This document shows, piece after piece, positions 1 through 64,000 of a stretch of 64,000 nucleotides of DNA (position 1 is the stretch's first letter; each line of letters opens with the position of its first letter). The stretch spans positions 62,001 through 126,000 of the forward strand of contig QHXW01000152.1 in NCBI GenBank assembly GCA_003223115.1, written 5' to 3'. Source of the stretch: Acidobacteriota bacterium (GTDB lineage Bacteria > Acidobacteriota > Terriglobia > Bryobacterales > Bryobacteraceae). The translations under genes were made by a program, and so were the position numbers. Below the pieces are notes generated by a model, which ran no database searches, was not told the DNA's origin, and saw only the letters and a program-made list of their open reading frames with translations.

Positions 1-1
1 G

Positions 2-760
2 CGCGATCTGGCCACCGGGATTGAAGCCTCCGGCGCTTCGAAACAGTACGAATTCGGCGACACGTTGAATCTCGATATCAGCGAAACGCTGTTCTCGGCT
101 ATCCGACGCGAAGGAGCCAAGGTCCCCCTGGACATGGATTACTCCGACCTTCACGTGCACCAGTGCGAGTACCAGAGTTCCTGCGCAACCGTGTTAATGC
201 TAGATTGCAGCCACAGCATGATTTTGTACGGGGAAGACCGCTTCACGCCGGCCAAGAAAGTGGCTCTGGCGCTAGCTCATCTAATCCGAACCCAGTATCC
301 GGGTGACAGCTTGCGTTGCGTCCTGTTTCACGATTCGGCGGAGGAACTGGCTATTAGCCAGCTCGCCCGCGTGCAAGTAGGTCCCTACTACACCAACACA
401 CGCGACGGCCTGATTCTGGCTCAGCGGCTGCTCGCTCAGGAAAAGAAAGACATGCGCCAGATCGTGATGATTACGGACGGAAAGCCGTCTGCTCTGACGC
501 TCGAGGATGGGCGCATGTACCGCAACGCCTTCGGCCTCGACCCTCTGGTGATCAGCCGCACGCTCGAAGAAGTGAATCGCTGCAAAAAGCAGGGCATCCT
601 GATCAACACCTTCATGCTGGCGAGCGATTACGGCCTGGTGAATTTCGTGCAGAAGGTGACCGAGATCTGCCGCGGTAAAGCCTATTTCACCACACCCTAC
701 ACTCTGGGACAGTATCTTTTGATGGACTACATGAACCGCAAAACGCGGACCATTCACTGA
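2..760 (+). CDS. VWA-domain protein, 5' end outside the window
   Basis: The frame is open from base 2, so the gene begins upstream of the window and only its C-terminal part (about 252 residues) is present. It carries a von Willebrand factor A fold. The metal-ion-dependent adhesion site is visible as LMLDCSHSM (D-x-S-x-S), followed by a conserved aspartate in MITDGKPSA. In bacteria such proteins usually work with an AAA+ (MoxR-like) or Mg-chelatase-like ATPase, but that partner would lie outside the window. It converges with the actin-like remnant at 796. The fold assignment is firm; the biological role is not known. Confidence 0.8.
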
Positions 761-795
761 TTCGAGCTCACCGGCCTGCTGCGATCAGCCTTCGG

Positions 796-1065
796 CTAAG
801 CTTCACACAACGCGGCAACCAGAGTTCCCTTTGCAGTGGAATGCAACGGATCGCTGGCCATGCAGACTTCAGAAAGTTCAATCGGAAAGTCGGTTGCGCG
901 CAGGGCTTTTTCGAATCGATCCTTGAAGCCGGCCGGCATCGCGGTGCCGCCGCTGAGCACCAGCGGGACCGGTTGCTTGAGCTTCGGCAAGTGCTTGGCG
1001 CTCGAGAACGTATCGCGCATACTGGTGACCAGCGATTGAATCAGGTCGTCATAGTAGATGCTTAG
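796..1065 (-). pseudogene. Actin-like ATPase, C-terminal fragment
   Basis: An open frame of about 90 codons without an obvious start reads YYDDLIQSLVTSM followed by PLVLSGGTAMPAGF. The latter resembles the second phosphate/adenosine motif of the actin/Hsp70/MreB/ParM superfamily. A stop lies in frame at 1072-1074, so the ATPase core upstream is missing. The fragment abuts a truncated bactofilin on the other strand at about 1066. The superfamily rests on one motif and is fairly likely; the subfamily (MreB-, ParM- or MamK-like) cannot be told. Truncation is seen directly. Confidence 0.6.
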
Positions 1066-1448
1066 TACGCATCACCGGCGACATTGAATGTGGCGAACAC
1101 CTCTACGTGAACGGAGAAGTGGAAGGGTACATTCACATGCCCGGTTGCCGGCTCACCGTCGGGCCCGAAGCCGGAGTGCACGCTAACGTAATTGCAGCGA
1201 CGTGGTAATTGAAGGCAAGCTCGAAGGCGACCTGGAAGTGGCGGACAAGCTGGAAATCCGCAGCGCCGCGACCCCTTTTGGGCGACTTGAAAACAGCTCG
1301 CATCAGAATCGACGACGGCGGCTGCTTTAAAGGGAACATCGATATCCTCAGTCCTGAGACAGAGGGCGCGACGATGGTAGCGGGACAGGCGCCGGCCCTC
1401 CGACAGAAACTGGTGAAATTCCGCTCGTCGATCCCAGCTCTCAGGTAG
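1066..1448 (+). pseudogene. Bactofilin remnant, truncated and frameshifted
   Basis: Three consecutive pieces in different frames spell the beta-helical bactofilin core: RITGDIECGEHLYVNGEVEG and RLTVGPEAGVHANV, then DVVIEGKLEGDLEVADKLEI, then ARIRIDDGGCFKGNIDIL. The first shift, near 1197, behaves as a one-base loss. The second, near 1275, behaves as a one-base gain in the CCCCTTTT run. The usual N-terminal tail and start codon are absent because the coding sequence begins abruptly at the junction with the actin-like fragment. Bactofilins polymerise into membrane-associated cytoskeletal filaments; this copy cannot make a full protein. Confidence 0.75.
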
Positions 1449-1585
1449 ACGCTCCGTTCGCAGCAAGCGTCTAAGCCCGTTAACAGGAGTCTCTGCGCAA
1501 GCCGCTGCTCGCGGGATGCTAGAGTAGCTTCCATGCGAGTTGCTCTGGCCAATCTGAATCGGGCACGGGCCGGCTGCGCTAGCCA

Positions 1586-2539
1586 GTGAATTCCTTGTTT
1601 CTCGGCATCGACGGTGGACAGTCTTCCACCACCACCCTCGTCGGAGATGAAACCGGCCGTGTGCTTGGCGCCGGCCAGGCGGGCCCGTGCAATCACGTGG
1701 GCGCGGGTGAGGGCGGGGACAAGCTGCGGTGTGCAGTCGTCGACAGCGTTGCTCATGCATGCCGGGCGGCGAATATTGATCCGGAACACCTGCAATTCGA
1801 GGCTGCATGTGTGGGTATGAGCGGTGGACCCGCCGATAAGCAGGCTATCCTCTCGGAAATTCTGCGAGCGCGAAAACTCGTCGTCACTCACGATGCTTTG
1901 ATTGCATTGTCGGGCGCCACGGGTGGTGAACCCGGAATTGCGACTATCGCAGGCACCGGGTCCATTGCATTTGGACGAAACGCCGCCGGTAAGACGGCTC
2001 GGGTTGGCGGCTGGGGATACATCTTTGGAGACGAAGGCAGCGGTTTTGATATCGCACGCCAGGCCTTGCGTGCGGCGCTACGTTCTGAAGAAGGCTGGGG
2101 ACCGTCAACGGCATTGCGCACAGCTCTGCTGGAGGAAACCGGCGCTACCGGAGCCAACGATCTGCTGCACCGGTTTTACACGCAGGACTGGCCGCGGTCG
2201 CGTGTGGCTCAGCTCGCCAGGCTGGTAGATCGCGTAGCACTCGACGGCGACCCCGTGGCCCACGATATTCTCAACTCTGCCGCGCAGCACCTTGCCGCAC
2301 TCACAGCCTCGGTGCGTGTGCAATTGTTCCCGGAGGGTGAACCCGTGATGATGGCGTACATCGGGGGGGTGTTTCGCAGCCGCATTCTGCTCGAGCGCTA
2401 TCGTCATCTGATCGAACTGGAGGAAGGCAATCGATGCCGCGAGCCACTCCATAGCCCCGCTGCCGGCGCGCTGCTGGAAGCTTATCGCGAGGCCGGAATT
2501 CATCCCGAACTTTCCAAGATCCCGGAGCTCAAGACATGA
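1586..2539 (+). CDS. BadF/BadG-family kinase, N-acetylglucosamine kinase-like
   Basis: A 317-residue ASKHA-fold kinase of the BadF/BadG/BcrA/BcrD family. The phosphate-1 loop FLGIDGGQSSTT is at residues 5-16, the second phosphate motif is TIAGTGSIAFG, and GGWGYIFGDEGSG is the family hallmark loop. Bacterial members most often phosphorylate N-acetylglucosamine or related amino sugars in cell-wall or chitin recycling; the substrate here is inferred. Translation begins at GTG. Its stop overlaps the start of the next gene by four bases (ATGA), so the two are probably co-translated. No gene for a sugar transporter or deacetylase is adjacent. Confidence 0.8.
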   Translation: MNSLFLGIDGGQSSTTTLVGDETGRVLGAGQAGPCNHVGAGEGGDKLRCAVVDSVAHACRAANIDPEHLQFEAACVGMSGGPADKQAILSEILRARKLVVTHDALIALSGATGGEPGIATIAGTGSIAFGRNAAGKTARVGGWGYIFGDEGSGFDIARQALRAALRSEEGWGPSTALRTALLEETGATGANDLLHRFYTQDWPRSRVAQLARLVDRVALDGDPVAHDILNSAAQHLAALTASVRVQLFPEGEPVMMAYIGGVFRSRILLERYRHLIELEEGNRCREPLHSPAAGALLEAYREAGIHPELSKIPELKT

Positions 2540-3849
2540 AGATGGCAATTCTCGTTCTGACGGCTGCGTTGTTGAGCGCCGCCGAACCGGACTGGCGGCA
2601 CGTGGAGCAATCGGCTGTTGATCTGTTCCAGCAGTACATCCGCATTCAGTCCATCAATCCGCCGGCCAATACCGCGGAAGCCGCGCGGTTTTTCAAGAAC
2701 ATTCTGGATGACGCAGGGATCCCGTCGACGCTTTACCCTAGCGGGCCAAACGGCCAGACCAATCTTGTGGCGCGCATCGAGGGCCGCGATCGCTCGCGAA
2801 AACCGCTGCTTCTGATGAACCATTTCGACGTCGTGCCGGTAGACCGCAAAGCCTGGAAAGTGGACCCGTTTGCCGCTGTGATCCTCGATGGCGACATCTG
2901 GGGCCGCGGCACGATGGACATGAAAGGCATCGGCATCCAGCAACTCATGGCGCTGGTTACGCTGAAGAAATCCGGCGTCGCTCCGGCGCGGGACATCCTC
3001 ATGCTCTCAACCGCGGATGAGGAAACCAATGGAAGTTACGGAATCCGCTGGATGATCCAGAATCACTTTTCCGACATCAACGCCGAGTACGTACTTGACG
3101 AGGGCGGCTTTGGAACTCAAAGCATTCTTGCGCCCGGCAAGCTGGTGTTCGGCATCGCCGTGGGCGAGAAGCAGACGGTATGGGTGCGCGTGCGTGCTCA
3201 CGGTACCGCGGCTCACGGGTCGCAGCCCATCCCTGATAACGCCAATGTCACGCTGATCCATGCGCTCGAAAAAGCTATGGTGCTGCCTGCGGCCAAACCT
3301 CACCCGGTGGTCGCCGAAATGGTCGATAACATCGGCTCGCCACTGGCCGCCAACAAATATACGACCGCGATTCAGGCCAACACGATTTCGCTGACGACCT
3401 TGACCTCCGGCGTCGGGTCACCGGTTAAGGTCAATGTGATCCCCTCGAGTGCCGAAGGAACGCTCGATTGCCGCCTGCTGCCCGGCGTCAATTTCGAAGA
3501 ATTCGTCTCGGAGATGAAGGCGCGTATCAACGACGAGCGCGTAAGCGTCGAGGTCATCAACCCGCCCGAAGATCCAGGCCCGAGCGCCAGCCGCACTCCT
3601 CTGTTTGACGCCATTCGCCGCGCGATTGTGAAATCTCATCCGCAGGCCGTTGTCACGCCTATGCTGGTGCCGCACGGAACCGATTCGAATAAGCTGCGCC
3701 AAAAAGGCATGATCGCCTACGGTCTCACTCCCATGGTGCTCGACTTATCGACGGCCGGATCGATGCACAGCGACCAGGAGCACATTCCCATCGCCGAGTT
3801 TAGGAAGGGCATTCACATTTTTTACGATGTGCTGACGTCGGATTTTTGA
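2536..3849 (+). CDS. M20-family metallopeptidase, exported
   Basis: A 437-residue M20/M25/M40 zinc amidohydrolase (ArgE/DapE/CPG2 group). It starts with a signal-peptide-like segment ([18 protein letters not shown]), so it probably acts in the periplasm. Metal-ligand and catalytic motifs are all present: [12 protein letters not shown] (His and catalytic Asp), GRGTMDMKG (bridging Asp), DEETNGSYG (Glu pair) and [11 protein letters not shown] near the C-terminus (last His). A lid/dimerisation domain lies between them. The family cleaves peptides or N-acyl amino acids; the substrate is unknown. It overlaps the preceding kinase gene by four bases. Confidence 0.85.
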
Positions 3850-3914
3850 CGCAGCCCCGACCCTACAATAAAGAGACAGGCCGCAGTTTGAACGGCCGAC
3901 CTGAGCATCATTCC

Positions 3915-5084
3915 ATGTCCAAACTAACCATTCACAATCTTGATCTGAAAAACAAACGCGTGTTCATGCGCGTCGATTTCAACGTCCCGCTGGCACCGGG
4001 CGACCAGGAAATCACCAGCGACAAGCGCATCAGAGCGTCGCTCCCCAGCATCAACTACGCACTCGAGCACGGCGCAGCCTTGATTCTTGCGTCCCATCTG
4101 GGCCGGCCCAAAGGCAAGCCGAATCCCGAAATGAGTCTGAAGCCCGTGGCACGGCGCCTGGAGCAGCTTCTGGGACGACCCGTAAAAATGGCACCGGATT
4201 GTATCGGCCCCCAAGTTGAAGCCATGAAACCCGCCACTGGCGAGGTGCTGCTGCTTGAAAATCTTCGCTTCCATCCGGAGGAAGAAAAAAACGATCCCGC
4301 TTTCGCGAAGCAGCTTGCCTCGCTCTGCGATCTTTATGTAAACGACGCGTTCGGCTCGGCGCATCGCGCGCACGCCTCTACTGTCGGCATGGTCGCCTTC
4401 GTGCCCAAAGCCGCCGCGGGTTTGTTAATGGAGCAGGAGCTGAAGTATCTCACCATGGTCACCAAAAATCCCGCGCACCCTTGCGTGGCTATTCTTGGCG
4501 GCGCCAAAGTCTCCGACAAGATCGAGGTGATTTTCAATCTCTCGAAGATCGTCGACAAACTGCTGGTTGGCGGCGCCATGGCCTACACCTTCCTGAAAGC
4601 GCAAGGCAGGCCGGTCGGGAAATCGCTGCTGGAGGACGACAAGCTCGACCTGGCGCGTCAGTTGCTCACCTCTACACAGGATAAACTGATGCTCCCGGTC
4701 GACCATGTCGTGGCTTCGGAAGTCAAACAAGGCGCCGCGAACCAAGTGGTCGAGGCCATCCCGGATGGCATGATGGGCGTGGACATCGGGACGAAAACAG
4801 TGGAGCAGTACTCGAAGGTCATCGCGGGCGCGAAAACCATCATCTGGAATGGACCCATGGGCGTTTTTGAGAAACTGCCGTTCGATAAAGGCACTGTAGC
4901 CATCGCCAAAGCTGTGGCACAATCCGGCGCTGTTTCGGTAGTCGGTGGCGGTGATTCCGAGAAGGCCATCAAAGCCGCTGGCGTGGCTGAAAAGATCTCA
5001 CATATTTCCACCGGCGGCGGCGCCACGCTCGAATTCCTGGCCGGCATCGAGCTTGTGGGCGTGGCCATTCTTCCGGATAAATAA
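3915..5084 (+). CDS. pgk: Phosphoglycerate kinase
   Basis: A 389-residue protein of normal length for bacterial Pgk. It transfers the acyl phosphate of 1,3-bisphosphoglycerate to ADP in glycolysis. The signature RVDFNVPL is near the N-terminus, the substrate-binding ASHLGRPKG follows, and nucleotide-binding segments are [16 protein letters not shown] and [10 protein letters not shown]. The open frame extends upstream to 3846, but ATG 3915 ([10 protein letters not shown]) matches the usual start of the family. No gapdh or tpi gene is next to it; an exported RraA-like gene follows 63 bases downstream. Confidence 0.95.
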
Positions 5085-5147
5085 TCCCCGGCAAACCGCG
5101 TGGTCACGCGCAACCTAGGCGCCAGCCGGTGTGATACATTGCACCGC

Positions 5148-6032
5148 ATGAATGCTTCTCGCTTCATAATTGCCTTCGTTTTCGCGAGTGGCGCGCTCCT
5201 GCCGGCGAGCGCTCAGGTCTTCACCTTCACACACGAGCAGATGGTCGAGTACACAGCCCAGAATCCGTTCGGCCGCTTTGAAGATGGACGGCCCAACGTT
5301 CCTGACGAGTTGCTCGATAAGTGCAAAGAGCTTTCAGCCGAGGAAGTTTGGAGCGTTTTGCCGGGCGCCAAATTCCCGAATCAGTATGAAGGCAATTGGC
5401 ACATTCTGCATCCAGAGCACAGGCTTGTGGGCCGCGCTGTCACTGCGCAGTTCATGCCCTATCGTCCGGATGTGGCCGAAGTCGCCGAAGCGCAGGCCAG
5501 AGCCAAGGGACTTGGACATAACGGGAACCAGCGCGTAATCGACACGTTAAAACCGGGCGACGTGCTGGTGGTCGATCTGTTCGGAAAAATTGAATCGGGA
5601 ACTATCGTCGGGGATAATCTGGCCACAGCCATTTACGGCGCCACTAAAGCAGGCCTAGTCGTGGATGGCGCGATACGGGACCTCGACGGCATCTTCGAAA
5701 TCCCCATGGGCCTGTATTACCGTGGCGTGCATCCCACGCCCATCGGCCAGGTGATGCTCACCGGCTACAACATTCCAATTCGCATCGGCGGCACAACAGT
5801 GGTGCCGGGCGACGTCGTGTTCGGCGACCGCGAGGGCGTCTACTTCATTCCCCCGAACCTTGTGAAAAAAATCCTGGATGACGCCGACGTGACGCACATC
5901 CACGACGAGTGGACCAAGATGAAGCTCAACAGCGGCAAATACAAATCGAGTGACATTTATCCCAGCCCGCGCGATCCGGCGCTCAAGCAGGAATACGACG
6001 AGTATTTGAAGAAACGATTGGGGAAAAAGTGA
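5148..6032 (+). CDS. RraA-fold protein with signal peptide
   Basis: A 294-residue protein starting at ATG 5148. An N-terminal signal peptide (MNASRFIIAFVFASG, cleavage probably after ASAQ) is followed by an RraA/4-hydroxy-4-methyl-2-oxoglutarate aldolase fold. The family's active-site strings are visible as GDNLATAIYGATKAG and LVVDGAIRDLDGI (the G-x-x-R-D motif). Cytosolic relatives are oxaloacetate decarboxylases/HMG aldolases or, in enterobacteria, RNase E regulators. An exported version cannot regulate RNase E and probably acts on a periplasmic oxo-acid. Extra C-terminal residues rich in Lys extend beyond the usual fold. The substrate is unknown. Confidence 0.75.
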   Translation: MNASRFIIAFVFASGALLPASAQVFTFTHEQMVEYTAQNPFGRFEDGRPNVPDELLDKCKELSAEEVWSVLPGAKFPNQYEGNWHILHPEHRLVGRAVTAQFMPYRPDVAEVAEAQARAKGLGHNGNQRVIDTLKPGDVLVVDLFGKIESGTIVGDNLATAIYGATKAGLVVDGAIRDLDGIFEIPMGLYYRGVHPTPIGQVMLTGYNIPIRIGGTTVVPGDVVFGDREGVYFIPPNLVKKILDDADVTHIHDEWTKMKLNSGKYKSSDIYPSPRDPALKQEYDEYLKKRLGKK

Positions 6033-6047
6033 GAGTATCGCAACAGA

Positions 6048-6071
6048 GGCGCGACCGTAAGAGAGCGCGCC
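6048..6071. repeat. REP-like palindromic element, copy 1
   Basis: A 24-base element with inverted ends (GGCGCG ... CGCGCC) and the core CGACCGTAAGAGAGCG, between the RraA-like gene and the adenosine kinase gene. The same core recurs twice at 8685-8740. Confidence 0.55.
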
Positions 6072-6099
6072 CAAACAGGTAGTATCCTGGTTAATTCCC

Positions 6100-6582
6100 A
6101 TGGAGCTAAAAGCCGTTCCACTCGAGGTGCCTGAAGGCGGAAACATCATCGTGGGTCAGACGCATTTCATCAAGACCGTCGAGGACGTTTACGAAGCGCT
6201 GGTAAATACCGTGCCGAACATGAAGTTCGGCATCGCTTTCAATGAGGCGTCGGGACCTTGCCTCACGCGCGTGGATGGCAACGATGACGCGTTGAAAGAC
6301 GTGGCCACACGCAACGCAACCGCCATCGGCGCCGGCCACGTTTTTGTCGTAGCCATGCGCGAAGGTTATCCCATCAATGTGCTGGGCCGCATCAAGGACG
6401 TGCCGGAGGTGTGCTCCATTTTCTGCGCCACGGCGAATCCGGTGAAGGCCATCGTCGCGGAAGATGCGCAGGGACGCGGTGTTCTGGGCGTGATCGACGG
6501 CGACCGGCTCAAAGGTATCGAAACCGACGCTGATGCCGCCAGGCGTCGGGATTTTCTGCGTAAGATCGGCTATAAGCGCTGA
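6100..6582 (+). CDS. Adenosine-specific kinase family protein
   Basis: A 160-residue protein matching the small adenosine-specific kinase family (formerly DUF355), described from Pyrobaculum and found in many bacteria. The conserved N-terminal block runs through GQTHFIKTVEDVYEAL, then FGIAFNEASGPCLTR (probable nucleotide/substrate loop), and a GVIDG string near the C-terminus. The protein covers the full family length. It would phosphorylate adenosine to AMP in the cytosol; activity is assigned by family only. The stop codon shares one base with the start of the next gene, so the two are probably co-transcribed. Confidence 0.8.
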   Translation: MELKAVPLEVPEGGNIIVGQTHFIKTVEDVYEALVNTVPNMKFGIAFNEASGPCLTRVDGNDDALKDVATRNATAIGAGHVFVVAMREGYPINVLGRIKDVPEVCSIFCATANPVKAIVAEDAQGRGVLGVIDGDRLKGIETDADAARRRDFLRKIGYKR

Positions 6583-7601
6583 TGATCGCGAACGAGCAAC
6601 AACTGGACGGCCTGCTTTCTGAACCGTCAGACAATGACGTGCGGGCGATGTCCGAGCTTGAAGGCGACCTGCTGATTCTGGGCGTGGCGGGAAAAATGGG
6701 GCCGAGCCTGGCCAAGCGCGCCGTCCGGGCCGCAAAACGCGCGTCGCTCAAGAAGCGCATCATCGGTGTGGCGCGATTTTCCGATCCCGCGATCCGTCAG
6801 GAGCTCGAGAAAGCCGGCATCGAAACCATCAGCGCTGATCTGCTTGAATCCGGCTCCGTTGCGAAACTTCCCGATGCGCAAAACGTGCTCTACATGGCGG
6901 CGCGCAAGTTCGGATCGACCGGCGCCGAGTATCTCACCTGGGCCATGAACACTCTGCTGCCGGCGCTCGTGGCGGAGCGTTTCGCGGGCTCGCGCATCGT
7001 GGCCTTCTCCACCGGCAACGTCTACCCGTTGGTTCCGGTGACACAGAGCGGCGCTACCGAAGCCACCCCGGTCGAGCCCGTCGGCGAGTACGCGCAATCC
7101 GTCCTGGGACGTGAGCGCATGTTCGAGTATTTTTCGCGCAAGAACGGAACGCCAGTGATGCTGCTGCGCCTCAACTACGCCATCGATCTGCGTTATGGAG
7201 TACTGCTGGACATTGGCCAGAAAGTCTTCGAGCGGCGGCCCATCGATCTCTCGATGGGGCACGTCAACGTCATCTGGCAGGGTGACGCCAATTCCGTTGC
7301 GCTGCGTTCGTTCAAGCTCAGCCAGTCTCCACCGGCGGTCCTGAACATCACCGGTCCCGAAACCGTATCAGTACGCTGGCTGGCGCGGCGCTTTGGGGAG
7401 CGCTTCGGCATTGAACCCACACTCGAGGGCACAGAAGCCGCCACCGCCCTGCTGAGCAATGCCGGCCGCTGCCACACCATATTTGGATACCCGTCGGTGA
7501 CGGTGGAGCAGATGATCGACTGGGTGGCAGATTGGATCGCCATGGGCGGCAGTACGCTCGCCAAACCCACGCACTTTGAAACCCGGGACGGACGTTTCTG
7601 A
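6582..7601 (+). CDS. NAD-dependent epimerase/dehydrogenase-like protein
   Basis: A 339-residue Rossmann-fold protein of the extended SDR/epimerase superfamily. The nucleotide-binding glycine motif is LILGVAGKMGPSL (GxxGxxG). The serine of the catalytic triad appears in VAFSTGNVYP. At the usual Tyr-x-x-x-Lys site the sequence is EYAQSVLGRERMFEY: the tyrosine is present but the lysine is absent, which is odd for an active SDR. The start overlaps the previous stop by one base and the stop overlaps the next start by one base (TGATG). Pairing with a DapA-family aldolase suggests a shared sugar-acid catabolic step; the substrate is unknown. Confidence 0.75.
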   Translation: MIANEQQLDGLLSEPSDNDVRAMSELEGDLLILGVAGKMGPSLAKRAVRAAKRASLKKRIIGVARFSDPAIRQELEKAGIETISADLLESGSVAKLPDAQNVLYMAARKFGSTGAEYLTWAMNTLLPALVAERFAGSRIVAFSTGNVYPLVPVTQSGATEATPVEPVGEYAQSVLGRERMFEYFSRKNGTPVMLLRLNYAIDLRYGVLLDIGQKVFERRPIDLSMGHVNVIWQGDANSVALRSFKLSQSPPAVLNITGPETVSVRWLARRFGERFGIEPTLEGTEAATALLSNAGRCHTIFGYPSVTVEQMIDWVADWIAMGGSTLAKPTHFETRDGRF

Positions 7602-8644
7602 TGCCACCGCAGGATCGCGGAACCGTGAATCGCCAGGAAACGTGGATCGAAAAGTTGCGCCGCGGAGTCGTGATTCCGGCCCATCCGCTCGCCCTCAATT
7701 CCAGCCGTAAGGTGGACGAACGCCGCCAGCGCGCGCTCACACGCTACTATCTGGCTGCCGGCGCCGGTGGGATCGCCGTGGGCGTGCACACCACGCAGTT
7801 CGAGATTCGCGATCCCGGTATCTGCCTGTACGAACCGGTGCTCTCTCTGGCGATGGATGAATTGCGAAAGACTGACGACATCCGGATCGCCGGGATCGTC
7901 GGTGCAACTCCCCAAGCTATTAAAGAGGCGGAACTCGCTGCGCGCCTGGGATACCACGCGGGCCTGCTGAGCCTGGGAGCGTTCCGAAACGCTGGCATCG
8001 ATGAACTAATCGATCACTGCCATGCTATTGCGTCTATCTTGCCGATCTTCGGTTTTTACCTGCAGCCTGCCGTGGGCGGCTGCGTGCTGCCCTACCAGTT
8101 CTGGCGCCGCTTCGCGGAGATCGAAAATGTCGTGGCCATCAAATTCGCACCGTTCAATCGCTATCAAACTATCGATGTCGTGCGCGCGGTGGCCGAATCT
8201 GGCCGAGCCGGCGAAATCTCGCTATACACCGGCAACGACGACAGCATCATCGTGGATTTGCTGACGCAGTTTCAGTTTGCCGGCCGCACGCTGCGCGTTG
8301 TAGGAGGCCTGCTGGGACACTGGGCGGTATGGACCCGAACTGCGGTTCAGATGCTCGAGCGTATTCGTCGCGAGCCGGAATGGCCGGGCTGGCTGGCCGA
8401 GAGCGTGCGCGTGACCGACTCTAATGCCGCACTTTTCGATGTCGCGCATCAGTTTGCCGGATCTATTGCCGGAATTCATGAAATTCTGCGCCGCCAGGGG
8501 TTGCTTGAAGGCCGCTGGTGCCTGAATCCCGCCGAAGACCTGTCACCCGGTCAGATGGAAGAAATCGACCGCGTCTCCTCCAGCTACCCCCACGCCGACG
8601 AAGATGTTTTCATCCGCCAGCATGTGGACCAATGGTTGAAGTAA
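7601..8644 (+). CDS. DapA-family (dihydrodipicolinate synthase-like) aldolase
   Basis: A 347-residue TIM-barrel protein of the DHDPS/N-acetylneuraminate lyase family. The Schiff-base lysine is K181 in NVVAIKFAPFNR and the usual tyrosine is in GFYLQP (about residue 153). The family's N-terminal GGxxE/TT-type loop is altered to VGVHTTQFEIR, so it is unlikely to be true DapA. It more likely performs aldol cleavage or dehydration of a 2-keto sugar acid. Translationally linked to the upstream epimerase-like gene by a one-base overlap. Exact substrate unknown. Confidence 0.75.
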   Translation: MPPQDRGTVNRQETWIEKLRRGVVIPAHPLALNSSRKVDERRQRALTRYYLAAGAGGIAVGVHTTQFEIRDPGICLYEPVLSLAMDELRKTDDIRIAGIVGATPQAIKEAELAARLGYHAGLLSLGAFRNAGIDELIDHCHAIASILPIFGFYLQPAVGGCVLPYQFWRRFAEIENVVAIKFAPFNRYQTIDVVRAVAESGRAGEISLYTGNDDSIIVDLLTQFQFAGRTLRVVGGLLGHWAVWTRTAVQMLERIRREPEWPGWLAESVRVTDSNAALFDVAHQFAGSIAGIHEILRRQGLLEGRWCLNPAEDLSPGQMEEIDRVSSSYPHADEDVFIRQHVDQWLK

Positions 8645-8684
8645 CCCCAGCGGAACCGGGCACGTCCTATACTGTTTGTTTGAA

Positions 8685-8740
8685 CCGCGACCGTCAGCGA
8701 GCGGAGACTTTGCGACTGAACCGCGACCGAGAGGGAGCGG
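8685..8740. repeat. REP-like palindromic element, two copies
   Basis: Two copies of a 20-base unit beginning CCGCGACCG and ending GAGCGG, at 8685-8704 and 8721-8740 (36-base period). They sit just upstream of the secreted carboxypeptidase-regulatory-like gene. The core matches the element at 6048-6071. Confidence 0.6.
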
Positions 8741-8775
8741 AGGTCTCGGGCGATCCTGGGCTTTTGAGGTGCGCG

Positions 8776-10512
8776 ATGAAGGTGTTGTCAATCGCGGTAT
8801 TTCTGGTGAGCTGCGTTCCGCTGCTGGATGCGCAACAGACTGCTGCGCCGGTCGGTCAGCCGCAGCCCACGGTAGCCGATCCGGCTTCCCAGCCCCCCAA
8901 GCCCGAAATCCGGCCGGAGGACCGTTGCTCCATCGAAGGCCGCGTCCTGAGCGCCGCGACCGGCGAGCCCCTCAGAAAGGCGCAAATCCAGGCAGCGCTC
9001 ATGAACTCGCGCAATAATGCGTCGAGCTATGCCACAATCAGCGACGCCGAGGGGCACTTCAGCATCACCAAACTCGAACCCGGCCAGTATCACATCTCGG
9101 TTTCACGTAACGGCTACACGAACACGTCATACGGGCAACGCAAAGCAAACGGACCCTCTACGCCCCTGTCTCTGTCGACTGGACAGAACGTCCGCGACGT
9201 GGTTTTTCGCCTCACGCCCAATGCTGTAATCTCCGGACGCGTCTTCGACGAAGATGGCGAACCCATGGAACGGGTGAATGTGCAAGTCAGGCTGTATCGA
9301 TACTTCCGGGGCGAGCGCCAGTTGATGCCGGCTGGAGGCGCCATGACTGACGATCTGGGCGAATATCGGATTTTCGGTCTCGCTGCCGGCCGTTATTTCC
9401 TCAGCGCCACCTACCGCAGCGGCTGGTTCAACCCGGCTCAGGACCGTTCTGCCCCTAAGCCCGAGGAGGAAGGCTATGCGCCTACATACTACCCCGGAAC
9501 CACGGATTCCGCCGGTGCCGCTCCCATTGAAGCCGCTGCCGGAACCCAACTCCGCGGCATAGATTTCACGCTCAAGAGAACCCGTGTCGTGCGCGTGCGT
9601 GGGCGCGTGGTCAACACCATCACCAACCGTGTGGCTCGAAACACAATGGTGGTGTTGAGGTCCAGAGGACTGATGGGCGGGTTCGGCGGTGAGCGCGGGA
9701 CACGCCTCGACAATCGGGGCGAGTTCGACATCCGCGGCGTGGCCCCCGGTGCGTACATTATTACTGCCATGTGGCGCGACGGTGAAAGCAACTACGATGC
9801 GCATCAGGCGCTGGACATCGGATCGACCGACGTCGAGAACGTGAGCCTCATCATCACCCCGGGCGTCCGGGTAAACGGCCGGGTCCGGTTCGAGGCCGGA
9901 ACGGACGCGAACCCCACTCAGGTTCACGTCACACTGATGTCAAGCAACGCTATCACGGGGAACATGGGGAGCAAAGGCGGCCAGCCGAAAAACGACGGGA
10001 GCTTTACTTTCGAGAATGTTTCACCCGACACCTACAACGTGAATGTATATGCGCCCCCCGGCCTGTACCTAAAATCCGTTCGCATGGGCGGCCAGGATGC
10101 GCTGGAATCGGGCCTGGACCTCTCAGCCGGCGCCGCGGATGCCATCGATGTTTTATTGAGTCCCAATGGCGGTGAGGTCGAGGGCGCTGTAACGAATTCG
10201 AAACAGCAGCCCGCCTCGGGCGCCGCCGTCGTGCTGATACCGGACTCCCACCGCGACCAGCGGCAATTCTACAAGAACAGCGCTACCGACCAGAACGGCC
10301 ATTTCAGTATCAAAGGTATCGCTCCAGGGAACTACAAGCTTTTCGCTTGGGAAGACATCGACCCCGGCGCCGCGGAAGATCCCGAATTCCTGAAACCGTA
10401 CGAGAATAAGGGCCAGGCGTTCAGCATTGAAGAAAAGAGCCGGCACAATGCCCAACTCGAATTGATTCCGGCGGAAGACACGGCCGATCACAAGCGCGCC
10501 GGAAATCAGTAG
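8776..10512 (+). CDS. Secreted carboxypeptidase-regulatory-like repeat protein A
   Basis: A 578-residue protein starting at ATG 8776, where a clear signal peptide begins (MKVLSIAVFLVSCVPLLDAQ). The frame is open further upstream but runs through the REP repeats. The mature part is a chain of beta-sandwich CarboxypepD_reg/Cna-B-like modules with recurring G-x-V-x(3)-[TN]G and G-x-[FY]-x(3)-[GV]-[LV]-xPGxY patterns, such as GHFSITKLEPGQYHISV and GEYRIFGLAAGRYFLS. Such proteins are expanded in Acidobacteria and are thought to be surface or periplasmic binding/scaffold proteins; no enzymatic motif is seen. A paralogue follows 9 bases downstream. Confidence 0.8.
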   Translation: MKVLSIAVFLVSCVPLLDAQQTAAPVGQPQPTVADPASQPPKPEIRPEDRCSIEGRVLSAATGEPLRKAQIQAALMNSRNNASSYATISDAEGHFSITKLEPGQYHISVSRNGYTNTSYGQRKANGPSTPLSLSTGQNVRDVVFRLTPNAVISGRVFDEDGEPMERVNVQVRLYRYFRGERQLMPAGGAMTDDLGEYRIFGLAAGRYFLSATYRSGWFNPAQDRSAPKPEEEGYAPTYYPGTTDSAGAAPIEAAAGTQLRGIDFTLKRTRVVRVRGRVVNTITNRVARNTMVVLRSRGLMGGFGGERGTRLDNRGEFDIRGVAPGAYIITAMWRDGESNYDAHQALDIGSTDVENVSLIITPGVRVNGRVRFEAGTDANPTQVHVTLMSSNAITGNMGSKGGQPKNDGSFTFENVSPDTYNVNVYAPPGLYLKSVRMGGQDALESGLDLSAGAADAIDVLLSPNGGEVEGAVTNSKQQPASGAAVVLIPDSHRDQRQFYKNSATDQNGHFSIKGIAPGNYKLFAWEDIDPGAAEDPEFLKPYENKGQAFSIEEKSRHNAQLELIPAEDTADHKRAGNQ

Positions 10513-10521
10513 GCTTATTTC

Positions 10522-12237
10522 ATGTTGCGCGAGTGTTGGATCTGCGCTCTGTTGTTCAGCATTTCGGCCGCGAGCCAGCAGCCGGCAGCCGCGCCTCAGC
10601 CAACCGCCGCGCCACAACCCAAGTCTTCGGTACGCATTCCAGAAAACTCCCGCCAGCAGGAGATGGGCAGTATCGAGGGCCGCGTGGTCGGCGCCGCCGG
10701 AGAGGCTTTGAAGCGCGTCGATCTGATACTCTCGCGGATCGATTCGACAGAATACACGAGGTACAGCACTACGAGTGACGGGAACGGACATTTTGTGCTG
10801 GTGAATCTCGATCCCGGCAAGTACCATTTGAGCGGCCGCCGCCGCGGGTACGTGCATATGACATACGGGGCAAAACATCCGGGCAGGCCCGGGACCACTC
10901 TTGCGCTCGATCCCGGTCAGCATCTTTCAGCCATAGTATTTCGTCTGTTTCCGCAATCCGTCATAACCGGCCGCGTGCTCGATCAGGATGGTGACCCCGT
11001 CGCATATGCCGGCGTACAACTTCAGAATTACCAGTACGAACGCGGGCAGCGTCGATTGACGGAGACGGCAGGAGAAACTACCAACGATCAGGGCGAGTTC
11101 AGATTATTTGGACTGGCGCCGGGCCGGTATTATCTGAGTGTTTCCTGGAACCAGATGATGGGCATGTCCAGCACCTTGGAACAGGCAGCCAGCGCGGATG
11201 CCGCGGGCGCGATCAGTTACACACGCACCTACTACCCAGCGGCAACGAATGCGTCCGGCGCGCAGCCGATCGATCTGCAGCCCGGTTCCCAGATTCGGGG
11301 CCTGGAAATGATGCTTCTCAAAACCCGAACGTTCGCCGTGCGAGGTCGAGTGATCAGCAGCAAAGCGGATCCGGCTGATCGTCCCGCCGAGATTTATCTG
11401 GTTTCTCGCGATGTCTCACGCAATTTCTTTCAGGATTCCAACCGCTCGACAGACTCTCTGGGTAACTTCGAATTCCGTGGCATCACGCCGGGGTCTTACG
11501 TACTCGTAGCCCAGCGCTGGGGAAATCCAGCCTGGGGCGGGCGCGCGACTCTCGACGTGGGCAGCGCCAATGTCGAGAATGTCGTCATACCCATCTCACC
11601 CAGCGCAGAGATGAGAGGACGTCTCAGCCTGGAAGGTCAAACAGACCCGAATCTGTCGGAGATTCGCGTGTGGTTGGAGCCGGAGAGCAGTGGTTATGCA
11701 GCCGGGGCTGTGGGCAGCGTCAAAGACGACGGCAGTCTCGTTTTGTCGAACGTCGTTCCGAATGAGTATCGACTGGGCATTTTTGGAATGCCGGATTACT
11801 CCTACATCAAGGCCATACGTCTGAGCGGCCGCAATGTTCTCGATTCCACAATTGACTTCACTGGCGGCGTTGCTGGAAATCTCGACATTGTGCTGGGCGC
11901 CGATGCCGGTCAGGCCGAAGGCCTGGTCTTTGATGCAGTAGACCAACCCGTGAGTGGTGCGATCGTCGCGCTGGTGCCGGACACCGCGCATCGCGGCACA
12001 CGGGGGCGTTATAAGAGTGCGACGACGGACCAGTACGGCAGGTTCGACCTAAAAGGAATTGCTCCCGGCGATTACAAACTGTTCGCGTGGGAGGATATCG
12101 AGGACGGGGCCTACGAAGATTCGGAATTCCTGAAGCGCTTCGAGGAGCGTGGCGAGCCCGCCAGCATTCGTGAACGTAGCCATACCAGCTATCAGCTCAA
12201 GCTCATTCCCGCCGACGATAAACGCAAGCCAGAATAA
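10522..12237 (+). CDS. Secreted carboxypeptidase-regulatory-like repeat protein B
   Basis: A 571-residue paralogue of the preceding gene product with the same module order. It has a signal peptide (MLRECWICALLFSISAASQQ), a Pro/Ala/Gln-rich linker, and repeated beta-sandwich modules ending in blocks such as GHFVLVNLDPGKYHLSG and GEFRLFGLAPGRYYLSV. The C-terminal block GIAPGDYKLFAWEDIE is nearly the same as GIAPGNYKLFAWEDID in the upstream copy. The 9-base spacing suggests one transcript arising from a tandem duplication. The function is unknown; a binding or structural role outside the inner membrane is inferred. Confidence 0.8.
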   Translation: MLRECWICALLFSISAASQQPAAAPQPTAAPQPKSSVRIPENSRQQEMGSIEGRVVGAAGEALKRVDLILSRIDSTEYTRYSTTSDGNGHFVLVNLDPGKYHLSGRRRGYVHMTYGAKHPGRPGTTLALDPGQHLSAIVFRLFPQSVITGRVLDQDGDPVAYAGVQLQNYQYERGQRRLTETAGETTNDQGEFRLFGLAPGRYYLSVSWNQMMGMSSTLEQAASADAAGAISYTRTYYPAATNASGAQPIDLQPGSQIRGLEMMLLKTRTFAVRGRVISSKADPADRPAEIYLVSRDVSRNFFQDSNRSTDSLGNFEFRGITPGSYVLVAQRWGNPAWGGRATLDVGSANVENVVIPISPSAEMRGRLSLEGQTDPNLSEIRVWLEPESSGYAAGAVGSVKDDGSLVLSNVVPNEYRLGIFGMPDYSYIKAIRLSGRNVLDSTIDFTGGVAGNLDIVLGADAGQAEGLVFDAVDQPVSGAIVALVPDTAHRGTRGRYKSATTDQYGRFDLKGIAPGDYKLFAWEDIEDGAYEDSEFLKRFEERGEPASIRERSHTSYQLKLIPADDKRKPE

Positions 12238-12264
12238 TTGTGGCGCAAGGCCGTGCGGCTTCTT

Positions 12265-12311
12265 GTGGGACCGGCGCCTGCCCGCGCTGTATCCGGGCTT
12301 TCGCCTTCCCC
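12265..12311. repeat. Dispersed intergenic repeat, copy A
   Basis: Contains the core GTATCCGGGCTTTCGCC (12289-12305) preceded by a GTGGGACCGGCG-type segment. The same arrangement recurs at 17166-17230 and 41211-41260, and parts recur at 29331 and 35091. Confidence 0.6.
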
Positions 12312-12343
12312 GATGTACAATTTCACTTCCTATGCCCATCCTG

Positions 12344-13544
12344 ATGAAACCGTCCCTTCTGCTCTTGATCGCCGCCCCGCTGCTCCTCGCCCAACCGCGC
12401 TCCATCAGCGATGCCGAGGTCATGAAAGTCCACCGCTCCGCCCTCTTGATTCGCACAACGATGTCACCAGCAAAACTGTCGCGGGTTTTGACATCGGCAA
12501 GCGCTCAACCCAAGGCCATACCGATCTCGCGCGGCTGCGAGAGGACGGTGTGGGTGGCGTTTTCTTCGCAGTGTACGTAGGTGCGAATTTCGTTAAGGCC
12601 AATCAGTCCGCCCACCGCGCACTCGAGATGATCGACACGGTGCGGCGCGATATCGCCGGCCGCTATCCGGAGGACTTCGCGCTCCGAGCCTCGGCTGCCG
12701 GCGTGTGGCAGCGCACAAGCAAGGCCGGATCGCGGCGCTGATGGGAATCGAGGGCGGCCACGCCATCGAAGATAGCTTGGGCCTGCTGCGTGATTTTTAC
12801 GAGCTGGGAGTGCGCTACATGACGCTCACTCATGTCAACACCAATAACTGGGCGGGCTCGTCCGGCGACATCGACTGTGCGGACATCAAACACCACAACG
12901 GCCTCACCGAATTCGGCCGCGACGTCGTCCGCGAAATGAACCAGTTGGGCATGCTCGTGGATGCCTCGCACGTCTCCGACAAGACATTCTGGGATGCGAG
13001 CTTGATACCAGCAGCGCCCCAGTGTGCGCTTCGCACTCCTCCTGCCGCGCACTCTCCAGCATTCCGCGCAACATGACTGATGAGATGATCCTCGCCATGG
13101 CGAAAAAGGGCGGCGTCATCCAGATCAACTTCGGCTGTGAGATTCTTTCGCACAAATCGGCCGACGCCTCGAAGCGCCTGAACTTCACGGCCCGCTATTC
13201 GCGCTATTCAGGAAAAATATAAGAGCAATCCTGAAAAGGAGCACGCCGCAATCCAGGCTCTGGCAAAGGAGGAGGGCTCGAAAATTCCACCGGCTACTCT
13301 CAGCGATGTGGTTGCCCACATTGACCACGTAGTGAAAATCGCCGGTATTGAAGCGGTGGGTATCGGCAGCGATTTCGATGGTGTGACCTGCGTCCCCGTC
13401 GGCCTCGAGGACGTCTCCAAATTTCTCAACCTCACGCGTGCTCTGCTCGAAAAGGGCTATTCGGCGGTGGACATTCGGAAAATTTACGGCGGTAATACCC
13501 TCCGCGTCATGGCAGACGTGGAAAAAACGGCGCATGGAATGTAA
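12344..13544 (+). pseudogene. Membrane dipeptidase (peptidase M19), four frameshifts
   Basis: The sequence encodes a renal-dipeptidase-like zinc peptidase in pieces. It opens with a signal peptide (MKPSLLLLIAAPLLLAQ) and continues through DSHNDVTSKTVAGFD (metal-binding H-x-D), ALMGIEGGHAIEDSLG (metal Glu), VRYMTLTHVN, LVDASHVSDKTFWD, CASHSSCRAL, AKKGGVIQINF and IGSDFDGV. The pieces lie in different frames, with shifts near 12447, 12695, 12998 and 13200. The lesions look like a 4-base loss, a 1-base loss, a 2-base gain and a short duplication, not only homopolymer slips. All catalytic motifs survive, so decay is recent, or some lesions are assembly errors. It lies directly upstream of the egtD operon. 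Confidence 0.8.
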
Positions 13545-13627
13545 CCTGCCGCGGCGCCTGGTATCACCTGACACGAAACCTCTGTGCGCGTTTCTGCGCC
13601 GAACTGTTACACTGAAACCTCCCGAAA

Positions 13628-14599
13628 ATGTTTGCACAGAGCCTCGATCTTGGCCCCCGCTCCGAATTCATCCGCGACGTCCGTAAAGGGCTGGGCGACA
13701 CGCGCCAAAAACAGCTCCCTTGCACCTATCTTTACGATGAGATCGGCGCGGCTTTGTTTGAAGCCATCACGCTTCTTCCCGAGTACGGGCTGACCCGTGC
13801 GGATGCACGCCTTCTCGAAAACCATGCCTCGGAATTGGCCAGGTGCCTGCCGGATGCTATCGTGGTCGCCGAACTCGGAAGCGGTTCAGGCAGGAAAACG
13901 CGCTGGGTGCTGGAAGCTCTGGCGAAACGCCGCCCGCTGGACTACTTCCCCATAGACATCTCGCACTCGGCGCTGGTGAAGTGCCGGGGCGAACTCGGAC
14001 GCCTCGAGCGGGTCCGCATGACCGAACTCGAACTGTCCTACCTGGACGGTCTTCGCGAAGTGATGGGACGGCGCAAGCGCGGCCAGCGGCTCCTGCTTTT
14101 GTTCCTGGGCAGCACCATTGGGAACTTCGAGCACGCCGAGGCACACGAGTTTCTGAAAGCCATCCGTGCCCATCTCGCGCCGGGCGATGCGCTGCTGTTG
14201 GGAACGGATCTGGTCAAACCTGTTCCCCAATTGCTGGCGGCTTACAATGATCCCACCGGTGTCACGGCCGCCTTCAACTTGAACCTGTTGGCCCGGATCA
14301 ATCACGACCTCGGGGGCGAATTCGTGCTCACCAATTTCGAGCATGAGGCCGTCTACAACCCCGCCGAGCGCCGCATTGAAATGTATCTTCGCTCCACATC
14401 CAGACAGCGGGCGCGCATTCGTGAAGCGGGCATGACGATCACGTTGAAATCCGGCGAGACCATCTGGACCGAGTCCTCCCACAAGTACCAGCTGCAAGAT
14501 GTGCGCGAACTCTCCGAACGCACTGGGTTCCGCCTGGAAGCACAATGGGTGGACGAAGAGTGGCCCTTCGCCGAGACCCTGCTCCTCGCCGGCTCATGA
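13628..14599 (+). CDS. egtD: EgtD-type L-histidine N-alpha-methyltransferase
   Basis: A 323-residue SAM-dependent methyltransferase of the EgtD family, which trimethylates histidine to hercynine, the first step of ergothioneine synthesis. The SAM motif is VVAELGSGSGRK. Residues that contact histidine in mycobacterial EgtD are all matched: Y53 in LPEYG, N166 in LGSTIGNF, Y206 in AAYNDPTGV, E282 and S284 in WTESSHKY. Length equals the family norm. Its stop overlaps the ABC ATPase start by four bases (ATGA), tying it to an importer. No egtB sulfoxide synthase gene is in the window, so ergothioneine as end product is inference; a hercynine-only route or another betaine is possible. Confidence 0.85.
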   Translation: MFAQSLDLGPRSEFIRDVRKGLGDTRQKQLPCTYLYDEIGAALFEAITLLPEYGLTRADARLLENHASELARCLPDAIVVAELGSGSGRKTRWVLEALAKRRPLDYFPIDISHSALVKCRGELGRLERVRMTELELSYLDGLREVMGRRKRGQRLLLLFLGSTIGNFEHAEAHEFLKAIRAHLAPGDALLLGTDLVKPVPQLLAAYNDPTGVTAAFNLNLLARINHDLGGEFVLTNFEHEAVYNPAERRIEMYLRSTSRQRARIREAGMTITLKSGETIWTESSHKYQLQDVRELSERTGFRLEAQWVDEEWPFAETLLLAGS

Positions 14600-15375
14600 G
14601 TGCCATTGTGGAGTTTCGCGGTGTCGGCTATAGCGTGCCGCGTACCGAAGGCTCGACCAGCGTTCTTCGCGACCTCAGTTTCACGGTCAATTCCGGCGAG
14701 ACTCTGGTCTTATTAGGGCGCAGCGGATCGGGAAAGACCACGGCGCTCAAGATGGTCAATCGCCTGCTCGCGCCCACTTCGGGTGAAGTCTTAGTCGAGG
14801 GCACATCCACAGCCGCCTGGGATCCCATTCACCTGCGCCGCCGGATCGGTTACGTCATCCAGGAAACGGGCCTGTTTCCGCATTTCACCGTAGCGGAGAA
14901 CATCGGGCTGGTTCCAAAGCTCGAAGGCTGGGACTCTGTCCGCATCAGCGCACGAGTCCGTGAACTGCTTGAAAGAATCGATCTCGCTCCTGATGAGTTC
15001 GCCCACCGCTATCCTCGCGAGCTCTCGGGGGGCCAGCGCCAGCGTGTGGGGGTGGCGCGCGCTCTGGCGGCGGACCCACCGGTGCTGCTATTTGATGAAC
15101 CCTTTGGCGCGCTCGATCCCGTCACCCGAGTGGATTTGCAGCGCCAGTTCCTTGCACTGCGGCGCACGTTTCAGAAAACTTCGATTTTCGTGACGCACGA
15201 TGTTCGCGAGGCTCTGATGCTGGCGAACCGTGTCGGTCTGATGCGCGGCGGACGATTGGAGATGCTGGCGTCGCCCGAGGAATTTCTCGAGGCCCGTGGC
15301 GATGAAGCCCGCGCCTTCCTTGCGTGTCTCGACTGGAAGCTCGAGAATCATGACAACACGGAGCCTGATGCCTAG
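14596..15375 (+). CDS. ABC importer ATPase, OpuCA/EgtV-like
   Basis: A 259-residue ATPase of the osmoprotectant (quaternary amine) uptake class. Walker A is GRSGSGKTT (residues 41-49), the Q-loop is YVIQETGLFPH, the ABC signature is LSGGQRQRVGVARAL, Walker B is VLLFDEPFGALD and the switch His is in IFVTHDVREA. It lacks the C-terminal CBS domains of many ProV/OpuCA proteins. ATG 14596 is chosen because it overlaps the egtD stop and starts just before the family's N-terminal strand. It powers the permease and binding protein that follow. The substrate is probably a betaine; the egtD linkage suggests ergothioneine, hercynine or histidine betaine relatives. Confidence 0.85.
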   Translation: MSAIVEFRGVGYSVPRTEGSTSVLRDLSFTVNSGETLVLLGRSGSGKTTALKMVNRLLAPTSGEVLVEGTSTAAWDPIHLRRRIGYVIQETGLFPHFTVAENIGLVPKLEGWDSVRISARVRELLERIDLAPDEFAHRYPRELSGGQRQRVGVARALAADPPVLLFDEPFGALDPVTRVDLQRQFLALRRTFQKTSIFVTHDVREALMLANRVGLMRGGRLEMLASPEEFLEARGDEARAFLACLDWKLENHDNTEPDA

Positions 15376-15982
15376 CCTCGCCAGTGAAATCGCCTGGTTG
15401 ACCGCGGAGCATCTCGAACTGGTGCTGATCGCGATGTTGATTGCCATCGGCATCTCCATTCCCACGGGAGTCTGGCTCACCCGCCGTGTATCGCTGAGCC
15501 GCTGGGTGGTCGGTTTCGCAAATATTTTGCAGACCATCCCCAGCCTCGCGCTGTTCGGGTTTCTCATCCCGGTGCCTTTCATCGGCGGTATCGGCAAGCG
15601 CACGGCCATCGTCGCGCTGGTGCTTTATGCTCTGCTCCCGATTCTGCGGAACACTCTGGCAGGTATCCTGGGTGTTGACCCGGCTGTGCGCGAATCCGCC
15701 ATCGCCATGGGCATGACTGGCGGTCAGGTTTTGTGGCAGGTAGAAATGCCGCTCGCGGCGCGCACTATTTTGGCAGGTGTTCGCGTGGCCACCATCACCA
15801 CCATCGGCACCGCCACCATCGCTGCGGCAATCGGCGGCGGCGGGCTGGGCGTATTTATATTCCGTGGCATCGCCTCGGTGGATTCCACGCAGATTCTGGC
15901 CGGTGCGATTCCGGCTGCGCTGATTGCCTTGATCGCAGACGAAGGGTTGGGATGGGTCGAACGAAAGCTTTCGCCGGTCTGA
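15350..15982 (+). CDS. ABC importer permease, OpuCB/EgtU permease-like
   Basis: A binding-protein-dependent permease of about 210 residues with five or six hydrophobic helices. The family's conserved segments are GISIPTGVWLTRR, QTIPSLALFGFLIPV, the coupling-helix region ESAIAMGMTGGQVLWQVEMP and TIGTATIAAAIGGGGLGVFIFRG. ATG 15350 overlaps the ATPase gene by 26 bases. A second ATG at 15368, with GGAG four bases ahead, is an equally good start. It forms the membrane channel with the ATPase upstream and the lipoprotein downstream. Confidence 0.85.
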   Translation: MTTRSLMPSLASEIAWLTAEHLELVLIAMLIAIGISIPTGVWLTRRVSLSRWVVGFANILQTIPSLALFGFLIPVPFIGGIGKRTAIVALVLYALLPILRNTLAGILGVDPAVRESAIAMGMTGGQVLWQVEMPLAARTILAGVRVATITTIGTATIAAAIGGGGLGVFIFRGIASVDSTQILAGAIPAALIALIADEGLGWVERKLSPV

Positions 15983-16821
15983 TCGCCGCTCTCATCGCCT
16001 GCGGGTGCTCGAGCTCGCGGCCGCTGATTGTCGGCTCAAAAAATTTCACCGAACAACTCGTGCTGGGCGAGATCGTGGCGCAGCAGCTCGAACGCCGCTT
16101 GGGGAAGAAGGTCGAGCGGAAGCTGGATCTTGGCGGCACCCTGCTGGCCCAGCAGGCGCTGACCAGCGGCCAGATCGACGTTTATCCCGAATACACTGGC
16201 ACGGCGCTTGCAGCGATTCTCAAGCTGCCGCCGCTGCCAGTCGCCTCACGTGTCCTCGGGAAAGTGCGCTCCGAATACCAACGCCGTTGGAATCTCTTAT
16301 GGCTCGATCCGTTCGGCTTCAACAATTCGTTCGCCATGGTCGTCCGCGGCGATGACGCCCGCCGGGGCAATTTGCGCACGCTCAGCCAGGCAGCGCGTTA
16401 CAAAACGGACTGGGTCATAGGATTCGGTTACGAGTTTCTCCAGCGTCCCGACGGATTTGCGGGCCTCGTGAAAACTTACGGCCTGCAGGTCAAGGGTTCT
16501 CCCAAGACCATGGATCTGGGGTTGCTCTATCAGGCCCTCGGGCAGCGCAAAGTCGATATGGTGGCCGCCAACGCCACCGACGGCATGCTCTCTGCGTTGG
16601 ACGTGCGTGTGCTCCAGGACAACAAGCACTACTTTCCACCGTACCAGGCCGCGCCGGTTGTGCGAGTTGATTCGCTTGCCGCACACCCGGGCATGCGCCA
16701 GGCTCTCGACGAGCTGGCCGGCAAGCTCAACAATGAAACCATGCAGAAGTTAAATTATCAGTTGGATGGGAAACACCGCCCAGTGGCGGCGATTGCGCGC
16801 GATTTTCTCGCCGGGTTCTAA
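15952..16821 (+). CDS. ABC importer substrate-binding lipoprotein, OpuCC/EgtU-like
   Basis: A 289-residue periplasmic binding lipoprotein. ATG 15952 overlaps the permease gene by 31 bases and gives a short signal sequence with lipobox LIAC before GCSSS. The mature domain starts LIVGSKNFTEQLVLGEIVAQ, typical of the glycine-betaine/choline-binding OpuAC family, and carries DVYPEYTGTA and ANATDGMLSALD, the second-lobe ligand region. In Gram-positive EgtU this domain is fused to the permease; here it is separate. The family is sure; the ligand is unknown and is the key question for this operon. Confidence 0.85.
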   Translation: MGRTKAFAGLIAALIACGCSSSRPLIVGSKNFTEQLVLGEIVAQQLERRLGKKVERKLDLGGTLLAQQALTSGQIDVYPEYTGTALAAILKLPPLPVASRVLGKVRSEYQRRWNLLWLDPFGFNNSFAMVVRGDDARRGNLRTLSQAARYKTDWVIGFGYEFLQRPDGFAGLVKTYGLQVKGSPKTMDLGLLYQALGQRKVDMVAANATDGMLSALDVRVLQDNKHYFPPYQAAPVVRVDSLAAHPGMRQALDELAGKLNNETMQKLNYQLDGKHRPVAAIARDFLAGF

Positions 16822-16839
16822 GACGGATCGATTCCGCCG

Positions 16840-17142
16840 TCAGTCCAGGTCGATATCGCGCTTGGGCGGCGTCTTGTCGGGATTTTCTTTGGCTTGCCGC
16901 AGAAGTTCGTCGAACTTGGTGTTCAACACTTGGCCACGTGACTTTTCGGCCTCGAACTGTTTGCGGAACACCTCGTCGCGGCGGCCCGCTTCGCCCTTCA
17001 ATTTCTGCACCGCGGCGGCCAGATCTTCGATGGGAGGCGGCTTCTCATGCACCTTGTGCGAGATGATTGCGCGCGTCTCCGGATCGATCTTCAATGCCGT
17101 CTGGCAGCAAGGGCATTCAACCTCGAACAAGCCTTTCGCCAT
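16840..17142 (-). CDS. Small zinc-ribbon, coiled-coil protein of unknown function
   Basis: A 100-residue protein with an N-terminal CPCC metal-binding knuckle (VECPCCQTALKID, residues 9-21), then a helical, charged segment rich in Lys/Glu/Arg (about 40-80) and an acidic tail ending DIDLD. Only one Cys pair is present, so a second half-site would have to come from a partner or dimer. The gene converges with the binding-protein gene, 18 bases away. It is probably real because the codon use and acidic/basic pattern are protein-like and ATG is preceded by a plausible ribosome site. No function is assigned. Confidence 0.65.
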   Translation of the reverse strand: MAKGLFEVECPCCQTALKIDPETRAIISHKVHEKPPPIEDLAAAVQKLKGEAGRRDEVFRKQFEAEKSRGQVLNTKFDELLRQAKENPDKTPPKRDIDLD

Positions 17143-17165
17143 AAAGCCATCCTAGCTCATTCTCA

Positions 17166-17230
17166 CCAGTGGAATAGGCGTCGGCCCGAGGTGTATCCAG
17201 GCTTTCGCCTGTCGGTGGTCTTCGCCGGTG
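17166..17230. repeat. Dispersed intergenic repeat, copy B
   Basis: Reads GTGGAATAGGCGTCGG followed by the core GTATCCAGGCTTTCGCC (17193-17209), between the zinc-ribbon gene and the end of the efflux-adaptor gene. It joins both halves of the repeat family in one copy. Confidence 0.6.
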
Positions 17231-17248
17231 GGGAAATCGCTTGCACTT

Positions 17249-18466
17249 TTACCGATATGCCGCTTCTACCTTTTCTCCATCGTGTACAGGGAAATCGGTC
17301 GGCAAAGCTACAGCCGCACCATCCACGACGCCTTCAACAATCTGCGCCCGGCTAATGCTCGAAGACCCAACCCGCACGTTATGCCAATGAATGACATCGC
17401 TGTCGAGCACGTATACGCCGACGACGCCGCTCGCATCGCGATGCAATGCCTCTTTGGGGATGGTCAGCGCATTGGGCACGACACTTGACCGGACTTCCGC
17501 ATTGACGTTGGTTCCTGGCACCAGCTCATGGCCGGGATTCTGAATCGTGCACAGCACTTCGCCTACCTGCCGCGTTCCCAATGCCTGGATCTTCGTCGGC
17601 ATTTTCTCCACCACGCCTTGCCATTGCTTCCCGGGCATCGCCTCCCAGGTAATAGTGACTGGCAAGTCTCTTGCTACCCGGCCCAGCTCAGGCTCATCCA
17701 CGTACACGCGCACCCGCAAACGGTCCAACACGCCGACATCAGCCACCGGATCACCGATATTCAGATAACTGCCCAGCCGGATCGGCAGACTGTAGACCAC
17801 TCCGTCGATGGGAGAACGAATCATGGTGTCAGAGATTTTGCGGCGGGCCAGATCTGCATCGGCTTCGGCTTCCCGCAGCCGGGCTTGGGCCACCGCCCGG
17901 TCCGAGCTCCCCACCAGCGCCGCGCGCTTGCGTTCCAAAGCTTCAATCTCGAGCTCTGCCTGCCGCAATTTGCCGTGGGCCGATAACACGTCTTCATGTG
18001 TAGCGGCCTGTTTTTCTTCCAGGCGCTTCAGAGCCGAATAATCGCGCTGGGCGGCGCCCCGGTCCAGCCTTGCGCGCTCGAGATTGCTCTCGATGTCGGC
18101 CAGTTCCGCTCTTTTTCCTCCACGCTCGATATTGGCCAGCTCGCCTTTGGCTTGCTCCACTCGCGCCTGTGCCGCGCTCGACTGAGATTGCAGCTCGGGC
18201 GCATTCAACACCGCCAGAATCGAGCCTTTGGCCACTTTTTGCCCTTCCTTCACGGGAAGTTTGACCACCAGGCCAGCGGTGTCCCCCCGCACTGCAGCGT
18301 ACTCCAGCGGTTCGATTTTGCCGTTAGTGGGCAGCGTGCTCACCAGCGTCTCCCGCCTGGCTTTGGCGAAGGTCACGGTGGGGGGCTGATTCCGTTTGAG
18401 GTACACCCACGATGCCAAGGCTGCAACTGCAATCAGGAAAACGAGAAGGATTTTGCGTTTTTTCAA
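17249..18466 (-). CDS. Efflux periplasmic adaptor (HlyD/RND membrane-fusion family)
   Basis: A 405-residue membrane-fusion protein. After a single N-terminal helix (ILLVFLIAVAALASWVYL) comes a lipoyl half-motif (GLVVKLPVKEGQKVAKGSIL), a long Gln/Ala/Glu-rich coiled-coil hairpin, the second lipoyl half (DTMIRSPIDGVVYSLPIRLG) and a beta-barrel domain. It would bridge an inner-membrane pump to an outer-membrane channel, but no ABC or RND pump gene is adjacent. TTG 18466 is the likely start: GGAG lies about six bases ahead and TTG overlaps the previous stop (TTGA). An ATG at 18508 would lie inside the upstream gene. Confidence 0.8.
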   Translation of the reverse strand: MKKRKILLVFLIAVAALASWVYLKRNQPPTVTFAKARRETLVSTLPTNGKIEPLEYAAVRGDTAGLVVKLPVKEGQKVAKGSILAVLNAPELQSQSSAAQARVEQAKGELANIERGGKRAELADIESNLERARLDRGAAQRDYSALKRLEEKQAATHEDVLSAHGKLRQAELEIEALERKRAALVGSSDRAVAQARLREAEADADLARRKISDTMIRSPIDGVVYSLPIRLGSYLNIGDPVADVGVLDRLRVRVYVDEPELGRVARDLPVTITWEAMPGKQWQGVVEKMPTKIQALGTRQVGEVLCTIQNPGHELVPGTNVNAEVRSSVVPNALTIPKEALHRDASGVVGVYVLDSDVIHWHNVRVGSSSISRAQIVEGVVDGAAVALPTDFPVHDGEKVEAAYR

Positions 18467-19023
18467 CAGGATCTCCGGCGGGCGCAGAAATCGAACAGCA
18501 GTTGCCATTCGGCTCGTTGGATTTCAAGCGCTGCGCGCTCCAGTTCCGAGCCGCGATGATTGCCGGCATCTAGACAGACGTCTATGAAAGTAAAAGGGTT
18601 CCATGTTTCCGAGAGTTTCAGGCGCGCGCTCTGATGGGCTGCCGCAATGCTTCGCGCCGCTGCCCGCAGTTGCGGAAAAATCGCGTGCTCACCCACTTGC
18701 TTAAACCAGTACGAGGCGTTGCCCGCATCGGGCTCCTGACGATGCACGATGGCGTGCCAGTAACTGCCCTCGGGCGTTTCAATGGATTGCGACGTTTCGT
18801 GGGCGTCCTCCCAGCATGAGAAATACAGATACAGGCCGCTGGCCGCGGCTTCGGGCGCAGGCGCGGCCGGGAAGAGCTGCTGAGCAGACTGGCTCTGGAT
18901 GCGGCGCCGTGCCTCCTTCGAGCAGATTTTACCCTGCGTTAGAGGGATCAGCCGCTGGCCACTTTCGGCCAGCGCGAGAATACTCGCGACCTCGTCACCA
19001 TAGTCTTTCGGATTCCACTGCAT
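18463..19023 (-). CDS. Conserved protein of unknown function
   Basis: A 186-residue soluble protein starting at ATG 19023 (MQWNPKDYGDEVASILAL). The most notable block is SYWHAIVHRQEPDAGNASYW followed by a histidine (GEHAIFPQL), which has the look of a conserved core with several His/Asp/Trp residues that could bind a metal. I recognise it only as a protein often seen in Acidobacteria, without known function. It overlaps the efflux-adaptor start by four bases, so the two are likely co-translated. Confidence 0.65.
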   Translation of the reverse strand: MQWNPKDYGDEVASILALAESGQRLIPLTQGKICSKEARRRIQSQSAQQLFPAAPAPEAAASGLYLYFSCWEDAHETSQSIETPEGSYWHAIVHRQEPDAGNASYWFKQVGEHAIFPQLRAAARSIAAAHQSARLKLSETWNPFTFIDVCLDAGNHRGSELERAALEIQRAEWQLLFDFCARRRSC

Positions 19024-19120
19024 GGGTTCGAGCTTTCGAGATGATCGTCCCGGCCCAGGATCGGCCGCGCCAAAGCCCAAAGCCTATTGTCTAACATAGA
19101 GATAGGGCGGGTATAGCACA

Positions 19121-19936
19121 ATGGTGGAAAAAACTGCACTGGTGCTTTCAGCAGGCGGCATGTTCGGCGCTTATCAGGCCGGCGCCTGGAAAATACTGGC
19201 GCAGAAATTTCAGCCCGGCATGGTGATCGGCACCTCGGTGGGGGCACTCAACGGATGGGCCATCGCGGGGGGCTGCGAGCCCGATCAACTGGTGCGCTAT
19301 TGGCTTGATCCAACGGCAGCCGGTTTTCTGAAACCACGCAGCCGCTGGTACCCCTGGTGCAGTTTCTTCGACCCCGCGGAATTCAGGGCGAACGTTCAGA
19401 AGCTCAGCTCTCTGTTCACGCCAAAAATTCCATTCGCCGTCGTGATCACTGATGTGCTTCGTCTGCGCTCGAGCCTGTTCCAATCACCGGGCGTGGGCTG
19501 GCAGCACTTGGCGGCGGCGTGCGCAATGCCCGTTGGGCTGCCGTCGATGCGCATCCAAGGACGGTGGTATGCCGATGGCGGCCTGCTCAATGTACTCCCA
19601 TTGTGGGCGGCGGCTGAGATGGGAGCTTCACACATCGTCGCGATTCACGCGCTCCCGCAGGTGCCCTCGCGTATCATACGCAGCCTGGTGAAACTTTTGC
19701 GCTGCTTCAGTCGTGAAAGAAACGTGGCGCCGAACCTCTCGCTCACCCTCATCTCGCCCACCACGCCGCTCGGAACCTTGACCGAATCGGTGCTCTGGAA
19801 GAGAGATGCCGTCGAGGGCTTCATTCGCAAAGGCCAGGAAGACGCGCGCAATGTTGTCATGGCCGGAGCCGTCAAGGCAGCCAGTGAGCGATCGAACACA
19901 TCCACGGCAGTCGCGCCGAAGCTCGCCGCGTTTTAG
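19121..19936 (+). CDS. Patatin-like phospholipase
   Basis: A 271-residue patatin-fold acyl hydrolase. The oxyanion-hole glycine motif is LSAGGMFGAYQAG (residues 10-21). The nucleophile elbow is GTSVGALNG with serine S39. The catalytic aspartate is in YADGGLLNVLP (D-G-G/A). These form the Ser-Asp dyad that hydrolyses phospholipid or lipid ester bonds. No signal peptide is seen, so it is cytosolic or peripheral to the inner membrane. Transcription diverges from the unknown gene at 18463-19023. The substrate is unknown. Confidence 0.85.
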   Translation: MVEKTALVLSAGGMFGAYQAGAWKILAQKFQPGMVIGTSVGALNGWAIAGGCEPDQLVRYWLDPTAAGFLKPRSRWYPWCSFFDPAEFRANVQKLSSLFTPKIPFAVVITDVLRLRSSLFQSPGVGWQHLAAACAMPVGLPSMRIQGRWYADGGLLNVLPLWAAAEMGASHIVAIHALPQVPSRIIRSLVKLLRCFSRERNVAPNLSLTLISPTTPLGTLTESVLWKRDAVEGFIRKGQEDARNVVMAGAVKAASERSNTSTAVAPKLAAF

Positions 19937-19946
19937 AATAGCGAGA

Positions 19947-20339
19947 ATGCCCCTGTATCGGGTTTATCGCATGAAGGAATCCGCGCGTCAGCACTTCCGC
20001 TGGGCGCCCCACGTGTCCGGCAAAGCCGCTGTGAAGCACAGGGACTACGAAGAGGCTGGGCAAATCGACGCTCCCAGCTACTACGCGGCGTGGGCTAAAA
20101 CGCGCGACTCGGGCCAGCCGCTCGAAGTGGGCGATCTTTTGGAAGCTGACGCCGCCGACTTGCGCATTTGTAAGTACATCGGCTTCGAGGCCGCCGAGTG
20201 GGTGGTGCTGGCGCCGGCTCCCAGCCCCGCCGAACCAGTCTCGGGCGCTCAACCAGAGGCTGCGGCGGCTGACACGCAGGCGACCCAGAACGCCGAGGAA
20301 ATCGGTTATACTTCTGCAGACCAGCACACCGGAGAATAA
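19947..20339 (+). CDS. Small conserved protein of unknown function
   Basis: A 130-residue protein starting at ATG 19947 (MPLYRVYRMKESARQHFRW). The N-terminal 90 residues are compact and rich in aromatic and charged residues, and the C-terminal 40 are Ala/Pro/Glu-rich and probably disordered. It lies 10 bases after the patatin gene and 2 bases before the next small gene, so the three may form an operon. I do not recognise the family beyond similarity to short acidobacterial proteins. Confidence 0.6.
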   Translation: MPLYRVYRMKESARQHFRWAPHVSGKAAVKHRDYEEAGQIDAPSYYAAWAKTRDSGQPLEVGDLLEADAADLRICKYIGFEAAEWVVLAPAPSPAEPVSGAQPEAAAADTQATQNAEEIGYTSADQHTGE

Positions 20340-20341
20340 GA

Positions 20342-20629
20342 ATGCGGGAAGTCCGCCTCGGAGATGTCATCGACGACTTTTGCGTTAAGTGCAAACGCAT
20401 CATGAACCACTCCGTGGTTTCCGTACTGAATCTCGAACCCGCTAAAGTTCGCTGCCGCACCTGTTATAACGATCACGATTACCGTCACGAGCAGGCCCCG
20501 CCTCCCAAAATCAATACTCGCAAGCAAGCGCTGTTCAATGAAGTGCTCTCGAAGTTGCAGCCAGACGTCGCCGCGGCGCCCTCCGAACCAAACACCGAAA
20601 AAACCAAGGCATCGCGCAAGAAAAGCTAG
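20342..20629 (+). CDS. Small four-cysteine zinc-ribbon protein
   Basis: A 95-residue protein with two Cys pairs: DFCVKCKRIMNHSV (C-x2-C, residues 13-26) and VRCRTCYNDHDYRH (C-x2-C, about 36-49), followed by a basic, disordered tail ending KASRKKS. The pattern fits a zinc ribbon that binds nucleic acid or a protein partner. It starts two bases after the previous stop, so it is very likely translated from the same mRNA. Function unknown. Confidence 0.65.
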   Translation: MREVRLGDVIDDFCVKCKRIMNHSVVSVLNLEPAKVRCRTCYNDHDYRHEQAPPPKINTRKQALFNEVLSKLQPDVAAAPSEPNTEKTKASRKKS

Positions 20630-20718
20630 TTGGCCCGGACCTTCCGCTTCCTGGCCCAGTGTTTGGAAACGTTCTGTAGGGACCGCCAGCGCCTGGGCAG
20701 CCGTGCCAAAATCAAGGC

Positions 20719-21702
20719 GTGAGCGAACTTCGCTGGCATCCCCTGCTCCGTGAATGGGTGGCGGTAGCGGCCCACCGGCAAGACCGCCCGCAAATGCCGC
20801 AGAATTGGTGCCCTTTTGATCCGGGTTCAGGCCGGGTGCCGGGGCACTATGATGTGTTGATCTATCCCAACGATTTCGCGGCATTTCAGTTGGATAGCGA
20901 GCCTTTCACGCCCGAAACCGGCCTCTATTCGAAGACCGGCGCACGTGGTTCGTGCGACGTGGTGCTCTACCATCCGCAGCACGCGCTCGCGCCCTCCCAG
21001 CTCTCCATCGAGCACTGGCGTAAGGTGGTTGATCTCTGGGCGAAGCGCCATCGGGAACTGGCGGGCAACCCGGATGTTCAGTACGTCTACATTTTCGAAA
21101 ATACCGGCGTCGCCATTGGCGTCACCATGCCCCATCCTCACGGGCAGATTTATGCTTTCCCGTTCATTCCCCCGTTGATCCAGCGCGAATTGGATTCCGC
21201 CGCGGACCATTTTCGCGACCACCGCGAATGCATTTATTGCAGCATTTTGCGGGACGAGATTGCCGAGGGCCGGAGGTTGGTCAGCGAGACCAGCCATTTC
21301 GTCGCCTTTGTTCCGTTCTTCGCGCGATGGCCCGGCGAAATCCAGATTTACGCGCGCCGCCACTTCGGACGCACCACCGATCTGACGGACAGCGAAGCCT
21401 CGGACCTGGCTCGAATCATCAAGCTGATTCGCATGAAGTATGACCATCTGTTTGGTTTTCCCATGCCGCTGATGATGCTCTTGCGGCAGAGTCCCGCTAA
21501 AGGCGATCACCCGTACTTTCACTTTCACGTGGATTTTTACCCCACCCAGCGCAGCGCGACCAAGCTGAAATATTTGGCAGGTGTCGAGAGCGGGGCTGGC
21601 ACTTTCCTCAATGACACGGTGGCTGAGCAGAAGGCCAAGGAACTCCGGGAAACCGAGCCGCGTAGCTTGCAGGCACCCGGCTTGAAGCACTACCCGGCTT
21701 GA
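20719..21702 (+). CDS. galT: Galactose-1-phosphate uridylyltransferase
   Basis: A 327-residue HIT-superfamily nucleotidyltransferase of the Leloir pathway, exchanging UMP between UDP-glucose and galactose-1-phosphate. The active-site H-P-H is in TMPHPHGQIYAFP. The N-terminal ELRWHPLLREWV and HRQDRP strings are typical. The usual zinc CxxC of the E. coli enzyme appears only as NWCPFD, one cysteine lost, while a separate CIYC pair is present in the second half. Translation starts at GTG 20719. No galK or galE is adjacent. Confidence 0.85.
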   Translation: MSELRWHPLLREWVAVAAHRQDRPQMPQNWCPFDPGSGRVPGHYDVLIYPNDFAAFQLDSEPFTPETGLYSKTGARGSCDVVLYHPQHALAPSQLSIEHWRKVVDLWAKRHRELAGNPDVQYVYIFENTGVAIGVTMPHPHGQIYAFPFIPPLIQRELDSAADHFRDHRECIYCSILRDEIAEGRRLVSETSHFVAFVPFFARWPGEIQIYARRHFGRTTDLTDSEASDLARIIKLIRMKYDHLFGFPMPLMMLLRQSPAKGDHPYFHFHVDFYPTQRSATKLKYLAGVESGAGTFLNDTVAEQKAKELRETEPRSLQAPGLKHYPA

Positions 21703-21794
21703 AGCACCACCTGGTGCCTCCCCCTGTGCCTCCCCCCTTGCGTGGCCCTGTAGAATGAGGATGGAAGCGTCGCCGTTCACTGGTCGGTATATTT

Positions 21795-22490
21795 ATGAAA
21801 CTACTTACGTGGTTGGTCGTGTTGGCCCTTGCCGCATCCGGTGTTCGCGCGCAAGATCCACCCGCTAAATCACCGCAGCCCTACATTCGAACTTCCGCTG
21901 AGGCAGTGGTCTCGGCCAAACCGGATCGGGCAAAGATCAACATCGGAGTCACCACGCAAGCTCCGGCGGCGCAAGCGGCCGCGGCTCAGAACGCCAAAGA
22001 GCTGGATGCCATAATCCGCCAGATCCGCTCAACGCTTGGTTCGGCGGTGGAACTGAAAACTATTGGTTATTCGGTGAATCAGGATTTCCGGTATAAACAA
22101 GGAGCGCCTCCCACGATCGCCGGATACACGGCTACGAACATTCTTGAAGTCACGCTGAACGACATCACGCAAGCGGGCAAGCTGATCGACGCTGCCACGC
22201 AGTCGGGCGCCAACACGGTTCAAGGATTGCAATTCACGCTCAAGGACGAATCCGCTGTTCAAGCCCAGGCTCTGCGGGAGGCGGCACTCAGAGCGCGCTC
22301 GAAAGCTGAAGCCCTGGCGCAAGCGCTTGGTTTGAAAATTGTGTGCGTGATCTCGGCGGAGGAATCCGGCGGCATCATCCGGCCCATGGCAGCGCAAATG
22401 ATGCGCGCGGAGGGAGCGCCCACACCCGTCGAATCCGGCACCATCGAAGTTCACGGCAACATCACCCTCACGGTTGAAGTGGCGCAGTAA
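21795..22490 (+). CDS. Exported SIMPL-domain (DUF541) protein
   Basis: A 231-residue periplasmic protein. A signal peptide (MKLLTWLVVLALAASGVRAQ) precedes a SIMPL domain starting IRTSAEAVVSAKPDRAKINI and containing the typical GYTATNILEVTLNDI and AQALGLKIVCVISAEES strings. Relatives such as YggE (oxidative stress) and BP26 form ring-like oligomers, but the molecular role of the family is not settled. It is a single gene with convergent downstream neighbour at 22541. Confidence 0.8.
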   Translation: MKLLTWLVVLALAASGVRAQDPPAKSPQPYIRTSAEAVVSAKPDRAKINIGVTTQAPAAQAAAAQNAKELDAIIRQIRSTLGSAVELKTIGYSVNQDFRYKQGAPPTIAGYTATNILEVTLNDITQAGKLIDAATQSGANTVQGLQFTLKDESAVQAQALREAALRARSKAEALAQALGLKIVCVISAEESGGIIRPMAAQMMRAEGAPTPVESGTIEVHGNITLTVEVAQ

Positions 22491-22540
22491 TCGCGCGGCA
22501 GAACACGCCGATTCGGCCACCAGGCCGTATCGCCAGGGCG

Positions 22541-22810
22541 TTACTTTTTGTCCGGTTCCTGCTCGAGGGGACGGTAGCCGTTCTCCCGCAGGACCTGGTG
22601 AGCCATCGGGAGCGCTTCCGGGAGGACGTAGAAAAATGCGCCGTTCCGTTCGCTTTGAAACAGGACGCCGCCGCGATACTGGTCGGCCTCGACCCCGTAG
22701 TCCACGCCCGCGCCAGTGAGCAGTCCTTCCAGACGCAACGCGTCACGCAGGCGCTTGGCGATGTAGACAAGTTCGGCACGGTCGCCGAAAAATGACGGCT
22801 CGCGTTTCAT
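22541..22810 (-). CDS. Small conserved protein of unknown function
   Basis: An 89-residue soluble protein starting at ATG 22810. Its sequence alternates short helices and strands (LVYIAKRLRDALRLEGLL, then GVDYGVEADQYRGGVLF, then FFYVLPEALPMAHQVL), reminiscent of small ACT/DUF2007-like alpha-beta folds. No catalytic motif is visible. It converges with the SIMPL gene and diverges from the dprA remnant. The call that it is a gene rests on compact protein-like sequence; no function is assigned. Confidence 0.55.
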   Translation of the reverse strand: MKREPSFFGDRAELVYIAKRLRDALRLEGLLTGAGVDYGVEADQYRGGVLFQSERNGAFFYVLPEALPMAHQVLRENGYRPLEQEPDKK

Positions 22811-22901
22811 TCAGGTGAGACTCCAGGCTGCATGACGCCACAAACTACATCATAGGAGATTTGGGACCGGACTCCTCCGGTCCAGCAATTCAACCAAGTT
22901 G

Positions 22902-23982
22902 ATGCCTGTCGAGACACTAAGCCGCGAGCAGGAACTGCACTGGATCGCGCTGAAGCTGGTCCCTGGACTGGGTACCAGAATCGCGTCCAAATTGATCGCA
23001 CAATTTCGTAGTCCCCAAGCGATTTTCCGGAGTTCGCGAAGTGAATTGCAAGCGGCGGGTATCAGCGGCGCCCTGGCCCAGAGTATAACCAGCGGTTGCA
23101 CGTTCGAGGACGCCGTGGTGCAGCAGGAAAAAATGCTCGAGATCGTCACTCTCAGCGATCCGCGCGATCCGCCGCTGCTCAAGGAAATTTTCGATCCGCC
23201 GATTTTCATCTTCGCGCGCGGGCGCATCGATCTGCGGCAGTCGACCATGTTCGTGGTCGGCACCAGGCGGCCGACACCTTACGGCCTGGCGGCAACCGAA
23301 CGTCTGTCTGGAGATCTGGCGCGCGCGGGACTCACCATTGCGAGTGGAATGGCGGGGGATCGACACCGCGGCACACAAGGCGGCTCTCGCTGCGGAGGGG
23401 GAAACCGTCGCTGTTTTCAGCTGCGGCGTCGATGTCATCTATCCCTCGGACAACCGCGCACTCGCCGCGGAGCTGGCTTCCAAAGGGCTGATCATTTCCG
23501 AGTTCACCATGGGCTCCGCCGCATTTCCGCAGAATTTTCCCATACGTAATCACCTCATCAGCGGCATGAGCGCGGGCTTGCTCGTGGTGGAAGGGGCGCA
23601 GTACAGCGTTTCGGCAATCACCGCAAAGCTGGCGCTCGACCAGGGCCGTGAAGTATTCGCGATACTCTGCAACTTCACTTCCAAGATGAGTTGGGGTCGA
23701 AGTGGGGCGAAAGCCCATTCAAGACGGCAGAAACCGCCTGCTGCATCAAGGACTTAACCCGGATGCAACCGAGGGCGACGCTCAAGCATCGTTATTGGAT
23801 AGCCAGAGCGAAATCACTCGCAAGCTCCTCGAGAAGCTGAGTCCGGATTGAGGAATTCATGTGGATGCGCTCGTCGAGACCCTGGAAGATTTTTCTCCTT
23901 CCGAATTAATTGCAGCTCTGAACTTGAAATGAACGGTTTGGTAAAACAGCTTCCAGGGAAGAACTCTGTTAAAGTGTGGTAG
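22902..23982 (+). pseudogene. dprA: dprA (DNA processing protein A), multiply disrupted
   Basis: DprA loads RecA on incoming single-stranded DNA during natural transformation. The N-terminal SAM-like region and first half of the Rossmann fold (MFVVGTRRPTPYG, LTIASGMA) are in one frame. A shift near 23350 moves to RGIDTAAHKAAL and FSCGVDVIYPSDN. The invariant P-G-N of this family is replaced by L-C-N (AILCNFTSKMSWG). About 30 residues then seem deleted near 23695. The winged-helix part (SEITRKLLEKL) hits an in-frame TGA at 23849, and a last shift near 23925 leads to EMNGLVKQLPGK. Substitution, stop and indels together indicate a true pseudogene. The dprA-topA order is a common bacterial arrangement. 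Confidence 0.9.
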
Positions 23983-24097
23983 CGCAGCATCGAGTGCGGT
24001 GCTAACTTTGGTTAACACCTTGCACCGAGCGGCAGGGCAGCCCTTGCGGCAACCGATCGATCCTCCGAATACCGGACCGCGAGGCTGAAAAGATGTT

Positions 24098-26575
24098 ATG
24101 GCAAAGGCTCTCGTAATCGTAGAATCGCCGGCAAAGGCGAAAACTATCAATAAGTATCTGGGAAAACAGTACCTGGTGAAAGCCTCGCTCGGCCATATCA
24201 AAGATCTTCCGAAGAAGGATCTGGCTGTCGATGTGGAGCACGGCTTCGAACCCACTTATGTCGTCATTGAGGGCAAGAAGAAGCTCATCAGCGAGCTCAA
24301 GCAGGCTGCCAAGAAAGTGGAATCGGTGTATCTGGCGGCTGACCCTGACCGTGAAGGCGAGGCCATCTGCTGTCACCTCCAGGAAGAACTGAGTGGCGAC
24401 CACCCTAAGAACGGAAAGGGGGGCAAGCAGTCTAAAAAATCCGGACCCGAGTTTTTCAGGGTGATGTTTAACGAAATCACCGCCCGCGGAATCAAGAAAG
24501 CCTTCGAGGAACCGGGGCAGGTGGATTTGCACCGCGTTGAAGCGCAGCAGGCCAGACGCGTTCTCGACCGGCTGGTGGGATACAAGATTTCGCCGCTGCT
24601 GTGGGACAAAGTGCGCCGGGGATTGTCCGCGGGCCGGGTGCAAACGGTCGCCCTTCGGGTGGTGGTTGAGCGCGAGCGCGAAATCCGCGCGTTCCAAAAA
24701 CAGGAATATTGGACCATCGATGTCCACCTGGGCGCCAAGAAACCGCCAGCTTTTGATGCGCGGCTGATCAAGCGGGCCGTGGATGGCGGCGAGATGCAGG
24801 CCGCTGAGATCACCAACCAGCAGGCCGCGGACGCGTTAGTTGCGACGCTCACGGGCGCCAGCTACACTGTCAAATCGGTTGTAACCAAGGAGAAGAAGCG
24901 CAATCCGGTCGCGCCTTTTATCACCTCGACATTGCAGCAGGAAGCAGCCCGCAAACTGCGCTTCAGCGTCAAACGCACCATGATGCTGGCGCAGCGCTTG
25001 TATGAAGGCGTTGAACTGGGCAAAGAGGGTGCGGTGGGCCTGATCACCTACATGCGCACGGATTCCACGCGCGTGGCGAGCGAGGCCATCGACGATGTGC
25101 GCAAGTTCATCGGCGATAAATGGGGCGCCAATTATCTACCGCAAGCGCCGAATGTTTACAAGTCGAAAAAAGAAGCGCAGGATGCGCACGAAGCGGTTAG
25201 GCCCACTTCGGTGATGCACACGCCCGAAGAAATCGAGCGGCACCTTTCTGACGATGAGCTCAAGCTGTACACGCTCATCTGGAAGCGCTTCGTTGCGTCG
25301 CAAATGCCGCCGGCGCTGTTCGATCAGACCACCATCGACATTTCCTCCAAAGGGAACGACGGCACCGATTACTTGTTCCGGGCAACCGGTTCGGTGCCGA
25401 AATTCGACGGGTACCTGGTCGTCTACGAGGAAGGCAAGGATCAGAAAGACGAAGAAGACGAGGAACTGCGTCATAAACTGCCGCAGGTCGATCAAGGCGA
25501 GGCGCTGAAGTTCCGCGGTATCAAACCTGAACAACATTTCACTGAGCCGCCGCCTCGTTTTACCGAGGCCACGCTGGTGAAAAAGCTGGAATCGGACGGT
25601 GTGGGCCGGCCCTCCACCTATGCCTCCATCCTCTCCACCATTCAGGAGCGCGAATACGTCCAGAAAGAAGGCGGCAAGTTCAAGCCCACCGAGCTAGGCA
25701 TGGTGGTCAGCGATCTGCTGCTCGAGAATTTCAGCGACATCTTCGAAGTGAAATACACCGCGCGTATGGAGGAGGAGCTGGACGAAATCGAAGAAGGCAA
25801 GCTTGATTGGCGCGATGCCATGTCGGAGTTCTACGGGCGTTTTGAGAAAGACCTCAAGCGCGCCGAAGAGCACATGACGGATATCAAGCGCATGGAGAAG
25901 CCCACCGACCTCATTTGCGAGAAGTGCGGCAAGCCGCTGGTCATTAAGTGGGGTAAGCACGGAAGCTTTATCGCCTGCACCGGTTATCCGGAGTGTACCT
26001 ACACTCGCGAGCTCACCGTGGATCTGCCGGACGTCGATAAGGCAGACCTCACCGAGCAGGGCGATCAGGAATACTGCGAGAACTGCGGCCGGCCCATGGT
26101 GCTGAAGAAGGGCCGCTTCGGACAATTTTTCGCCTGCACCGGTCATCCGGATTGCAAGACCACCCGCCCCATTGGAGGGGTCCAACGAAAGTCCGACGTG
26201 CCGCTGGATGAAAAGTGCACGCAATGCGGCAGCAATCTGGTGGTGAAGTTCGGCCGTTATGGCGAGTTCACCGCCTGCAGTAATTACCCGACCTGCAAGT
26301 ACGTCAAGCAGAAGACCGTGGGAGTGAAGTGTCCGGAGTGTTCGGAAGGCGAAGTTGTCGAGCGGCGCTCCAAGCGCGGCAAGACTTTTTACGGCTGCAG
26401 CCGCTACCCTGATTGCACTTTCGTCGCCTGGGGCAAGCCGGTACCGGAAAAATGCCCCGAGTGCGGCAATCCTTATCTGGTGGAAAAATGGCTGAAGGCC
26501 GGCGCCGTGCTGAGCTGCCCTAAGTCGGAATGCAGCTACAAGAAAACAGTTGAGCCCGAACTCGTGAGCCATTGA
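24098..26575 (+). CDS. topA: DNA topoisomerase I
   Basis: An 825-residue type IA topoisomerase that relaxes negative supercoils. The Toprim domain opens LVIVESPAKAKTINKYLG and contains DPDREGEA with the metal aspartates. The catalytic tyrosine is in GLITYMRTDSTR, about residue 318. The C-terminus holds several four-Cys zinc ribbons, for example EKCGKPLVIKWGKHGSFIAC and CPECSEGEVVERRS. Length and domain order are normal. The stop overlaps the ATG of the downstream MFS gene by one base. Confidence 0.95.
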   Translation: MAKALVIVESPAKAKTINKYLGKQYLVKASLGHIKDLPKKDLAVDVEHGFEPTYVVIEGKKKLISELKQAAKKVESVYLAADPDREGEAICCHLQEELSGDHPKNGKGGKQSKKSGPEFFRVMFNEITARGIKKAFEEPGQVDLHRVEAQQARRVLDRLVGYKISPLLWDKVRRGLSAGRVQTVALRVVVEREREIRAFQKQEYWTIDVHLGAKKPPAFDARLIKRAVDGGEMQAAEITNQQAADALVATLTGASYTVKSVVTKEKKRNPVAPFITSTLQQEAARKLRFSVKRTMMLAQRLYEGVELGKEGAVGLITYMRTDSTRVASEAIDDVRKFIGDKWGANYLPQAPNVYKSKKEAQDAHEAVRPTSVMHTPEEIERHLSDDELKLYTLIWKRFVASQMPPALFDQTTIDISSKGNDGTDYLFRATGSVPKFDGYLVVYEEGKDQKDEEDEELRHKLPQVDQGEALKFRGIKPEQHFTEPPPRFTEATLVKKLESDGVGRPSTYASILSTIQEREYVQKEGGKFKPTELGMVVSDLLLENFSDIFEVKYTARMEEELDEIEEGKLDWRDAMSEFYGRFEKDLKRAEEHMTDIKRMEKPTDLICEKCGKPLVIKWGKHGSFIACTGYPECTYTRELTVDLPDVDKADLTEQGDQEYCENCGRPMVLKKGRFGQFFACTGHPDCKTTRPIGGVQRKSDVPLDEKCTQCGSNLVVKFGRYGEFTACSNYPTCKYVKQKTVGVKCPECSEGEVVERRSKRGKTFYGCSRYPDCTFVAWGKPVPEKCPECGNPYLVEKWLKAGAVLSCPKSECSYKKTVEPELVSH

Positions 26576-27915
26576 TGGACCTCAGGGGCCGGGAACCGCG
26601 CACCGCGGCTCATCGTCCCCCCGTTTCCGGCCCCCGGCGCCGCACTGTCTCGAACCTGCGCTGGTGGATCGGCAGCCTGCTGTTTGCCTCTACCGTCGTC
26701 AACTACATCGATCGCCAGACACTCAGCGTGCTGGCCCCCTACCTAAAAGCCGAACATCACTGGACTAACAGCGACTTCGCGCTGATCGTTATTTCTTTCC
26801 GGCTTTCGTACGCCATCGTGCAGTTCGTGGGCGGACGCCTGGTCGATGTACTGGGCACGCGGCGCGGTCTGAGTCTGGCTGTGGCGTGGTACTCGGTCAT
26901 GGCGATGCTGACGTCGCTCGCGCGCGGCCTGTGGAGCTTCTGCGCGTTCCGTTTCCTGCTGGGAGCGGGTGAAGCGGCAAACTGGCCCGGCGCCACCAAG
27001 GCCGTGGCGGAATGGTTTCCCGCCAAAGAACGCGGCATCGCAGTGGCACTGTTCGACAGCGGTTCCGCCATCGGAGGAGCCCTTGCGCCCTCATTAGTCG
27101 TATGGCTCTACCACGCGTTCGGAACCTGGCGGCCGGCCTTTCTGATCACGGGCACGCTCGGGTTTCTCTGGCTGCTCGCCTGGTTGGCGACTTACCACAA
27201 GCCCGAGGAACATCCCCGGATCAGCGATTCTGAGCTCGCCATGATTCTCGCCACGCGATCCGGCGCCGATCAGGAGTCGCCGCCCGCGCGCACGCCCGTC
27301 TCGACCCTGGTGCGGTACCGCCAGACATGGGGCGTGGTGCTCGTCAAGGCCATTCTCGATCCGTATTGGTATATGGTTGCGGATTGGTTTGCCCTTTTCC
27401 TCGTCAGCCGAGGGTTCAAGCTGGAGGACACGCTCGTCGGCTTCTGGGTTCCGTTCGTGTGCGCCGATCTCGGGAATTTTGTGGGCGGCGGCTTGTCCAG
27501 CTATTTCATTCACCGCGGCTGGACCGTGGGTGCAGCTCGCAGAAGCATCTTCGTAATCTGCGGGCCGCTGATGCTGCTCATGATTCCGGCGGTTTACACC
27601 ACGCGCCTCTGGCTGCTGATCGCCGAATTCGGGCTCGCGACGCTGGGCTATGCCGCCTGCGCCACGATTTTTCTGACGCTGCCGTCGGATCTATTCGAGA
27701 GCGGATCGGTAGCCACGGTTAGCGGTCTCGCCGGCATGGTCACTGGCTTTGTCACCATCGCGGCAACCTATACCATTGGGGCGGTGACCGACCGGTACTC
27801 GTTTGCTCCCATCCTACTGGGCGCGAGCGCCGCTCCGGTGCTGGCGATCATCGTTGTGACGCTTCTGGTGAAGAACACCCGGAATTCGGGGAAAGGCGTG
27901 CTGCTGCGGATCTGA
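26575..27915 (+). CDS. MFS transporter, hexuronate/galactonate (ACS) type
   Basis: A 446-residue major facilitator protein with about 12 hydrophobic helices. The first helix carries VNYIDRQTLSVLAPYLK, a signature of the anion:cation symporter subfamily that imports hexuronates, galactonate or related organic anions (ExuT/DgoT/GudP). The interhelix segment GRLVDVLGTRRGLSLA is the MFS 2-3 loop. The frame could begin at TTG 26572, but ATG 26575 is preferred because it overlaps the topA stop (TGATG). The substrate is inferred from subfamily only; a sugar acid would fit the IlvD/Edd and DapA-type genes elsewhere in the window. Confidence 0.8.
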   Translation: MDLRGREPRTAAHRPPVSGPRRRTVSNLRWWIGSLLFASTVVNYIDRQTLSVLAPYLKAEHHWTNSDFALIVISFRLSYAIVQFVGGRLVDVLGTRRGLSLAVAWYSVMAMLTSLARGLWSFCAFRFLLGAGEAANWPGATKAVAEWFPAKERGIAVALFDSGSAIGGALAPSLVVWLYHAFGTWRPAFLITGTLGFLWLLAWLATYHKPEEHPRISDSELAMILATRSGADQESPPARTPVSTLVRYRQTWGVVLVKAILDPYWYMVADWFALFLVSRGFKLEDTLVGFWVPFVCADLGNFVGGGLSSYFIHRGWTVGAARRSIFVICGPLMLLMIPAVYTTRLWLLIAEFGLATLGYAACATIFLTLPSDLFESGSVATVSGLAGMVTGFVTIAATYTIGAVTDRYSFAPILLGASAAPVLAIIVVTLLVKNTRNSGKGVLLRI

Positions 27916-28000
27916 ACCCGGCCTCCGAACGGATCGCGGGGCCACCGGCTTCAACAACGCCAATCCGGTAGAATTGTAGCCGAATACCAGAGAGGTTGGC

Positions 28001-29317
28001 TTGATTCCGGTCAAGGCTCGCAATTTCGCAACATCGCAACAATTGCTGGAGCGCGCGCGCCGTTCACTTGCCGGCGGCGTGAGCAGCCCGTTCCGCGCTT
28101 CTTTTCCGGTTCCGCTCTATTTCGCTGATGGCCGCGGCGCGCACTTAACCGATGCCGATGGCAACGAGTACATCGACTACGTACTGGCCTGGGGTCCCAT
28201 GATTCTGGGCTATCGGCACCCTGCGCTGGTTGAGGCCATGCGCCGCCAGTCGGAGAAACCCTATTGCCTCGGTGAGGAGCACGAGCTCGAAATCGCAGTG
28301 GCCGAAAAGATCCAGCAGCTCGTGCCCTGTGCCGAACGTGTCGCCTTTTGTTCCAGCGGCAGCGAGGCCGTGCAGCTCGCGTTGCGCCTTGCGCGCGCAT
28401 ACACACGCCGCAATCTCATCCTGAAATTCGAAGGCCACTATCACGGCTGGATGGATTCCACTCTGGTGAGTCACCATGCGGAGCGCAGCGCGCTGGGCCC
28501 GATCGAGCGTCCCAATACCGTCCTGCATTCGGCTGGGCAGGTTCCCAACACCGTCGAGAATGTGGTGGTGGCACCGTGGAACCGGTTGGACATTCTGGAT
28601 CGGATCTTCTCGGAGCGCCGTGCTGAAATAGCCGCGCTGATTATGGAACCAGTGCAGTGTAATAGCGGCTGCCTGATGCCTGGGGACGGTTACCTGGCCG
28701 CTGTGCGCGACCTTTGCCGGCGTCACGGAACCTTGCTGATCTTCGATGAAGTGATCACGGGCTTTCGCATGGGGGTTTCGGGTGCACAGGGTTTCTATGG
28801 CGTGATTCCGGATCTCGCCACTTTTGGCAAAGCTGTGGCGGGCGGGCTTCCGCTCAGCGTGGTCGCAGGCAGCAGCGGCATCCTGGAGCAGATGTTCGGC
28901 GGTGGTGTGGCGTTCGGCGGAACCTTCAATGGCAATCCGATTTCTCTCGGGGCGGCGCAGGCCACGTTGAACGAACTGTCTCACGACGATGGCGCAGCGC
29001 TCAAACAGGCCAACCGGCTGGGCCGCAAGTTGACGGATGGTCTCGCAGTCCGCGCGAAACAAGAAGGCATTTCACTCAAAGTCACCGGTTTCGGAGCGGC
29101 GTTGTCGCTGCATTTCACCAAACGCAACGAATTGCGCGATTACCGCGACACGCTCGACGACGATCGCGCGCTGCTCGAACGTGTGCTTTTGGCGGCGCTC
29201 GAAGAGGGGCTGCACCTGGTGCCCGACGGCAGAATGTATGTCTCGGCTGCGCACACCGAGTCCGATATCGACCAGACGCTTGCGGCGTTCGAACGCGTGT
29301 TCGCGCGCGGGCAGTGA
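28001..29317 (+). CDS. Class III PLP aminotransferase, glutamate-1-semialdehyde mutase-like
   Basis: A 438-residue fold-type I PLP enzyme of class III aminotransferases, close to HemL. The phosphate loop is FCSSGSEAVQLAL, the PLP-stacking region is GHYHGWMD, the cofactor aspartate is in LLIFDEVITGFRM and the Schiff-base lysine is in ATFGKAVAGGLPLS, about residue 276. Many non-heme aminotransferases share this HemL-like shape, so 2,1-aminomutase activity is possible but not proven; no other heme gene is nearby. Translation starts at TTG 28001 with AGAGAGG ahead of it. Confidence 0.75.
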   Translation: MIPVKARNFATSQQLLERARRSLAGGVSSPFRASFPVPLYFADGRGAHLTDADGNEYIDYVLAWGPMILGYRHPALVEAMRRQSEKPYCLGEEHELEIAVAEKIQQLVPCAERVAFCSSGSEAVQLALRLARAYTRRNLILKFEGHYHGWMDSTLVSHHAERSALGPIERPNTVLHSAGQVPNTVENVVVAPWNRLDILDRIFSERRAEIAALIMEPVQCNSGCLMPGDGYLAAVRDLCRRHGTLLIFDEVITGFRMGVSGAQGFYGVIPDLATFGKAVAGGLPLSVVAGSSGILEQMFGGGVAFGGTFNGNPISLGAAQATLNELSHDDGAALKQANRLGRKLTDGLAVRAKQEGISLKVTGFGAALSLHFTKRNELRDYRDTLDDDRALLERVLLAALEEGLHLVPDGRMYVSAAHTESDIDQTLAAFERVFARGQ

Positions 29318-29330
29318 ACTCGCCAGTCTC

Positions 29331-29385
29331 GTGGAATAGGCATTCCAGCCTGTGGTGGGAAAAGGACTTAAGCCTGTCGTCTCGG
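29331..29385. repeat. Dispersed intergenic repeat, copy E (partial)
   Basis: Begins GTGGAATAGGCATTCCAGCC, matching the 5' half of the copies at 17166 and 35117. It lacks the GGGCTTTCGCC half. It lies between the aminotransferase gene and the PH-domain gene. Confidence 0.5.
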
Positions 29386-29465
29386 TTAGCACACCCACTC
29401 AGCGCTCAATCCCAACAGTGCCCGTATAATGGTGCACGGCATATAGGCCGACGTGGAGCGGAACC

Positions 29466-29948
29466 ATGACCGATCGAGTAATTCGTCCGAGCATGAAACA
29501 GGTCAAGACGTGGTACTTTGTGGCGGTGCTGGTGATTGCCGCGGCGGTGGTTGTCCATGTGAATTACCTGATGCCTCGCGAAGATCCGGCGTGGGTGAAT
29601 AAGCCGTGGTTGCCGGCGGTCGCGGCGCTGTTTCTCCTCGTGCCCATTCGACGCCACATCCGCAGGCAATCCGTGAAAATGACCATCGCAGGCGACAAGC
29701 TGCGATACGAAGCGGGCTTGCTCTCTAAAACCACGCGCAATATCCAGCTCTCGAAAATTCAGGACGTCCGGGTAGACCAGTCCTTTGGACAGCGAATCCT
29801 GGGCGTAGGCGACATTTCGATTGAGACCTCCGGCGAATCCAGCCGCCTGGAGATGGACAATATCGACCAGCCGCAGGCTACTGCGGAAGAAATTATCGCC
29901 GCATCTCAAGAACACGGCAGCGCCCAGGCTGGTGGTGCCAAACCTTAA
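29466..29948 (+). CDS. Membrane protein with bacterial PH domain (DUF304)
   Basis: A 160-residue protein with two hydrophobic helices near the N-terminus (WYFVAVLVIAAAVVVHV, about residues 17-33, and LPAVAALFLLVPI, about 50-62). A bacterial pleckstrin-homology domain follows, recognisable by KLRYEAGLLSKTTRNIQLSK and the SIETSGES strand. The C-terminal tail is hydrophilic. Such proteins sit at the inner membrane; their role is not well defined. Confidence 0.75.
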   Translation: MTDRVIRPSMKQVKTWYFVAVLVIAAAVVVHVNYLMPREDPAWVNKPWLPAVAALFLLVPIRRHIRRQSVKMTIAGDKLRYEAGLLSKTTRNIQLSKIQDVRVDQSFGQRILGVGDISIETSGESSRLEMDNIDQPQATAEEIIAASQEHGSAQAGGAKP

Positions 29949-30042
29949 CGAGCGCCGTCGGCGACGACGGAGCCACACAGTTGTCTATTAACCGGCGAAG
30001 CCGCCATTTCGCTCCTGTTAAAATTGTCTTTTGGCCCTTTCC

Positions 30043-31770
30043 ATGGAAAACAAAGAGATTGCGCGCGTGCTCTGGGAGACCGCCGATCTGATGGAGATCG
30101 CGGGCGAGGACTCCTTTCGAATCCGCAGTTATCGCAACAGCGCGACATCCATCGAAGGTTACCCCGAACGCATCATCGACATTCTCAAGGATGAGAACCG
30201 CAAGGTCACCGAAATTCCCGGCATCGGCAAACGGCTGGCATCGGTGCTGCAGGAGATTGTGGACCGAGGTTCTTGCGAGCGGCGCGACGAGCTGCTGAAA
30301 AAATTTCCGCCCACGGCACTCGAATTTCTCAAGATCCAGGGCTTGGGGCCCAAAGGCATTGCGCTCATCTTCGAGCATCACCAGATCACGACCATGGACG
30401 AATTGGAGCAACTCTGCAAGGACGAGAAGCTTCGGTTGCTGCCGCGCATGGGCGCCAAGCTCGAAGAGAAAGTGTTGCGCTCAATTGCCCAGTACAAAAT
30501 GCGCACGGGCCGGTTCCTGTTGAGTTTTGCGCACGAGGCGGCCGAGGAATTGAAGAAATATCTGGCCGAAACGGGCGGTGTAGAGGAAATTACCGCCGCT
30601 GGGAGCCTGCGGCGCGGTAAGGAAACCGTGGGCGACCTCGACCTGCTTGTCACGGGGCCGAATGCCACGGAAGTGCTCGAACGTTTTGTGGCTTATCCGC
30701 GCGTGCACGAAATCCTGGGGCGTGGGGCCAACAAAGCTAGCGCCAAAGTGGGCCGCGAGGGTTTGCAGGTGGACGTGCGGGCGCTGCCGCGGGAGAGTTA
30801 CGGCGCCGCAATGCAATATTTCACGGGCAGTAAAGAACACAACGTGGCAGTGCGCACGCGGGCGGTGAAGATGGGTTTCAAGCTCAGCGAATACGGCCTG
30901 TTCCGCGCCGACAACGACACGCGGGTGGCGGGCGAAAGCGAGCAGGAAGTGTACGACGCCCTGGGATTGGCCTGGATTCCTCCCGAGCTGCGCGAAAACA
31001 GCGGTGAAATCGAGGCTGCCGGGGAAGGCCGTCTGCCGGAGCTGATCGAACTGAAGCACATCCGCGGCGACATCCACATGCACACTACCGAAACCGACGG
31101 TCGGGCGTCTTTGGAAGAGATGGCCGAAGCGGCAAAAAACCTAGGCTACGAATATGTCGCCATTACGGACCACTCGAAAGCCATCGCCATGGCCAACGGC
31201 CTGGATGAGACCCGCGCTGTGGCGTTCGCCCGGCAGGTTCGCGAGTTGAACCGGCAAGATCGGGGTATCCGTATTTTCTCCGGCCTCGAGTGCGACATCC
31301 TGAAGGATGGCGCGTTGGACCTGGCGAACGACGCCCTGGCGGAACTGGACCTAGTGATCGGCAGCGTGCACAGCCACATGAACCTGGAACCGGCGGAGAT
31401 GACGGACCGTCTCCTGCGCGCGCTCGAGTGCCCTTCTTTGCGGGTGTTGGGGCATCCCACCGGACGTCTGCTCATGCAGCGCGAGCCGTTCTCATTCGAT
31501 TTCGATCGTGTGGTGATGGAGGCCGTCAAGCGCGGCGTCCATTTTGAAATCAACGCCAGTCCAGAGCGGCTGGACCTGAACGGAAACCTGGTGCGGAGCG
31601 CTAAACAGCGCGGCGCGAAGTTTACAGTCTCCACCGACGCGCATCACCCCAAACATCTGCACAATATGTGGTACGGTGTGGTCACGGCCCGGCGCGGCTG
31701 GCTGGGTCCGGCTGATGTATTGAATACACTGCCCGCGGAGCGGTTTCGAAACGCCATTCGTCACAACTGA
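30043..31770 (+). CDS. Family X DNA polymerase with PHP domain (PolX)
   Basis: A 575-residue PolX starting at ATG 30043. Helix-hairpin-helix segments ([17 protein letters not shown] and [18 protein letters not shown]) bind DNA. The polymerase palm has [17 protein letters not shown] with the metal D-x-D. From about residue 335 a PHP phosphoesterase domain begins with [20 protein letters not shown] and ends with [10 protein letters not shown]; it supplies 3'-5' exonuclease or AP-endonuclease activity. The enzyme fills short gaps in base-excision repair. Length and domain order are normal for bacterial PolX. Confidence 0.9.
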
Positions 31771-31776
31771 TTCAAT

Positions 31777-33141
31777 ATGAGATATCTGATTACGATCCTG
31801 ATTTTATTTTGCGCGGTGCTTCAAGCCGCGCAGCCGGTGATCCCCATTGAGAAGTTTTCTCTCAAGAACGGCCTGCGCGTAGTAATGTCGCGCGACAACG
31901 CCGTGCCGGTGGTCACCGTCTACCTGATGTTCGACGTGGGCTCGCGCGCCGAGGAAAAAGGACGCACGGGCTTCGCCCACCTGTTCGAGCACATGATGTT
32001 CGAGGGCTCGACCAACGCGCCTAAGGGAACCCATTTTAAGCTGGTGCAGGCCAACGGCGGCACGCTCAACGGTTCGACGCACCCCGACTACACTAATTAC
32101 TTTGAAGTGCTCCCCTCCAACAAGCTGGCCGTCGCTCTGTGGCTGGAAAGCGATCGTATGCGCAGCCTGGCGATCACGGCGGAGAACCTGGCCAACCAGA
32201 AAGAGGCCGTCAAGCAGGAGCGTCGCTTGAGCTTCGATAACCGGCCCTACTCGACTGCGATTGTGGACGTTTGGCCTCAACTGGCATTTGAGAACTGGCA
32301 GAGCTCGCACTCGCTCATTGGATCGTTCGAAGATTTGAACGCCGCTACGCTCAAGGATGTCGAGAGCTTTTTCAAGACGTACTACGCGCCGAATAACGCA
32401 GTGCTAGTGATTGTAGGCGACATCAAGGTTCCCGAAGCCAAGAAGCTGGTCGAAACGTACTTCGGCGACATCCCCTCGCAACGCAAGCCGAAACCTGCGG
32501 ACCTTACTGAGCCCGAGCAGCCCAAGCCGCGCAGCCAGGTCTACCACGACCAGCACGCACGCGTTCCTGGAGTGGTGATCGGCTACCGAGGTCCCCTCCG
32601 ACATTCGCCGGATTACTATGCCATCGGCATGCTTGATGTGCTGCTGACCGGCGGCCCGAGCTCGCGTTTCCAGTTGGACCTGGTGAAAGGCAAGCAGAGC
32701 GTGATTCAGTATCAGGCGGAGCTGGGGTGGCCCTTTGCTTCGATCAGTGATTACAAAAATCCGGGCGATTACGCCATGTTCCTGCTGTATAAACCGAACT
32801 TCACGTCCAAGCAAATCGTGGACCAGGCGCAGGAAGAGATCGCCAAAATCCAAAACGACGGCGTGGATATCATGGAACTAGAGCGCGCGCGGACGCTGCT
32901 GCGATCGGAACGGATTACCTCGCTGCAAAGCTCGTTCCAGCGCGCATCGCTCCTGGCGGGGTACGAGGTGCTGGACGGCAATCCCGAATACGTCAACACG
33001 GAACTGGAACGGTTCCTGACGGTGACCTCGGAGCAGATTCAGGCGGCGGCGAAGAAATATCTAACGCCCGAGCGGCGGTCGGTTCTCGATATCCTACCCG
33101 GGCCCGCGCCGCAGGCGCCTTCGCCCAAGGAGAGCAAGTAA
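31777..33141 (+). CDS. M16 zinc peptidase, catalytic subunit, exported
   Basis: A 454-residue pitrilysin-family (M16) metallopeptidase. A signal peptide (MRYLITILILFCAVLQAAQ) is followed by the inverted zinc motif HLFEH (H68, E71, H72) in GRTGFAHLFEHMMFEGS. Its stop shares a base with the start of the next M16 gene (TAATG). That partner lacks the zinc motif, so the two probably form the usual heterodimer with one active and one substrate-binding half. Likely periplasmic; substrates would be short unfolded peptides. Confidence 0.9.
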   Translation: MRYLITILILFCAVLQAAQPVIPIEKFSLKNGLRVVMSRDNAVPVVTVYLMFDVGSRAEEKGRTGFAHLFEHMMFEGSTNAPKGTHFKLVQANGGTLNGSTHPDYTNYFEVLPSNKLAVALWLESDRMRSLAITAENLANQKEAVKQERRLSFDNRPYSTAIVDVWPQLAFENWQSSHSLIGSFEDLNAATLKDVESFFKTYYAPNNAVLVIVGDIKVPEAKKLVETYFGDIPSQRKPKPADLTEPEQPKPRSQVYHDQHARVPGVVIGYRGPLRHSPDYYAIGMLDVLLTGGPSSRFQLDLVKGKQSVIQYQAELGWPFASISDYKNPGDYAMFLLYKPNFTSKQIVDQAQEEIAKIQNDGVDIMELERARTLLRSERITSLQSSFQRASLLAGYEVLDGNPEYVNTELERFLTVTSEQIQAAAKKYLTPERRSVLDILPGPAPQAPSPKESK

Positions 33142-34538
33142 TGTTGAAGAAAGGCCTGGTATTTCTTTTCGCAGGTTTAATCACGATGGCACAAACGATC
33201 GATCGCACCAAGCCGCCTGAAACTCCGCCGATTCCCAGCTACAAGATGCCGCCGGCGCACGAGACCAAGCTCGACAACGGTTTGCGCGTGGTGCTGGTCG
33301 AAGATCCTCGCTTTCCTCTGGTGACTGCGCGGCTCAGCTTTCAGGCTGGTTCTAAATTTGACCCGAAGGACCTGCCCGGCCTATCCGAAACAACCGCGGC
33401 CCTGCTCACCCAGGGAACCAAGACGCGCTCGTTCCGCGAAATCGCCGAAGAGCTGGCCACCATCGGCGCCAGCCTGAATGGCAACTCATCCCCGGACGTC
33501 CTCACAATTGCGGGCAGCGTGCTCGCCGAGAACACGCCGAAGTTCCTGGACCTGCTGGCCGACGTCGCACTGAACCCGAGCTTCCCGGAAGACGAAGTAC
33601 AACTGCGCAAACAAAATCGCAAGCAAGCCTTGCTGGCGCAGCGCTCGCAATCTTCATTTCTGGCGCGCGAAAAATTCGACGAAGTGGTGTTCGGAGATCA
33701 CCCCTATTCCCACCTCGGGCCTTCGATGGAAGCGATTGACCGAATGGATCAGGCGGCAATCAGAAATTTTCGGGATGTCCATGTGATTCCCAATCATGCT
33801 GTGCTGATCCTGCTGGGCAGATTGCCGACTCGGCCGGAGATATTGAAGATGGTGAGTGACCGCTTTGGTTCCTGGCAACAGAAACCCGTTCCGCAACCGC
33901 CCGCCGCACGTTTTCCGGAGAGCAAGCGGCAACTGGTATTGGTTGACCGGCCCGGTTCCGTGCAGGCGGATATTCACATCGGCCGCCTGTCAGCGACACG
34001 TACTGATCCCGGTTATTATCCGCTGCTGGTGGGCAACGCCATTTTGGGCGGGGGCGCCAACTCACGGTTGTTTAATGATGTTCGCGAAAAACGCGGATTC
34101 GCTTACGACGCCCACAGCGAACTCGATCGCCGTAAGGATACGGGTGTAGCTGCCGCCGTGACGCAGGTTCGCAACGAGGTTGTGGAACCGGCGCTCGAAG
34201 CCGTGTTTTCAAATCTGGTTGAGATGGGAAAAACGCCCGTTACCGCGGTCGAGCTGAGCGATGCCAAAAACTATATCAGCGGCGTGTTCGTGATGAGCCT
34301 GGAAACCCAGGCCGGCGTGGCCGACCAGATAGATCTGGTGAAGACCATGGGGTTGCCCAACGACTATCTGGAGGCGTTCACACAGCACGTGCGCTCGGTG
34401 GAACCGGACCAGATCCAGGCAGCGGTGAAGAAATATTTTGCGCCGGATCAGGCGACCATCGTAGTGGTCGGTGATGCGTCCAAAATCCAAAAACCGCTCG
34501 AGAAGTTCGGGAGTGTGACGGTCGAAAAAGCCAAGTGA
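33141..34538 (+). CDS. M16 peptidase-like, non-catalytic subunit, exported
   Basis: A 465-residue M16 paralogue with an N-terminal signal segment (MLKKGLVFLFAGLITMAQ). The position of the zinc motif reads LPGLSETTAALLTQGT (about residues 78-93), with no H-x-x-E-H, so it cannot bind the catalytic zinc. The C-terminal half keeps the Arg/Tyr region (GGGANSRLFNDVREKRGFAY) that in active pairs completes the substrate site. Overlaps the active subunit gene by one base and the Nudix gene by one base. Confidence 0.9.
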   Translation: MLKKGLVFLFAGLITMAQTIDRTKPPETPPIPSYKMPPAHETKLDNGLRVVLVEDPRFPLVTARLSFQAGSKFDPKDLPGLSETTAALLTQGTKTRSFREIAEELATIGASLNGNSSPDVLTIAGSVLAENTPKFLDLLADVALNPSFPEDEVQLRKQNRKQALLAQRSQSSFLAREKFDEVVFGDHPYSHLGPSMEAIDRMDQAAIRNFRDVHVIPNHAVLILLGRLPTRPEILKMVSDRFGSWQQKPVPQPPAARFPESKRQLVLVDRPGSVQADIHIGRLSATRTDPGYYPLLVGNAILGGGANSRLFNDVREKRGFAYDAHSELDRRKDTGVAAAVTQVRNEVVEPALEAVFSNLVEMGKTPVTAVELSDAKNYISGVFVMSLETQAGVADQIDLVKTMGLPNDYLEAFTQHVRSVEPDQIQAAVKKYFAPDQATIVVVGDASKIQKPLEKFGSVTVEKAK

Positions 34539-35059
34539 TGAAGATCGTCTCGTCGCGGGTGCGCTACTGCTCGAAGCTGTTCACCGTTACTGAGGACCAC
34601 GCCAAGGACGCACGCGGCTTCGAGATCAAGCGTTCCATCGTGCGTCACGCCGGATCCGCGGTGATGCTGGCGGCCGATGAGCGCAAGCAGATTCTCCTGG
34701 TGCGCCAATACCGGCTGGCCGTCGACGGAAATCTGTGGGAACTGCCCGCTGGGCGTCTCGATCCCGGCGAAAATCCATTGCAGGCAGCCAAGCGCGAACT
34801 GGTGGAAGAGACCGGCTATCGTGCGCGACGTTGGAAGAAGTTGATTTCTTTTTATCCCAGCCCGGGCTACGTTTCCGAGAAGATGACGATTTTTCTTGCC
34901 ACGGACCTGACCGCGGGCGAAGCGCAACCCATGGACGATGAGCAGATCGAGTGCCGCTGGTTTCGGACGAAGGAAATTGAAGGAATGATCCGCGCCAATC
35001 GGATCCGCGACTCGAAAACCATCATCGGATATTTTGTCTGGCGGAGATGGTTCATGTAG
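34538..35059 (+). CDS. Nudix hydrolase, ADP-ribose pyrophosphatase-like
   Basis: A 173-residue Nudix protein. The Nudix box G-x5-E-x7-R-E-x2-E-E is intact as GRLDPGENPLQAAKRELVEE, and the N-terminal domain-swap region and FYPSPGYVSEKM string resemble ADP-ribose pyrophosphatases. It would split ADP-ribose to AMP and ribose-5-phosphate; other nucleoside diphosphate sugars are possible. ATG 34538 shares a base with the previous stop. Confidence 0.8.
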   Translation: MKIVSSRVRYCSKLFTVTEDHAKDARGFEIKRSIVRHAGSAVMLAADERKQILLVRQYRLAVDGNLWELPAGRLDPGENPLQAAKRELVEETGYRARRWKKLISFYPSPGYVSEKMTIFLATDLTAGEAQPMDDEQIECRWFRTKEIEGMIRANRIRDSKTIIGYFVWRRWFM

Positions 35060-35090
35060 CGCTCTGGCTTTCCTGACTCCGGTGAGTGGG

Positions 35091-35136
35091 ACATATCCGG
35101 GCTTTCGATCCGTCGAGTAGAATAGGCATTCGTGCT
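35091..35136. repeat. Dispersed intergenic repeat, copy D (rearranged)
   Basis: Carries ATATCCGGGCTTTCGATC (35093-35110) and then GTAGAATAGGCATTCGTG from 35117. Both parts of the family are present but in the opposite order to copy B. Confidence 0.5.
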
Positions 35137-35260
35137 GTTTCGCTCCGCTTCTTCTCCGGTCTTTGTATCCTGCCTCCCGTCTTCTGGTCTGTGACTTCCG
35201 TCAAGCCGTTTAATTCCAACATCGGTTGTCTTCCCAAAACTGCGCGGGAAGCCGGTAGTC

Positions 35261-35370
35261 GGCTGCGGTCGAAGTCACAGGCTGTTCAATCCGGCTCCGC
35301 CGGAGGCATGGCTGCGGCTGCGGTCGAAGTCACAGGGTATTCAATCCGGCACCGCCGGAGGCATGGCTGT
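35261..35370. repeat. 55-bp tandem repeat, two copies
   Basis: Two direct copies, 35261-35315 and 35316-35370, differ at a few positions. Each begins GGCTGCGGTCGAAGTCACAG and includes a small inverted stretch around CCGGCTCCGCCGG. They lie in the 391-base gap (35060-35450) between the Nudix gene and the comEC remnant. Apart from the repeats listed here, nothing gene-like is seen in that gap. Confidence 0.8.
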
Positions 35371-35405
35371 CTTCTGTCTCCTGCCTCCTGCCTCCCTACT
35401 CTCCT

Positions 35406-35435
35406 GTGCTGCCACGTGCTGCCACGTGCTGCCAC
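35406..35435. repeat. 10-bp tandem repeat, three copies
   Basis: GTGCTGCCAC occurs three times in a row at 35406-35435, just upstream of the remaining comEC coding sequence. This is a perfect short tandem array and probably arose by slippage. Confidence 0.75.
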
Positions 35436-35450
35436 CGGCTTAGTCACACC

Positions 35451-37942
35451 TTGCGCCATCCGCTCCTCGCGCCTCTGGCTGCCATCGCCACCGGGATTCT
35501 GCTTTCGCGACTGGTACGGTTTGACACTCGACGAGCTGGCCCACGGCGTACGTCATTCTGGCTCTCATCGCACTCTGGCGTCATGCGCGCCGGCTTGCGG
35601 CTGCGTGCTCTCTGATTGCGCTGTTGGCAGCAGGCGTAATGGTCGCCGTGATACGCCATCCAGGGCGCACGACCGAACTCGAGGCTGATGGACCCATGAT
35701 TATTTCCGGCTGCGTGGTCGAGCCGTCCGCAATCTCCGCCGATCGCGATCAGTTCACTCTGGAATTGGAACCGGGCGCGCGTATGCATGTGAGCCTGTTT
35801 GTCCGCGAAGGCGAGCTGCCGCCGGTTCTGCGTTACGGTCAACGAGTTGAATTCGACGCGCGGGTACGCCGCTCGCACAACTTCAATAACCCAGCCGCTT
35901 TCGATTACGTGCATTATCTATCTTATCTAGCGCGGCAAAACATTGATTGGACGGCGTCCGGCCGCCATTCGCAACCTGCCGGGCGGTTGCGGCTCACCAT
36001 TCCTGGGCGCGATTTACCGGCTCCGCACCGCTGCGCTCTCGAGGCTCGAATCTCTCTACGCTGGTAATCCTTACGACATTGGAATGATGCAGGCAGTGCA
36101 GATCGGCGAATCGTCCAAGCTCGACAAAGTGTGGAGAGAGGAGTGCCGCTCTACGGGCACCTTCCACGCGCTGGTGATTTCGGGCGCCCACGTGGCGGTA
36201 CTCGCCGGTTTTTTCTTCTTTCTGCTGCGCTTGTGTTTCGTCCCGAAAGGTCCCGCGCTGTTTCTGACCGTGCTCGGGAGCTGGCTGTATGCGCTGGCGA
36301 CGGGATGGCAGGCGCCGGTGGTGCGCTCGGCCGTCGGCTTCACGCTGTTTACGATCGGACGATTTTTATCGCGAGGCCCGCTTGATGAACCTGTTGGCCG
36401 CGGTGGCGATTGGATTTCTGGTGCTGGATCCGGAACAGCTGCTCGATGCGAGCTTCCAGCTTTCATTTCTGGCTGTCGCATTCATCGGAGCCTTCGCCGT
36501 TCCTCTGATCGAGCGGACGTCCGGCCTACGGGCCGCTGATCTCGGCGATCCGAATCGTGACCTGCACCTCGCTGCCGGATTGGCGCAGTTTCGGATCGAA
36601 ATACGGCTCCTGGCCGAAACCATGTAATTGTGGACGCGGTGGCCCGGAAAGCTCTGCGCCTTCCCGGTGAGCTATGCCGTGCGTGCCGGCCTCTATTTCT
36701 ACGAACTCATCCTGACTTCGGCCATGATTCAGATCGGTCTGGCGCTGCCCATGGCCATGTACTTCATCGCGTGTCGTTCTCGGAATTGTCCGCCAATGCG
36801 ATCATTGTGCCACTACGGGACTTGTGGTGCCGGTGGGATTTATAGCCGTGTTCACCAACAGCCTGCCCGAGCGGCAGGCAGGGTGGCTGCTGGGGCTTTC
36901 GCAATCCGCTGCGGCATGGCACGCACACTGGGAGCCCAATTGGCGCGTGCCTGATCCGCCGGTGTGGCTGGCTATCGGAATCTCAGCCGCGTTGGTCGCG
37001 ACGGCCCTACTGGGCAGGCTTTCGGGACGGAAACTGTGGCACGTGCCGCGCGTCATTGCAATCTCCTCGCTCGCGGCGCTGCTGGTGCTGATGGTATGGC
37101 ACCCATTCCCGCCCGATGTATCACACGGCACCCTCGAGATGACCGCGATTGATGTGGGCCAGGGACAGTATTTTTCTGGCGCTGCCTGATGGCAAGCTAA
37201 TGTTTATGGATGGCGGCTGCATTGCGTCATTGGGCGGCCGTCGCACAAAAACCAGGCTGGACATCGGCGAGGACGTGGTCTCGCCGTACCCGTGCAGCCG
37301 TTCCATCCGCTCCCTGGACGTGGTGCCCCTCTCGCATGCGCATGAGGACCATATCGGAGGTCTGGCCGCGATCCTTGGAAACTTTCACGTCAAACAGCTA
37401 TGGACCGGCGCGACGCCGGAGAGTCCGGAGTGGGAGCGGTTGCGGCAAAGGGCCGTGGAGTGCGGGGCCGGAATTGTCCCGCTTGCCGAAGAAAACCAGC
37501 TCCAGTATGGCGGCGCGGCTTTTGAAACCTTGGCACCGGCGCTCGACTACATTCCGGATTCAATTCAATGCCGCGCAATAACGACTCGCTGGTGTTGAGA
37601 GTGTCATTCGGAGAGTGTTCTTTGATTCTGAGCGGAGATATGGAGCGGCAAATCGAATCGGAGCTCGTGGGGCGAAACCGTGTGGCAGACGGGCTCAAAG
37701 TGGCACACCACGGCAGCAAGACTTCGACCACTGCCCCATTTCTGGATGCGGTGCACCCTGCGTTTGCCGTAATCTCGGCCGGTTTTGAGAATCTCTACGG
37801 CCACCCGCATCGGGACATTATCGAGAGGCTCAACGAAAGAAAAATCGGAATCCTGCAGACTGACCAGATAGGCCTGATTACCATCCGGACCGACGGCCAT
37901 AGGTTGGTGGTCGAGACGCGCGGAGTTGCTCCCGCTCCCTGA
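35451..37942 (+). pseudogene. comEC: comEC/rec2 DNA-uptake channel, seven frameshifts and one stop
   Basis: ComEC is the inner-membrane channel that passes single-stranded DNA during transformation. The sequence spells it piecewise: N-terminal helices HPLLAPLAAIATGILLSR, the OB-like region, the competence domain (FHALVISGAHVAVLAGFFFF, WLYALATGWQAPVVRSAVG, LLDASFQLSFLAVAFIG), and the C-terminal metallo-beta-lactamase part (AIDVGQG, DGG, SHAHEDHIGG, KVAHHGSKTS). Frame changes fall near 35530, 35995, 36375, 36765, 36815, 37165 and 37570. An in-frame TAA at 36625 sits between LLAETM and LWTRWPGK, a substitution-type lesion. Flanking genes are intact. The true start is unclear; TTG 35451 is a guess. 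Confidence 0.9.
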
Positions 37943-37992
37943 CGATCGGGAGTCTGGCGTGGGGTTGCCGCGGGTTGCCGTTCCCAGCCGGG

Positions 37993-38292
37993 TTAGTGGT
38001 CGCCTTCTTCGCCTGCGCGTTCGGCCTCTGCCGCCGCGAGGGGACCGGCTTGTCTGGCTTCCGCCACCACGTTCTCGGCCTCTTCCAGCCGCGACCGAGG
38101 CACCTGAACCTGGAATTCGAGTGACGGAATTGCCGGGGTGCCAACTACAATGGATGGAATGTCGTTGGCTTCAAGCAGGCCGTGAATTGCATTGGCCTCC
38201 ATCTCCGCATCATGGGCGGTCGAGCTAAACAGCGTCACCATATCCAAGTCGTGCGAAGGATCGACTTCGAAATCTTCCAGTTCCTGCGGCAT
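37993..38292 (-). CDS. DUF2007-like small alpha-beta protein
   Basis: A 99-residue acidic protein starting at ATG 38292, which has GAGG six bases upstream. The core MVTLFSSTAHDAEMEANAIHGLLEANDIPSIVV matches the pattern of the DUF2007 'putative signal transducing' fold, in which a helix follows the first strand and a QVPRSRLEEAENVV helix closes the domain. The tail is Ala/Glu-rich. No biochemical role is known for the family. It is divergent from ytxH. Confidence 0.65.
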   Translation of the reverse strand: MPQELEDFEVDPSHDLDMVTLFSSTAHDAEMEANAIHGLLEANDIPSIVVGTPAIPSLEFQVQVPRSRLEEAENVVAEARQAGPLAAAEAERAGEEGDH

Positions 38293-38429
38293 AAACCTCA
38301 CTCGCGACTGAGCACCGTCGCTACTAACCACGAACAATTCACGATCGTTCGAAGGCGGTGTAACTCTAGGATATCGCAGTGCCGATACAGTAGAATAGAA
38401 AAGAAAGCCAGGCACTCTGGAGGGATTCA

Positions 38430-38696
38430 ATGGCAGAGAACGATGAAGGCGGTAAGCTGGGGTGGTTTTTGGCCGGCGCGGTTGTAGGTAGCGCCGTGGC
38501 GCTTTTGTACGCCCCTAAATCTGGAAGAGAAACACGCGATTTTATTAATCGCAAGACCGAGCAAGGTAAGGAAGCCTTGTCGGAAACCGGCAAAGAAGTA
38601 TACGAGAAAGGCCGGGAGATTTACGACCGAGGCAAGCAGATCGCCGACGACGCGGCCGACCTGTTCGAGCGTGGCCGCAAGCTCGTGCGTGGCTGA
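38430..38696 (+). CDS. YtxH-family small membrane-anchored protein
   Basis: An 88-residue protein with one N-terminal helix containing a glycine zipper (GWFLAGAVVGSAVALLYAPKSG), followed by an amphipathic Lys/Glu-rich helical repeat (for example YEKGREIYDRGKQIADDAAD). This is the YtxH/Gas-vesicle-like stress protein pattern. The start at ATG 38430 is supported by GGAGGG six bases ahead. Members are often induced by stress, but a molecular role is not established. Confidence 0.8.
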   Translation: MAENDEGGKLGWFLAGAVVGSAVALLYAPKSGRETRDFINRKTEQGKEALSETGKEVYEKGREIYDRGKQIADDAADLFERGRKLVRG

Positions 38697-38721
38697 TTCG
38701 CCACCTGAAATTCTGGACGGC

Positions 38722-39606
38722 ATGTCACGCCTGAAACTGGGCGATTTCGAAATCACCCTGGTGCAGGCGGGCTTCTACTGGTGGGACGGCGGCGCAATGT
38801 TCGGCGTCGTCCCCCGCACTCTTTGGAGCAAAAAGTTCGAGCCGGATGAGGAAAACCGCGTCCGGCTGGCCTTCAACTGCTACATCATCCAAACTGGCGG
38901 CCACACTATCCTGGTGGAAACCGGCGCAGGCGATAAGCCTGGCCAAAAGGCGCGCGAGCGCATGAAACTCCCCGCCGTTACGCCCCCGATGACGGAAATA
39001 ATCCGCCGCCACTCTGTCGATCCTGAAAGCGTGGATATCGTCATCAACACGCACCTCCACTTCGACCACTGCGGCGGGAACACCATCCTGACCGATACCG
39101 CGGTGCGGCCCGCTTTTCCCCAGGCGCGCTATTACACGCGGCGCGGCGAATGGGAGCACGCGCATGAACGCCATCTCCGCGACAAAGTGAGCTACATCGA
39201 TGCGAATCATGATCCGCTGATCGAATCAGGACACATGCAGTTGATTGACGAAGATCTGGAAGTGGTCCCCGGAGTTCGCGTGACCCTGGCCCCAGGTCAC
39301 AATCGGGACATGATGGTGGTGACCGCGGCATCGGCGGGAGAGACCTTTTGTTTCTTTTCGGACTTGATTCCCACGGCGGCCCACGTGACCCCTTCCTGGG
39401 TGGCGGCTTTCGATCTCTACCCCCTTGAATCGATTGCCAACAAAATCTCGTGGATGAAGAGAGCGGCCTTCGGCGGGTGGATTTGTGGCTTTGCGCACGA
39501 CCCGCGAATCGCTTTCGCGCGCATCGAATCTAATCAAGAGAAGGGATTTACCGCTGTAGACTTGACTGCCGTCAACCCCGTGTCGTCCGTCCCTATTGAA
39601 CATTGA
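38722..39606 (+). CDS. MBL-fold metallohydrolase
   Basis: A 294-residue metallo-beta-lactamase-fold hydrolase. The dinuclear metal motif is INTHLHFDHCGGN (H-x-H-x-D-H). A third ligand His is in LAPGHNRDMMVV, and the bridging Asp is in CFFSDLIPTAAHV. It resembles the lactonase/AttM-like class, but the substrate is unknown. A GTG at 38689, overlapping the ytxH end, is an alternative start; ATG 38722 is used because family N-termini start near the LGDFEITLVQ strand. The P5C dehydrogenase start follows directly. Confidence 0.8.
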   Translation: MSRLKLGDFEITLVQAGFYWWDGGAMFGVVPRTLWSKKFEPDEENRVRLAFNCYIIQTGGHTILVETGAGDKPGQKARERMKLPAVTPPMTEIIRRHSVDPESVDIVINTHLHFDHCGGNTILTDTAVRPAFPQARYYTRRGEWEHAHERHLRDKVSYIDANHDPLIESGHMQLIDEDLEVVPGVRVTLAPGHNRDMMVVTAASAGETFCFFSDLIPTAAHVTPSWVAAFDLYPLESIANKISWMKRAAFGGWICGFAHDPRIAFARIESNQEKGFTAVDLTAVNPVSSVPIEH

Positions 39607-39607
39607 T

Positions 39608-41176
39608 ATGACTTCTATTCCGCAACCGCTCTCAGGATTTCGCAATGAACCCATGGCGGATTTTTCCGTGCCCGCCAATCGCCGCGCCATCGAGGCGGCC
39701 CTTCAGAAAGTCCGCTCGGAGTTCGGGCACGAGTATGACCTGCTCATTGGCGGAGATCGTGTCAAGACCACGGACAAGCTGCGTTCGATCAATCCGTCGC
39801 GGCCCTCGGAAGTCGTGGGCATCCATCAAAAAGCTACGCCGGAACTGGCGTCGCGCGCCGTCGAGTCAACTTACGCATATTTTCCGGAGTGGGCTGCCAC
39901 CAGCCAGGAAAGCCGCGTGCGGAAACTTCTGGCCGCCGCGCAGCTCTTGCGCGAGCACAAGTACGAGTTTGATGCGTGGCTAGTCTGCGAAGCCGGAAAA
40001 ACCTGGCCGGAAGCCGAGGCGGATGTTTCTGAAGCCATCGACTTTTGCGAATACTATGCCCGCGAAATGCTGCGTCTGAGCGGACCGCAGCCGGTGGTGC
40101 AGATGCCCGGTGAAAGAGATGAGCTTCGTTATCTTCCGCTGGGGGTGGGCATTATCATTCCGCCCTGGAATTTTCCACTCGCCATCGTGGTGGGCATGAC
40201 TGTCGCCGCGCTGGTCACCGGGAACACGGTCGTCATCAAGCCATCGAGCGAGACCCCGACTGTAGCGGCAAAATTCGCAGAATTGCTGCTGGAAGCGGGT
40301 TTTCCGACCCGTTCCTTTAGCTTTCTGCCAGGCAGCGGCTCTGCCGTTGGTGATCTGCTGGTTTCTCACCCCAAGACGCGCTTCATTGCCTTTACGGGCT
40401 CGCGCGAGGTGGGGCTACGCATCAACGAGTTGGCGGCCAAAACCCAGCCCGGACAGAAGTGGATAAAACGCGTGGTCGCCGAAATGGGCGGCAAGGACGC
40501 CATCATCGTGGATGGCGATGCGGATGTGGATAAGGCTGTCGACGGCGTTCTGGTGTCGGCTTTCGGATACCAGGGGCAGAAATGCTCCGCCTGCTCGCGG
40601 GCCATCGTCGACGCGCGTGTTTACGATCAGTTTCTAGACAAGCTAAAGAAGAAAACCGAGACTCTCACAGTCGGTCCCTCGGACGATCCCAGCAACTTCA
40701 TGGGGCCGGTGATCAGCGAGAATGCGCGCAAAACCATCCTGCAGTACATCGAAGTCGGCTCGAAGGAAGGAAAAGCCGTGACCGGAGGCGGAGCGGCGCC
40801 TGGCGATGGATTCTTCGTGAAGCCGACAATCATTGCGGACGTGGATTCGACGGCCCGCATTTTTCAGGAGGAAATCTTCGGGCCCGTGCTGGCCGTGACC
40901 AAGGCCAGGAATTTCGAGCACGCGCTGGAGTTGGCCAACGATTCTCAATACGGTCTCACGGGCGCCATTTTCTCGAACGACGCCGAGCACATCCGGCGCG
41001 CGCGCGAAGAGTTCTTCGTGGGCAATCTGTACGTGAACCGGAAGTGCACGGGCGCCATAGTGGGAGCGCATCCCTTCGGCGGATTCAACATGTCCGGTAC
41101 GGATTCCAAGGCCGGTGGTCCCGACTACCTGCTGCTGTTTCTGCAAGCTAAATCCATCGCCGAGCGCGCGGGCTAG
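39608..41176 (+). CDS. pruA: 1-pyrroline-5-carboxylate dehydrogenase
   Basis: A 522-residue aldehyde dehydrogenase of the P5CDH type (PruA/RocA). It oxidises glutamate-5-semialdehyde to glutamate in proline degradation. The general-base Glu is in [12 protein letters not shown], the nucleophile Cys is in [11 protein letters not shown] (about residue 326) and the substrate-binding [20 protein letters not shown] is diagnostic for this subfamily. No proline dehydrogenase gene is next to it. ATG 39608 is used because the frame's earlier TTG lies inside the MBL gene. Confidence 0.9.
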
Positions 41177-41184
41177 CGGTGGCC

Positions 41185-41260
41185 TTAGCTTTCGCCGGTC
41201 TGCTGCTTCCGTGGGGCCGGCGTCGCGACCCGCGTCGTATCCGGGCTTTCGCCGGTCTTC
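41185..41260. repeat. Dispersed intergenic repeat, copy C
   Basis: Carries GTGGGGCCGGCGTCGCGACC then the core GTATCCGGGCTTTCGCC (41237-41253), and an additional CTTTCGCCGGTC at 41189-41200. It lies between pruA and the broken sigma-factor gene. Confidence 0.6.
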
Positions 41261-41276
41261 TGCATGAGGTGAATCG

Positions 41277-41841
41277 TCACGCCGCCGCGCCCGGTGATCG
41301 TGTGTAAGCCTCCCGGAACCGGGCTTTGGCCCTGAAGATCAGTACGCGCAGATAATCCTGGTCCCCAAAAAATTCAAACACAACTCGGCCGGCTCACGCT
41401 CATCCAGGAAAATAGCTCGCAACAATCTGCGGTCGCGATTAGCCAGCTCGGAAAGCACCTTCCGCACCAGAAGTTTGCGCTGTTCGTTGACGAGCGGCGC
41501 GTCCAGCTCCTGGCTGATGTCGAACGGCTCGCACTCTTCAACGTCCGCGGATTCGTAGCGGCGCTCATTGCGCCTGAGCTCAATGGCCACATAATGGCAG
41601 ACGCCGCTGACGAAGGCGCCGAACTTGCGGGGTTTTCAATGCTGTCTTTTTCTCGAACGGCTCGCAATACGCGGCAAAGGGTCTCCTGCCGAATATCCTC
41701 CAGCAACTGCTGGGAATAAACGCGCCGGCGCAATTTTAAATAGATTAATTCGCCGAAATAAGCCGCGAAATGCCTCTCGACTTCTGGGTTCCCTTCGCGC
41801 AATAACTGCAGATATTCGCGGTCAAACGCTCGAAAATCCAA
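41277..41841 (-). pseudogene. ECF-type sigma-70 factor, two frameshifts
   Basis: The N-terminal region 2 (FDREYLQLLREGNPEVERHF, then LLEDIRQETLCRVLRAVR) is in one frame. A one-base loss in a C run near 41625 shifts to KFGAFV ... VAIELRRNERRYESADVEE and RRLLRAIFLDEREP. A second change in the CCCCAAAAAA run near 41370 is needed to recover DQDYLRVLIFRAKARFREA, the expected end of region 4, with a stop at 41277-41279. Both lesions are in homopolymers, so sequencing or assembly error is a real alternative to true decay. No anti-sigma factor gene is adjacent. Confidence 0.75.
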
Positions 41842-41995
41842 GCGGCACGCCCTTTATATCAGGGCAATTATAACCCGGTGGACACGATTTTGTAAGTGTG
41901 TTAATTTGGCTGGTGCCCCGATGCGAAGGGGACCAAGAAGTCACAAGCACAGGGTCAAATCCTTTTGACGCGGCACAGGCTTTAACGCCTGTTAA

Positions 41996-42024
41996 GGGCC
42001 GGGGCGTGTCCAACGCTCCGGCCC
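41996..42024. promoter_or_regulatory. Strong hairpin of unknown role
   Basis: GGGCCGGGGCG and CGCTCCGGCCC form an 11-bp stem (one G-U in RNA) with a 7-base loop. No U-run follows, so it is not a standard terminator. Next to it (41973-41992) is GCACAGGCTTTAACGCCTGT, itself a short inverted pair. Confidence 0.45.
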
Positions 42025-42067
42025 TGTTGCATGGCAGGATGAGCCCCACACCGTTGATGTTCTTTAT

Positions 42068-43060
42068 ATGTTCTTTGGATTCAATTTTGAGTATGTTCCT
42101 CAGGAACAGCTCAAGGGTGAGCCAAAATCCATGCGAGTAGAGCGGGAAGAATCCTTGGATGCGACCGGCAACCCAATCACCGCAATACGGTACGTCCAAC
42201 AAGTGACTGAGTATCGTAAGGATGGCAAGGAGGCCGAACATCGCACCTATCGCCCCGACGGGACGCTGTCCTATCGCGACTTGTACGAATATGAGGAAGA
42301 TGGCCGCCTGGCTAAGGTGACGACCCTGGACGATACCGGCACCCCAGTGCGTGTCCAAACGGTATACCGAACCGGGCCGGGAATGGAAGAAGTGGTCGAC
42401 GTCGGCCCAGATGGCCGAGAACGATCACGTACCATGAACAGGCGAGATGAGGCTGGCCGTCCACTGGAATCGACGGTAACCGAGATGAACCACATACAGG
42501 CTCACCTGGCTCTGCTATGACGATCAGGGCCGCCCGGTTGAAGCGCGGTTAACCTTGGACCCCCCTACACAGCCCGCCCATCGGTGACGACGCGCCGATG
42601 AGCATGCGTCTTGACATGGCTTATCACCCCGGGAACCGGGCTGTGACGACCTGGTACGGACCAGACGGGACCATTCTCAATATCATCCTACAAAAGGCAA
42701 TTGACGCTGAGCGCTCTCGGCAATTGCGAGACCTGTCTGGTGTTCCAACTGCTGTGCACTTCACCCAATGGGTGACAAATGCCATTGCTGCAAATATTTG
42801 CGGCTGAAGAGGAACGCTCATATGGCGGGCTCTTAACCGCCGTTTTTGGGATCATGGAGACAAGCGAGGACGAAGCCGGACAGGCATTCTCGCAGGTGCT
42901 GCCCACGCAGGGCGGCACACCTCAAGCGATTACGATGGAGCGGATTGATTCGCGAGATTCAAAAGGGAATTGGAGCCAGAAAACGATTCTTGCGTGCAAT
43001 CCAGAAAGCCAAGACCACCAACCCAGAGCAGTGGTCCATCGAACGATCACCTATCCCTGA
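42068..43060 (+). pseudogene. YD/RHS-repeat-like remnant
   Basis: Several short frames carry a repeated D-x-x-G-x-P or D-G-x motif: LDATGNPITAI, YRPDGTLSYRD, LDDTGTPVRVQTV, VGPDGRERSRTM, RDEAGRPLESTV, YDDQGRPVEARLT, YGPDGTILNI. This is the spacing of YD (RHS) repeats, which form secreted beta shells around toxins or adhesins. The frame changes near 42490 and 42590 and stops interrupt it. The N-terminal signal and C-terminal toxin parts of a full RHS protein are not seen, so this is a fragment or a degenerate small protein. Kinship is inferred from motif spacing only. Confidence 0.45.
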
Positions 43061-43136
43061 TTGTTGTGAGCAGGCGAAAGTCTGCCGGCAGACCGCCTGC
43101 TGCTGATTCCCCTCGCCGAGACCCGCGAGCACGGCA

Positions 43137-46100
43137 TTAAGCCGTGGTCTTCTTGGCTTCGTGAATCTGCTGCAGGCTCCAGACGCGCACCTTCTCGCCT
43201 TTCACCGCCGCGATGGCTTCGGCAGCCGCACGGGCTCCGCTCAAGGTGGTAATACAAGGGACCCTAAATAAAATTGCACTGCGACGGATGACCTTTTCGT
43301 CTGAAAAAGAAAGTGCGCCGGTCGCCGTGTAAATAATCAACTGGATGGAGCCCGCCTTGAGCAGATCCACGGCATTGGGCCGGCCTTCGTTTACCTTAAA
43401 CACCACCTTGCAGCGCAAGCCCGCAGCCTCGAGCGCCGCGGCCGTGCCCCGCGTGGCCACCAGGTTGAAGCCCATCTCGGCGAAGCGACGCGCCACTTGA
43501 ACCGCGTCCGGCCTGTAACGGTCGTTCACGCTGATAAAAACCGTGCCTTTCTCGGGCAACGGAGTCCCGGCGCTCAATTGCGCTTTCGCAAACGCTTCTC
43601 CGAAGTTTTCCCCAACACCCATCACTTCTCCGGTCGAACGCATCTCGGGCCCCAGCGCCGGATCCACGTCCGGAAATTTGTTGAACGGGAATACCGGTGA
43701 TTTGACGAAGCTCTGCGGAACGGGCAGCCGGCCGGAGGCCACGCCGTGAGTCAGGTGCGTTAAGTCCTGTAATTTGCGGCCCAGCATCAGGGCCACGGCC
43801 ACTTTGGGCAGCGGGACGCCGGTGGCTTTGCTCACGTAGGGCACCGTCCGCGAAGCTCGCGGATTCACCTCGAGCACATACACCGTGCCTTCTTTGATGG
43901 CATACTGCACGTTCATCAGGCCCACCACTTTGAGCGCCAGCGCGAGCTTCACCGTGTACTCTTCGATGGTGGCCACGTCTTTTGCCGAAAGCGACATCGT
44001 CGGCAGCACGCACGAACTGTCGCCCGAGTGCACGCCCGCTTCTTCGATGTGTTCCATCACGCCCGCGATCAGCACGTCTTCGTTGTCGGCCAGCGCGTCC
44101 ACGTCCACTTCGGTCGCGTCCTCGAGAAAGCGGTCCACCAGCACCGGACGCTCCTGCGAAAAAGTCACCGCTTCGCGCATGTAATGCCGCACGGTTTCTT
44201 CGTCATAAGCGATGACCATGGCCCGTCCACCCAGCACGTAACTGGGCCGCACCAGCACCGGGTAGCCGATCCGGCGTGCCACTTTGCAGGCTTCTTCGAC
44301 GCTGGTAGCGCTGCCATTTTCCGGACACGGAATGCCGAGTTCCAGTAGCAGGCGTCCGAAAAGTTTCCGGTCTTCCGCCAAGTCGATGTTCTCGGGATCG
44401 GTTCCTATGATGGGTACGCCGGCTTTCTTCAGCGGAATCGAAAGGTTCAACGGGGTTTGGCCGCCGAACTGCACGATGACACCGTCGGGCTTCTCGGTAT
44501 CGTAGATATTCAGCACGTGCTCGAGCGTGAGCGGTTCGAAGTACAGCCGGTCGCTGGTGTCATAATCCGTCGAAACCGTTTCCGGATTACAGTTCACCAT
44601 GATCGATTCGACTTCCTCCGCCTGCAATGCAAACGAGGCGTGGCAGCAGCAATAATCGAACTCGATTCCCTGCCCGATGCGATTGGGCCCGCTCCCCAGA
44701 ATCATGATTTTCCGCCTGTTGGTGGGGTTTGCTTCGCACTGGGACTCGTAACAGGAGTACAGATACGGCGTGAAGCTCTCGAACTCCGCAGCGCACGTGT
44801 CCACGCGGCTGAACACGGCCTGAATGCCCAACTGCTTGCGTTTCGCGCGTACCGCCGCCTCATTGGTGCCCCAAGTCTTGGCCAGTTGCACATCGGAGAT
44901 TCCGCAGCGCTTGGCTCTCGAGATCAGTTCTTTAGAAGCCTGGTCGAGTTTGGTCGCTCCTAACTCGGCCTCCAACTCCGCGACTTCGCGAATTTGCTCC
45001 AGAAACCACGGGTCTATCGACGTTTTTTCGTGGATTTGATCTACCGTATATCCGCTTTCAAGCGCGAAGCGAATGTAATTCAGGCGGTCCGGCGTGGGTG
45101 TAATCAGTTTCTGCGGGATCAAGTCTTCGTCAAAATTCTCCGAGCCGAATGCCTTGCCGGTTTCGAGGCTGCGCATGCCTTTCCATAACGCCTCTTTGAA
45201 CGTGCGGCCAATGGCCATTACCTCGCCCACGGATTTCATCTGCGTGCCCAGCACGGTGTCGGCGCCGGGGAATTTTTCGAACTGCCACTTGGGAATCTTG
45301 ACCACCACGTAATCGAGAGTCGGTTCAAACGACGCCGGAGTGGTCTTGGTGATATCGTTGCGAATCTCGTCCAGCCGGTAACCCACCGCCAGTTTGGCGG
45401 CGATCTTGGCGATGGGAAATCCCGTGGCTTTCGATGCCAGCGCCGAGCTGCGCGATACGCGCGGATTCATTTCCACAATCACCATGCGCCCTGTATGCGG
45501 ATGAATGGCAAACTGTACGTTCGAGCCACCGGTGTCCACGCCGATCTCCCGCAAGCAGCTAATGGCGCCATCGCGCATCATCTGGTATTCGCGATCGGTT
45601 AACGTCTGAGCCGGCGCCACCGTGATGGAGTCGCCCGTGTGTACGCCCATGGGATCGAAGTTTTCGATCGAACAGATGATGATGACGTTGTCGGCGAGAT
45701 CGCGCATAACCTCCAGCTCGAACTCTTTCCACCCGAGAACGCTCTCTTCGATCAGCACCTCATGCACGGGCGAGAGCGTGATTCCACGATCCAGAATCTC
45801 GATCATCTCTTCGCGGTTGTAGGCGATGCCGCCGCCGGTGCCACCCAACGTAAAGCTGGGCCGCAGAATCACCGGATAACCTGCACGACCAGCGAAATCC
45901 AGCGCGTCCTGGATTTTCGTGACCAGTTGCGACTGCGGAACTTCCAGACCGATGCGCCGCATTGCGTCTTTAAACAGCAGCCGGTCCTCGGCCTTCTTGA
46001 TGGCGTCTAGTTTTGCGCCAATCAGCTCCACACCGTACTTGTCCAGCACGCCGGATTCAGCCAGATCCACTGAAAGATTCAGCGCTGTCTGTCCGCCGAC

Positions 46101-46367
46101 GGTCGAGAGCAGCGCGTCCGGCCGTTCCAGCCTGATGATCTCGGTCAGATATTCGCGGGTGAGCGGTTCCACGTAGGTCCGATCGGCCAGCTCCGGATCC
46201 GTCATGATGGTGGCGGGATTGGAATTGACCAGCACCACGTCATACCCATCGGATTTCAGCGCTTTTGCAGCCTGGGTCCCCGAATAATCGAACTCGCAAG
46301 CCTGGCCGATCACGATGGGCCCGGAACCGATGATCAGGATTCGCTTGAGATCGTCTCTGCGAGGCAT
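43137..46367 (-). CDS. carB: Carbamoyl-phosphate synthase large subunit
   Basis: A 1076-residue protein, normal for CarB. It opens [20 protein letters not shown] and contains two homologous ATP-grasp halves; the second begins at [20 protein letters not shown]. Ligand motifs such as [13 protein letters not shown] and [15 protein letters not shown] lie in the two grasp domains. It ends in the allosteric MGS-like domain ([15 protein letters not shown]). It makes carbamoyl phosphate from bicarbonate, ammonia and two ATP for pyrimidines and arginine. carA lies just upstream with a 2-base gap, so the two are co-transcribed. Confidence 0.95.
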
Positions 46368-46369
46368 GC

Positions 46370-47509
46370 TTAGTGCGCCTCCGGCTTTTGTTCGGCCATG
46401 AATTTGACGAAATCATCGAAGAGGTAATGCGAGTCGTGAGGTCCGGGCGCCGCTTCCGGGTGATACTGCACGCAGAATACAGGATGGCGGCGGTGACGAA
46501 AACCTTCCAGGGTGTCATCGTTCAGGTTCACGTGCGTGATCTCGACGTCGGCTGGATTGAGCGAATCCTGGTCCACGGCGAACCCGTGGTTGTGCGATGT
46601 GATTTCAACTCGCTGGCTCACCTGGTTGAGAACCGGGTGGTTCGCGCCGCGATGCCCGAACTTGAGCTTGTAGGTCTTGCCGCCGAATGCCAGCCCCAGG
46701 AGCTGGTGGCCCAGGCAGATGCCGAAAATCGGGACTTTCCCCACTAGCCGCCGGATGTTGTCCACTTGCGGCTGAAGCGGCTCTGGATCGCCAGGACCGT
46801 TCGAAAGAAACACGCCATCCGGCTTCAGGGCCATGACGTCGTCGGCCGAGGTCAGCGCGGGCACCACCGTGGTCCGGCACCCTACTTGCACCAGCCGGCG
46901 CAAAATATTCTGTTTGATGCCGTAGTCGTAGGCCACTACGTGCAAGCGCGGCTCGATCGGACGCGGAACCCGTTCTGAGGGAGAGCATGGATCCACCGGG
47001 TGAATCCATTCGTACTTTTCGGGTGTACTCACGCGGCTGGCCAGATCGAGACCAGCCATTGTCGGAATCCCGCGGGCTTTTTCCACGAGCTTCGCCGCGT
47101 CGGTTTCCACCGCCGACAGCACCCCGCGCATCACTCCGCGCGTCCGCAGATGCCGCACCAAAGCGCGCGTGTCGACGTCGGAAACCACCGGGATCCCGTA
47201 CTTTTCCAGATAGATTCGCGCCAGTTGATCCGAACGCCAGTTGCTCGCGACCCCGGAAAACTCACGCACCACCAGACCTTCGATGTACGGCCGCGCCGAT
47301 TCGTTGTCCTCGACGTTGGTCCCGTAATTGCCGATCTGCGGATTGGTCAGAATGACGATTTGTCCAGCGTATGACGGATCCGTGAAGATTTCCTGGTAAC
47401 CCGTTAAAGCCGTGTTGAAAACCACTTCTCCGGAACGCTCAGTAGGCGCACCTAAACTCCTGCCTTCGAAGACCGTCCCGTCTTCCAAGGCCAGGATTGC
47501 TCGGTCCAA
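46370..47509 (-). CDS. carA: Carbamoyl-phosphate synthase small subunit
   Basis: A 379-residue glutamine amidotransferase subunit. It channels ammonia from glutamine to CarB. The N-terminal domain starts [16 protein letters not shown] and the class I amidotransferase triad is visible: Cys in [16 protein letters not shown] and His-Glu in [12 protein letters not shown]. Translation starts at TTG 47509, supported by a strong AGGAGG eight bases ahead; no upstream ATG has such a site. A promoter is probably in the 112-base gap before it, but no clear boxes were identified. Confidence 0.95.
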
Positions 47510-47621
47510 ACGATGTTCCTCCTGGGGGATTCGGTAACTCTTATTTTAACGTAGGCAAGCGCCCGGTGGCCGGGTTTTTCCGAACCGTAGCCAAGCCTGA
47601 CCAACGGGCTGCCGCCGGAAG

Positions 47622-48755
47622 TCATTCCAGGTGCATGCGCTTGTCATACCCGGTCATTTCTAGGTACCCCACGCCGTTTGATGATCCCGAGTACGTGACC
47701 GCGCCTTCCCAGTAAGTGGGACCCCCGTTGTCCGTCGAAATCAATTCCTGCTGGTTGAGCTGTACGCTGGCTTCGAGCGATACGCCGAACGCCGGCACCT
47801 GAATCTTCCAGCGAACCGGGTAAGCCGCGCCAGTCTTCGGGCTTTTCCATTGCGCGCCCGGCGTCAGAGAGAACTCGGCTCGGGTGAGGTGATGGGCACG
47901 GCCTTCGCGATCGATATACGTTCCCGAGGAGTATGGATCGATACTGCCGTCTTTCCGGCGCAGCTCAAACACCATCAGCTCGGTTCCATTATCCAGTTGG
48001 ACGCTGAACCAGTCCCATCCCACCTGGTTCTCGGCCAGCTGGTGCGTGGACCATTCGTGATCCATCCAGGCGGTGCCGCGGACTTCGCGCCGTGAGCGGT
48101 CGAGCCATACTTCGCCCGTCACTTCGAGCCGTGGAAACGAGACGTAGTATGACGCTTGGCCTTCGCCGGGCGCCTTTTGGCTGACGCCTTGAGTCCCGTG
48201 AATGACCGGTGGCTTGAGAGCATTCAGCCTCAGCCGGAAGCGGAACTCCTCGGCCACGGCCTCCAACGTTTGCTTGTCTCCCTCCCATTGGGACGACCAG
48301 TTTCCGTTCCAGATGCGCTGGCGTGCAAAATCGGCGCCCGCAATCCCGGGTCCACCGCGATTGAGCCGCTGCCGATCGTAAAACCGTTTTCCATCGACAT
48401 CGGTAAGCGCCAGATGTGCCAGGTACAGGTCGTCTACACGCCAGGCAGACTGGTTTTGAGTAGCGCCGCGCCGCTGCCCCTGACGAAAAAAAACCAGCTC
48501 GAAGCCGAAGCGCTTGCCCTGCGCATCCCGCAGATTGCCCGTGTAATACCACCACTCCGTGCGAAACTCCGGATGCGCGAAATGATCCCGCGGAAACTCG
48601 TAATGGTATCCAGGAAGCGCTTTCCGATAGTTGAACGTCTCGCGATCGCTGCCGGCCGCGCTCGGATATGACTCTTGAGCGAGCGAGACCAGCACCGCAA
48701 GGCAGGTGAAAGTTCTCAGAAGTCCTAGTTTACGTCCGCCCAGTCCGCCCAGCAC
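47622..48755 (-). CDS. CrtC/AttH-like secreted lipocalin-fold protein
   Basis: A protein of about 377 residues of the AttH/CrtC (hydroxyneurosporene synthase-like) family. The family hallmarks are the EWWYYTGNL block near the N-terminus and [11 protein letters not shown] in the middle, and the two lipocalin-like halves each fill about half the chain. An N-terminal hydrophobic segment ([15 protein letters not shown]) suggests export. The frame could begin at 48821 but would overlap metX on the other strand, so GTG 48755 is preferred. Carotenoid hydratase activity is known for CrtC, but no carotenoid genes are near, so the role is open. Confidence 0.75.
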
Positions 48756-48805
48756 CCGGCACGGTCCCGCCTTCCCGGTGCTGCTATCATGAAAAATTCC
48801 CGCAC

Positions 48806-49912
48806 ATGACTGTCGACACACAGGCGGTGGAGTTCGATTCGATCTCGCTCGAGAGCGGCGCCAAACTCACGCCGGTGAGTATCGCCTACGAAACGTACGG
48901 TGCGCTGAATGCCTCGAAGTCTAATGCCATCTTGATTCTGCACGCGTTTTCAGGTGACGCGCACGCCGCTGGTATCAGCCACGAAACCGGCAAGCCGGGG
49001 TGGTGGGATAACACCATCGGACCGGGAAAAGCGTTCGACACCGACAAATATTTTGTCATTTGCTCAAACGTCTTGGGCGGATGCCAGGGAACCACGGGCC
49101 CGGCGTCCATCAATCCGCAGACCGGCTGTCCCTACGGCATGTCGTTTCCGGTAATCACCATCGGAGACATGGTCCGGCTGCAGACCATGCTGGTCGACCA
49201 TCTGGGAATTGAGCGGCTCCTGGCCGTCGCCGGTGGTTCCATGGGCGGCATGCAGGCGCTCGAATGGGCGGTTTCGTATCCAGATCGCGTCATCGCGGCC
49301 ATTCCCATTGCCACCACGGCGAGACACAGTCCGCAGCAGATCGCATTCAACGAAGTCGGCAGGCAGGCCATCATGGCCGATCCCGACTGGTGCGAGGGCA
49401 ATTATTACAGCGGCAAACCGCCGGGGCGCGGCCTCGCTATCGCCCGCATGATCGGTCACATCACCTATATGAGCGATGAATCCATGCGCGAGAAATTCGG
49501 CCGCCGGCTGCGCGAAAAAGAGAAATTCGGATTTGATTTCTCCGTGGATTTTGAGGTCGAGAGCTATTTGCGTTATCGCGGCAGCCAGTTTGTAACACGC
49601 TTCGACGCGAACTCCTACCTGTACATCACCAAAGCCGAAGATTACTTCGACCTGACCAACCCGACCGGCTCGCTCACGGCCGCATTCCAAAAGGTGACGT
49701 CCAGGTTTCTGGTCATCAGCTTCAGCTCGGATTGGCTCTATCCCAGTTATCAATCCGAGGAAATCGTGCGCGTGCTGCGGCGGGCCAATCGGAACGTGGC
49801 GTATTGCGAGCTGCCGTCAAACTACGGCCATGACGCGTTTCTGGTGGACGTCGCAGAGCAAAGTGACGTGATCCGCGGTTTTCTGGCCAGTACCTGCAAG
49901 GAGAACATTTAG
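48806..49912 (+). CDS. metX: Homoserine O-acyltransferase
   Basis: A 368-residue alpha/beta-hydrolase-fold enzyme. The nucleophile serine is in [14 protein letters not shown] and the catalytic His is in YGHDAFLVD near the C-terminus; the triad Asp is in SFSSDWLYP. It acylates homoserine, usually from acetyl-CoA, in the first committed step of methionine synthesis; some MetX proteins use succinyl-CoA, and the sequence does not let me choose. The stop shares a base with the GTG of metW (TAGTG). Transcription diverges from the CrtC/AttH-like gene. Confidence 0.9.
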
Positions 49913-50544
49913 TGCCGGCAGCTGTTCCAGTTAAGGGAAAACCGTTCGTACGCCAATTGCTCGGCCGCAGCGACTTCGCCATCATCAGCGACATCGTAGA
50001 GCCGGGAACGCAGGTGCTCGACCTGGGTTGCGGAGACGGAGAACTTCTGGAGTGGCTGGCCGAAAACAAGGGCGTGGAAGCTCGCGGCGTCGAGATTTCG
50101 CCGGCCAAGGTACAGCGGGCCATTGCCCGCGGCGTCTCCGCTTACCAAGGTGACATCGATGAAGTCTTGCCTGATTACCCGGACCACGCCTTCGACTACG
50201 TCATTCTCAGCCAGACGCTGCAGGAAACCCGGCAGCCGCTTAAAGTGGTGCGGGAAATGGTCCGCGTGGGCCGGCGCGCCATTGTGGCGTTCCCAAATTT
50301 CGGCCACTGGCCCGTGCGACTCGCCTTGCTCGGAACCGGACGCGCTCCGAAAACCAAATTGTTCCCGCATGACTGGTACGATTCTCCCAATATCCACTTC
50401 CTCACGGTCCATGACTTCGATCAGTTGGCCGGAAAAGAGGGCCTGGTCATCGAGCGCTGTTACTTTCTGGCGGGCCGGCGGCGCGTTACATTCCTGCCGA
50501 ACCTGCTCGCCGAAGTTGCGGTTTACCTGGTGAGACGCCGCTAG
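49912..50544 (+). CDS. metW: Methionine biosynthesis protein MetW
   Basis: A 210-residue Rossmann-fold methyltransferase-like protein. The SAM-binding motif is VLDLGCGDGELLEWL and the typical MetW end NFGHWPVRLALLGTGRAPKT is present. MetW occurs next to metX in many bacteria and is needed for full homoserine acyltransferase activity in some; it has no proven methyl acceptor. Start is GTG 49912, overlapping the metX stop by one base. Confidence 0.9.
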   Translation: MPAAVPVKGKPFVRQLLGRSDFAIISDIVEPGTQVLDLGCGDGELLEWLAENKGVEARGVEISPAKVQRAIARGVSAYQGDIDEVLPDYPDHAFDYVILSQTLQETRQPLKVVREMVRVGRRAIVAFPNFGHWPVRLALLGTGRAPKTKLFPHDWYDSPNIHFLTVHDFDQLAGKEGLVIERCYFLAGRRRVTFLPNLLAEVAVYLVRRR

Positions 50545-50684
50545 TTCAGACGCAAACGGACCGCCGTTTCTAATTGGTTTCTAGTAGACGCGGGCGTGTT
50601 GTCCGCCGCTACAGGTTTCGGGAAGCAGTCGCCGAAGCCGAAGCAGCGCCTCTGGAGCCGCTGCCATCGCTGCCATCCGCATGC

Positions 50685-50744
50685 CGCTTCAGGCTCATCC
50701 TGTATTGGATAAGACGCTTCAGGCTCATCCTGTATTGGATAAGA
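50685..50744. repeat. 30-bp tandem repeat, two perfect copies
   Basis: Two identical 30-base copies, 50685-50714 and 50715-50744, each starting CGCTTCAGGCTCATCC and ending TTGGATAAGA. They lie in the 374-base gap (50545-50918) between metW and the DksA/TraR-like gene. No open gene is seen in this gap; the rest is unstructured except a possible promoter at 50752. Confidence 0.85.
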
Positions 50745-50751
50745 CTATGAT

Positions 50752-50781
50752 TTGACTTTCGTAGGTCCCAGGTGGTAGCCT
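50752..50781 (+). promoter_or_regulatory. Possible sigma-70-like promoter for the DksA/TraR-like gene
   Basis: TTGACT (50752-50757) matches the -35 consensus closely and TAGCCT (50776-50781), 18 bases further, is a weak -10. It would give a leader of about 130 bases before ATG 50919. Only spacing and boxes support it. Confidence 0.35.
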
Positions 50782-50918
50782 ATTTCCCCGATCCCACCGC
50801 GGCCCTCATCTTTTGTTTGAAACTTTCCGGGGTTGGAAATCGTCATACTTTTCCGGGCGGTAATTTTTCGCCGGGGCAAATTACCCCAAGGCGGCCGCCA
50901 GGCCATAAGGTTGTAACA

Positions 50919-51311
50919 ATGCCAAAGACAATGAATAAAAATGGAGCCGGAACAAGATTCGATCATTACCATAAGGCTCTGGAAGCTAAGGCGGATGAAC
51001 TGCGTCGTAGCATGTCGGCGCAGAAGATAGCTCAAGTGGTATCGCGGCTTGATGTCCCTTCCGATGAGGGAGATCTTAGCCAGCAGAGCCATGAAGAGTG
51101 GATCTTCCTGAACAGGAATTCTCTCGACATGAAGCTGCTGCGCGAGGTCCAGGCTGCCCTCCGCAGAGTGCAGCACGGCAGTTATGGTGTTTGCGCCGCT
51201 TGTGAAGAACCGATTTCGCCTAAGCGCCTGGATGCGGTGCCATGGGCCAAGTTCTGCGTCAAATGCCAGGAAAAAATCGGGTCTGAAATATTTGAGGATA
51301 ACGACGACTGA
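50919..51311 (+). CDS. DksA/TraR-family zinc-finger protein
   Basis: A 130-residue protein with an N-terminal coiled coil (ALEAKADELRRSM and onward) and a C-terminal four-Cys zinc finger: CAACEEPISPKRLDAVPW followed by FCVKC. This is the DksA/TraR fold, in which the coiled coil enters the RNA polymerase secondary channel. ATG 50919 is preferred because upstream sequence does not look like protein. Many bacteria have several such paralogues, so this may be DksA or a relative (YteA/CarD-like regulators). Confidence 0.8.
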   Translation: MPKTMNKNGAGTRFDHYHKALEAKADELRRSMSAQKIAQVVSRLDVPSDEGDLSQQSHEEWIFLNRNSLDMKLLREVQAALRRVQHGSYGVCAACEEPISPKRLDAVPWAKFCVKCQEKIGSEIFEDNDD

Positions 51312-51419
51312 TGCGGCATGTGGCCGGCTTTTCTGCGGTGCCCGATTCGCCCGCGATTTCGCTTAATTTAATAACGCGGGTTCCGGGCGCGTCGGGCTCC
51401 CCTAAAACCACCCAAGCAG

Positions 51420-51447
51420 TTCTCACTCCAGTCTTTTGGTGTACAAT
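51420..51447 (+). promoter_or_regulatory. Candidate promoter for hfq-hflX
   Basis: TTCTCA (51420-51425) and TACAAT (51442-51447) are 16 bases apart. TACAAT is a strong -10; the -35 is weaker. Start of transcription would be near 51454, about 47 bases before the hfq ATG. Confidence 0.4.
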
Positions 51448-51500
51448 TGTTGCCGATGTGCCCTGACTGGGACGTTTTTCCCGAGTAAATGGGGGACTCT

Positions 51501-51809
51501 ATGGACAAGCCGGCGCAAAATATTCAAGACAGCTTTCTGAACAATGCGCGCAAAGATAAGACTATCATTACGCTTTACCTGCTCAGCGGCGTGAAACTTT
51601 CCGGCCGCATTAAGAGTTTCGACAAGTACTCGCTCATCCTGGAGACTAATAACCAGGAACAGTTGATCTTCAAGCACGCCATCTCCACCGTGGTCACCGT
51701 AAAAGTGGGCCATTCATATACGGGCGCTGCCCAGGCAGCCGGGCATGGAACCGCTGCCGCCGCGCAGCATGCGCCGGAGACCGCGCACCCGGATTCCACG
51801 AACGGTTGA
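51501..51809 (+). CDS. hfq: RNA chaperone Hfq
   Basis: A 102-residue Sm-like protein. The Sm1 motif [20 protein letters not shown] and Sm2 motif with the diagnostic FKHAIST (K-H) form the RNA-binding ring, and an N-terminal Gln-Asp pair ([10 protein letters not shown]) matches the proximal site of Hfq. The C-terminal 35 residues are an Ala/His-rich tail. ATG 51501 follows GGGGGA six bases upstream, better than the in-frame ATG at 51489. It overlaps hflX by four bases, the usual hfq-hflX pair. Confidence 0.9.
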
Positions 51810-53146
51810 ACCGTCTGGAAGGGCAGCGTACGCGCGAATCTGGCGAACGCGCGATCTTGGTGGGCGTCGAGTGGAAAAGCCGAAGGCGCGTCCCCGGCGG
51901 TCGCTCCATCAAACATCTAAACGCCTCGACCGAGGACTCCCTTCAGGAACTTCGCGAACTGGCTGCAACCGCCGGAGCCACTGTGGTCGACACGCTCGTC
52001 CAGTCGCGAGAGGCTCCGGAAGCCGCCACGCTGATCGGCAGCGGAAAGATCCGGGAGATTTCCGCGACGGCTGACGCAACGGACGCCGATGTAGTCTTGT
52101 TTGATCACGAGCTCACGCCCACGCAACAACGGAATCTGGAGGACGAACTCGAGCTCAAGGTTCTGGATCGCACCCAACTCATCCTGGATATCTTTGCCCG
52201 TCGCGCCCGCACGCGTGAAGGGCGGCTGCAAGTGGAGTTGGCGCAGTTGGAATACCTGTTGCCCCGTTTGAGCGGCCAGGGAGTCGCGATGTCACGGCTC
52301 GGCGGCGGTATCGGAACACGCGGTCCCGGTGAGACCAAGCTCGAAACGGACCGAAGGCGGATTCATCGCCGGATCAAATCCATTAAGGAGAATCTGGAAA
52401 GTGTGCGGGCCACTCGCGGTGTGCACCGGCGGCAGCGTGACGCAGTGCCTCTGGCCACGCTTGCGCTTGTGGGTTACACCAATGCAGGTAAATCCACACT
52501 GTTCAACCGTCTGACCAGTGCCGGGGTGCTGACCGATGCCCGTATGTTCGCCACTCTTGACCCCACGGTACGGGGACTCGCGCTGCCCTCGCGCCGGCGC
52601 ATATTGGTAAGCGACACGGTAGGATTCATCCGCCGCCTTCCCACAACTCTGGTCCAGGCCTTTCGCGCCACTTTGGAAGAGGTGACCGAAGCCGCTCTCA
52701 TCCTCCATGTGGTTGATGCTTCGGCACCGCACGCACAGGAGCACGTGGCGCACGTGCTCGAGGTATTGGCGGAAATCGGCGCCGCTGAAATCCCCCAACT
52801 GCTGGTCATGAATAAAATGGACCGCCTGCCGGCCGACGCTCAGCCCGAGGATATTCTGCGCCGCCTTCAAAACAGTGAGGCAGCCAAACCGTGTGTGCGC
52901 GCGGTGGCGCTATCGGCACTGACGGGCGTGGGCATCGACGTTTTGGAGAGGGCCATGGATGACGTCCTGCCCTTCGATCCCATGGTGCGCACGCGTTTCC
53001 GGTTCCCGTTGTCGGAGTCGACGAGCATCTCGGCGCTGCATGCCCAGGGGCGTGTGCTCCATGCGCGCTACTCAGACAGCGCTTGCGAGCTGGAGGCGGA
53101 AGTTCCGGCCTCTCTCAAACAGAAATTAGCCCGGTTTGTGAGTTAG
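51806..53146 (+). CDS. hflX: GTPase HflX
   Basis: A 446-residue ribosome-associated GTPase. The N-terminal HflX domain includes [10 protein letters not shown] and [15 protein letters not shown] and a [14 protein letters not shown] segment. The G domain has the P-loop [12 protein letters not shown], the switch [10 protein letters not shown] and the base-recognition NKMD. HflX splits stalled ribosomes under stress. TTG 51806 overlaps the hfq stop by four bases (TTGA), supporting translational coupling. Confidence 0.9.
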
Positions 53147-53231
53147 TTGCGCACCCGCTACGGGCCTTTCCAGGCCGCAGCCCCGGAGTTGTCCGGCCGC
53201 CGTGCGGAGGATTATAGTTGGGAAGGGCGCC

Positions 53232-53921
53232 ATGAAGCTTCCAAACGTTCTCACCATTGTCCGCATCTTCTTCGTTCCCCTGCTGGTTGCCGCGCTGGTG
53301 GAAGAGAACGTCTCCGTACGGCTATTCGGTGTGGTGGCCACGCACGAGTGGCTGGCGCTGGCTATTTTTTTGGTCGCCGCGGCCACCGATCTGCTCGACG
53401 GTTACCTCGCACGCCGCTGGGGCCAGGTGACCACAATCGGCACGCTACTCGATCCCATCGCAGACAAGCTGCTGGTTTCCGCTGCGCTGATTTCTCTTGT
53501 GCAAGTGCATGCGGTCCCTGCGTGGATGGTGATTGTGATTGTGGGCCGCGAGTTCGCCATCTCAGGTCTGCGTAGCATCGCCGCCGCCGAAGGGTACACC
53601 ATCCGCGCCAGTGACCTCGGCAAAACCAAGATGGTGGCCCAAGTCACCGCGGTATCGCTCTTGCTCGTCGGTCTTCACCATCCAAAAATTGCCTGGATGG
53701 GTTACTGGATGATGTGGATTGTGGTGGCGTTTGCCATGCTCTCCGCCGTCGGTTACTTCCGGAAGTTCTGGCGGAAGGTGGATATCAGGATCAAATCTCG
53801 CCGGCGACGCGAATTGTTACGAATGGAAAGGAAGAGAAAGATGGCTCCCTTGCGCCGTCAGGGGCGCTCTTCGCCGGCCGAAGGACCTTCTGAAGTTGGT
53901 GGCGTGCGCGGCACCACGTGA
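53232..53921 (+). CDS. pgsA: CDP-diacylglycerol--glycerol-3-phosphate 3-phosphatidyltransferase
   Basis: A 229-residue integral membrane CDP-alcohol phosphotransferase. The signature D-G-x2-A-R-x8-G-x3-D-x3-D is present as LLDGYLARRWGQVTTIG with TLLDPIADK, and the protein has about six hydrophobic helices. It makes phosphatidylglycerol phosphate. The last 33 residues form a basic tail (MERKRKMAPLRRQGR) and the gene overlaps the 3' end of the convergent RodZ-like gene by 64 bases. Confidence 0.9.
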   Translation: MKLPNVLTIVRIFFVPLLVAALVEENVSVRLFGVVATHEWLALAIFLVAAATDLLDGYLARRWGQVTTIGTLLDPIADKLLVSAALISLVQVHAVPAWMVIVIVGREFAISGLRSIAAAEGYTIRASDLGKTKMVAQVTAVSLLLVGLHHPKIAWMGYWMMWIVVAFAMLSAVGYFRKFWRKVDIRIKSRRRRELLRMERKRKMAPLRRQGRSSPAEGPSEVGGVRGTT

Positions 53922-54940
53922 GCGCCGTTCGAGGTTAACTCCCACATCTGTATTTCCCCTTGCGGCCCTAACGGACCGAGGGGTTTTCCGTTGAGAGTAA
54001 TATTCAAGCCTGCGGCGTTTCCCACCAGCACGCGGATCTTGCGCGCCGCTTCCAGTTGTTTGCTTTCTTGTGGCGTGAGGGTGCCACTGTAAACATGTTG
54101 TCCGTCGGCGCTGATGCGTAGCCATACCTCTTGATTAGCCGTCAGCGCAACGTGAAATGTCCGGGCCGCCTGGGTCTGGGTAGGGGCTGGCTGGACGTGC
54201 GGGCCATTTGGCTGAGCAGACAATGCCGCCGTTGGCTTAGGCGTTTGTTTTGCCGCGATGCCGGCTTCCGGTTTTTGCGCCTGCACTTTGACCGATGATG
54301 CCAATTTCACCGCTCCAGGCGTGCGTGCCGCCGGGGGAGCCAAAGCCGCCGTCTGGGATTGAACCTTTCCCGTGGCCGAAAGTTCGGCCGGACGAAAACC
54401 AGGAGCCGCCGGCAGTGAGGTGTTGGTGTCCGTATCTTTCTTCAAGCTCGCAGGCTGGGCTACAGAAGCAGGCGCGGGCTGCGCGGGTCTGGTGGTTTCC
54501 ACGCTCTTTGTGGTCTGCCTCCCCCTTTGCCACATGGTATAAACACCCGCACAGGCAATCACCGCGATCACCACCCAGAGGAAAGCCGAAATGGAGGAGT
54601 CCGATCTGATACGATCGCGGAAATCTTCGAACGCCCGGGAATTCGGCGCGAACTTTTTCACGCGCGGGCGAACTGGCTGTATCGGAGTTTCGATGACTGC
54701 CGGCGCAGGCTCGAGATAATCCTTGAGTTCCGCCACCAGCTCATCTTCATCCAACTCCAGCACTCGTGCATACTGCCTGACGAAATTCTTCGCAAAGACT
54801 CCGCCGGGCAAGCGCTCAAATTGATCCGCCTCCAGGGCTTCCAACAGATGAGCGCTGATCTTTGTTTGGCCGGAAATTTGTTCGAGACTCACACCACGCC
54901 GCTGCCGTTCGCGGCGTAAAGTCTCGCCGATGGAGGTCAT
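53858..54940 (-). CDS. RodZ-like HTH membrane protein
   Basis: A 360-residue single-pass membrane protein. An N-terminal Xre-like helix-turn-helix (residues 3-75, IGETLRRERQRRGVSLEQIS) is followed by one transmembrane helix (residues 117-137, ISAFLWVVIAVIACAGVYTM), a Pro/Ala/Gln-rich linker and a C-terminal DUF4115-like beta domain with WLRISADGQHVYSGTL. This is the layout of RodZ, which joins the cytoskeletal MreB system to the envelope. ATG 54940 is the first good start. Its 3' end overlaps pgsA head-on. Only an actin-like fragment is seen in this window, so mreB must lie elsewhere. Confidence 0.8.
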   Translation of the reverse strand: MTSIGETLRRERQRRGVSLEQISGQTKISAHLLEALEADQFERLPGGVFAKNFVRQYARVLELDEDELVAELKDYLEPAPAVIETPIQPVRPRVKKFAPNSRAFEDFRDRIRSDSSISAFLWVVIAVIACAGVYTMWQRGRQTTKSVETTRPAQPAPASVAQPASLKKDTDTNTSLPAAPGFRPAELSATGKVQSQTAALAPPAARTPGAVKLASSVKVQAQKPEAGIAAKQTPKPTAALSAQPNGPHVQPAPTQTQAARTFHVALTANQEVWLRISADGQHVYSGTLTPQESKQLEAARKIRVLVGNAAGLNITLNGKPLGPLGPQGEIQMWELTSNGAHVVPRTPPTSEGPSAGEERP

Positions 54941-54946
54941 AGTGGG

Positions 54947-54974
54947 TTCCTGAAGACCCCTCAATGGCTATAAT
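54947..54974 (+). promoter_or_regulatory. Possible promoter inside the 5' end of the GT2 gene
   Basis: TATAAT at 54969-54974 is a perfect -10, and TTCCTG (54947-54952), 16 bases upstream, is a moderate -35. If used, transcription begins after ATG 54964 and translation would have to start at an internal TTG (54982 or 55003). Confidence 0.35.
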
Positions 54975-56022
54975 ACAACAGTTGCACGATCGGCCCTCCC
55001 CGTTGATCTCTGTTGTGGTCGTAAATTGGAACCGGCGCGAGTTACTCCGTGCGTGTCTCGAGTCTCTCAAGCGCCAGCAGGCGGTCGACTTTGAGGTGCT
55101 TGTCATCGACAATGGTTCCGATGACGGATCGCCGGAAATGGTTGCAAAGGACTTCGCCCTCATAGGTAACAAGCCTACGAAGCTTATCCGCAACTCAATG
55201 AATATGGGCTTCTGCGCCGCCAATAACCAGGGCATCCAAGCGGCGCACGGGACATTGGTGGCGTTACTCAATAATGACGCTGAAGCCGGGCCGGATTGGC
55301 TTTGTGCCCTCTCCCGAGCCTTTGAGTCGCGTCCGGATGTGGGTATGGCTGCTTCCAAAATCCTGGTGTACGAAGACCCCACCCGTATCGATAAAGCCGG
55401 GCATCTGATTTATCCGGATGGCCAGAATCGCGGCCGTGGCATGGGAGATCTCGATGATGGCCGCTTCGATACTCCCGGAGAAGTTCTTTGGCCGGACGGT
55501 TGTGCCGCCATGTACCACATGCAGATGCTGAATGAGATCGGCGTGTTCGACGAAGACTTCTTTGCCTATGGTGATGACGCCGAACTGGGGTTGCGCGCCA
55601 GGATCGCCGGATGGAAATGTCTGTATGTTCCGGCCGCCGTTGTGCGTCACCATCGCGGCTCCACGCTTGGACTGGAATCCACCCGCCGTTTGAAACTCAT
55701 CGAGCGAAACCGCGTGCTGCTGGTAATGAAACTTTTTCCGTGGAGCCTGCTTTGGCGTAACTGGTGGTATTACGGCGCACGCCTGGCTGCTGGGGCTTGG
55801 GCTTCTTTTCACGACGCTGGAGACACCGCCCGGTTCCCAGGCTGGAAAGGGAAACTGCGTATGGCCCAGGCGCTTCTGGCAGGCGACCTTGCGGCGCTGG
55901 TACTCAGCCCGCGTATGTTTCGCAAGCGTCGCGAGTTCCAGCGCTTCCGGCGGCTCTCACCGCGTGACATACGCCTTCTGCTCGAACGATACCGTATTTC
56001 ATTGAGCGAGTTGCTGAAATGA
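54964..56022 (+). CDS. Family 2 glycosyltransferase
   Basis: A 352-residue GT2 protein of the rhamnosyltransferase type. The nucleotide-binding start ISVVVVNWNRRELL and the D-x-D-type LLNNDAEAGPDWL are present, and FDEDFFAYGDDAELGLRARI holds the catalytic aspartates. ATG 54964 is the annotated start, but a TATAAT in the first codons and the typical family start at SVVVVNWN leave TTG 55003 as an alternative. It is in an operon with two methyltransferases (ATGA overlap downstream) and probably builds a cell-surface glycan. Confidence 0.8.
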   Translation: MAIIQQLHDRPSPLISVVVVNWNRRELLRACLESLKRQQAVDFEVLVIDNGSDDGSPEMVAKDFALIGNKPTKLIRNSMNMGFCAANNQGIQAAHGTLVALLNNDAEAGPDWLCALSRAFESRPDVGMAASKILVYEDPTRIDKAGHLIYPDGQNRGRGMGDLDDGRFDTPGEVLWPDGCAAMYHMQMLNEIGVFDEDFFAYGDDAELGLRARIAGWKCLYVPAAVVRHHRGSTLGLESTRRLKLIERNRVLLVMKLFPWSLLWRNWWYYGARLAAGAWASFHDAGDTARFPGWKGKLRMAQALLAGDLAALVLSPRMFRKRREFQRFRRLSPRDIRLLLERYRISLSELLK

Positions 56023-57023
56023 GCTGGGTCCAAAACACGCCCGCGGCGGCCCCGGAATCCGGCTCGACAAAAGAGCAAGAACGCTGCGCGCTGTGCGGAA
56101 GCTTAGACTTCATCGAAAAATTCGCCACCACCGACCGGCTTTACGCCACCACGACGAAACGCTTCGCCATCCGGCAGTGCGTCAAATGCGGTCTGATGCG
56201 TCTCTCGCCTCAGCCGCGTCCGGATGAGTTCGCCGCTTATTACCCGCGCAAGTACTGGTTCGATCCGCAGCGGGACGCGCCTTCGCGCCTCGAAGAAATG
56301 TATCGCAGGCTGGTGTTGCGGGATCACCTTTGGTTTGTCGCGCGCGCGCTGCTCCATACCGGCGTATCCGGACCGGTACTCGATGTGGGCTGCGGAGGCG
56401 GACTGCTCATCGGCATGTTGCGCGAGCGCGGAGTTTGCGCAATCGGCCTTGACCTGTCGCCGGATGCCGCTCGACTGGCACGGCAACGCCACTCTGTAGA
56501 CGCGGTGGCCGGTGACCTTCCTCTATCTCCGTTCGCACCACAAAGCTTCGCCGCTGTTACCATGTTCCACGTGCTCGAACACGTCCGGGGGCCGCTCGTT
56601 TATCTGCGCGAGGCGGGCCGGTTGCTGAAACCCGATGGCCGGCTCATTGTGCAAGTGCCGAACGCGGCTTCGTGGCAATTCGCGCTTCTCGGCCGAGCTT
56701 GGAACGGCGTCGATGCGCCGCGCCATCTGCATCTTTTCCGCGACCTCGATGTCGAAAGGATGCTCTTGTCCAGCGGGTTCGAAGTTGTCCGCCGGAAATA
56801 TTTTTCACTGCGGGACAATCCAGCGGGCCTGGCCACCAGTCTGGCGCCTTCACTCGATCCGATGGCGCGGGGAATTCAGGCGCGAAAGGAGGGATCCGCG
56901 GAGCGCTTGCTGAAAGATGCGCTTTATTTCTCGATGGTCTTCGTGTCCTTGCCCTTCACGATTTCTGAAGCCGCGTTCCGCGCCGGTTCCACAGTGATGA
57001 TAGAGGCACGTCGGCGTACATGA
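56019..57023 (+). CDS. SAM-dependent methyltransferase with N-terminal zinc ribbon
   Basis: A 334-residue protein. A four-Cys zinc ribbon (CALCGS, later QCVKCG) opens the chain, and a class I methyltransferase core follows with SAM motif VLDVGCGGGLLIGML. This layout is common in polysaccharide gene clusters (C-methyl or O-methyl transferases on sugars). Start ATG 56019 overlaps the GT2 stop by four bases, and its stop overlaps the next methyltransferase by four bases. The substrate is unknown. Confidence 0.8.
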   Translation: MSWVQNTPAAAPESGSTKEQERCALCGSLDFIEKFATTDRLYATTTKRFAIRQCVKCGLMRLSPQPRPDEFAAYYPRKYWFDPQRDAPSRLEEMYRRLVLRDHLWFVARALLHTGVSGPVLDVGCGGGLLIGMLRERGVCAIGLDLSPDAARLARQRHSVDAVAGDLPLSPFAPQSFAAVTMFHVLEHVRGPLVYLREAGRLLKPDGRLIVQVPNAASWQFALLGRAWNGVDAPRHLHLFRDLDVERMLLSSGFEVVRRKYFSLRDNPAGLATSLAPSLDPMARGIQARKEGSAERLLKDALYFSMVFVSLPFTISEAAFRAGSTVMIEARRRT

Positions 57024-57721
57024 GATATAGCGCACTGGCCGAGTCTCTCCCACGTCCGCTGCGCCGCCATGTGCTCCACTTTGAATCGATCATCGAAGAC
57101 GCCGTTATCCGCTTCGCCGGAGGCCTGCCGTCCGGAGCGTGGGTTTTGGATGCGGGCGCGGGCGAGTGCCGTTACGCACACTTCTTCGGCGAGCAGCGAT
57201 ACTGCGCAGTGGACCTGGCGGTTGGTGACCGAGCCTGGGATTATAGCGGGCTCGACGCCTTGGCGGATGTGACAGTGCTTCCGTTCCGTTCCAACTCCTT
57301 CGCCGGCTGCCTGAACATCGTGACGCTTGAGCATGTGGCGGAGCCTGGCTGCGCTCTCGCCGAAATGTCACGGGCCCTCTCGCCGGGCGGGGCGCTTCTA
57401 CTGGTGGTACCTCATGAGTGGGAAGTGCATCAGGCGCCACATGATTATTTCCGCTACACACGCCACGGCCTGGAATACCTGCTGGAGCGCGCCGGTTTTC
57501 ATGAGTTTGAGATTCAGCCGGTGGGCGGATATTTTCGCCTGCTGGCACGCCGCCTGCTCAACGGTTTACAATTCTTCTCAGGAGGTTGGCGTTGGATCGG
57601 GTTCTTACCGGCCGCGATCCTCCTGGTTCCTCCGGCACTGGTCCTGCCATTTCTGGATTTTCTCGATCGCGATCGGAATTTCACCCTGGGCTACGTATGC
57701 ACCGCAAAAAAGCAATCGTGA
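57020..57721 (+). CDS. SAM-dependent methyltransferase, membrane-tethered
   Basis: A 233-residue class I methyltransferase with SAM motif VLDAGAGECRYA, the acidic ribose-binding position in CAVDLAVGD, and the conserved VPHEWEVHQAPHDYFRYT found in surface-glycan methyltransferases. A C-terminal hydrophobic segment (WIGFLPAAILLVPPALVLPF) could anchor it in the membrane. It overlaps the upstream gene by four bases and the downstream cyclase gene by 25, so all are probably one transcript. Confidence 0.75.
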   Translation: MRYSALAESLPRPLRRHVLHFESIIEDAVIRFAGGLPSGAWVLDAGAGECRYAHFFGEQRYCAVDLAVGDRAWDYSGLDALADVTVLPFRSNSFAGCLNIVTLEHVAEPGCALAEMSRALSPGGALLLVVPHEWEVHQAPHDYFRYTRHGLEYLLERAGFHEFEIQPVGGYFRLLARRLLNGLQFFSGGWRWIGFLPAAILLVPPALVLPFLDFLDRDRNFTLGYVCTAKKQS

Positions 57722-58611
57722 CACTGGCGATGTGCCTGGCGGCAGGCGGCATTTTGCGGGCCCGGGAATTCAACGGCCCGGATGCCTTGGCTATTACGCG
57801 CAAAGTCGTCGCCTTCGGTCCACGGCCTTCCGGCTCTGAAGCCATCAAGAAGCTGCAGATCTACATTCTGGCGCAGCTGAAACCTTTCGGCTGTCAGGTG
57901 ACCCAGGATGATTTCACGGCGTCCACACCGCTTAGGCAAACGCCCATGAAAAATATCATTGCGCGCTTCTCCGGCCGCTCCGGCAAGGCCATCGTGATAA
58001 CGGGGCATTACGACACCAAATCGATGCCTGGGACATATTTCGTGGGCGCCAACGATGGCGGCGCTTCGGCGGGCTTCCTGCTCGAGTTTGCCAAGGCCAT
58101 TGCCGGAGAACCGCGTCGCGACGATGTGTACCTGGTCTGGTTCGACGGCGAAGAAGCCATCGCGCAGTGGTCCGATTACGACAGCTTGTATGGCAGCAGG
58201 CATCTGGCGGAAAAATGGGCGGGCGATGGCACGCTGGAACGCATTCGAGCGCTGATCAACGTGGATTTGATTGGAGACCGAAAGCTCGACATCCTGCAGG
58301 ACATGAATTCTTCCAGTCCGTTACGTGAGCTGGTGTGGAGCACGGCTGAGCGCTTGGGGTTCGGAAGCCATTTTTTGAAAAATGCCAGCGCCATAGAAGA
58401 CGACCACTTACCGTTCCTGCACCGCGGCGTCAAGGCGCTCGATCTGATCGATTTGGATTATGGACCGGCGAACTCCTACTGGCATACCGACAAAGACACC
58501 ATCGATAAATTGAGCGCCGAAAGCTTTCGCATTGTCGGCAAAGTGTTGCTCGAGAGTTTGAAAAGCCTCGAGCACGAGGATGCGGACGATGGACGGAATC
58601 ATCGTCGTTGA
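57697..58611 (+). CDS. Glutaminyl-peptide cyclotransferase, animal-type (M28 fold)
   Basis: A 304-residue exported protein (signal peptide residues 1-22). It has an M28-type fold and very close resemblance to human-type glutaminyl cyclase: WFDGEEAIAQWSDYDSLYGS (residues 148-167) then RHLA, with D120 in GANDGG, E152/E153, D235/D236 in EDDHLPF and H263 in YWHTDKD at the zinc and catalytic places. It would convert N-terminal Gln to pyroglutamate on exported proteins. ATG 57697 overlaps the methyltransferase gene by 25 bases. Plain M28 aminopeptidase activity is the alternative. Confidence 0.8.
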   Translation: MHRKKAIVTLAMCLAAGGILRAREFNGPDALAITRKVVAFGPRPSGSEAIKKLQIYILAQLKPFGCQVTQDDFTASTPLRQTPMKNIIARFSGRSGKAIVITGHYDTKSMPGTYFVGANDGGASAGFLLEFAKAIAGEPRRDDVYLVWFDGEEAIAQWSDYDSLYGSRHLAEKWAGDGTLERIRALINVDLIGDRKLDILQDMNSSSPLRELVWSTAERLGFGSHFLKNASAIEDDHLPFLHRGVKALDLIDLDYGPANSYWHTDKDTIDKLSAESFRIVGKVLLESLKSLEHEDADDGRNHRR

Positions 58612-59473
58612 CAAACCGGAAGGCTGGACGTCGCACGATGCGGTGAATAACGTTCGGCGTCTGGCCAATACTCGCCGGGTTGGTCACTTGGGCACCCTCG
58701 ATCCAATGGCGACTGGAGTGCTACCGGTTGTGATTGACCGTGCCACCCGGTTGGCTCAATTCTACCTGCGCAACGACAAGATCTATGATGCTTGGGTCCG
58801 CTTCGGATATTCCACCGACACGTACGATCGCGAAGGAACGGCCACGTCGGTGCTCACCGATCCAGTGATCAAACGTGAGGCGCTGGAGGACCGGCTGGAG
58901 GCATTTCGTGGTGAGTTCCTGCTGGCGCCGCCGGCAGTCTCCGCCAAAAAAGTTGGGGGCGTGCCGGCATACCGGTTTGCGCGCCAAAACGTCGCGGTGG
59001 CGCTGAAGGCGGTGCCGGTACACGTGTACGCGTTGAAGGTCCTCGATGTCGAAGGCCCGGAAGCGCACCTGTGGGTGCATTGTTCGAGTGGCACTTATTT
59101 GCGCTCCATCGCGCACGAGCTCGGGCAGGCCATGGGATCGGGCGCTCACCTGAGCCGTCTGCGGCGCCTTCGCTCGGGCGAATTCTCCATCGAGCAGGCG
59201 CACACCCTTACCGAGCTCGAATCCATGGCGGCGGCTGAAGGGAACCTGGCTGACGCGCTGATTCCAGTCACTGGCCTGTTGGCGGAATTTCCAACCGTCG
59301 TCATTGATGATGTGACTGCCGGCCTCATACGCCAGGGCAGAGACTTCGCCGTTTCACCATTTCGCGCCCAAGCCGGCACGCGTTATGTGAAAGCCGTTTC
59401 TAGCGGAGGCGAACTGCTGGCCATCGGTGAAGCCAAGCTCCCGCATCTCTACCATCCCGTGGTTGTGCTTTAG
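58589..59473 (+). CDS. truB: tRNA pseudouridine-55 synthase
   Basis: A 294-residue TruB that isomerises U55 in the T-loop of all elongator tRNAs. It opens MDGIIVVDKPEGWTSHDAV and contains the catalytic aspartate in GHLGTLDPMATGVL. A PUA-like C-terminal domain completes it. ATG 58589 is favoured because GAGG lies nine bases ahead; ATG 58580 has none. It overlaps the cyclase gene by 23 bases. The usual neighbours rbfA and ribF are not seen. Confidence 0.95.
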   Translation: MDGIIVVDKPEGWTSHDAVNNVRRLANTRRVGHLGTLDPMATGVLPVVIDRATRLAQFYLRNDKIYDAWVRFGYSTDTYDREGTATSVLTDPVIKREALEDRLEAFRGEFLLAPPAVSAKKVGGVPAYRFARQNVAVALKAVPVHVYALKVLDVEGPEAHLWVHCSSGTYLRSIAHELGQAMGSGAHLSRLRRLRSGEFSIEQAHTLTELESMAAAEGNLADALIPVTGLLAEFPTVVIDDVTAGLIRQGRDFAVSPFRAQAGTRYVKAVSSGGELLAIGEAKLPHLYHPVVVL

Positions 59474-59503
59474 AACCGCAGCGGCGCGCCGCCAGGCCTC
59501 CTG

Positions 59504-61198
59504 CTACTTCATCAGGAAATCGAAATCACAGCCCAGATTCGCTTGCGTCACGTGCTCCAGAAATAACCGTCCATAGCCGCGCGTGTACTGCGGAGCCGGT
59601 GGAGTGAATTGCGCCAGGCGCGCTTTGATTTCGTCGTCCGCAATGCATAACTCGAGCTGCCTGGAAGCCACGTCCAGCTTGATTTCGTCCCCGGTGCGTA
59701 CTACGCCAAGCGGCCCGCCGATCGCTGCCTCGGGCGCCACGTGCAGCACCACCGTGCCGAAGCTGGTGCCGCTCATCCGTGCGTCACTAATCCGTACGAC
59801 GTCGTCGATGTTGCGCTTCAACAGAACCTTCGGCATGGGGATGTGGCCCCATTCCGGAAAACCGGGAGCGCCTTTCGGCCCGCAGTTTTTCATCAGCAGA
59901 ACCGTATTTTCATCCACCGGCAGGTCCTCACGATCGATTTCCACTCGCATCTGCTGATAGTTTTCGAACACATAGGCTCTTCCGCGATGCTCGAGCAGCC
60001 GCCGTGACGCGGCCGTCTGCTTGAGTACGGCGCCGTCCGGAGCCAGATTGCCGTAAAGGATGACGGTGCCTCCCTGCGGGTTGAGCGGTTCGGCCGCCGT
60101 ACGGATGACATCGCGCCGGTGCGCCACCGCCTGCTCCAGATTTTCGCGCATACTCTTGCCGGTCACGGTCAACAGATCGCCGTGTAGCAGCGGCAGAATC
60201 TCTTTCATGACCGCCGGCAGACCGCCCGCGTAGAAAAAATCTTCCATCAGAAACTCGCCAGAGGGCTTTACGTTGGCGATGTAGGGAGTGCGCCGCGAGA
60301 TGGCGTCAAAATCCTTCAGCGCCAGCCGGATTCCCAATCTTCCCGCGATAGCGATCAAGTGCACCACCGCGTTCGTTGAACCGCCGATGGCCATGTCCAC
60401 GGTGATGGCATTCTCGAATGCCTCCCGGGTCATAATGCGCGAAGGGCGGAGATCTTCACGAACCATGTCCACAATGCGGCGGCCGCTTGCTTCGGCAATC
60501 GAGAGGCGGCGCGAGTCCGGCGCGGGAATGTTAGCGCAGCCCGTGAGCGTCATGCCCAGCGCCTCAGCCAGGCTGGTCATGGTGGATGCCGTGCCCATCA
60601 CCGTGCAGTGGCCGGCGCTGCGCGAGATGCAGCCCTCGATCTCTGACCATTCTTCTTCGGTGACTTGCCCGGTGCGGAACAAATCGAATAATTTCCGGCC
60701 GTCGGTGCCGGAACCCAGTCGCCGGTCGCGCCACTGGCCGCTCAGCATCGGTCCGCCGGGAACCACGATGGCGGGAATATCGGCACTGGCCGCGCCCATC
60801 AATTGCGCGGGCGTAGTTTTGTCGCAGCCGCACAGCAGCACTACGCCGTCGATGGGATTCGCACGAATTGATTCTTCGACATCCATGGCCATCAGATTGC
60901 GATACAGCATCGTGGTGGGCCGCATGAACATTTCGCCCAGCGAAATCGTCGGGAACTCGAGCGCCACGCCGCCCGCCGCCCAAACGCCGCGCTTCACCGC
61001 TTCCGCCACCATGCGCAAGTGCATGTTGCAGTTGTTCAGTTCGCTCCATGAATTGCAAATGCCGATGACGGGCTTGTTCTGGAACACCTCGGGACCGAAG
61101 CCCTCGGCGCGAAACCAGGCTCGGCGCGCGAAATGCTCGTAGCTCGATCCGATCCACCACTCCTGGCTGCGAAGTTTCTTTCCACCATTTTCCGGCAT
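59504..61198 (-). CDS. IlvD/Edd-family sugar-acid dehydratase
   Basis: A 564-residue iron-sulfur dehydratase. Cluster-ligand cysteines are in GICNSWSELNNCN, VLLCGCDKTTPA and RSAGHCTVMGTAST. The sequence is closer to the pentonate/hexonate dehydratases (L-arabonate, xylonate, galactonate) than to IlvD: the MSLGE/TISLGEMFMRPTTMLYRN block and GPMLSGQWRDRRLGSG are typical. It would remove water from a sugar acid to give a 2-keto-3-deoxy acid. The DapA-family aldolase at 7601 and the MFS gene at 26575 may serve the same type of pathway but are far away. Confidence 0.8.
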   Translation of the reverse strand: MPENGGKKLRSQEWWIGSSYEHFARRAWFRAEGFGPEVFQNKPVIGICNSWSELNNCNMHLRMVAEAVKRGVWAAGGVALEFPTISLGEMFMRPTTMLYRNLMAMDVEESIRANPIDGVVLLCGCDKTTPAQLMGAASADIPAIVVPGGPMLSGQWRDRRLGSGTDGRKLFDLFRTGQVTEEEWSEIEGCISRSAGHCTVMGTASTMTSLAEALGMTLTGCANIPAPDSRRLSIAEASGRRIVDMVREDLRPSRIMTREAFENAITVDMAIGGSTNAVVHLIAIAGRLGIRLALKDFDAISRRTPYIANVKPSGEFLMEDFFYAGGLPAVMKEILPLLHGDLLTVTGKSMRENLEQAVAHRRDVIRTAAEPLNPQGGTVILYGNLAPDGAVLKQTAASRRLLEHRGRAYVFENYQQMRVEIDREDLPVDENTVLLMKNCGPKGAPGFPEWGHIPMPKVLLKRNIDDVVRISDARMSGTSFGTVVLHVAPEAAIGGPLGVVRTGDEIKLDVASRQLELCIADDEIKARLAQFTPPAPQYTRGYGRLFLEHVTQANLGCDFDFLMK

Positions 61199-61293
61199 GA
61201 GGTTTTTATTACAACGCGAGCGAGCGGCGGAAGTCTATTGGGGCCGTCACGCTCTTCTGGCTGGCATGTTAGACTGTATGTTTAGAGGTACGG

Positions 61294-61578
61294 ATGCCTG
61301 TACGTATCAAAGCCACAGAAGATCTCATCCCGATTACAGATCTGCGGCAGAATTCCGCCCGAATTATGCGCCGCCTGCACACCGAACGCCGGCCCTTCGT
61401 GATCCTCCAGCGAGGCCGCTCGGCAGCTATTCTCGAAAACGTTCAAGAGTACGAGAAAAGACTGGAACGCCTGGAGCTTCTCGAAACCGTCGTGCGCGGG
61501 CTCGAAGCTGCCCGCAAAGGTCAAGTGCTGGATAACGCACAAGTGATGCGGCGTCTCAGGAAGATCGCGGTTGGCTAA
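61294..61578 (+). CDS. Phd/YefM-type antitoxin
   Basis: A 94-residue protein. The N-terminal half has the Phd/YefM DNA-binding pattern (LIPITDLRQNSARIMRRL, then RPFVILQRGRSAAIL), and the C-terminal half is helical and charged, as in antitoxins that wrap the toxin. It overlaps the toxin gene by eight bases. It would repress its own promoter and neutralise the toxin. Confidence 0.85.
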   Translation: MPVRIKATEDLIPITDLRQNSARIMRRLHTERRPFVILQRGRSAAILENVQEYEKRLERLELLETVVRGLEAARKGQVLDNAQVMRRLRKIAVG

Positions 61579-61876
61579 ACGAGAGTACCACGTCTATTGG
61601 ACGCAGCCGGCCGCGGCTGACTTGTTGGAAACGGCAGCTTTTATCCGGCGTGAACAACCGGCGGCCGCGCTGCGCCTTTATGACGACGTAAGCAAGAAGA
61701 CGAACCTGCTTCGCCATCACCCGCTGCTGAGGCGCATCGCTCCCGAATTTCAAAACCGTTTTCTGCGCGAGCTTGTGGTCTCGCCCTACCGGGTCATCTA
61801 TCGGGTTCTGGCCGCCGAAAGCAGAATTGAAGTCTTAGCCGTGGTTCACGGTTCACGCCTGCTGCCCGAGTCCTAG
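61571..61876 (+). CDS. RelE/ParE-family toxin
   Basis: A 101-residue protein of the RelE/ParE fold. It opens EYHVYWTQPAAADLLETAAF and has the C-terminal VSPYRVIYRVLAAE and VLAVVHGSR strands typical of ParE/RelE. ParE types poison DNA gyrase, while RelE types cut mRNA on the ribosome; this sequence has ParE-like RVIY-R spacing but does not settle which. TTG 61571 is the likely start because it lies inside the antitoxin end, the usual coupled arrangement. Confidence 0.8.
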   Translation: MAKREYHVYWTQPAAADLLETAAFIRREQPAAALRLYDDVSKKTNLLRHHPLLRRIAPEFQNRFLRELVVSPYRVIYRVLAAESRIEVLAVVHGSRLLPES

Positions 61877-61978
61877 CCGCAATCAAATGGAACTGGCCCC
61901 CTTCACCTGGTGTCAAATCTTTCGAAGTCTTGCGCACAGATTTTCAAAATTAATCGACGGCACCAAGAGGGAAGAATT

Positions 61979-62725
61979 ATGTTCGAGCAGGTTTTCGTAG
62001 ATACCCGTGCGCGTACGCGACGGCCGGCTGCGGTTGCGCTATCATGCGCAGGCCAGGTCGTCTTGATCGGTACCATGGTGCTCCTTCCGCTATTGCGCAC
62101 CGAAGCCATCGTGCCCAATCCGCTGCTGCAAATTCTGATGCCGCCGCGGCATGGGGGCGAGACGCAAGCGCCCGCGCCCGAGACTCGCTCGCCGAACCGG
62201 CGAACCAGCGCAACAGCACCGCGCGTTTTCGAGCCCCACCCGTTTACACAGCCGTCCAGGATCCCTGACCGTGTAGTCACCGGTCCGGATGAGCCGCCAG
62301 CAATATTTTCGGGATCGGGCGGAGTGTCGTCCACTGGCGTTTCTAACGGCGTACCCTTTGGCATCCCCGTCGAGGTCCCGCGTGTCGTGCCGCCACCCAA
62401 GCTCAGCCCGCCCGCGGCGTCATCAAAGCCTCAGGCCCCTGTGCGCGTCGGCGGCCGCGTGCAAGCCGCGAAGATCAGACGCCAGGTCCTGCCGGTCTAT
62501 CCGCGACTCGCCAGAGAGGCGCGCATCACGGGCCCGGTGCATCTGGAAGCCATCATTGCCAGAGACGGCGTGGTGCGGAGTTTGCGAGTGATCGGAGGAC
62601 ATCCGCTACTGGTGCGAGCGGCCGTCGAAGCCGTCGAGCAGTGGACGTATTACCCCACGCTGCTCAATACCGAGCCTGTCGAAGTGCTGACAGAAATCGA
62701 AGTCAACTTTAAATTAGGAGAATGA
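61979..62725 (+). CDS. TonB-family energy transducer
   Basis: A 248-residue protein. A short cytoplasmic tail, one hydrophobic segment (AVALSCAGQVVLIGTMVLLP), a Pro-rich spacer and a C-terminal TonB domain (PVYPRLAREARITGPVHLEA, then AVEQWTYYPTLLN) are in the normal order. It would connect an inner-membrane proton-motive complex to outer-membrane receptors. ATG 61979 has GGGAAG about six bases upstream. No ExbB/ExbD gene is adjacent. Confidence 0.85.
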   Translation: MFEQVFVDTRARTRRPAAVALSCAGQVVLIGTMVLLPLLRTEAIVPNPLLQILMPPRHGGETQAPAPETRSPNRRTSATAPRVFEPHPFTQPSRIPDRVVTGPDEPPAIFSGSGGVSSTGVSNGVPFGIPVEVPRVVPPPKLSPPAASSKPQAPVRVGGRVQAAKIRRQVLPVYPRLAREARITGPVHLEAIIARDGVVRSLRVIGGHPLLVRAAVEAVEQWTYYPTLLNTEPVEVLTEIEVNFKLGE

Positions 62726-62776
62726 CGATCGCGCTCGGCGGCGACGCGAGACCCAGGCAGCGTCAGCCTGCCCGCT

Positions 62777-63892
62777 TCAGGCGCACAGGCGCTCGAAGAA
62801 AGCCCAGGATTTCCTCGCGCATATGTCCCAGGTAAAACGGCGCGCTTGAGCAGGACTTTTTGCCGCGAGTTGCGCCCGCAACGACGGTGAAAGTAATACC
62901 CGGTCGAGTGCGTCCCGGATCTCCGCCGTGCTGTGTGGATCTACCAGCAAGCCCGCATCGCCCGCCACATCCGGCAGCGAAGAAACACTTGAAGTAATCG
63001 TCGGGACTCCAGCAGCCAGGGCTTGCGCCACCGGCAATCCGAAGCCTTCGTACAGCGAAACGTAGATGAAAGCAGTAGCGGCAGCCGTTACAGCCGGCAA
63101 GTCCGGTTCCGGAACGTAGCCCAGATACCGCACCCCTGGGATGCCGGATTGCAAACGGTCGAACACGGCGCGATCGCCCCAGCCCCAGGAACCTGCGATG
63201 ACCAGCTCGAACTGTTCGCGCAAACTAGATGACAGTTGCTGCCAGGCATCCAGCAGTGCGTTCAGATTCTTGCGCGGCTCGATGGTCCCGACATAAAGTA
63301 CGTACGGCTTTCGGAGCCCATAGCCAAGCGGCGTTTCTTGCGCGGCAGCCGCAGGGACCTCGAAAAAAGCGGGCGCTACACCGGGAGGAATCACGTCGAT
63401 GAGCTCCGGTTTAATCCCCATCACACGAACGGCATCGGCTTTGGTGCACTCGGAAATCGCAATCAGCCCGGCGGCAAGCGGATAAACTCGTTCTGCCATG
63501 CGCTTTGTGCCTATGACGTTGGCGGTCGTGTGCATCTCGGGCACTAACCAACAGGTCATGTCGTAGATCGTCGCGGTCAGCGGCGCCTTTCGCGGCGGAT
63601 TCAGCATCTGCTGTGAGACGTGAAAAATATCCGCGCGCGGCACCAGCCAGTTCAATATCGGATAGGGAGAAATATTGGCCGCAATCAGCAGCGCCAGCCG
63701 CTCCCAGGTTGCAACGCGGCCGACCACCGAAGTTTCGTGCGCCACTCGTCCGAATCCGTTGAGAAACGGAAAAACCGAAACCCGGTTTCCGCGAGCGAAC
63801 TCGGTAAGGCCCCGGATCCAGTAATAGAGGTGATTCTTGACCCCGGCGCTGCGCAACAGGAGAGGCGTACCGTCAATCATGACGGAAATCAT
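62777..63892 (-). CDS. Family 4 glycosyltransferase
   Basis: A 371-residue GT-B glycosyltransferase. The donor-binding region has YVLYVGTIEPRKNLNALL and the C-terminal half holds the E-x7-E site as LYEGFGLPVAQALAAG, where the first Glu is E282 and the second position is Q290 instead of Glu. It likely uses a nucleotide sugar to build a surface glycan. It is convergent with the TonB gene (51 bases). Confidence 0.8.
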   Translation of the reverse strand: MISVMIDGTPLLLRSAGVKNHLYYWIRGLTEFARGNRVSVFPFLNGFGRVAHETSVVGRVATWERLALLIAANISPYPILNWLVPRADIFHVSQQMLNPPRKAPLTATIYDMTCWLVPEMHTTANVIGTKRMAERVYPLAAGLIAISECTKADAVRVMGIKPELIDVIPPGVAPAFFEVPAAAAQETPLGYGLRKPYVLYVGTIEPRKNLNALLDAWQQLSSSLREQFELVIAGSWGWGDRAVFDRLQSGIPGVRYLGYVPEPDLPAVTAAATAFIYVSLYEGFGLPVAQALAAGVPTITSSVSSLPDVAGDAGLLVDPHSTAEIRDALDRVLLSPSLRAQLAAKSPAQARRFTWDICARKSWAFFERLCA

Positions 63893-64000
63893 ACGTTTTG
63901 CGACTCGCCTCCAAACCCAGTGACGGGATCTATGTTGTTCATTCGATTGATAGAATCACCATTCAAACTCTCAAAATACACCACTCGCAGGTTGCTGCTC
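63893..64000. other. Window end, no gene seen
   Basis: The last 108 bases upstream of the GT4 start contain no convincing gene start; they may hold the promoter of that gene or the 5' region of a gene beyond the window. Confidence 0.4.

Follow-up and report, generated by a model that had tools for sequence, protein, structure and literature searches.

In the cases accessible in the literature searched, broken transformation genes have mostly been described from pathogens. In Acinetobacter baumannii, mobile elements hit comM repeatedly, and transformation declines when the gene is lost; inactivated genes other than comM rarely explained transformation rates (PMC11472951). In Piscirickettsia salmonis, comEC was interrupted in all genomes inspected by the authors and transformation is presumed to be lost (PMC12955456). 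Mobile elements residing in comM, comFA, comK, comYC and comEC have been interpreted as weapons of intragenomic conflict (PMC4774983), and prophage sr1WO of Wolbachia integrates into a magnesium chelatase gene by means of a serine-type recombinase (PMC9203015). The strongest signs of recombination in grassland soil went along with comEC loci that have recombination genes next to them (PMC7305173). The loss of transformation and the presence of mobile elements in comM are already known in other bacteria; an earlier report of such a loss of transformation genes in Acidobacteriota was not found in the open-licence literature searched.

The window described here is a stretch of 64,000 nucleotides (bases 62001-126000 of the 145.8-kb contig C37) from the genome of an uncultured acidobacterium (G000; 9.14 Mb in 594 contigs, 97.5% complete). 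It contains a comEC pseudogene and a dprA pseudogene, and comM is broken elsewhere in the same genome. Judging from the sequences of these genes, it is highly probable that natural transformation has been lost in this organism, with comEC, dprA and comM nonfunctional, the constraint on them having ended at about the same time and a mobile element possibly having started the loss. As in P. salmonis, comEC is broken and transformation presumably lost; in contrast to that species, in which transposable elements are reported to cause the breaks and dprA and comM to be intact (PMC12955456), the lesions of G000 are small frame changes and extend to dprA and comM. G000 thus appears to show the loss caught part-way and in three genes at once, and the triple, apparently evenly aged decay together with the repeated use of a single comM site within the family seems worth following.

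The comEC and dprA pseudogenes

The comEC pseudogene is located at 35451..37942 on the plus strand; the DUF4131 part, the Competence membrane domain and the C-terminal MBL domain of its product are distributed among several frames. The first-pass annotation had described it as a pseudogene with seven frame changes and a nonsense codon, and both its coordinates and its counts proved to be right. The ComEC proteins of two members of the same genus, G002 (835 aa) and G001 (837 aa), are each encoded by one open frame, and a frame-aware alignment of the window region 35380-37960 with either of them gave seven frame changes and one stop over the same span (35451-37927). Identical residues amounted to 566 of 835 for G002 (68%) and 542 of 837 for G001 (65%), and the list of lesions against G002 was the same at four frame-shift penalties. 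The frame changes were mapped approximately to 35539-35542, 35966-35978, 36363, 36764, 36817, 37163 and 37567. The in-frame TAA, which had been reported at 36625, was recovered at 36625..36627 of the plus strand, at residue 399 of the G002 protein. The frame change at 36363 adjoins a run of five T residues. The one at 37163 is a two-base loss at a place where neither congener has a homopolymer, in agreement with the loss outside a homopolymer that had been proposed near 37165.

Single comEC frames matched the Pfam families DUF4131, Competence and Lactamase_B, the last of them with a score below the cut-off. The pieces of the Competence and C-terminal MBL domains lie in different frames, so that they can indeed be read only by hopping frames, and a further break near 37567 divides the MBL domain. 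With the membrane domain broken up over several frames and the MBL domain divided, very probably no part of the comEC product would be able to act as a channel, which supports the earlier view that the damage is incompatible with a working DNA channel. The comEC gene is very probably a real pseudogene.

A second comEC was not detected in G000, where a search at E 0.001 gave only two pieces, both in the window (36102-36374 and 36364-36537). A survey of 61 genomes, G000 and 60 relatives, revealed a comEC match in 45 of them (the classes were counted by hand). In 41 of the 45, the match was a frame of 823 aa or more, two were cut at contig edges and one was partial (538 aa); comEC in two frames was found solely in the window's own genome. 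A 198-aa comEC fragment found no relatives among the named genomes of a sequence collection, and scanning the collection with the ComEC of G002 yielded a single locus, G002's own contig. Scanning the region upstream of comEC for promoters and terminators gave no hits. Just upstream of the gene, at 35260-35435, there are two direct copies of a 55-base sequence (94%), followed by 7-base and 10-base tandem repeats.

The view of comEC as a broken gene was thus borne out, but the first-pass annotation missed the broken dprA in the same window and the broken comM elsewhere. The dprA pseudogene (22815..23979, plus strand), which sits 11.5 kb upstream of comEC, has frame changes near 23352, 23719 and 23889-23922, a TGA at 23849-23851 and an internal deletion of about 20 residues. 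It was aligned with the G002 protein and four other DprA proteins (L048, L049, L050 and L051). The frame change at 23352 was found against all five references. The second was placed at 23717-23719 by four of the five and at 23740 by L048. The TGA and the frame change at 23889-23922 were each obtained with four of the five, L049 being the exception in both cases; its alignment stops short of the TGA. Left out of the tally were changes seen in single alignments: those with G002 and L049 had them in the poorly conserved start region, the one with L051 at 23782 and the one with L050 at the extreme end. According to a DprA family search of the 61 genomes, the sole dprA copy of G000 is the one in two frames on the same contig as comEC, with no second copy at the thresholds used.

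The comM gene and its serine recombinase

The comM, comF and comEA genes were tested together, on the expectation that loss of the pathway breaks other transformation genes. Whereas comM is a single frame of more than 500 residues in both congeners, pieces of it were found on two contigs of G000, C523 and C306. They carry six distinct frame changes (C523: 1498, 1982, 2109 and 2141; C306: 241 and 510), a further one at C306:54 being the counterpart of C523:2141. Of the four changes on C523, those at 2109 and 2141 dropped out of the calls at the strictest penalty, at which C306:54 was retained. No second comM copy was detected in G000 at the thresholds used; comEC, dprA and comM are all broken, and for none of them did the searches reveal a spare copy.

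The comM match on C523 stops at about position 2243, within the codons for MNPCLCG, and the convergent frame of a 509-residue serine recombinase ends at C523:2218, at the comM cut. The recombinase contains Resolvase, Recombinase and Zn-ribbon domains and belongs to PHROG integrase family 95; no second match to it was found in the G000 genome. An integrase gene is thus seen at the junction of the comM cut. The two ends of the mobile element do not lie in one contig, as the comM halves are on C523 and C306. Just before the cut, these contigs share 128 bases at 98%, and the comM lesion at residue 323 is present in both copies of this repeat. A tRNA-Leu (CAA) gene also lies on contig C523 (L064, 1-4453), between a phage-integrase frame and the cut comM with the serine recombinase; the contig possibly harbours two landing sites of mobile elements within about 2 kb.

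Four relatives, G003, G010, G011 and G035, likewise have their comM match interrupted at this stretch (profile positions 343-365). The comM halves are 37 kb apart in G010 and 43 kb apart in G035, in each case on one contig; they are on different contigs in G003, and the second half was not found in G011. In G010, which belongs to another genus of the same family, the comM remnant stops just after MNPCPHG, and about 40 bases separate it from the end of a recombinase that shares 31% identity with the one of G000 (L187, 1495-4180). The G000 recombinase was not found in G003, G011, G013 and G037, and G035 gave a weak match distant from the comM cut; the cuts outside G000 and G010, if they are insertions, therefore use other recombinases. 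The genes comEC and dprA each match in one open frame in G003, G010 and G035. In G031, where comEC is open, the comM match consists of two parts (profile 3-256 and 261-499) separated by about 15 bases (C54:53937-55408), possibly another early comM lesion.

The use of comM as a target of mobile elements is shared with A. baumannii, although the elements described there are Tn7-like AbaR islands and others, within one species (PMC11472951). Another study describes several species in which mobile elements interrupt comM at orthologous positions; the species named there for comM are, however, not acidobacteria, and the lead integrase is CF65_00446 (PMC4774983). The phage sr1WO, in turn, belongs to an endosymbiont and integrates by a recombinase of the serine type (PMC9203015). 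We presume that the magnesium chelatase gene which it hits is a comM/yifB homologue, in which case its target and type of enzyme would resemble those in G000.

Lesion densities, selection and alternative explanations

Several genes next to the pseudogenes served as controls. The DNA topoisomerase gene next to dprA (24098..26572; 84% identical to G002), the MFS transporter gene (26566..27912; 86%), the DNA polymerase beta thumb/PHP gene (30043..31767; 85%) and the two M16 peptidase genes upstream of comEC (31777..34538; 79% and 77%), all on the plus strand, are open in comparison with G002. The NUDIX hydrolase gene directly upstream of comEC (34535..35059, plus strand) reads as an open frame in the window sequence itself. 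The control sample comprised 0.84 Mb of G000 (9% of 9.14 Mb) compared with 1.47 Mb of G002, and lesions within 10-95% of gene length were taken as interior. The 87 other genes had 12 interior lesions in 35,437 codons (106 kb), i.e. 0.11 per kb, and at least one such lesion was present in six of them. The trio of comEC, dprA and comM carried 18 lesions in 5.3 kb, i.e. 3.4 per kb with all lesions counted, as against interior lesions only for the other genes; applying the interior rule to the trio left 7, 4 and 4 lesions (15 in total), or about 2.8 per kb, with comM counted on one contig only. The idea that a corrected assembly might restore an open comEC frame, already raised in the first-pass annotation, thus meets the fact that the lesion density per kb of other G000 genes, including the neighbours of comEC, is 25 to 30 times lower. 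Within the trio, the densities of 3.19 (comEC), 3.21 (dprA) and 3.95 per kb (comM) were homogeneous (chi-square 0.18, P 0.91).

As the trio entered the sample on purpose, the quantity tested was the chance of three named genes all being broken. This chance was 7e-4 for any lesion (6 of 87) and 3e-5 for three or more lesions. When comF was added as a fourth, open gene, the chance of three or more of four was about 0.003 (by hand). Nine of the 99 rows had been dropped as out-of-frame ORFs, in which third codon positions changed less than 1.4 times faster than first ones, and seven of these nine bore "lesions"; if they are retained, 13 of the 96 rows outside the trio are lesioned and the chance of three out of three is about 0.004 (by hand). 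The first crude control, in which lesions near gene ends were included, gave 17 of 49 lesioned G000 rows, as against 16 of 60 when the comparison was reversed. A control with more of G002 and interior lesions only gave 16 of 99 and, in reverse, 4 of 117.

Branch-specific residue changes were more frequent in G000 than in the two congeners for both comM (44 vs 21 and 22, P 7e-4) and comEC (102 vs 61 and 83, P 0.005), where both tests assume equal branch lengths. The codon positions of comM indicated relaxed constraint (P 0.01). In comEC, such relaxation was hardly visible: changes at the three codon positions numbered 78/72/164 in G000 and 66/37/143 and 73/62/127 in the congeners, with P 0.43 against both congeners and 0.014 to 0.84 over single comparisons. 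Only 2 of 48 invariant ComEC residues were changed in G000, within the range of 0 to 5 found in open relatives (n = 29). The decay of comEC would therefore be recent or the signal of relaxed selection small. Because the codon positions of comEC are near-normal and so few invariant residues have changed, the loss is probably younger than the split of G000 from its congeners.

According to the explanation we prefer, the products of comEC (the DNA channel), dprA (protection of the incoming single strand and recruitment of RecA) and comM (the helicase for strand integration) would no longer work and the cell would not be transformable. Selection on the three genes would have ceased at about the same time, and frame changes and stops would since have accumulated at an equal rate in all of them; the constraint seems to have ended together since the lesion densities agree. 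The pathway, and not comEC alone, appears to be lost because dprA and comM are broken too. Sequencing or assembly errors in a genome of 594 contigs, the true gene being open, might instead account for the frame changes, and the lesion at the T5 run and the nearly normal signal of purifying selection in comEC would fit such an origin. The errors would, however, need to cluster on comEC, dprA and comM at 3.4 per kb (about 2.8 under the interior rule) against 0.11 in 87 genes and to spare neighbouring genes on the same contig; moreover, two bases were lost at 37163, outside any homopolymer, and comM is additionally cut beside a recombinase gene. We therefore consider this origin very unlikely. 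It is slightly harder still to believe that comEC alone was lost by drift and that dprA and comM were damaged independently of it, by the background decay of a large, pseudogene-rich genome. Six of the 87 other genes do carry at least one lesion, the short gene at 41283-41841 is broken too, and G000 has 9.1 Mb compared with 6.8 and 7.0 Mb in the congeners, but the low chance of three broken genes out of three and the similar lesion densities among them speak against it. As some pieces keep start codons and Pfam matches, continued use of the fragments is also conceivable, for example with the MBL domain made on its own or with the frames joined by programmed frameshifting. The MBL domain is nevertheless split, seven recodings and one stop read-through would be needed, and none of the other genomes among the 45 with a match has a two-frame comEC, which makes such use extremely improbable.

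The loss of the whole pathway, which we prefer to these alternatives, can be refined by asking what began it. The trigger may have been the mobile element that carries the large serine recombinase and lies in comM at the conserved motif, an order of events which we infer: the insertion would have cut transformation efficiency, and decay of comEC and dprA would have followed. The recombinase gene which ends at the comM cut in G000 and the related one beside the same motif in G010 are in line with this sequence of events, and a cut comM can come first because G003, G010 and G035 keep comEC and dprA open. On the other hand, the lesion at residue 323, present in both copies of the 128-base repeat, is possibly older than the insertion, the insertion is not closed as the comM halves of G000 are on separate contigs, and the detailed examination concerns one decayed lineage. 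We therefore propose the element as the trigger only tentatively.

Transformation and pilus genes in G000 and its relatives

In genus g37 of a sister family in the same order, none of the 11 genomes (G038, G040-G043, G045, G046, G051, G052, G055 and G056) has a match to comEC (PF03772, E 0.001) or comM (TIGR00368, E 1e-10). A DprA-family match, weaker than is usual elsewhere, was found in 10 of the 11 and was absent in G041. The relatives may thus show both an earlier state, in which only comM is cut, and a later one without a comEC or comM match. A family-wide course of events might be drawn from this, in which elements with large serine recombinases would repeatedly enter comM at the MNPCxxG codons, weaken transformation and sometimes start a stepwise and irreversible loss of dprA and comEC, with G003, G010 and G035, then G000, then g37 as successive stages; we regard this generalization as rather doubtful. 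The same relatives form a natural series in which to ask whether mobile elements drive bacteria from the transformable state. In surveys of soil genomes, an open frame rather than a domain match should count as presence of comEC, since pieces of the comEC and dprA pseudogenes still exceed the Pfam cut-offs.

The comF gene is open in G000 (281 residues); its score does not reach the family cut-off, which holds for each of the 37 genomes searched. ComEA (TIGR00426) had no match in any of the three members of the genus, while 27 of the 37 searched genomes have one. Its absence was rejected as a sign of loss in G000, being common to all three, and because of this missing match the competence of the genus is itself unproven. 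A PilT-family gene, scoring above the cut-off, is open in G000, as is a second, related motor gene, which we take to be probably PilB-type. The secretin-like genes are open too and all score below the PilQ cut-off. Pilus motors and secretin-like proteins have roles outside transformation; the survival of their genes is therefore no argument for competence. On the minus strand of the window, at 41283-41841, lies a homologue, with two frame changes, of a 191-residue G002 protein; the G002 protein has no Pfam match and presumably resembles an ECF-type sigma factor.
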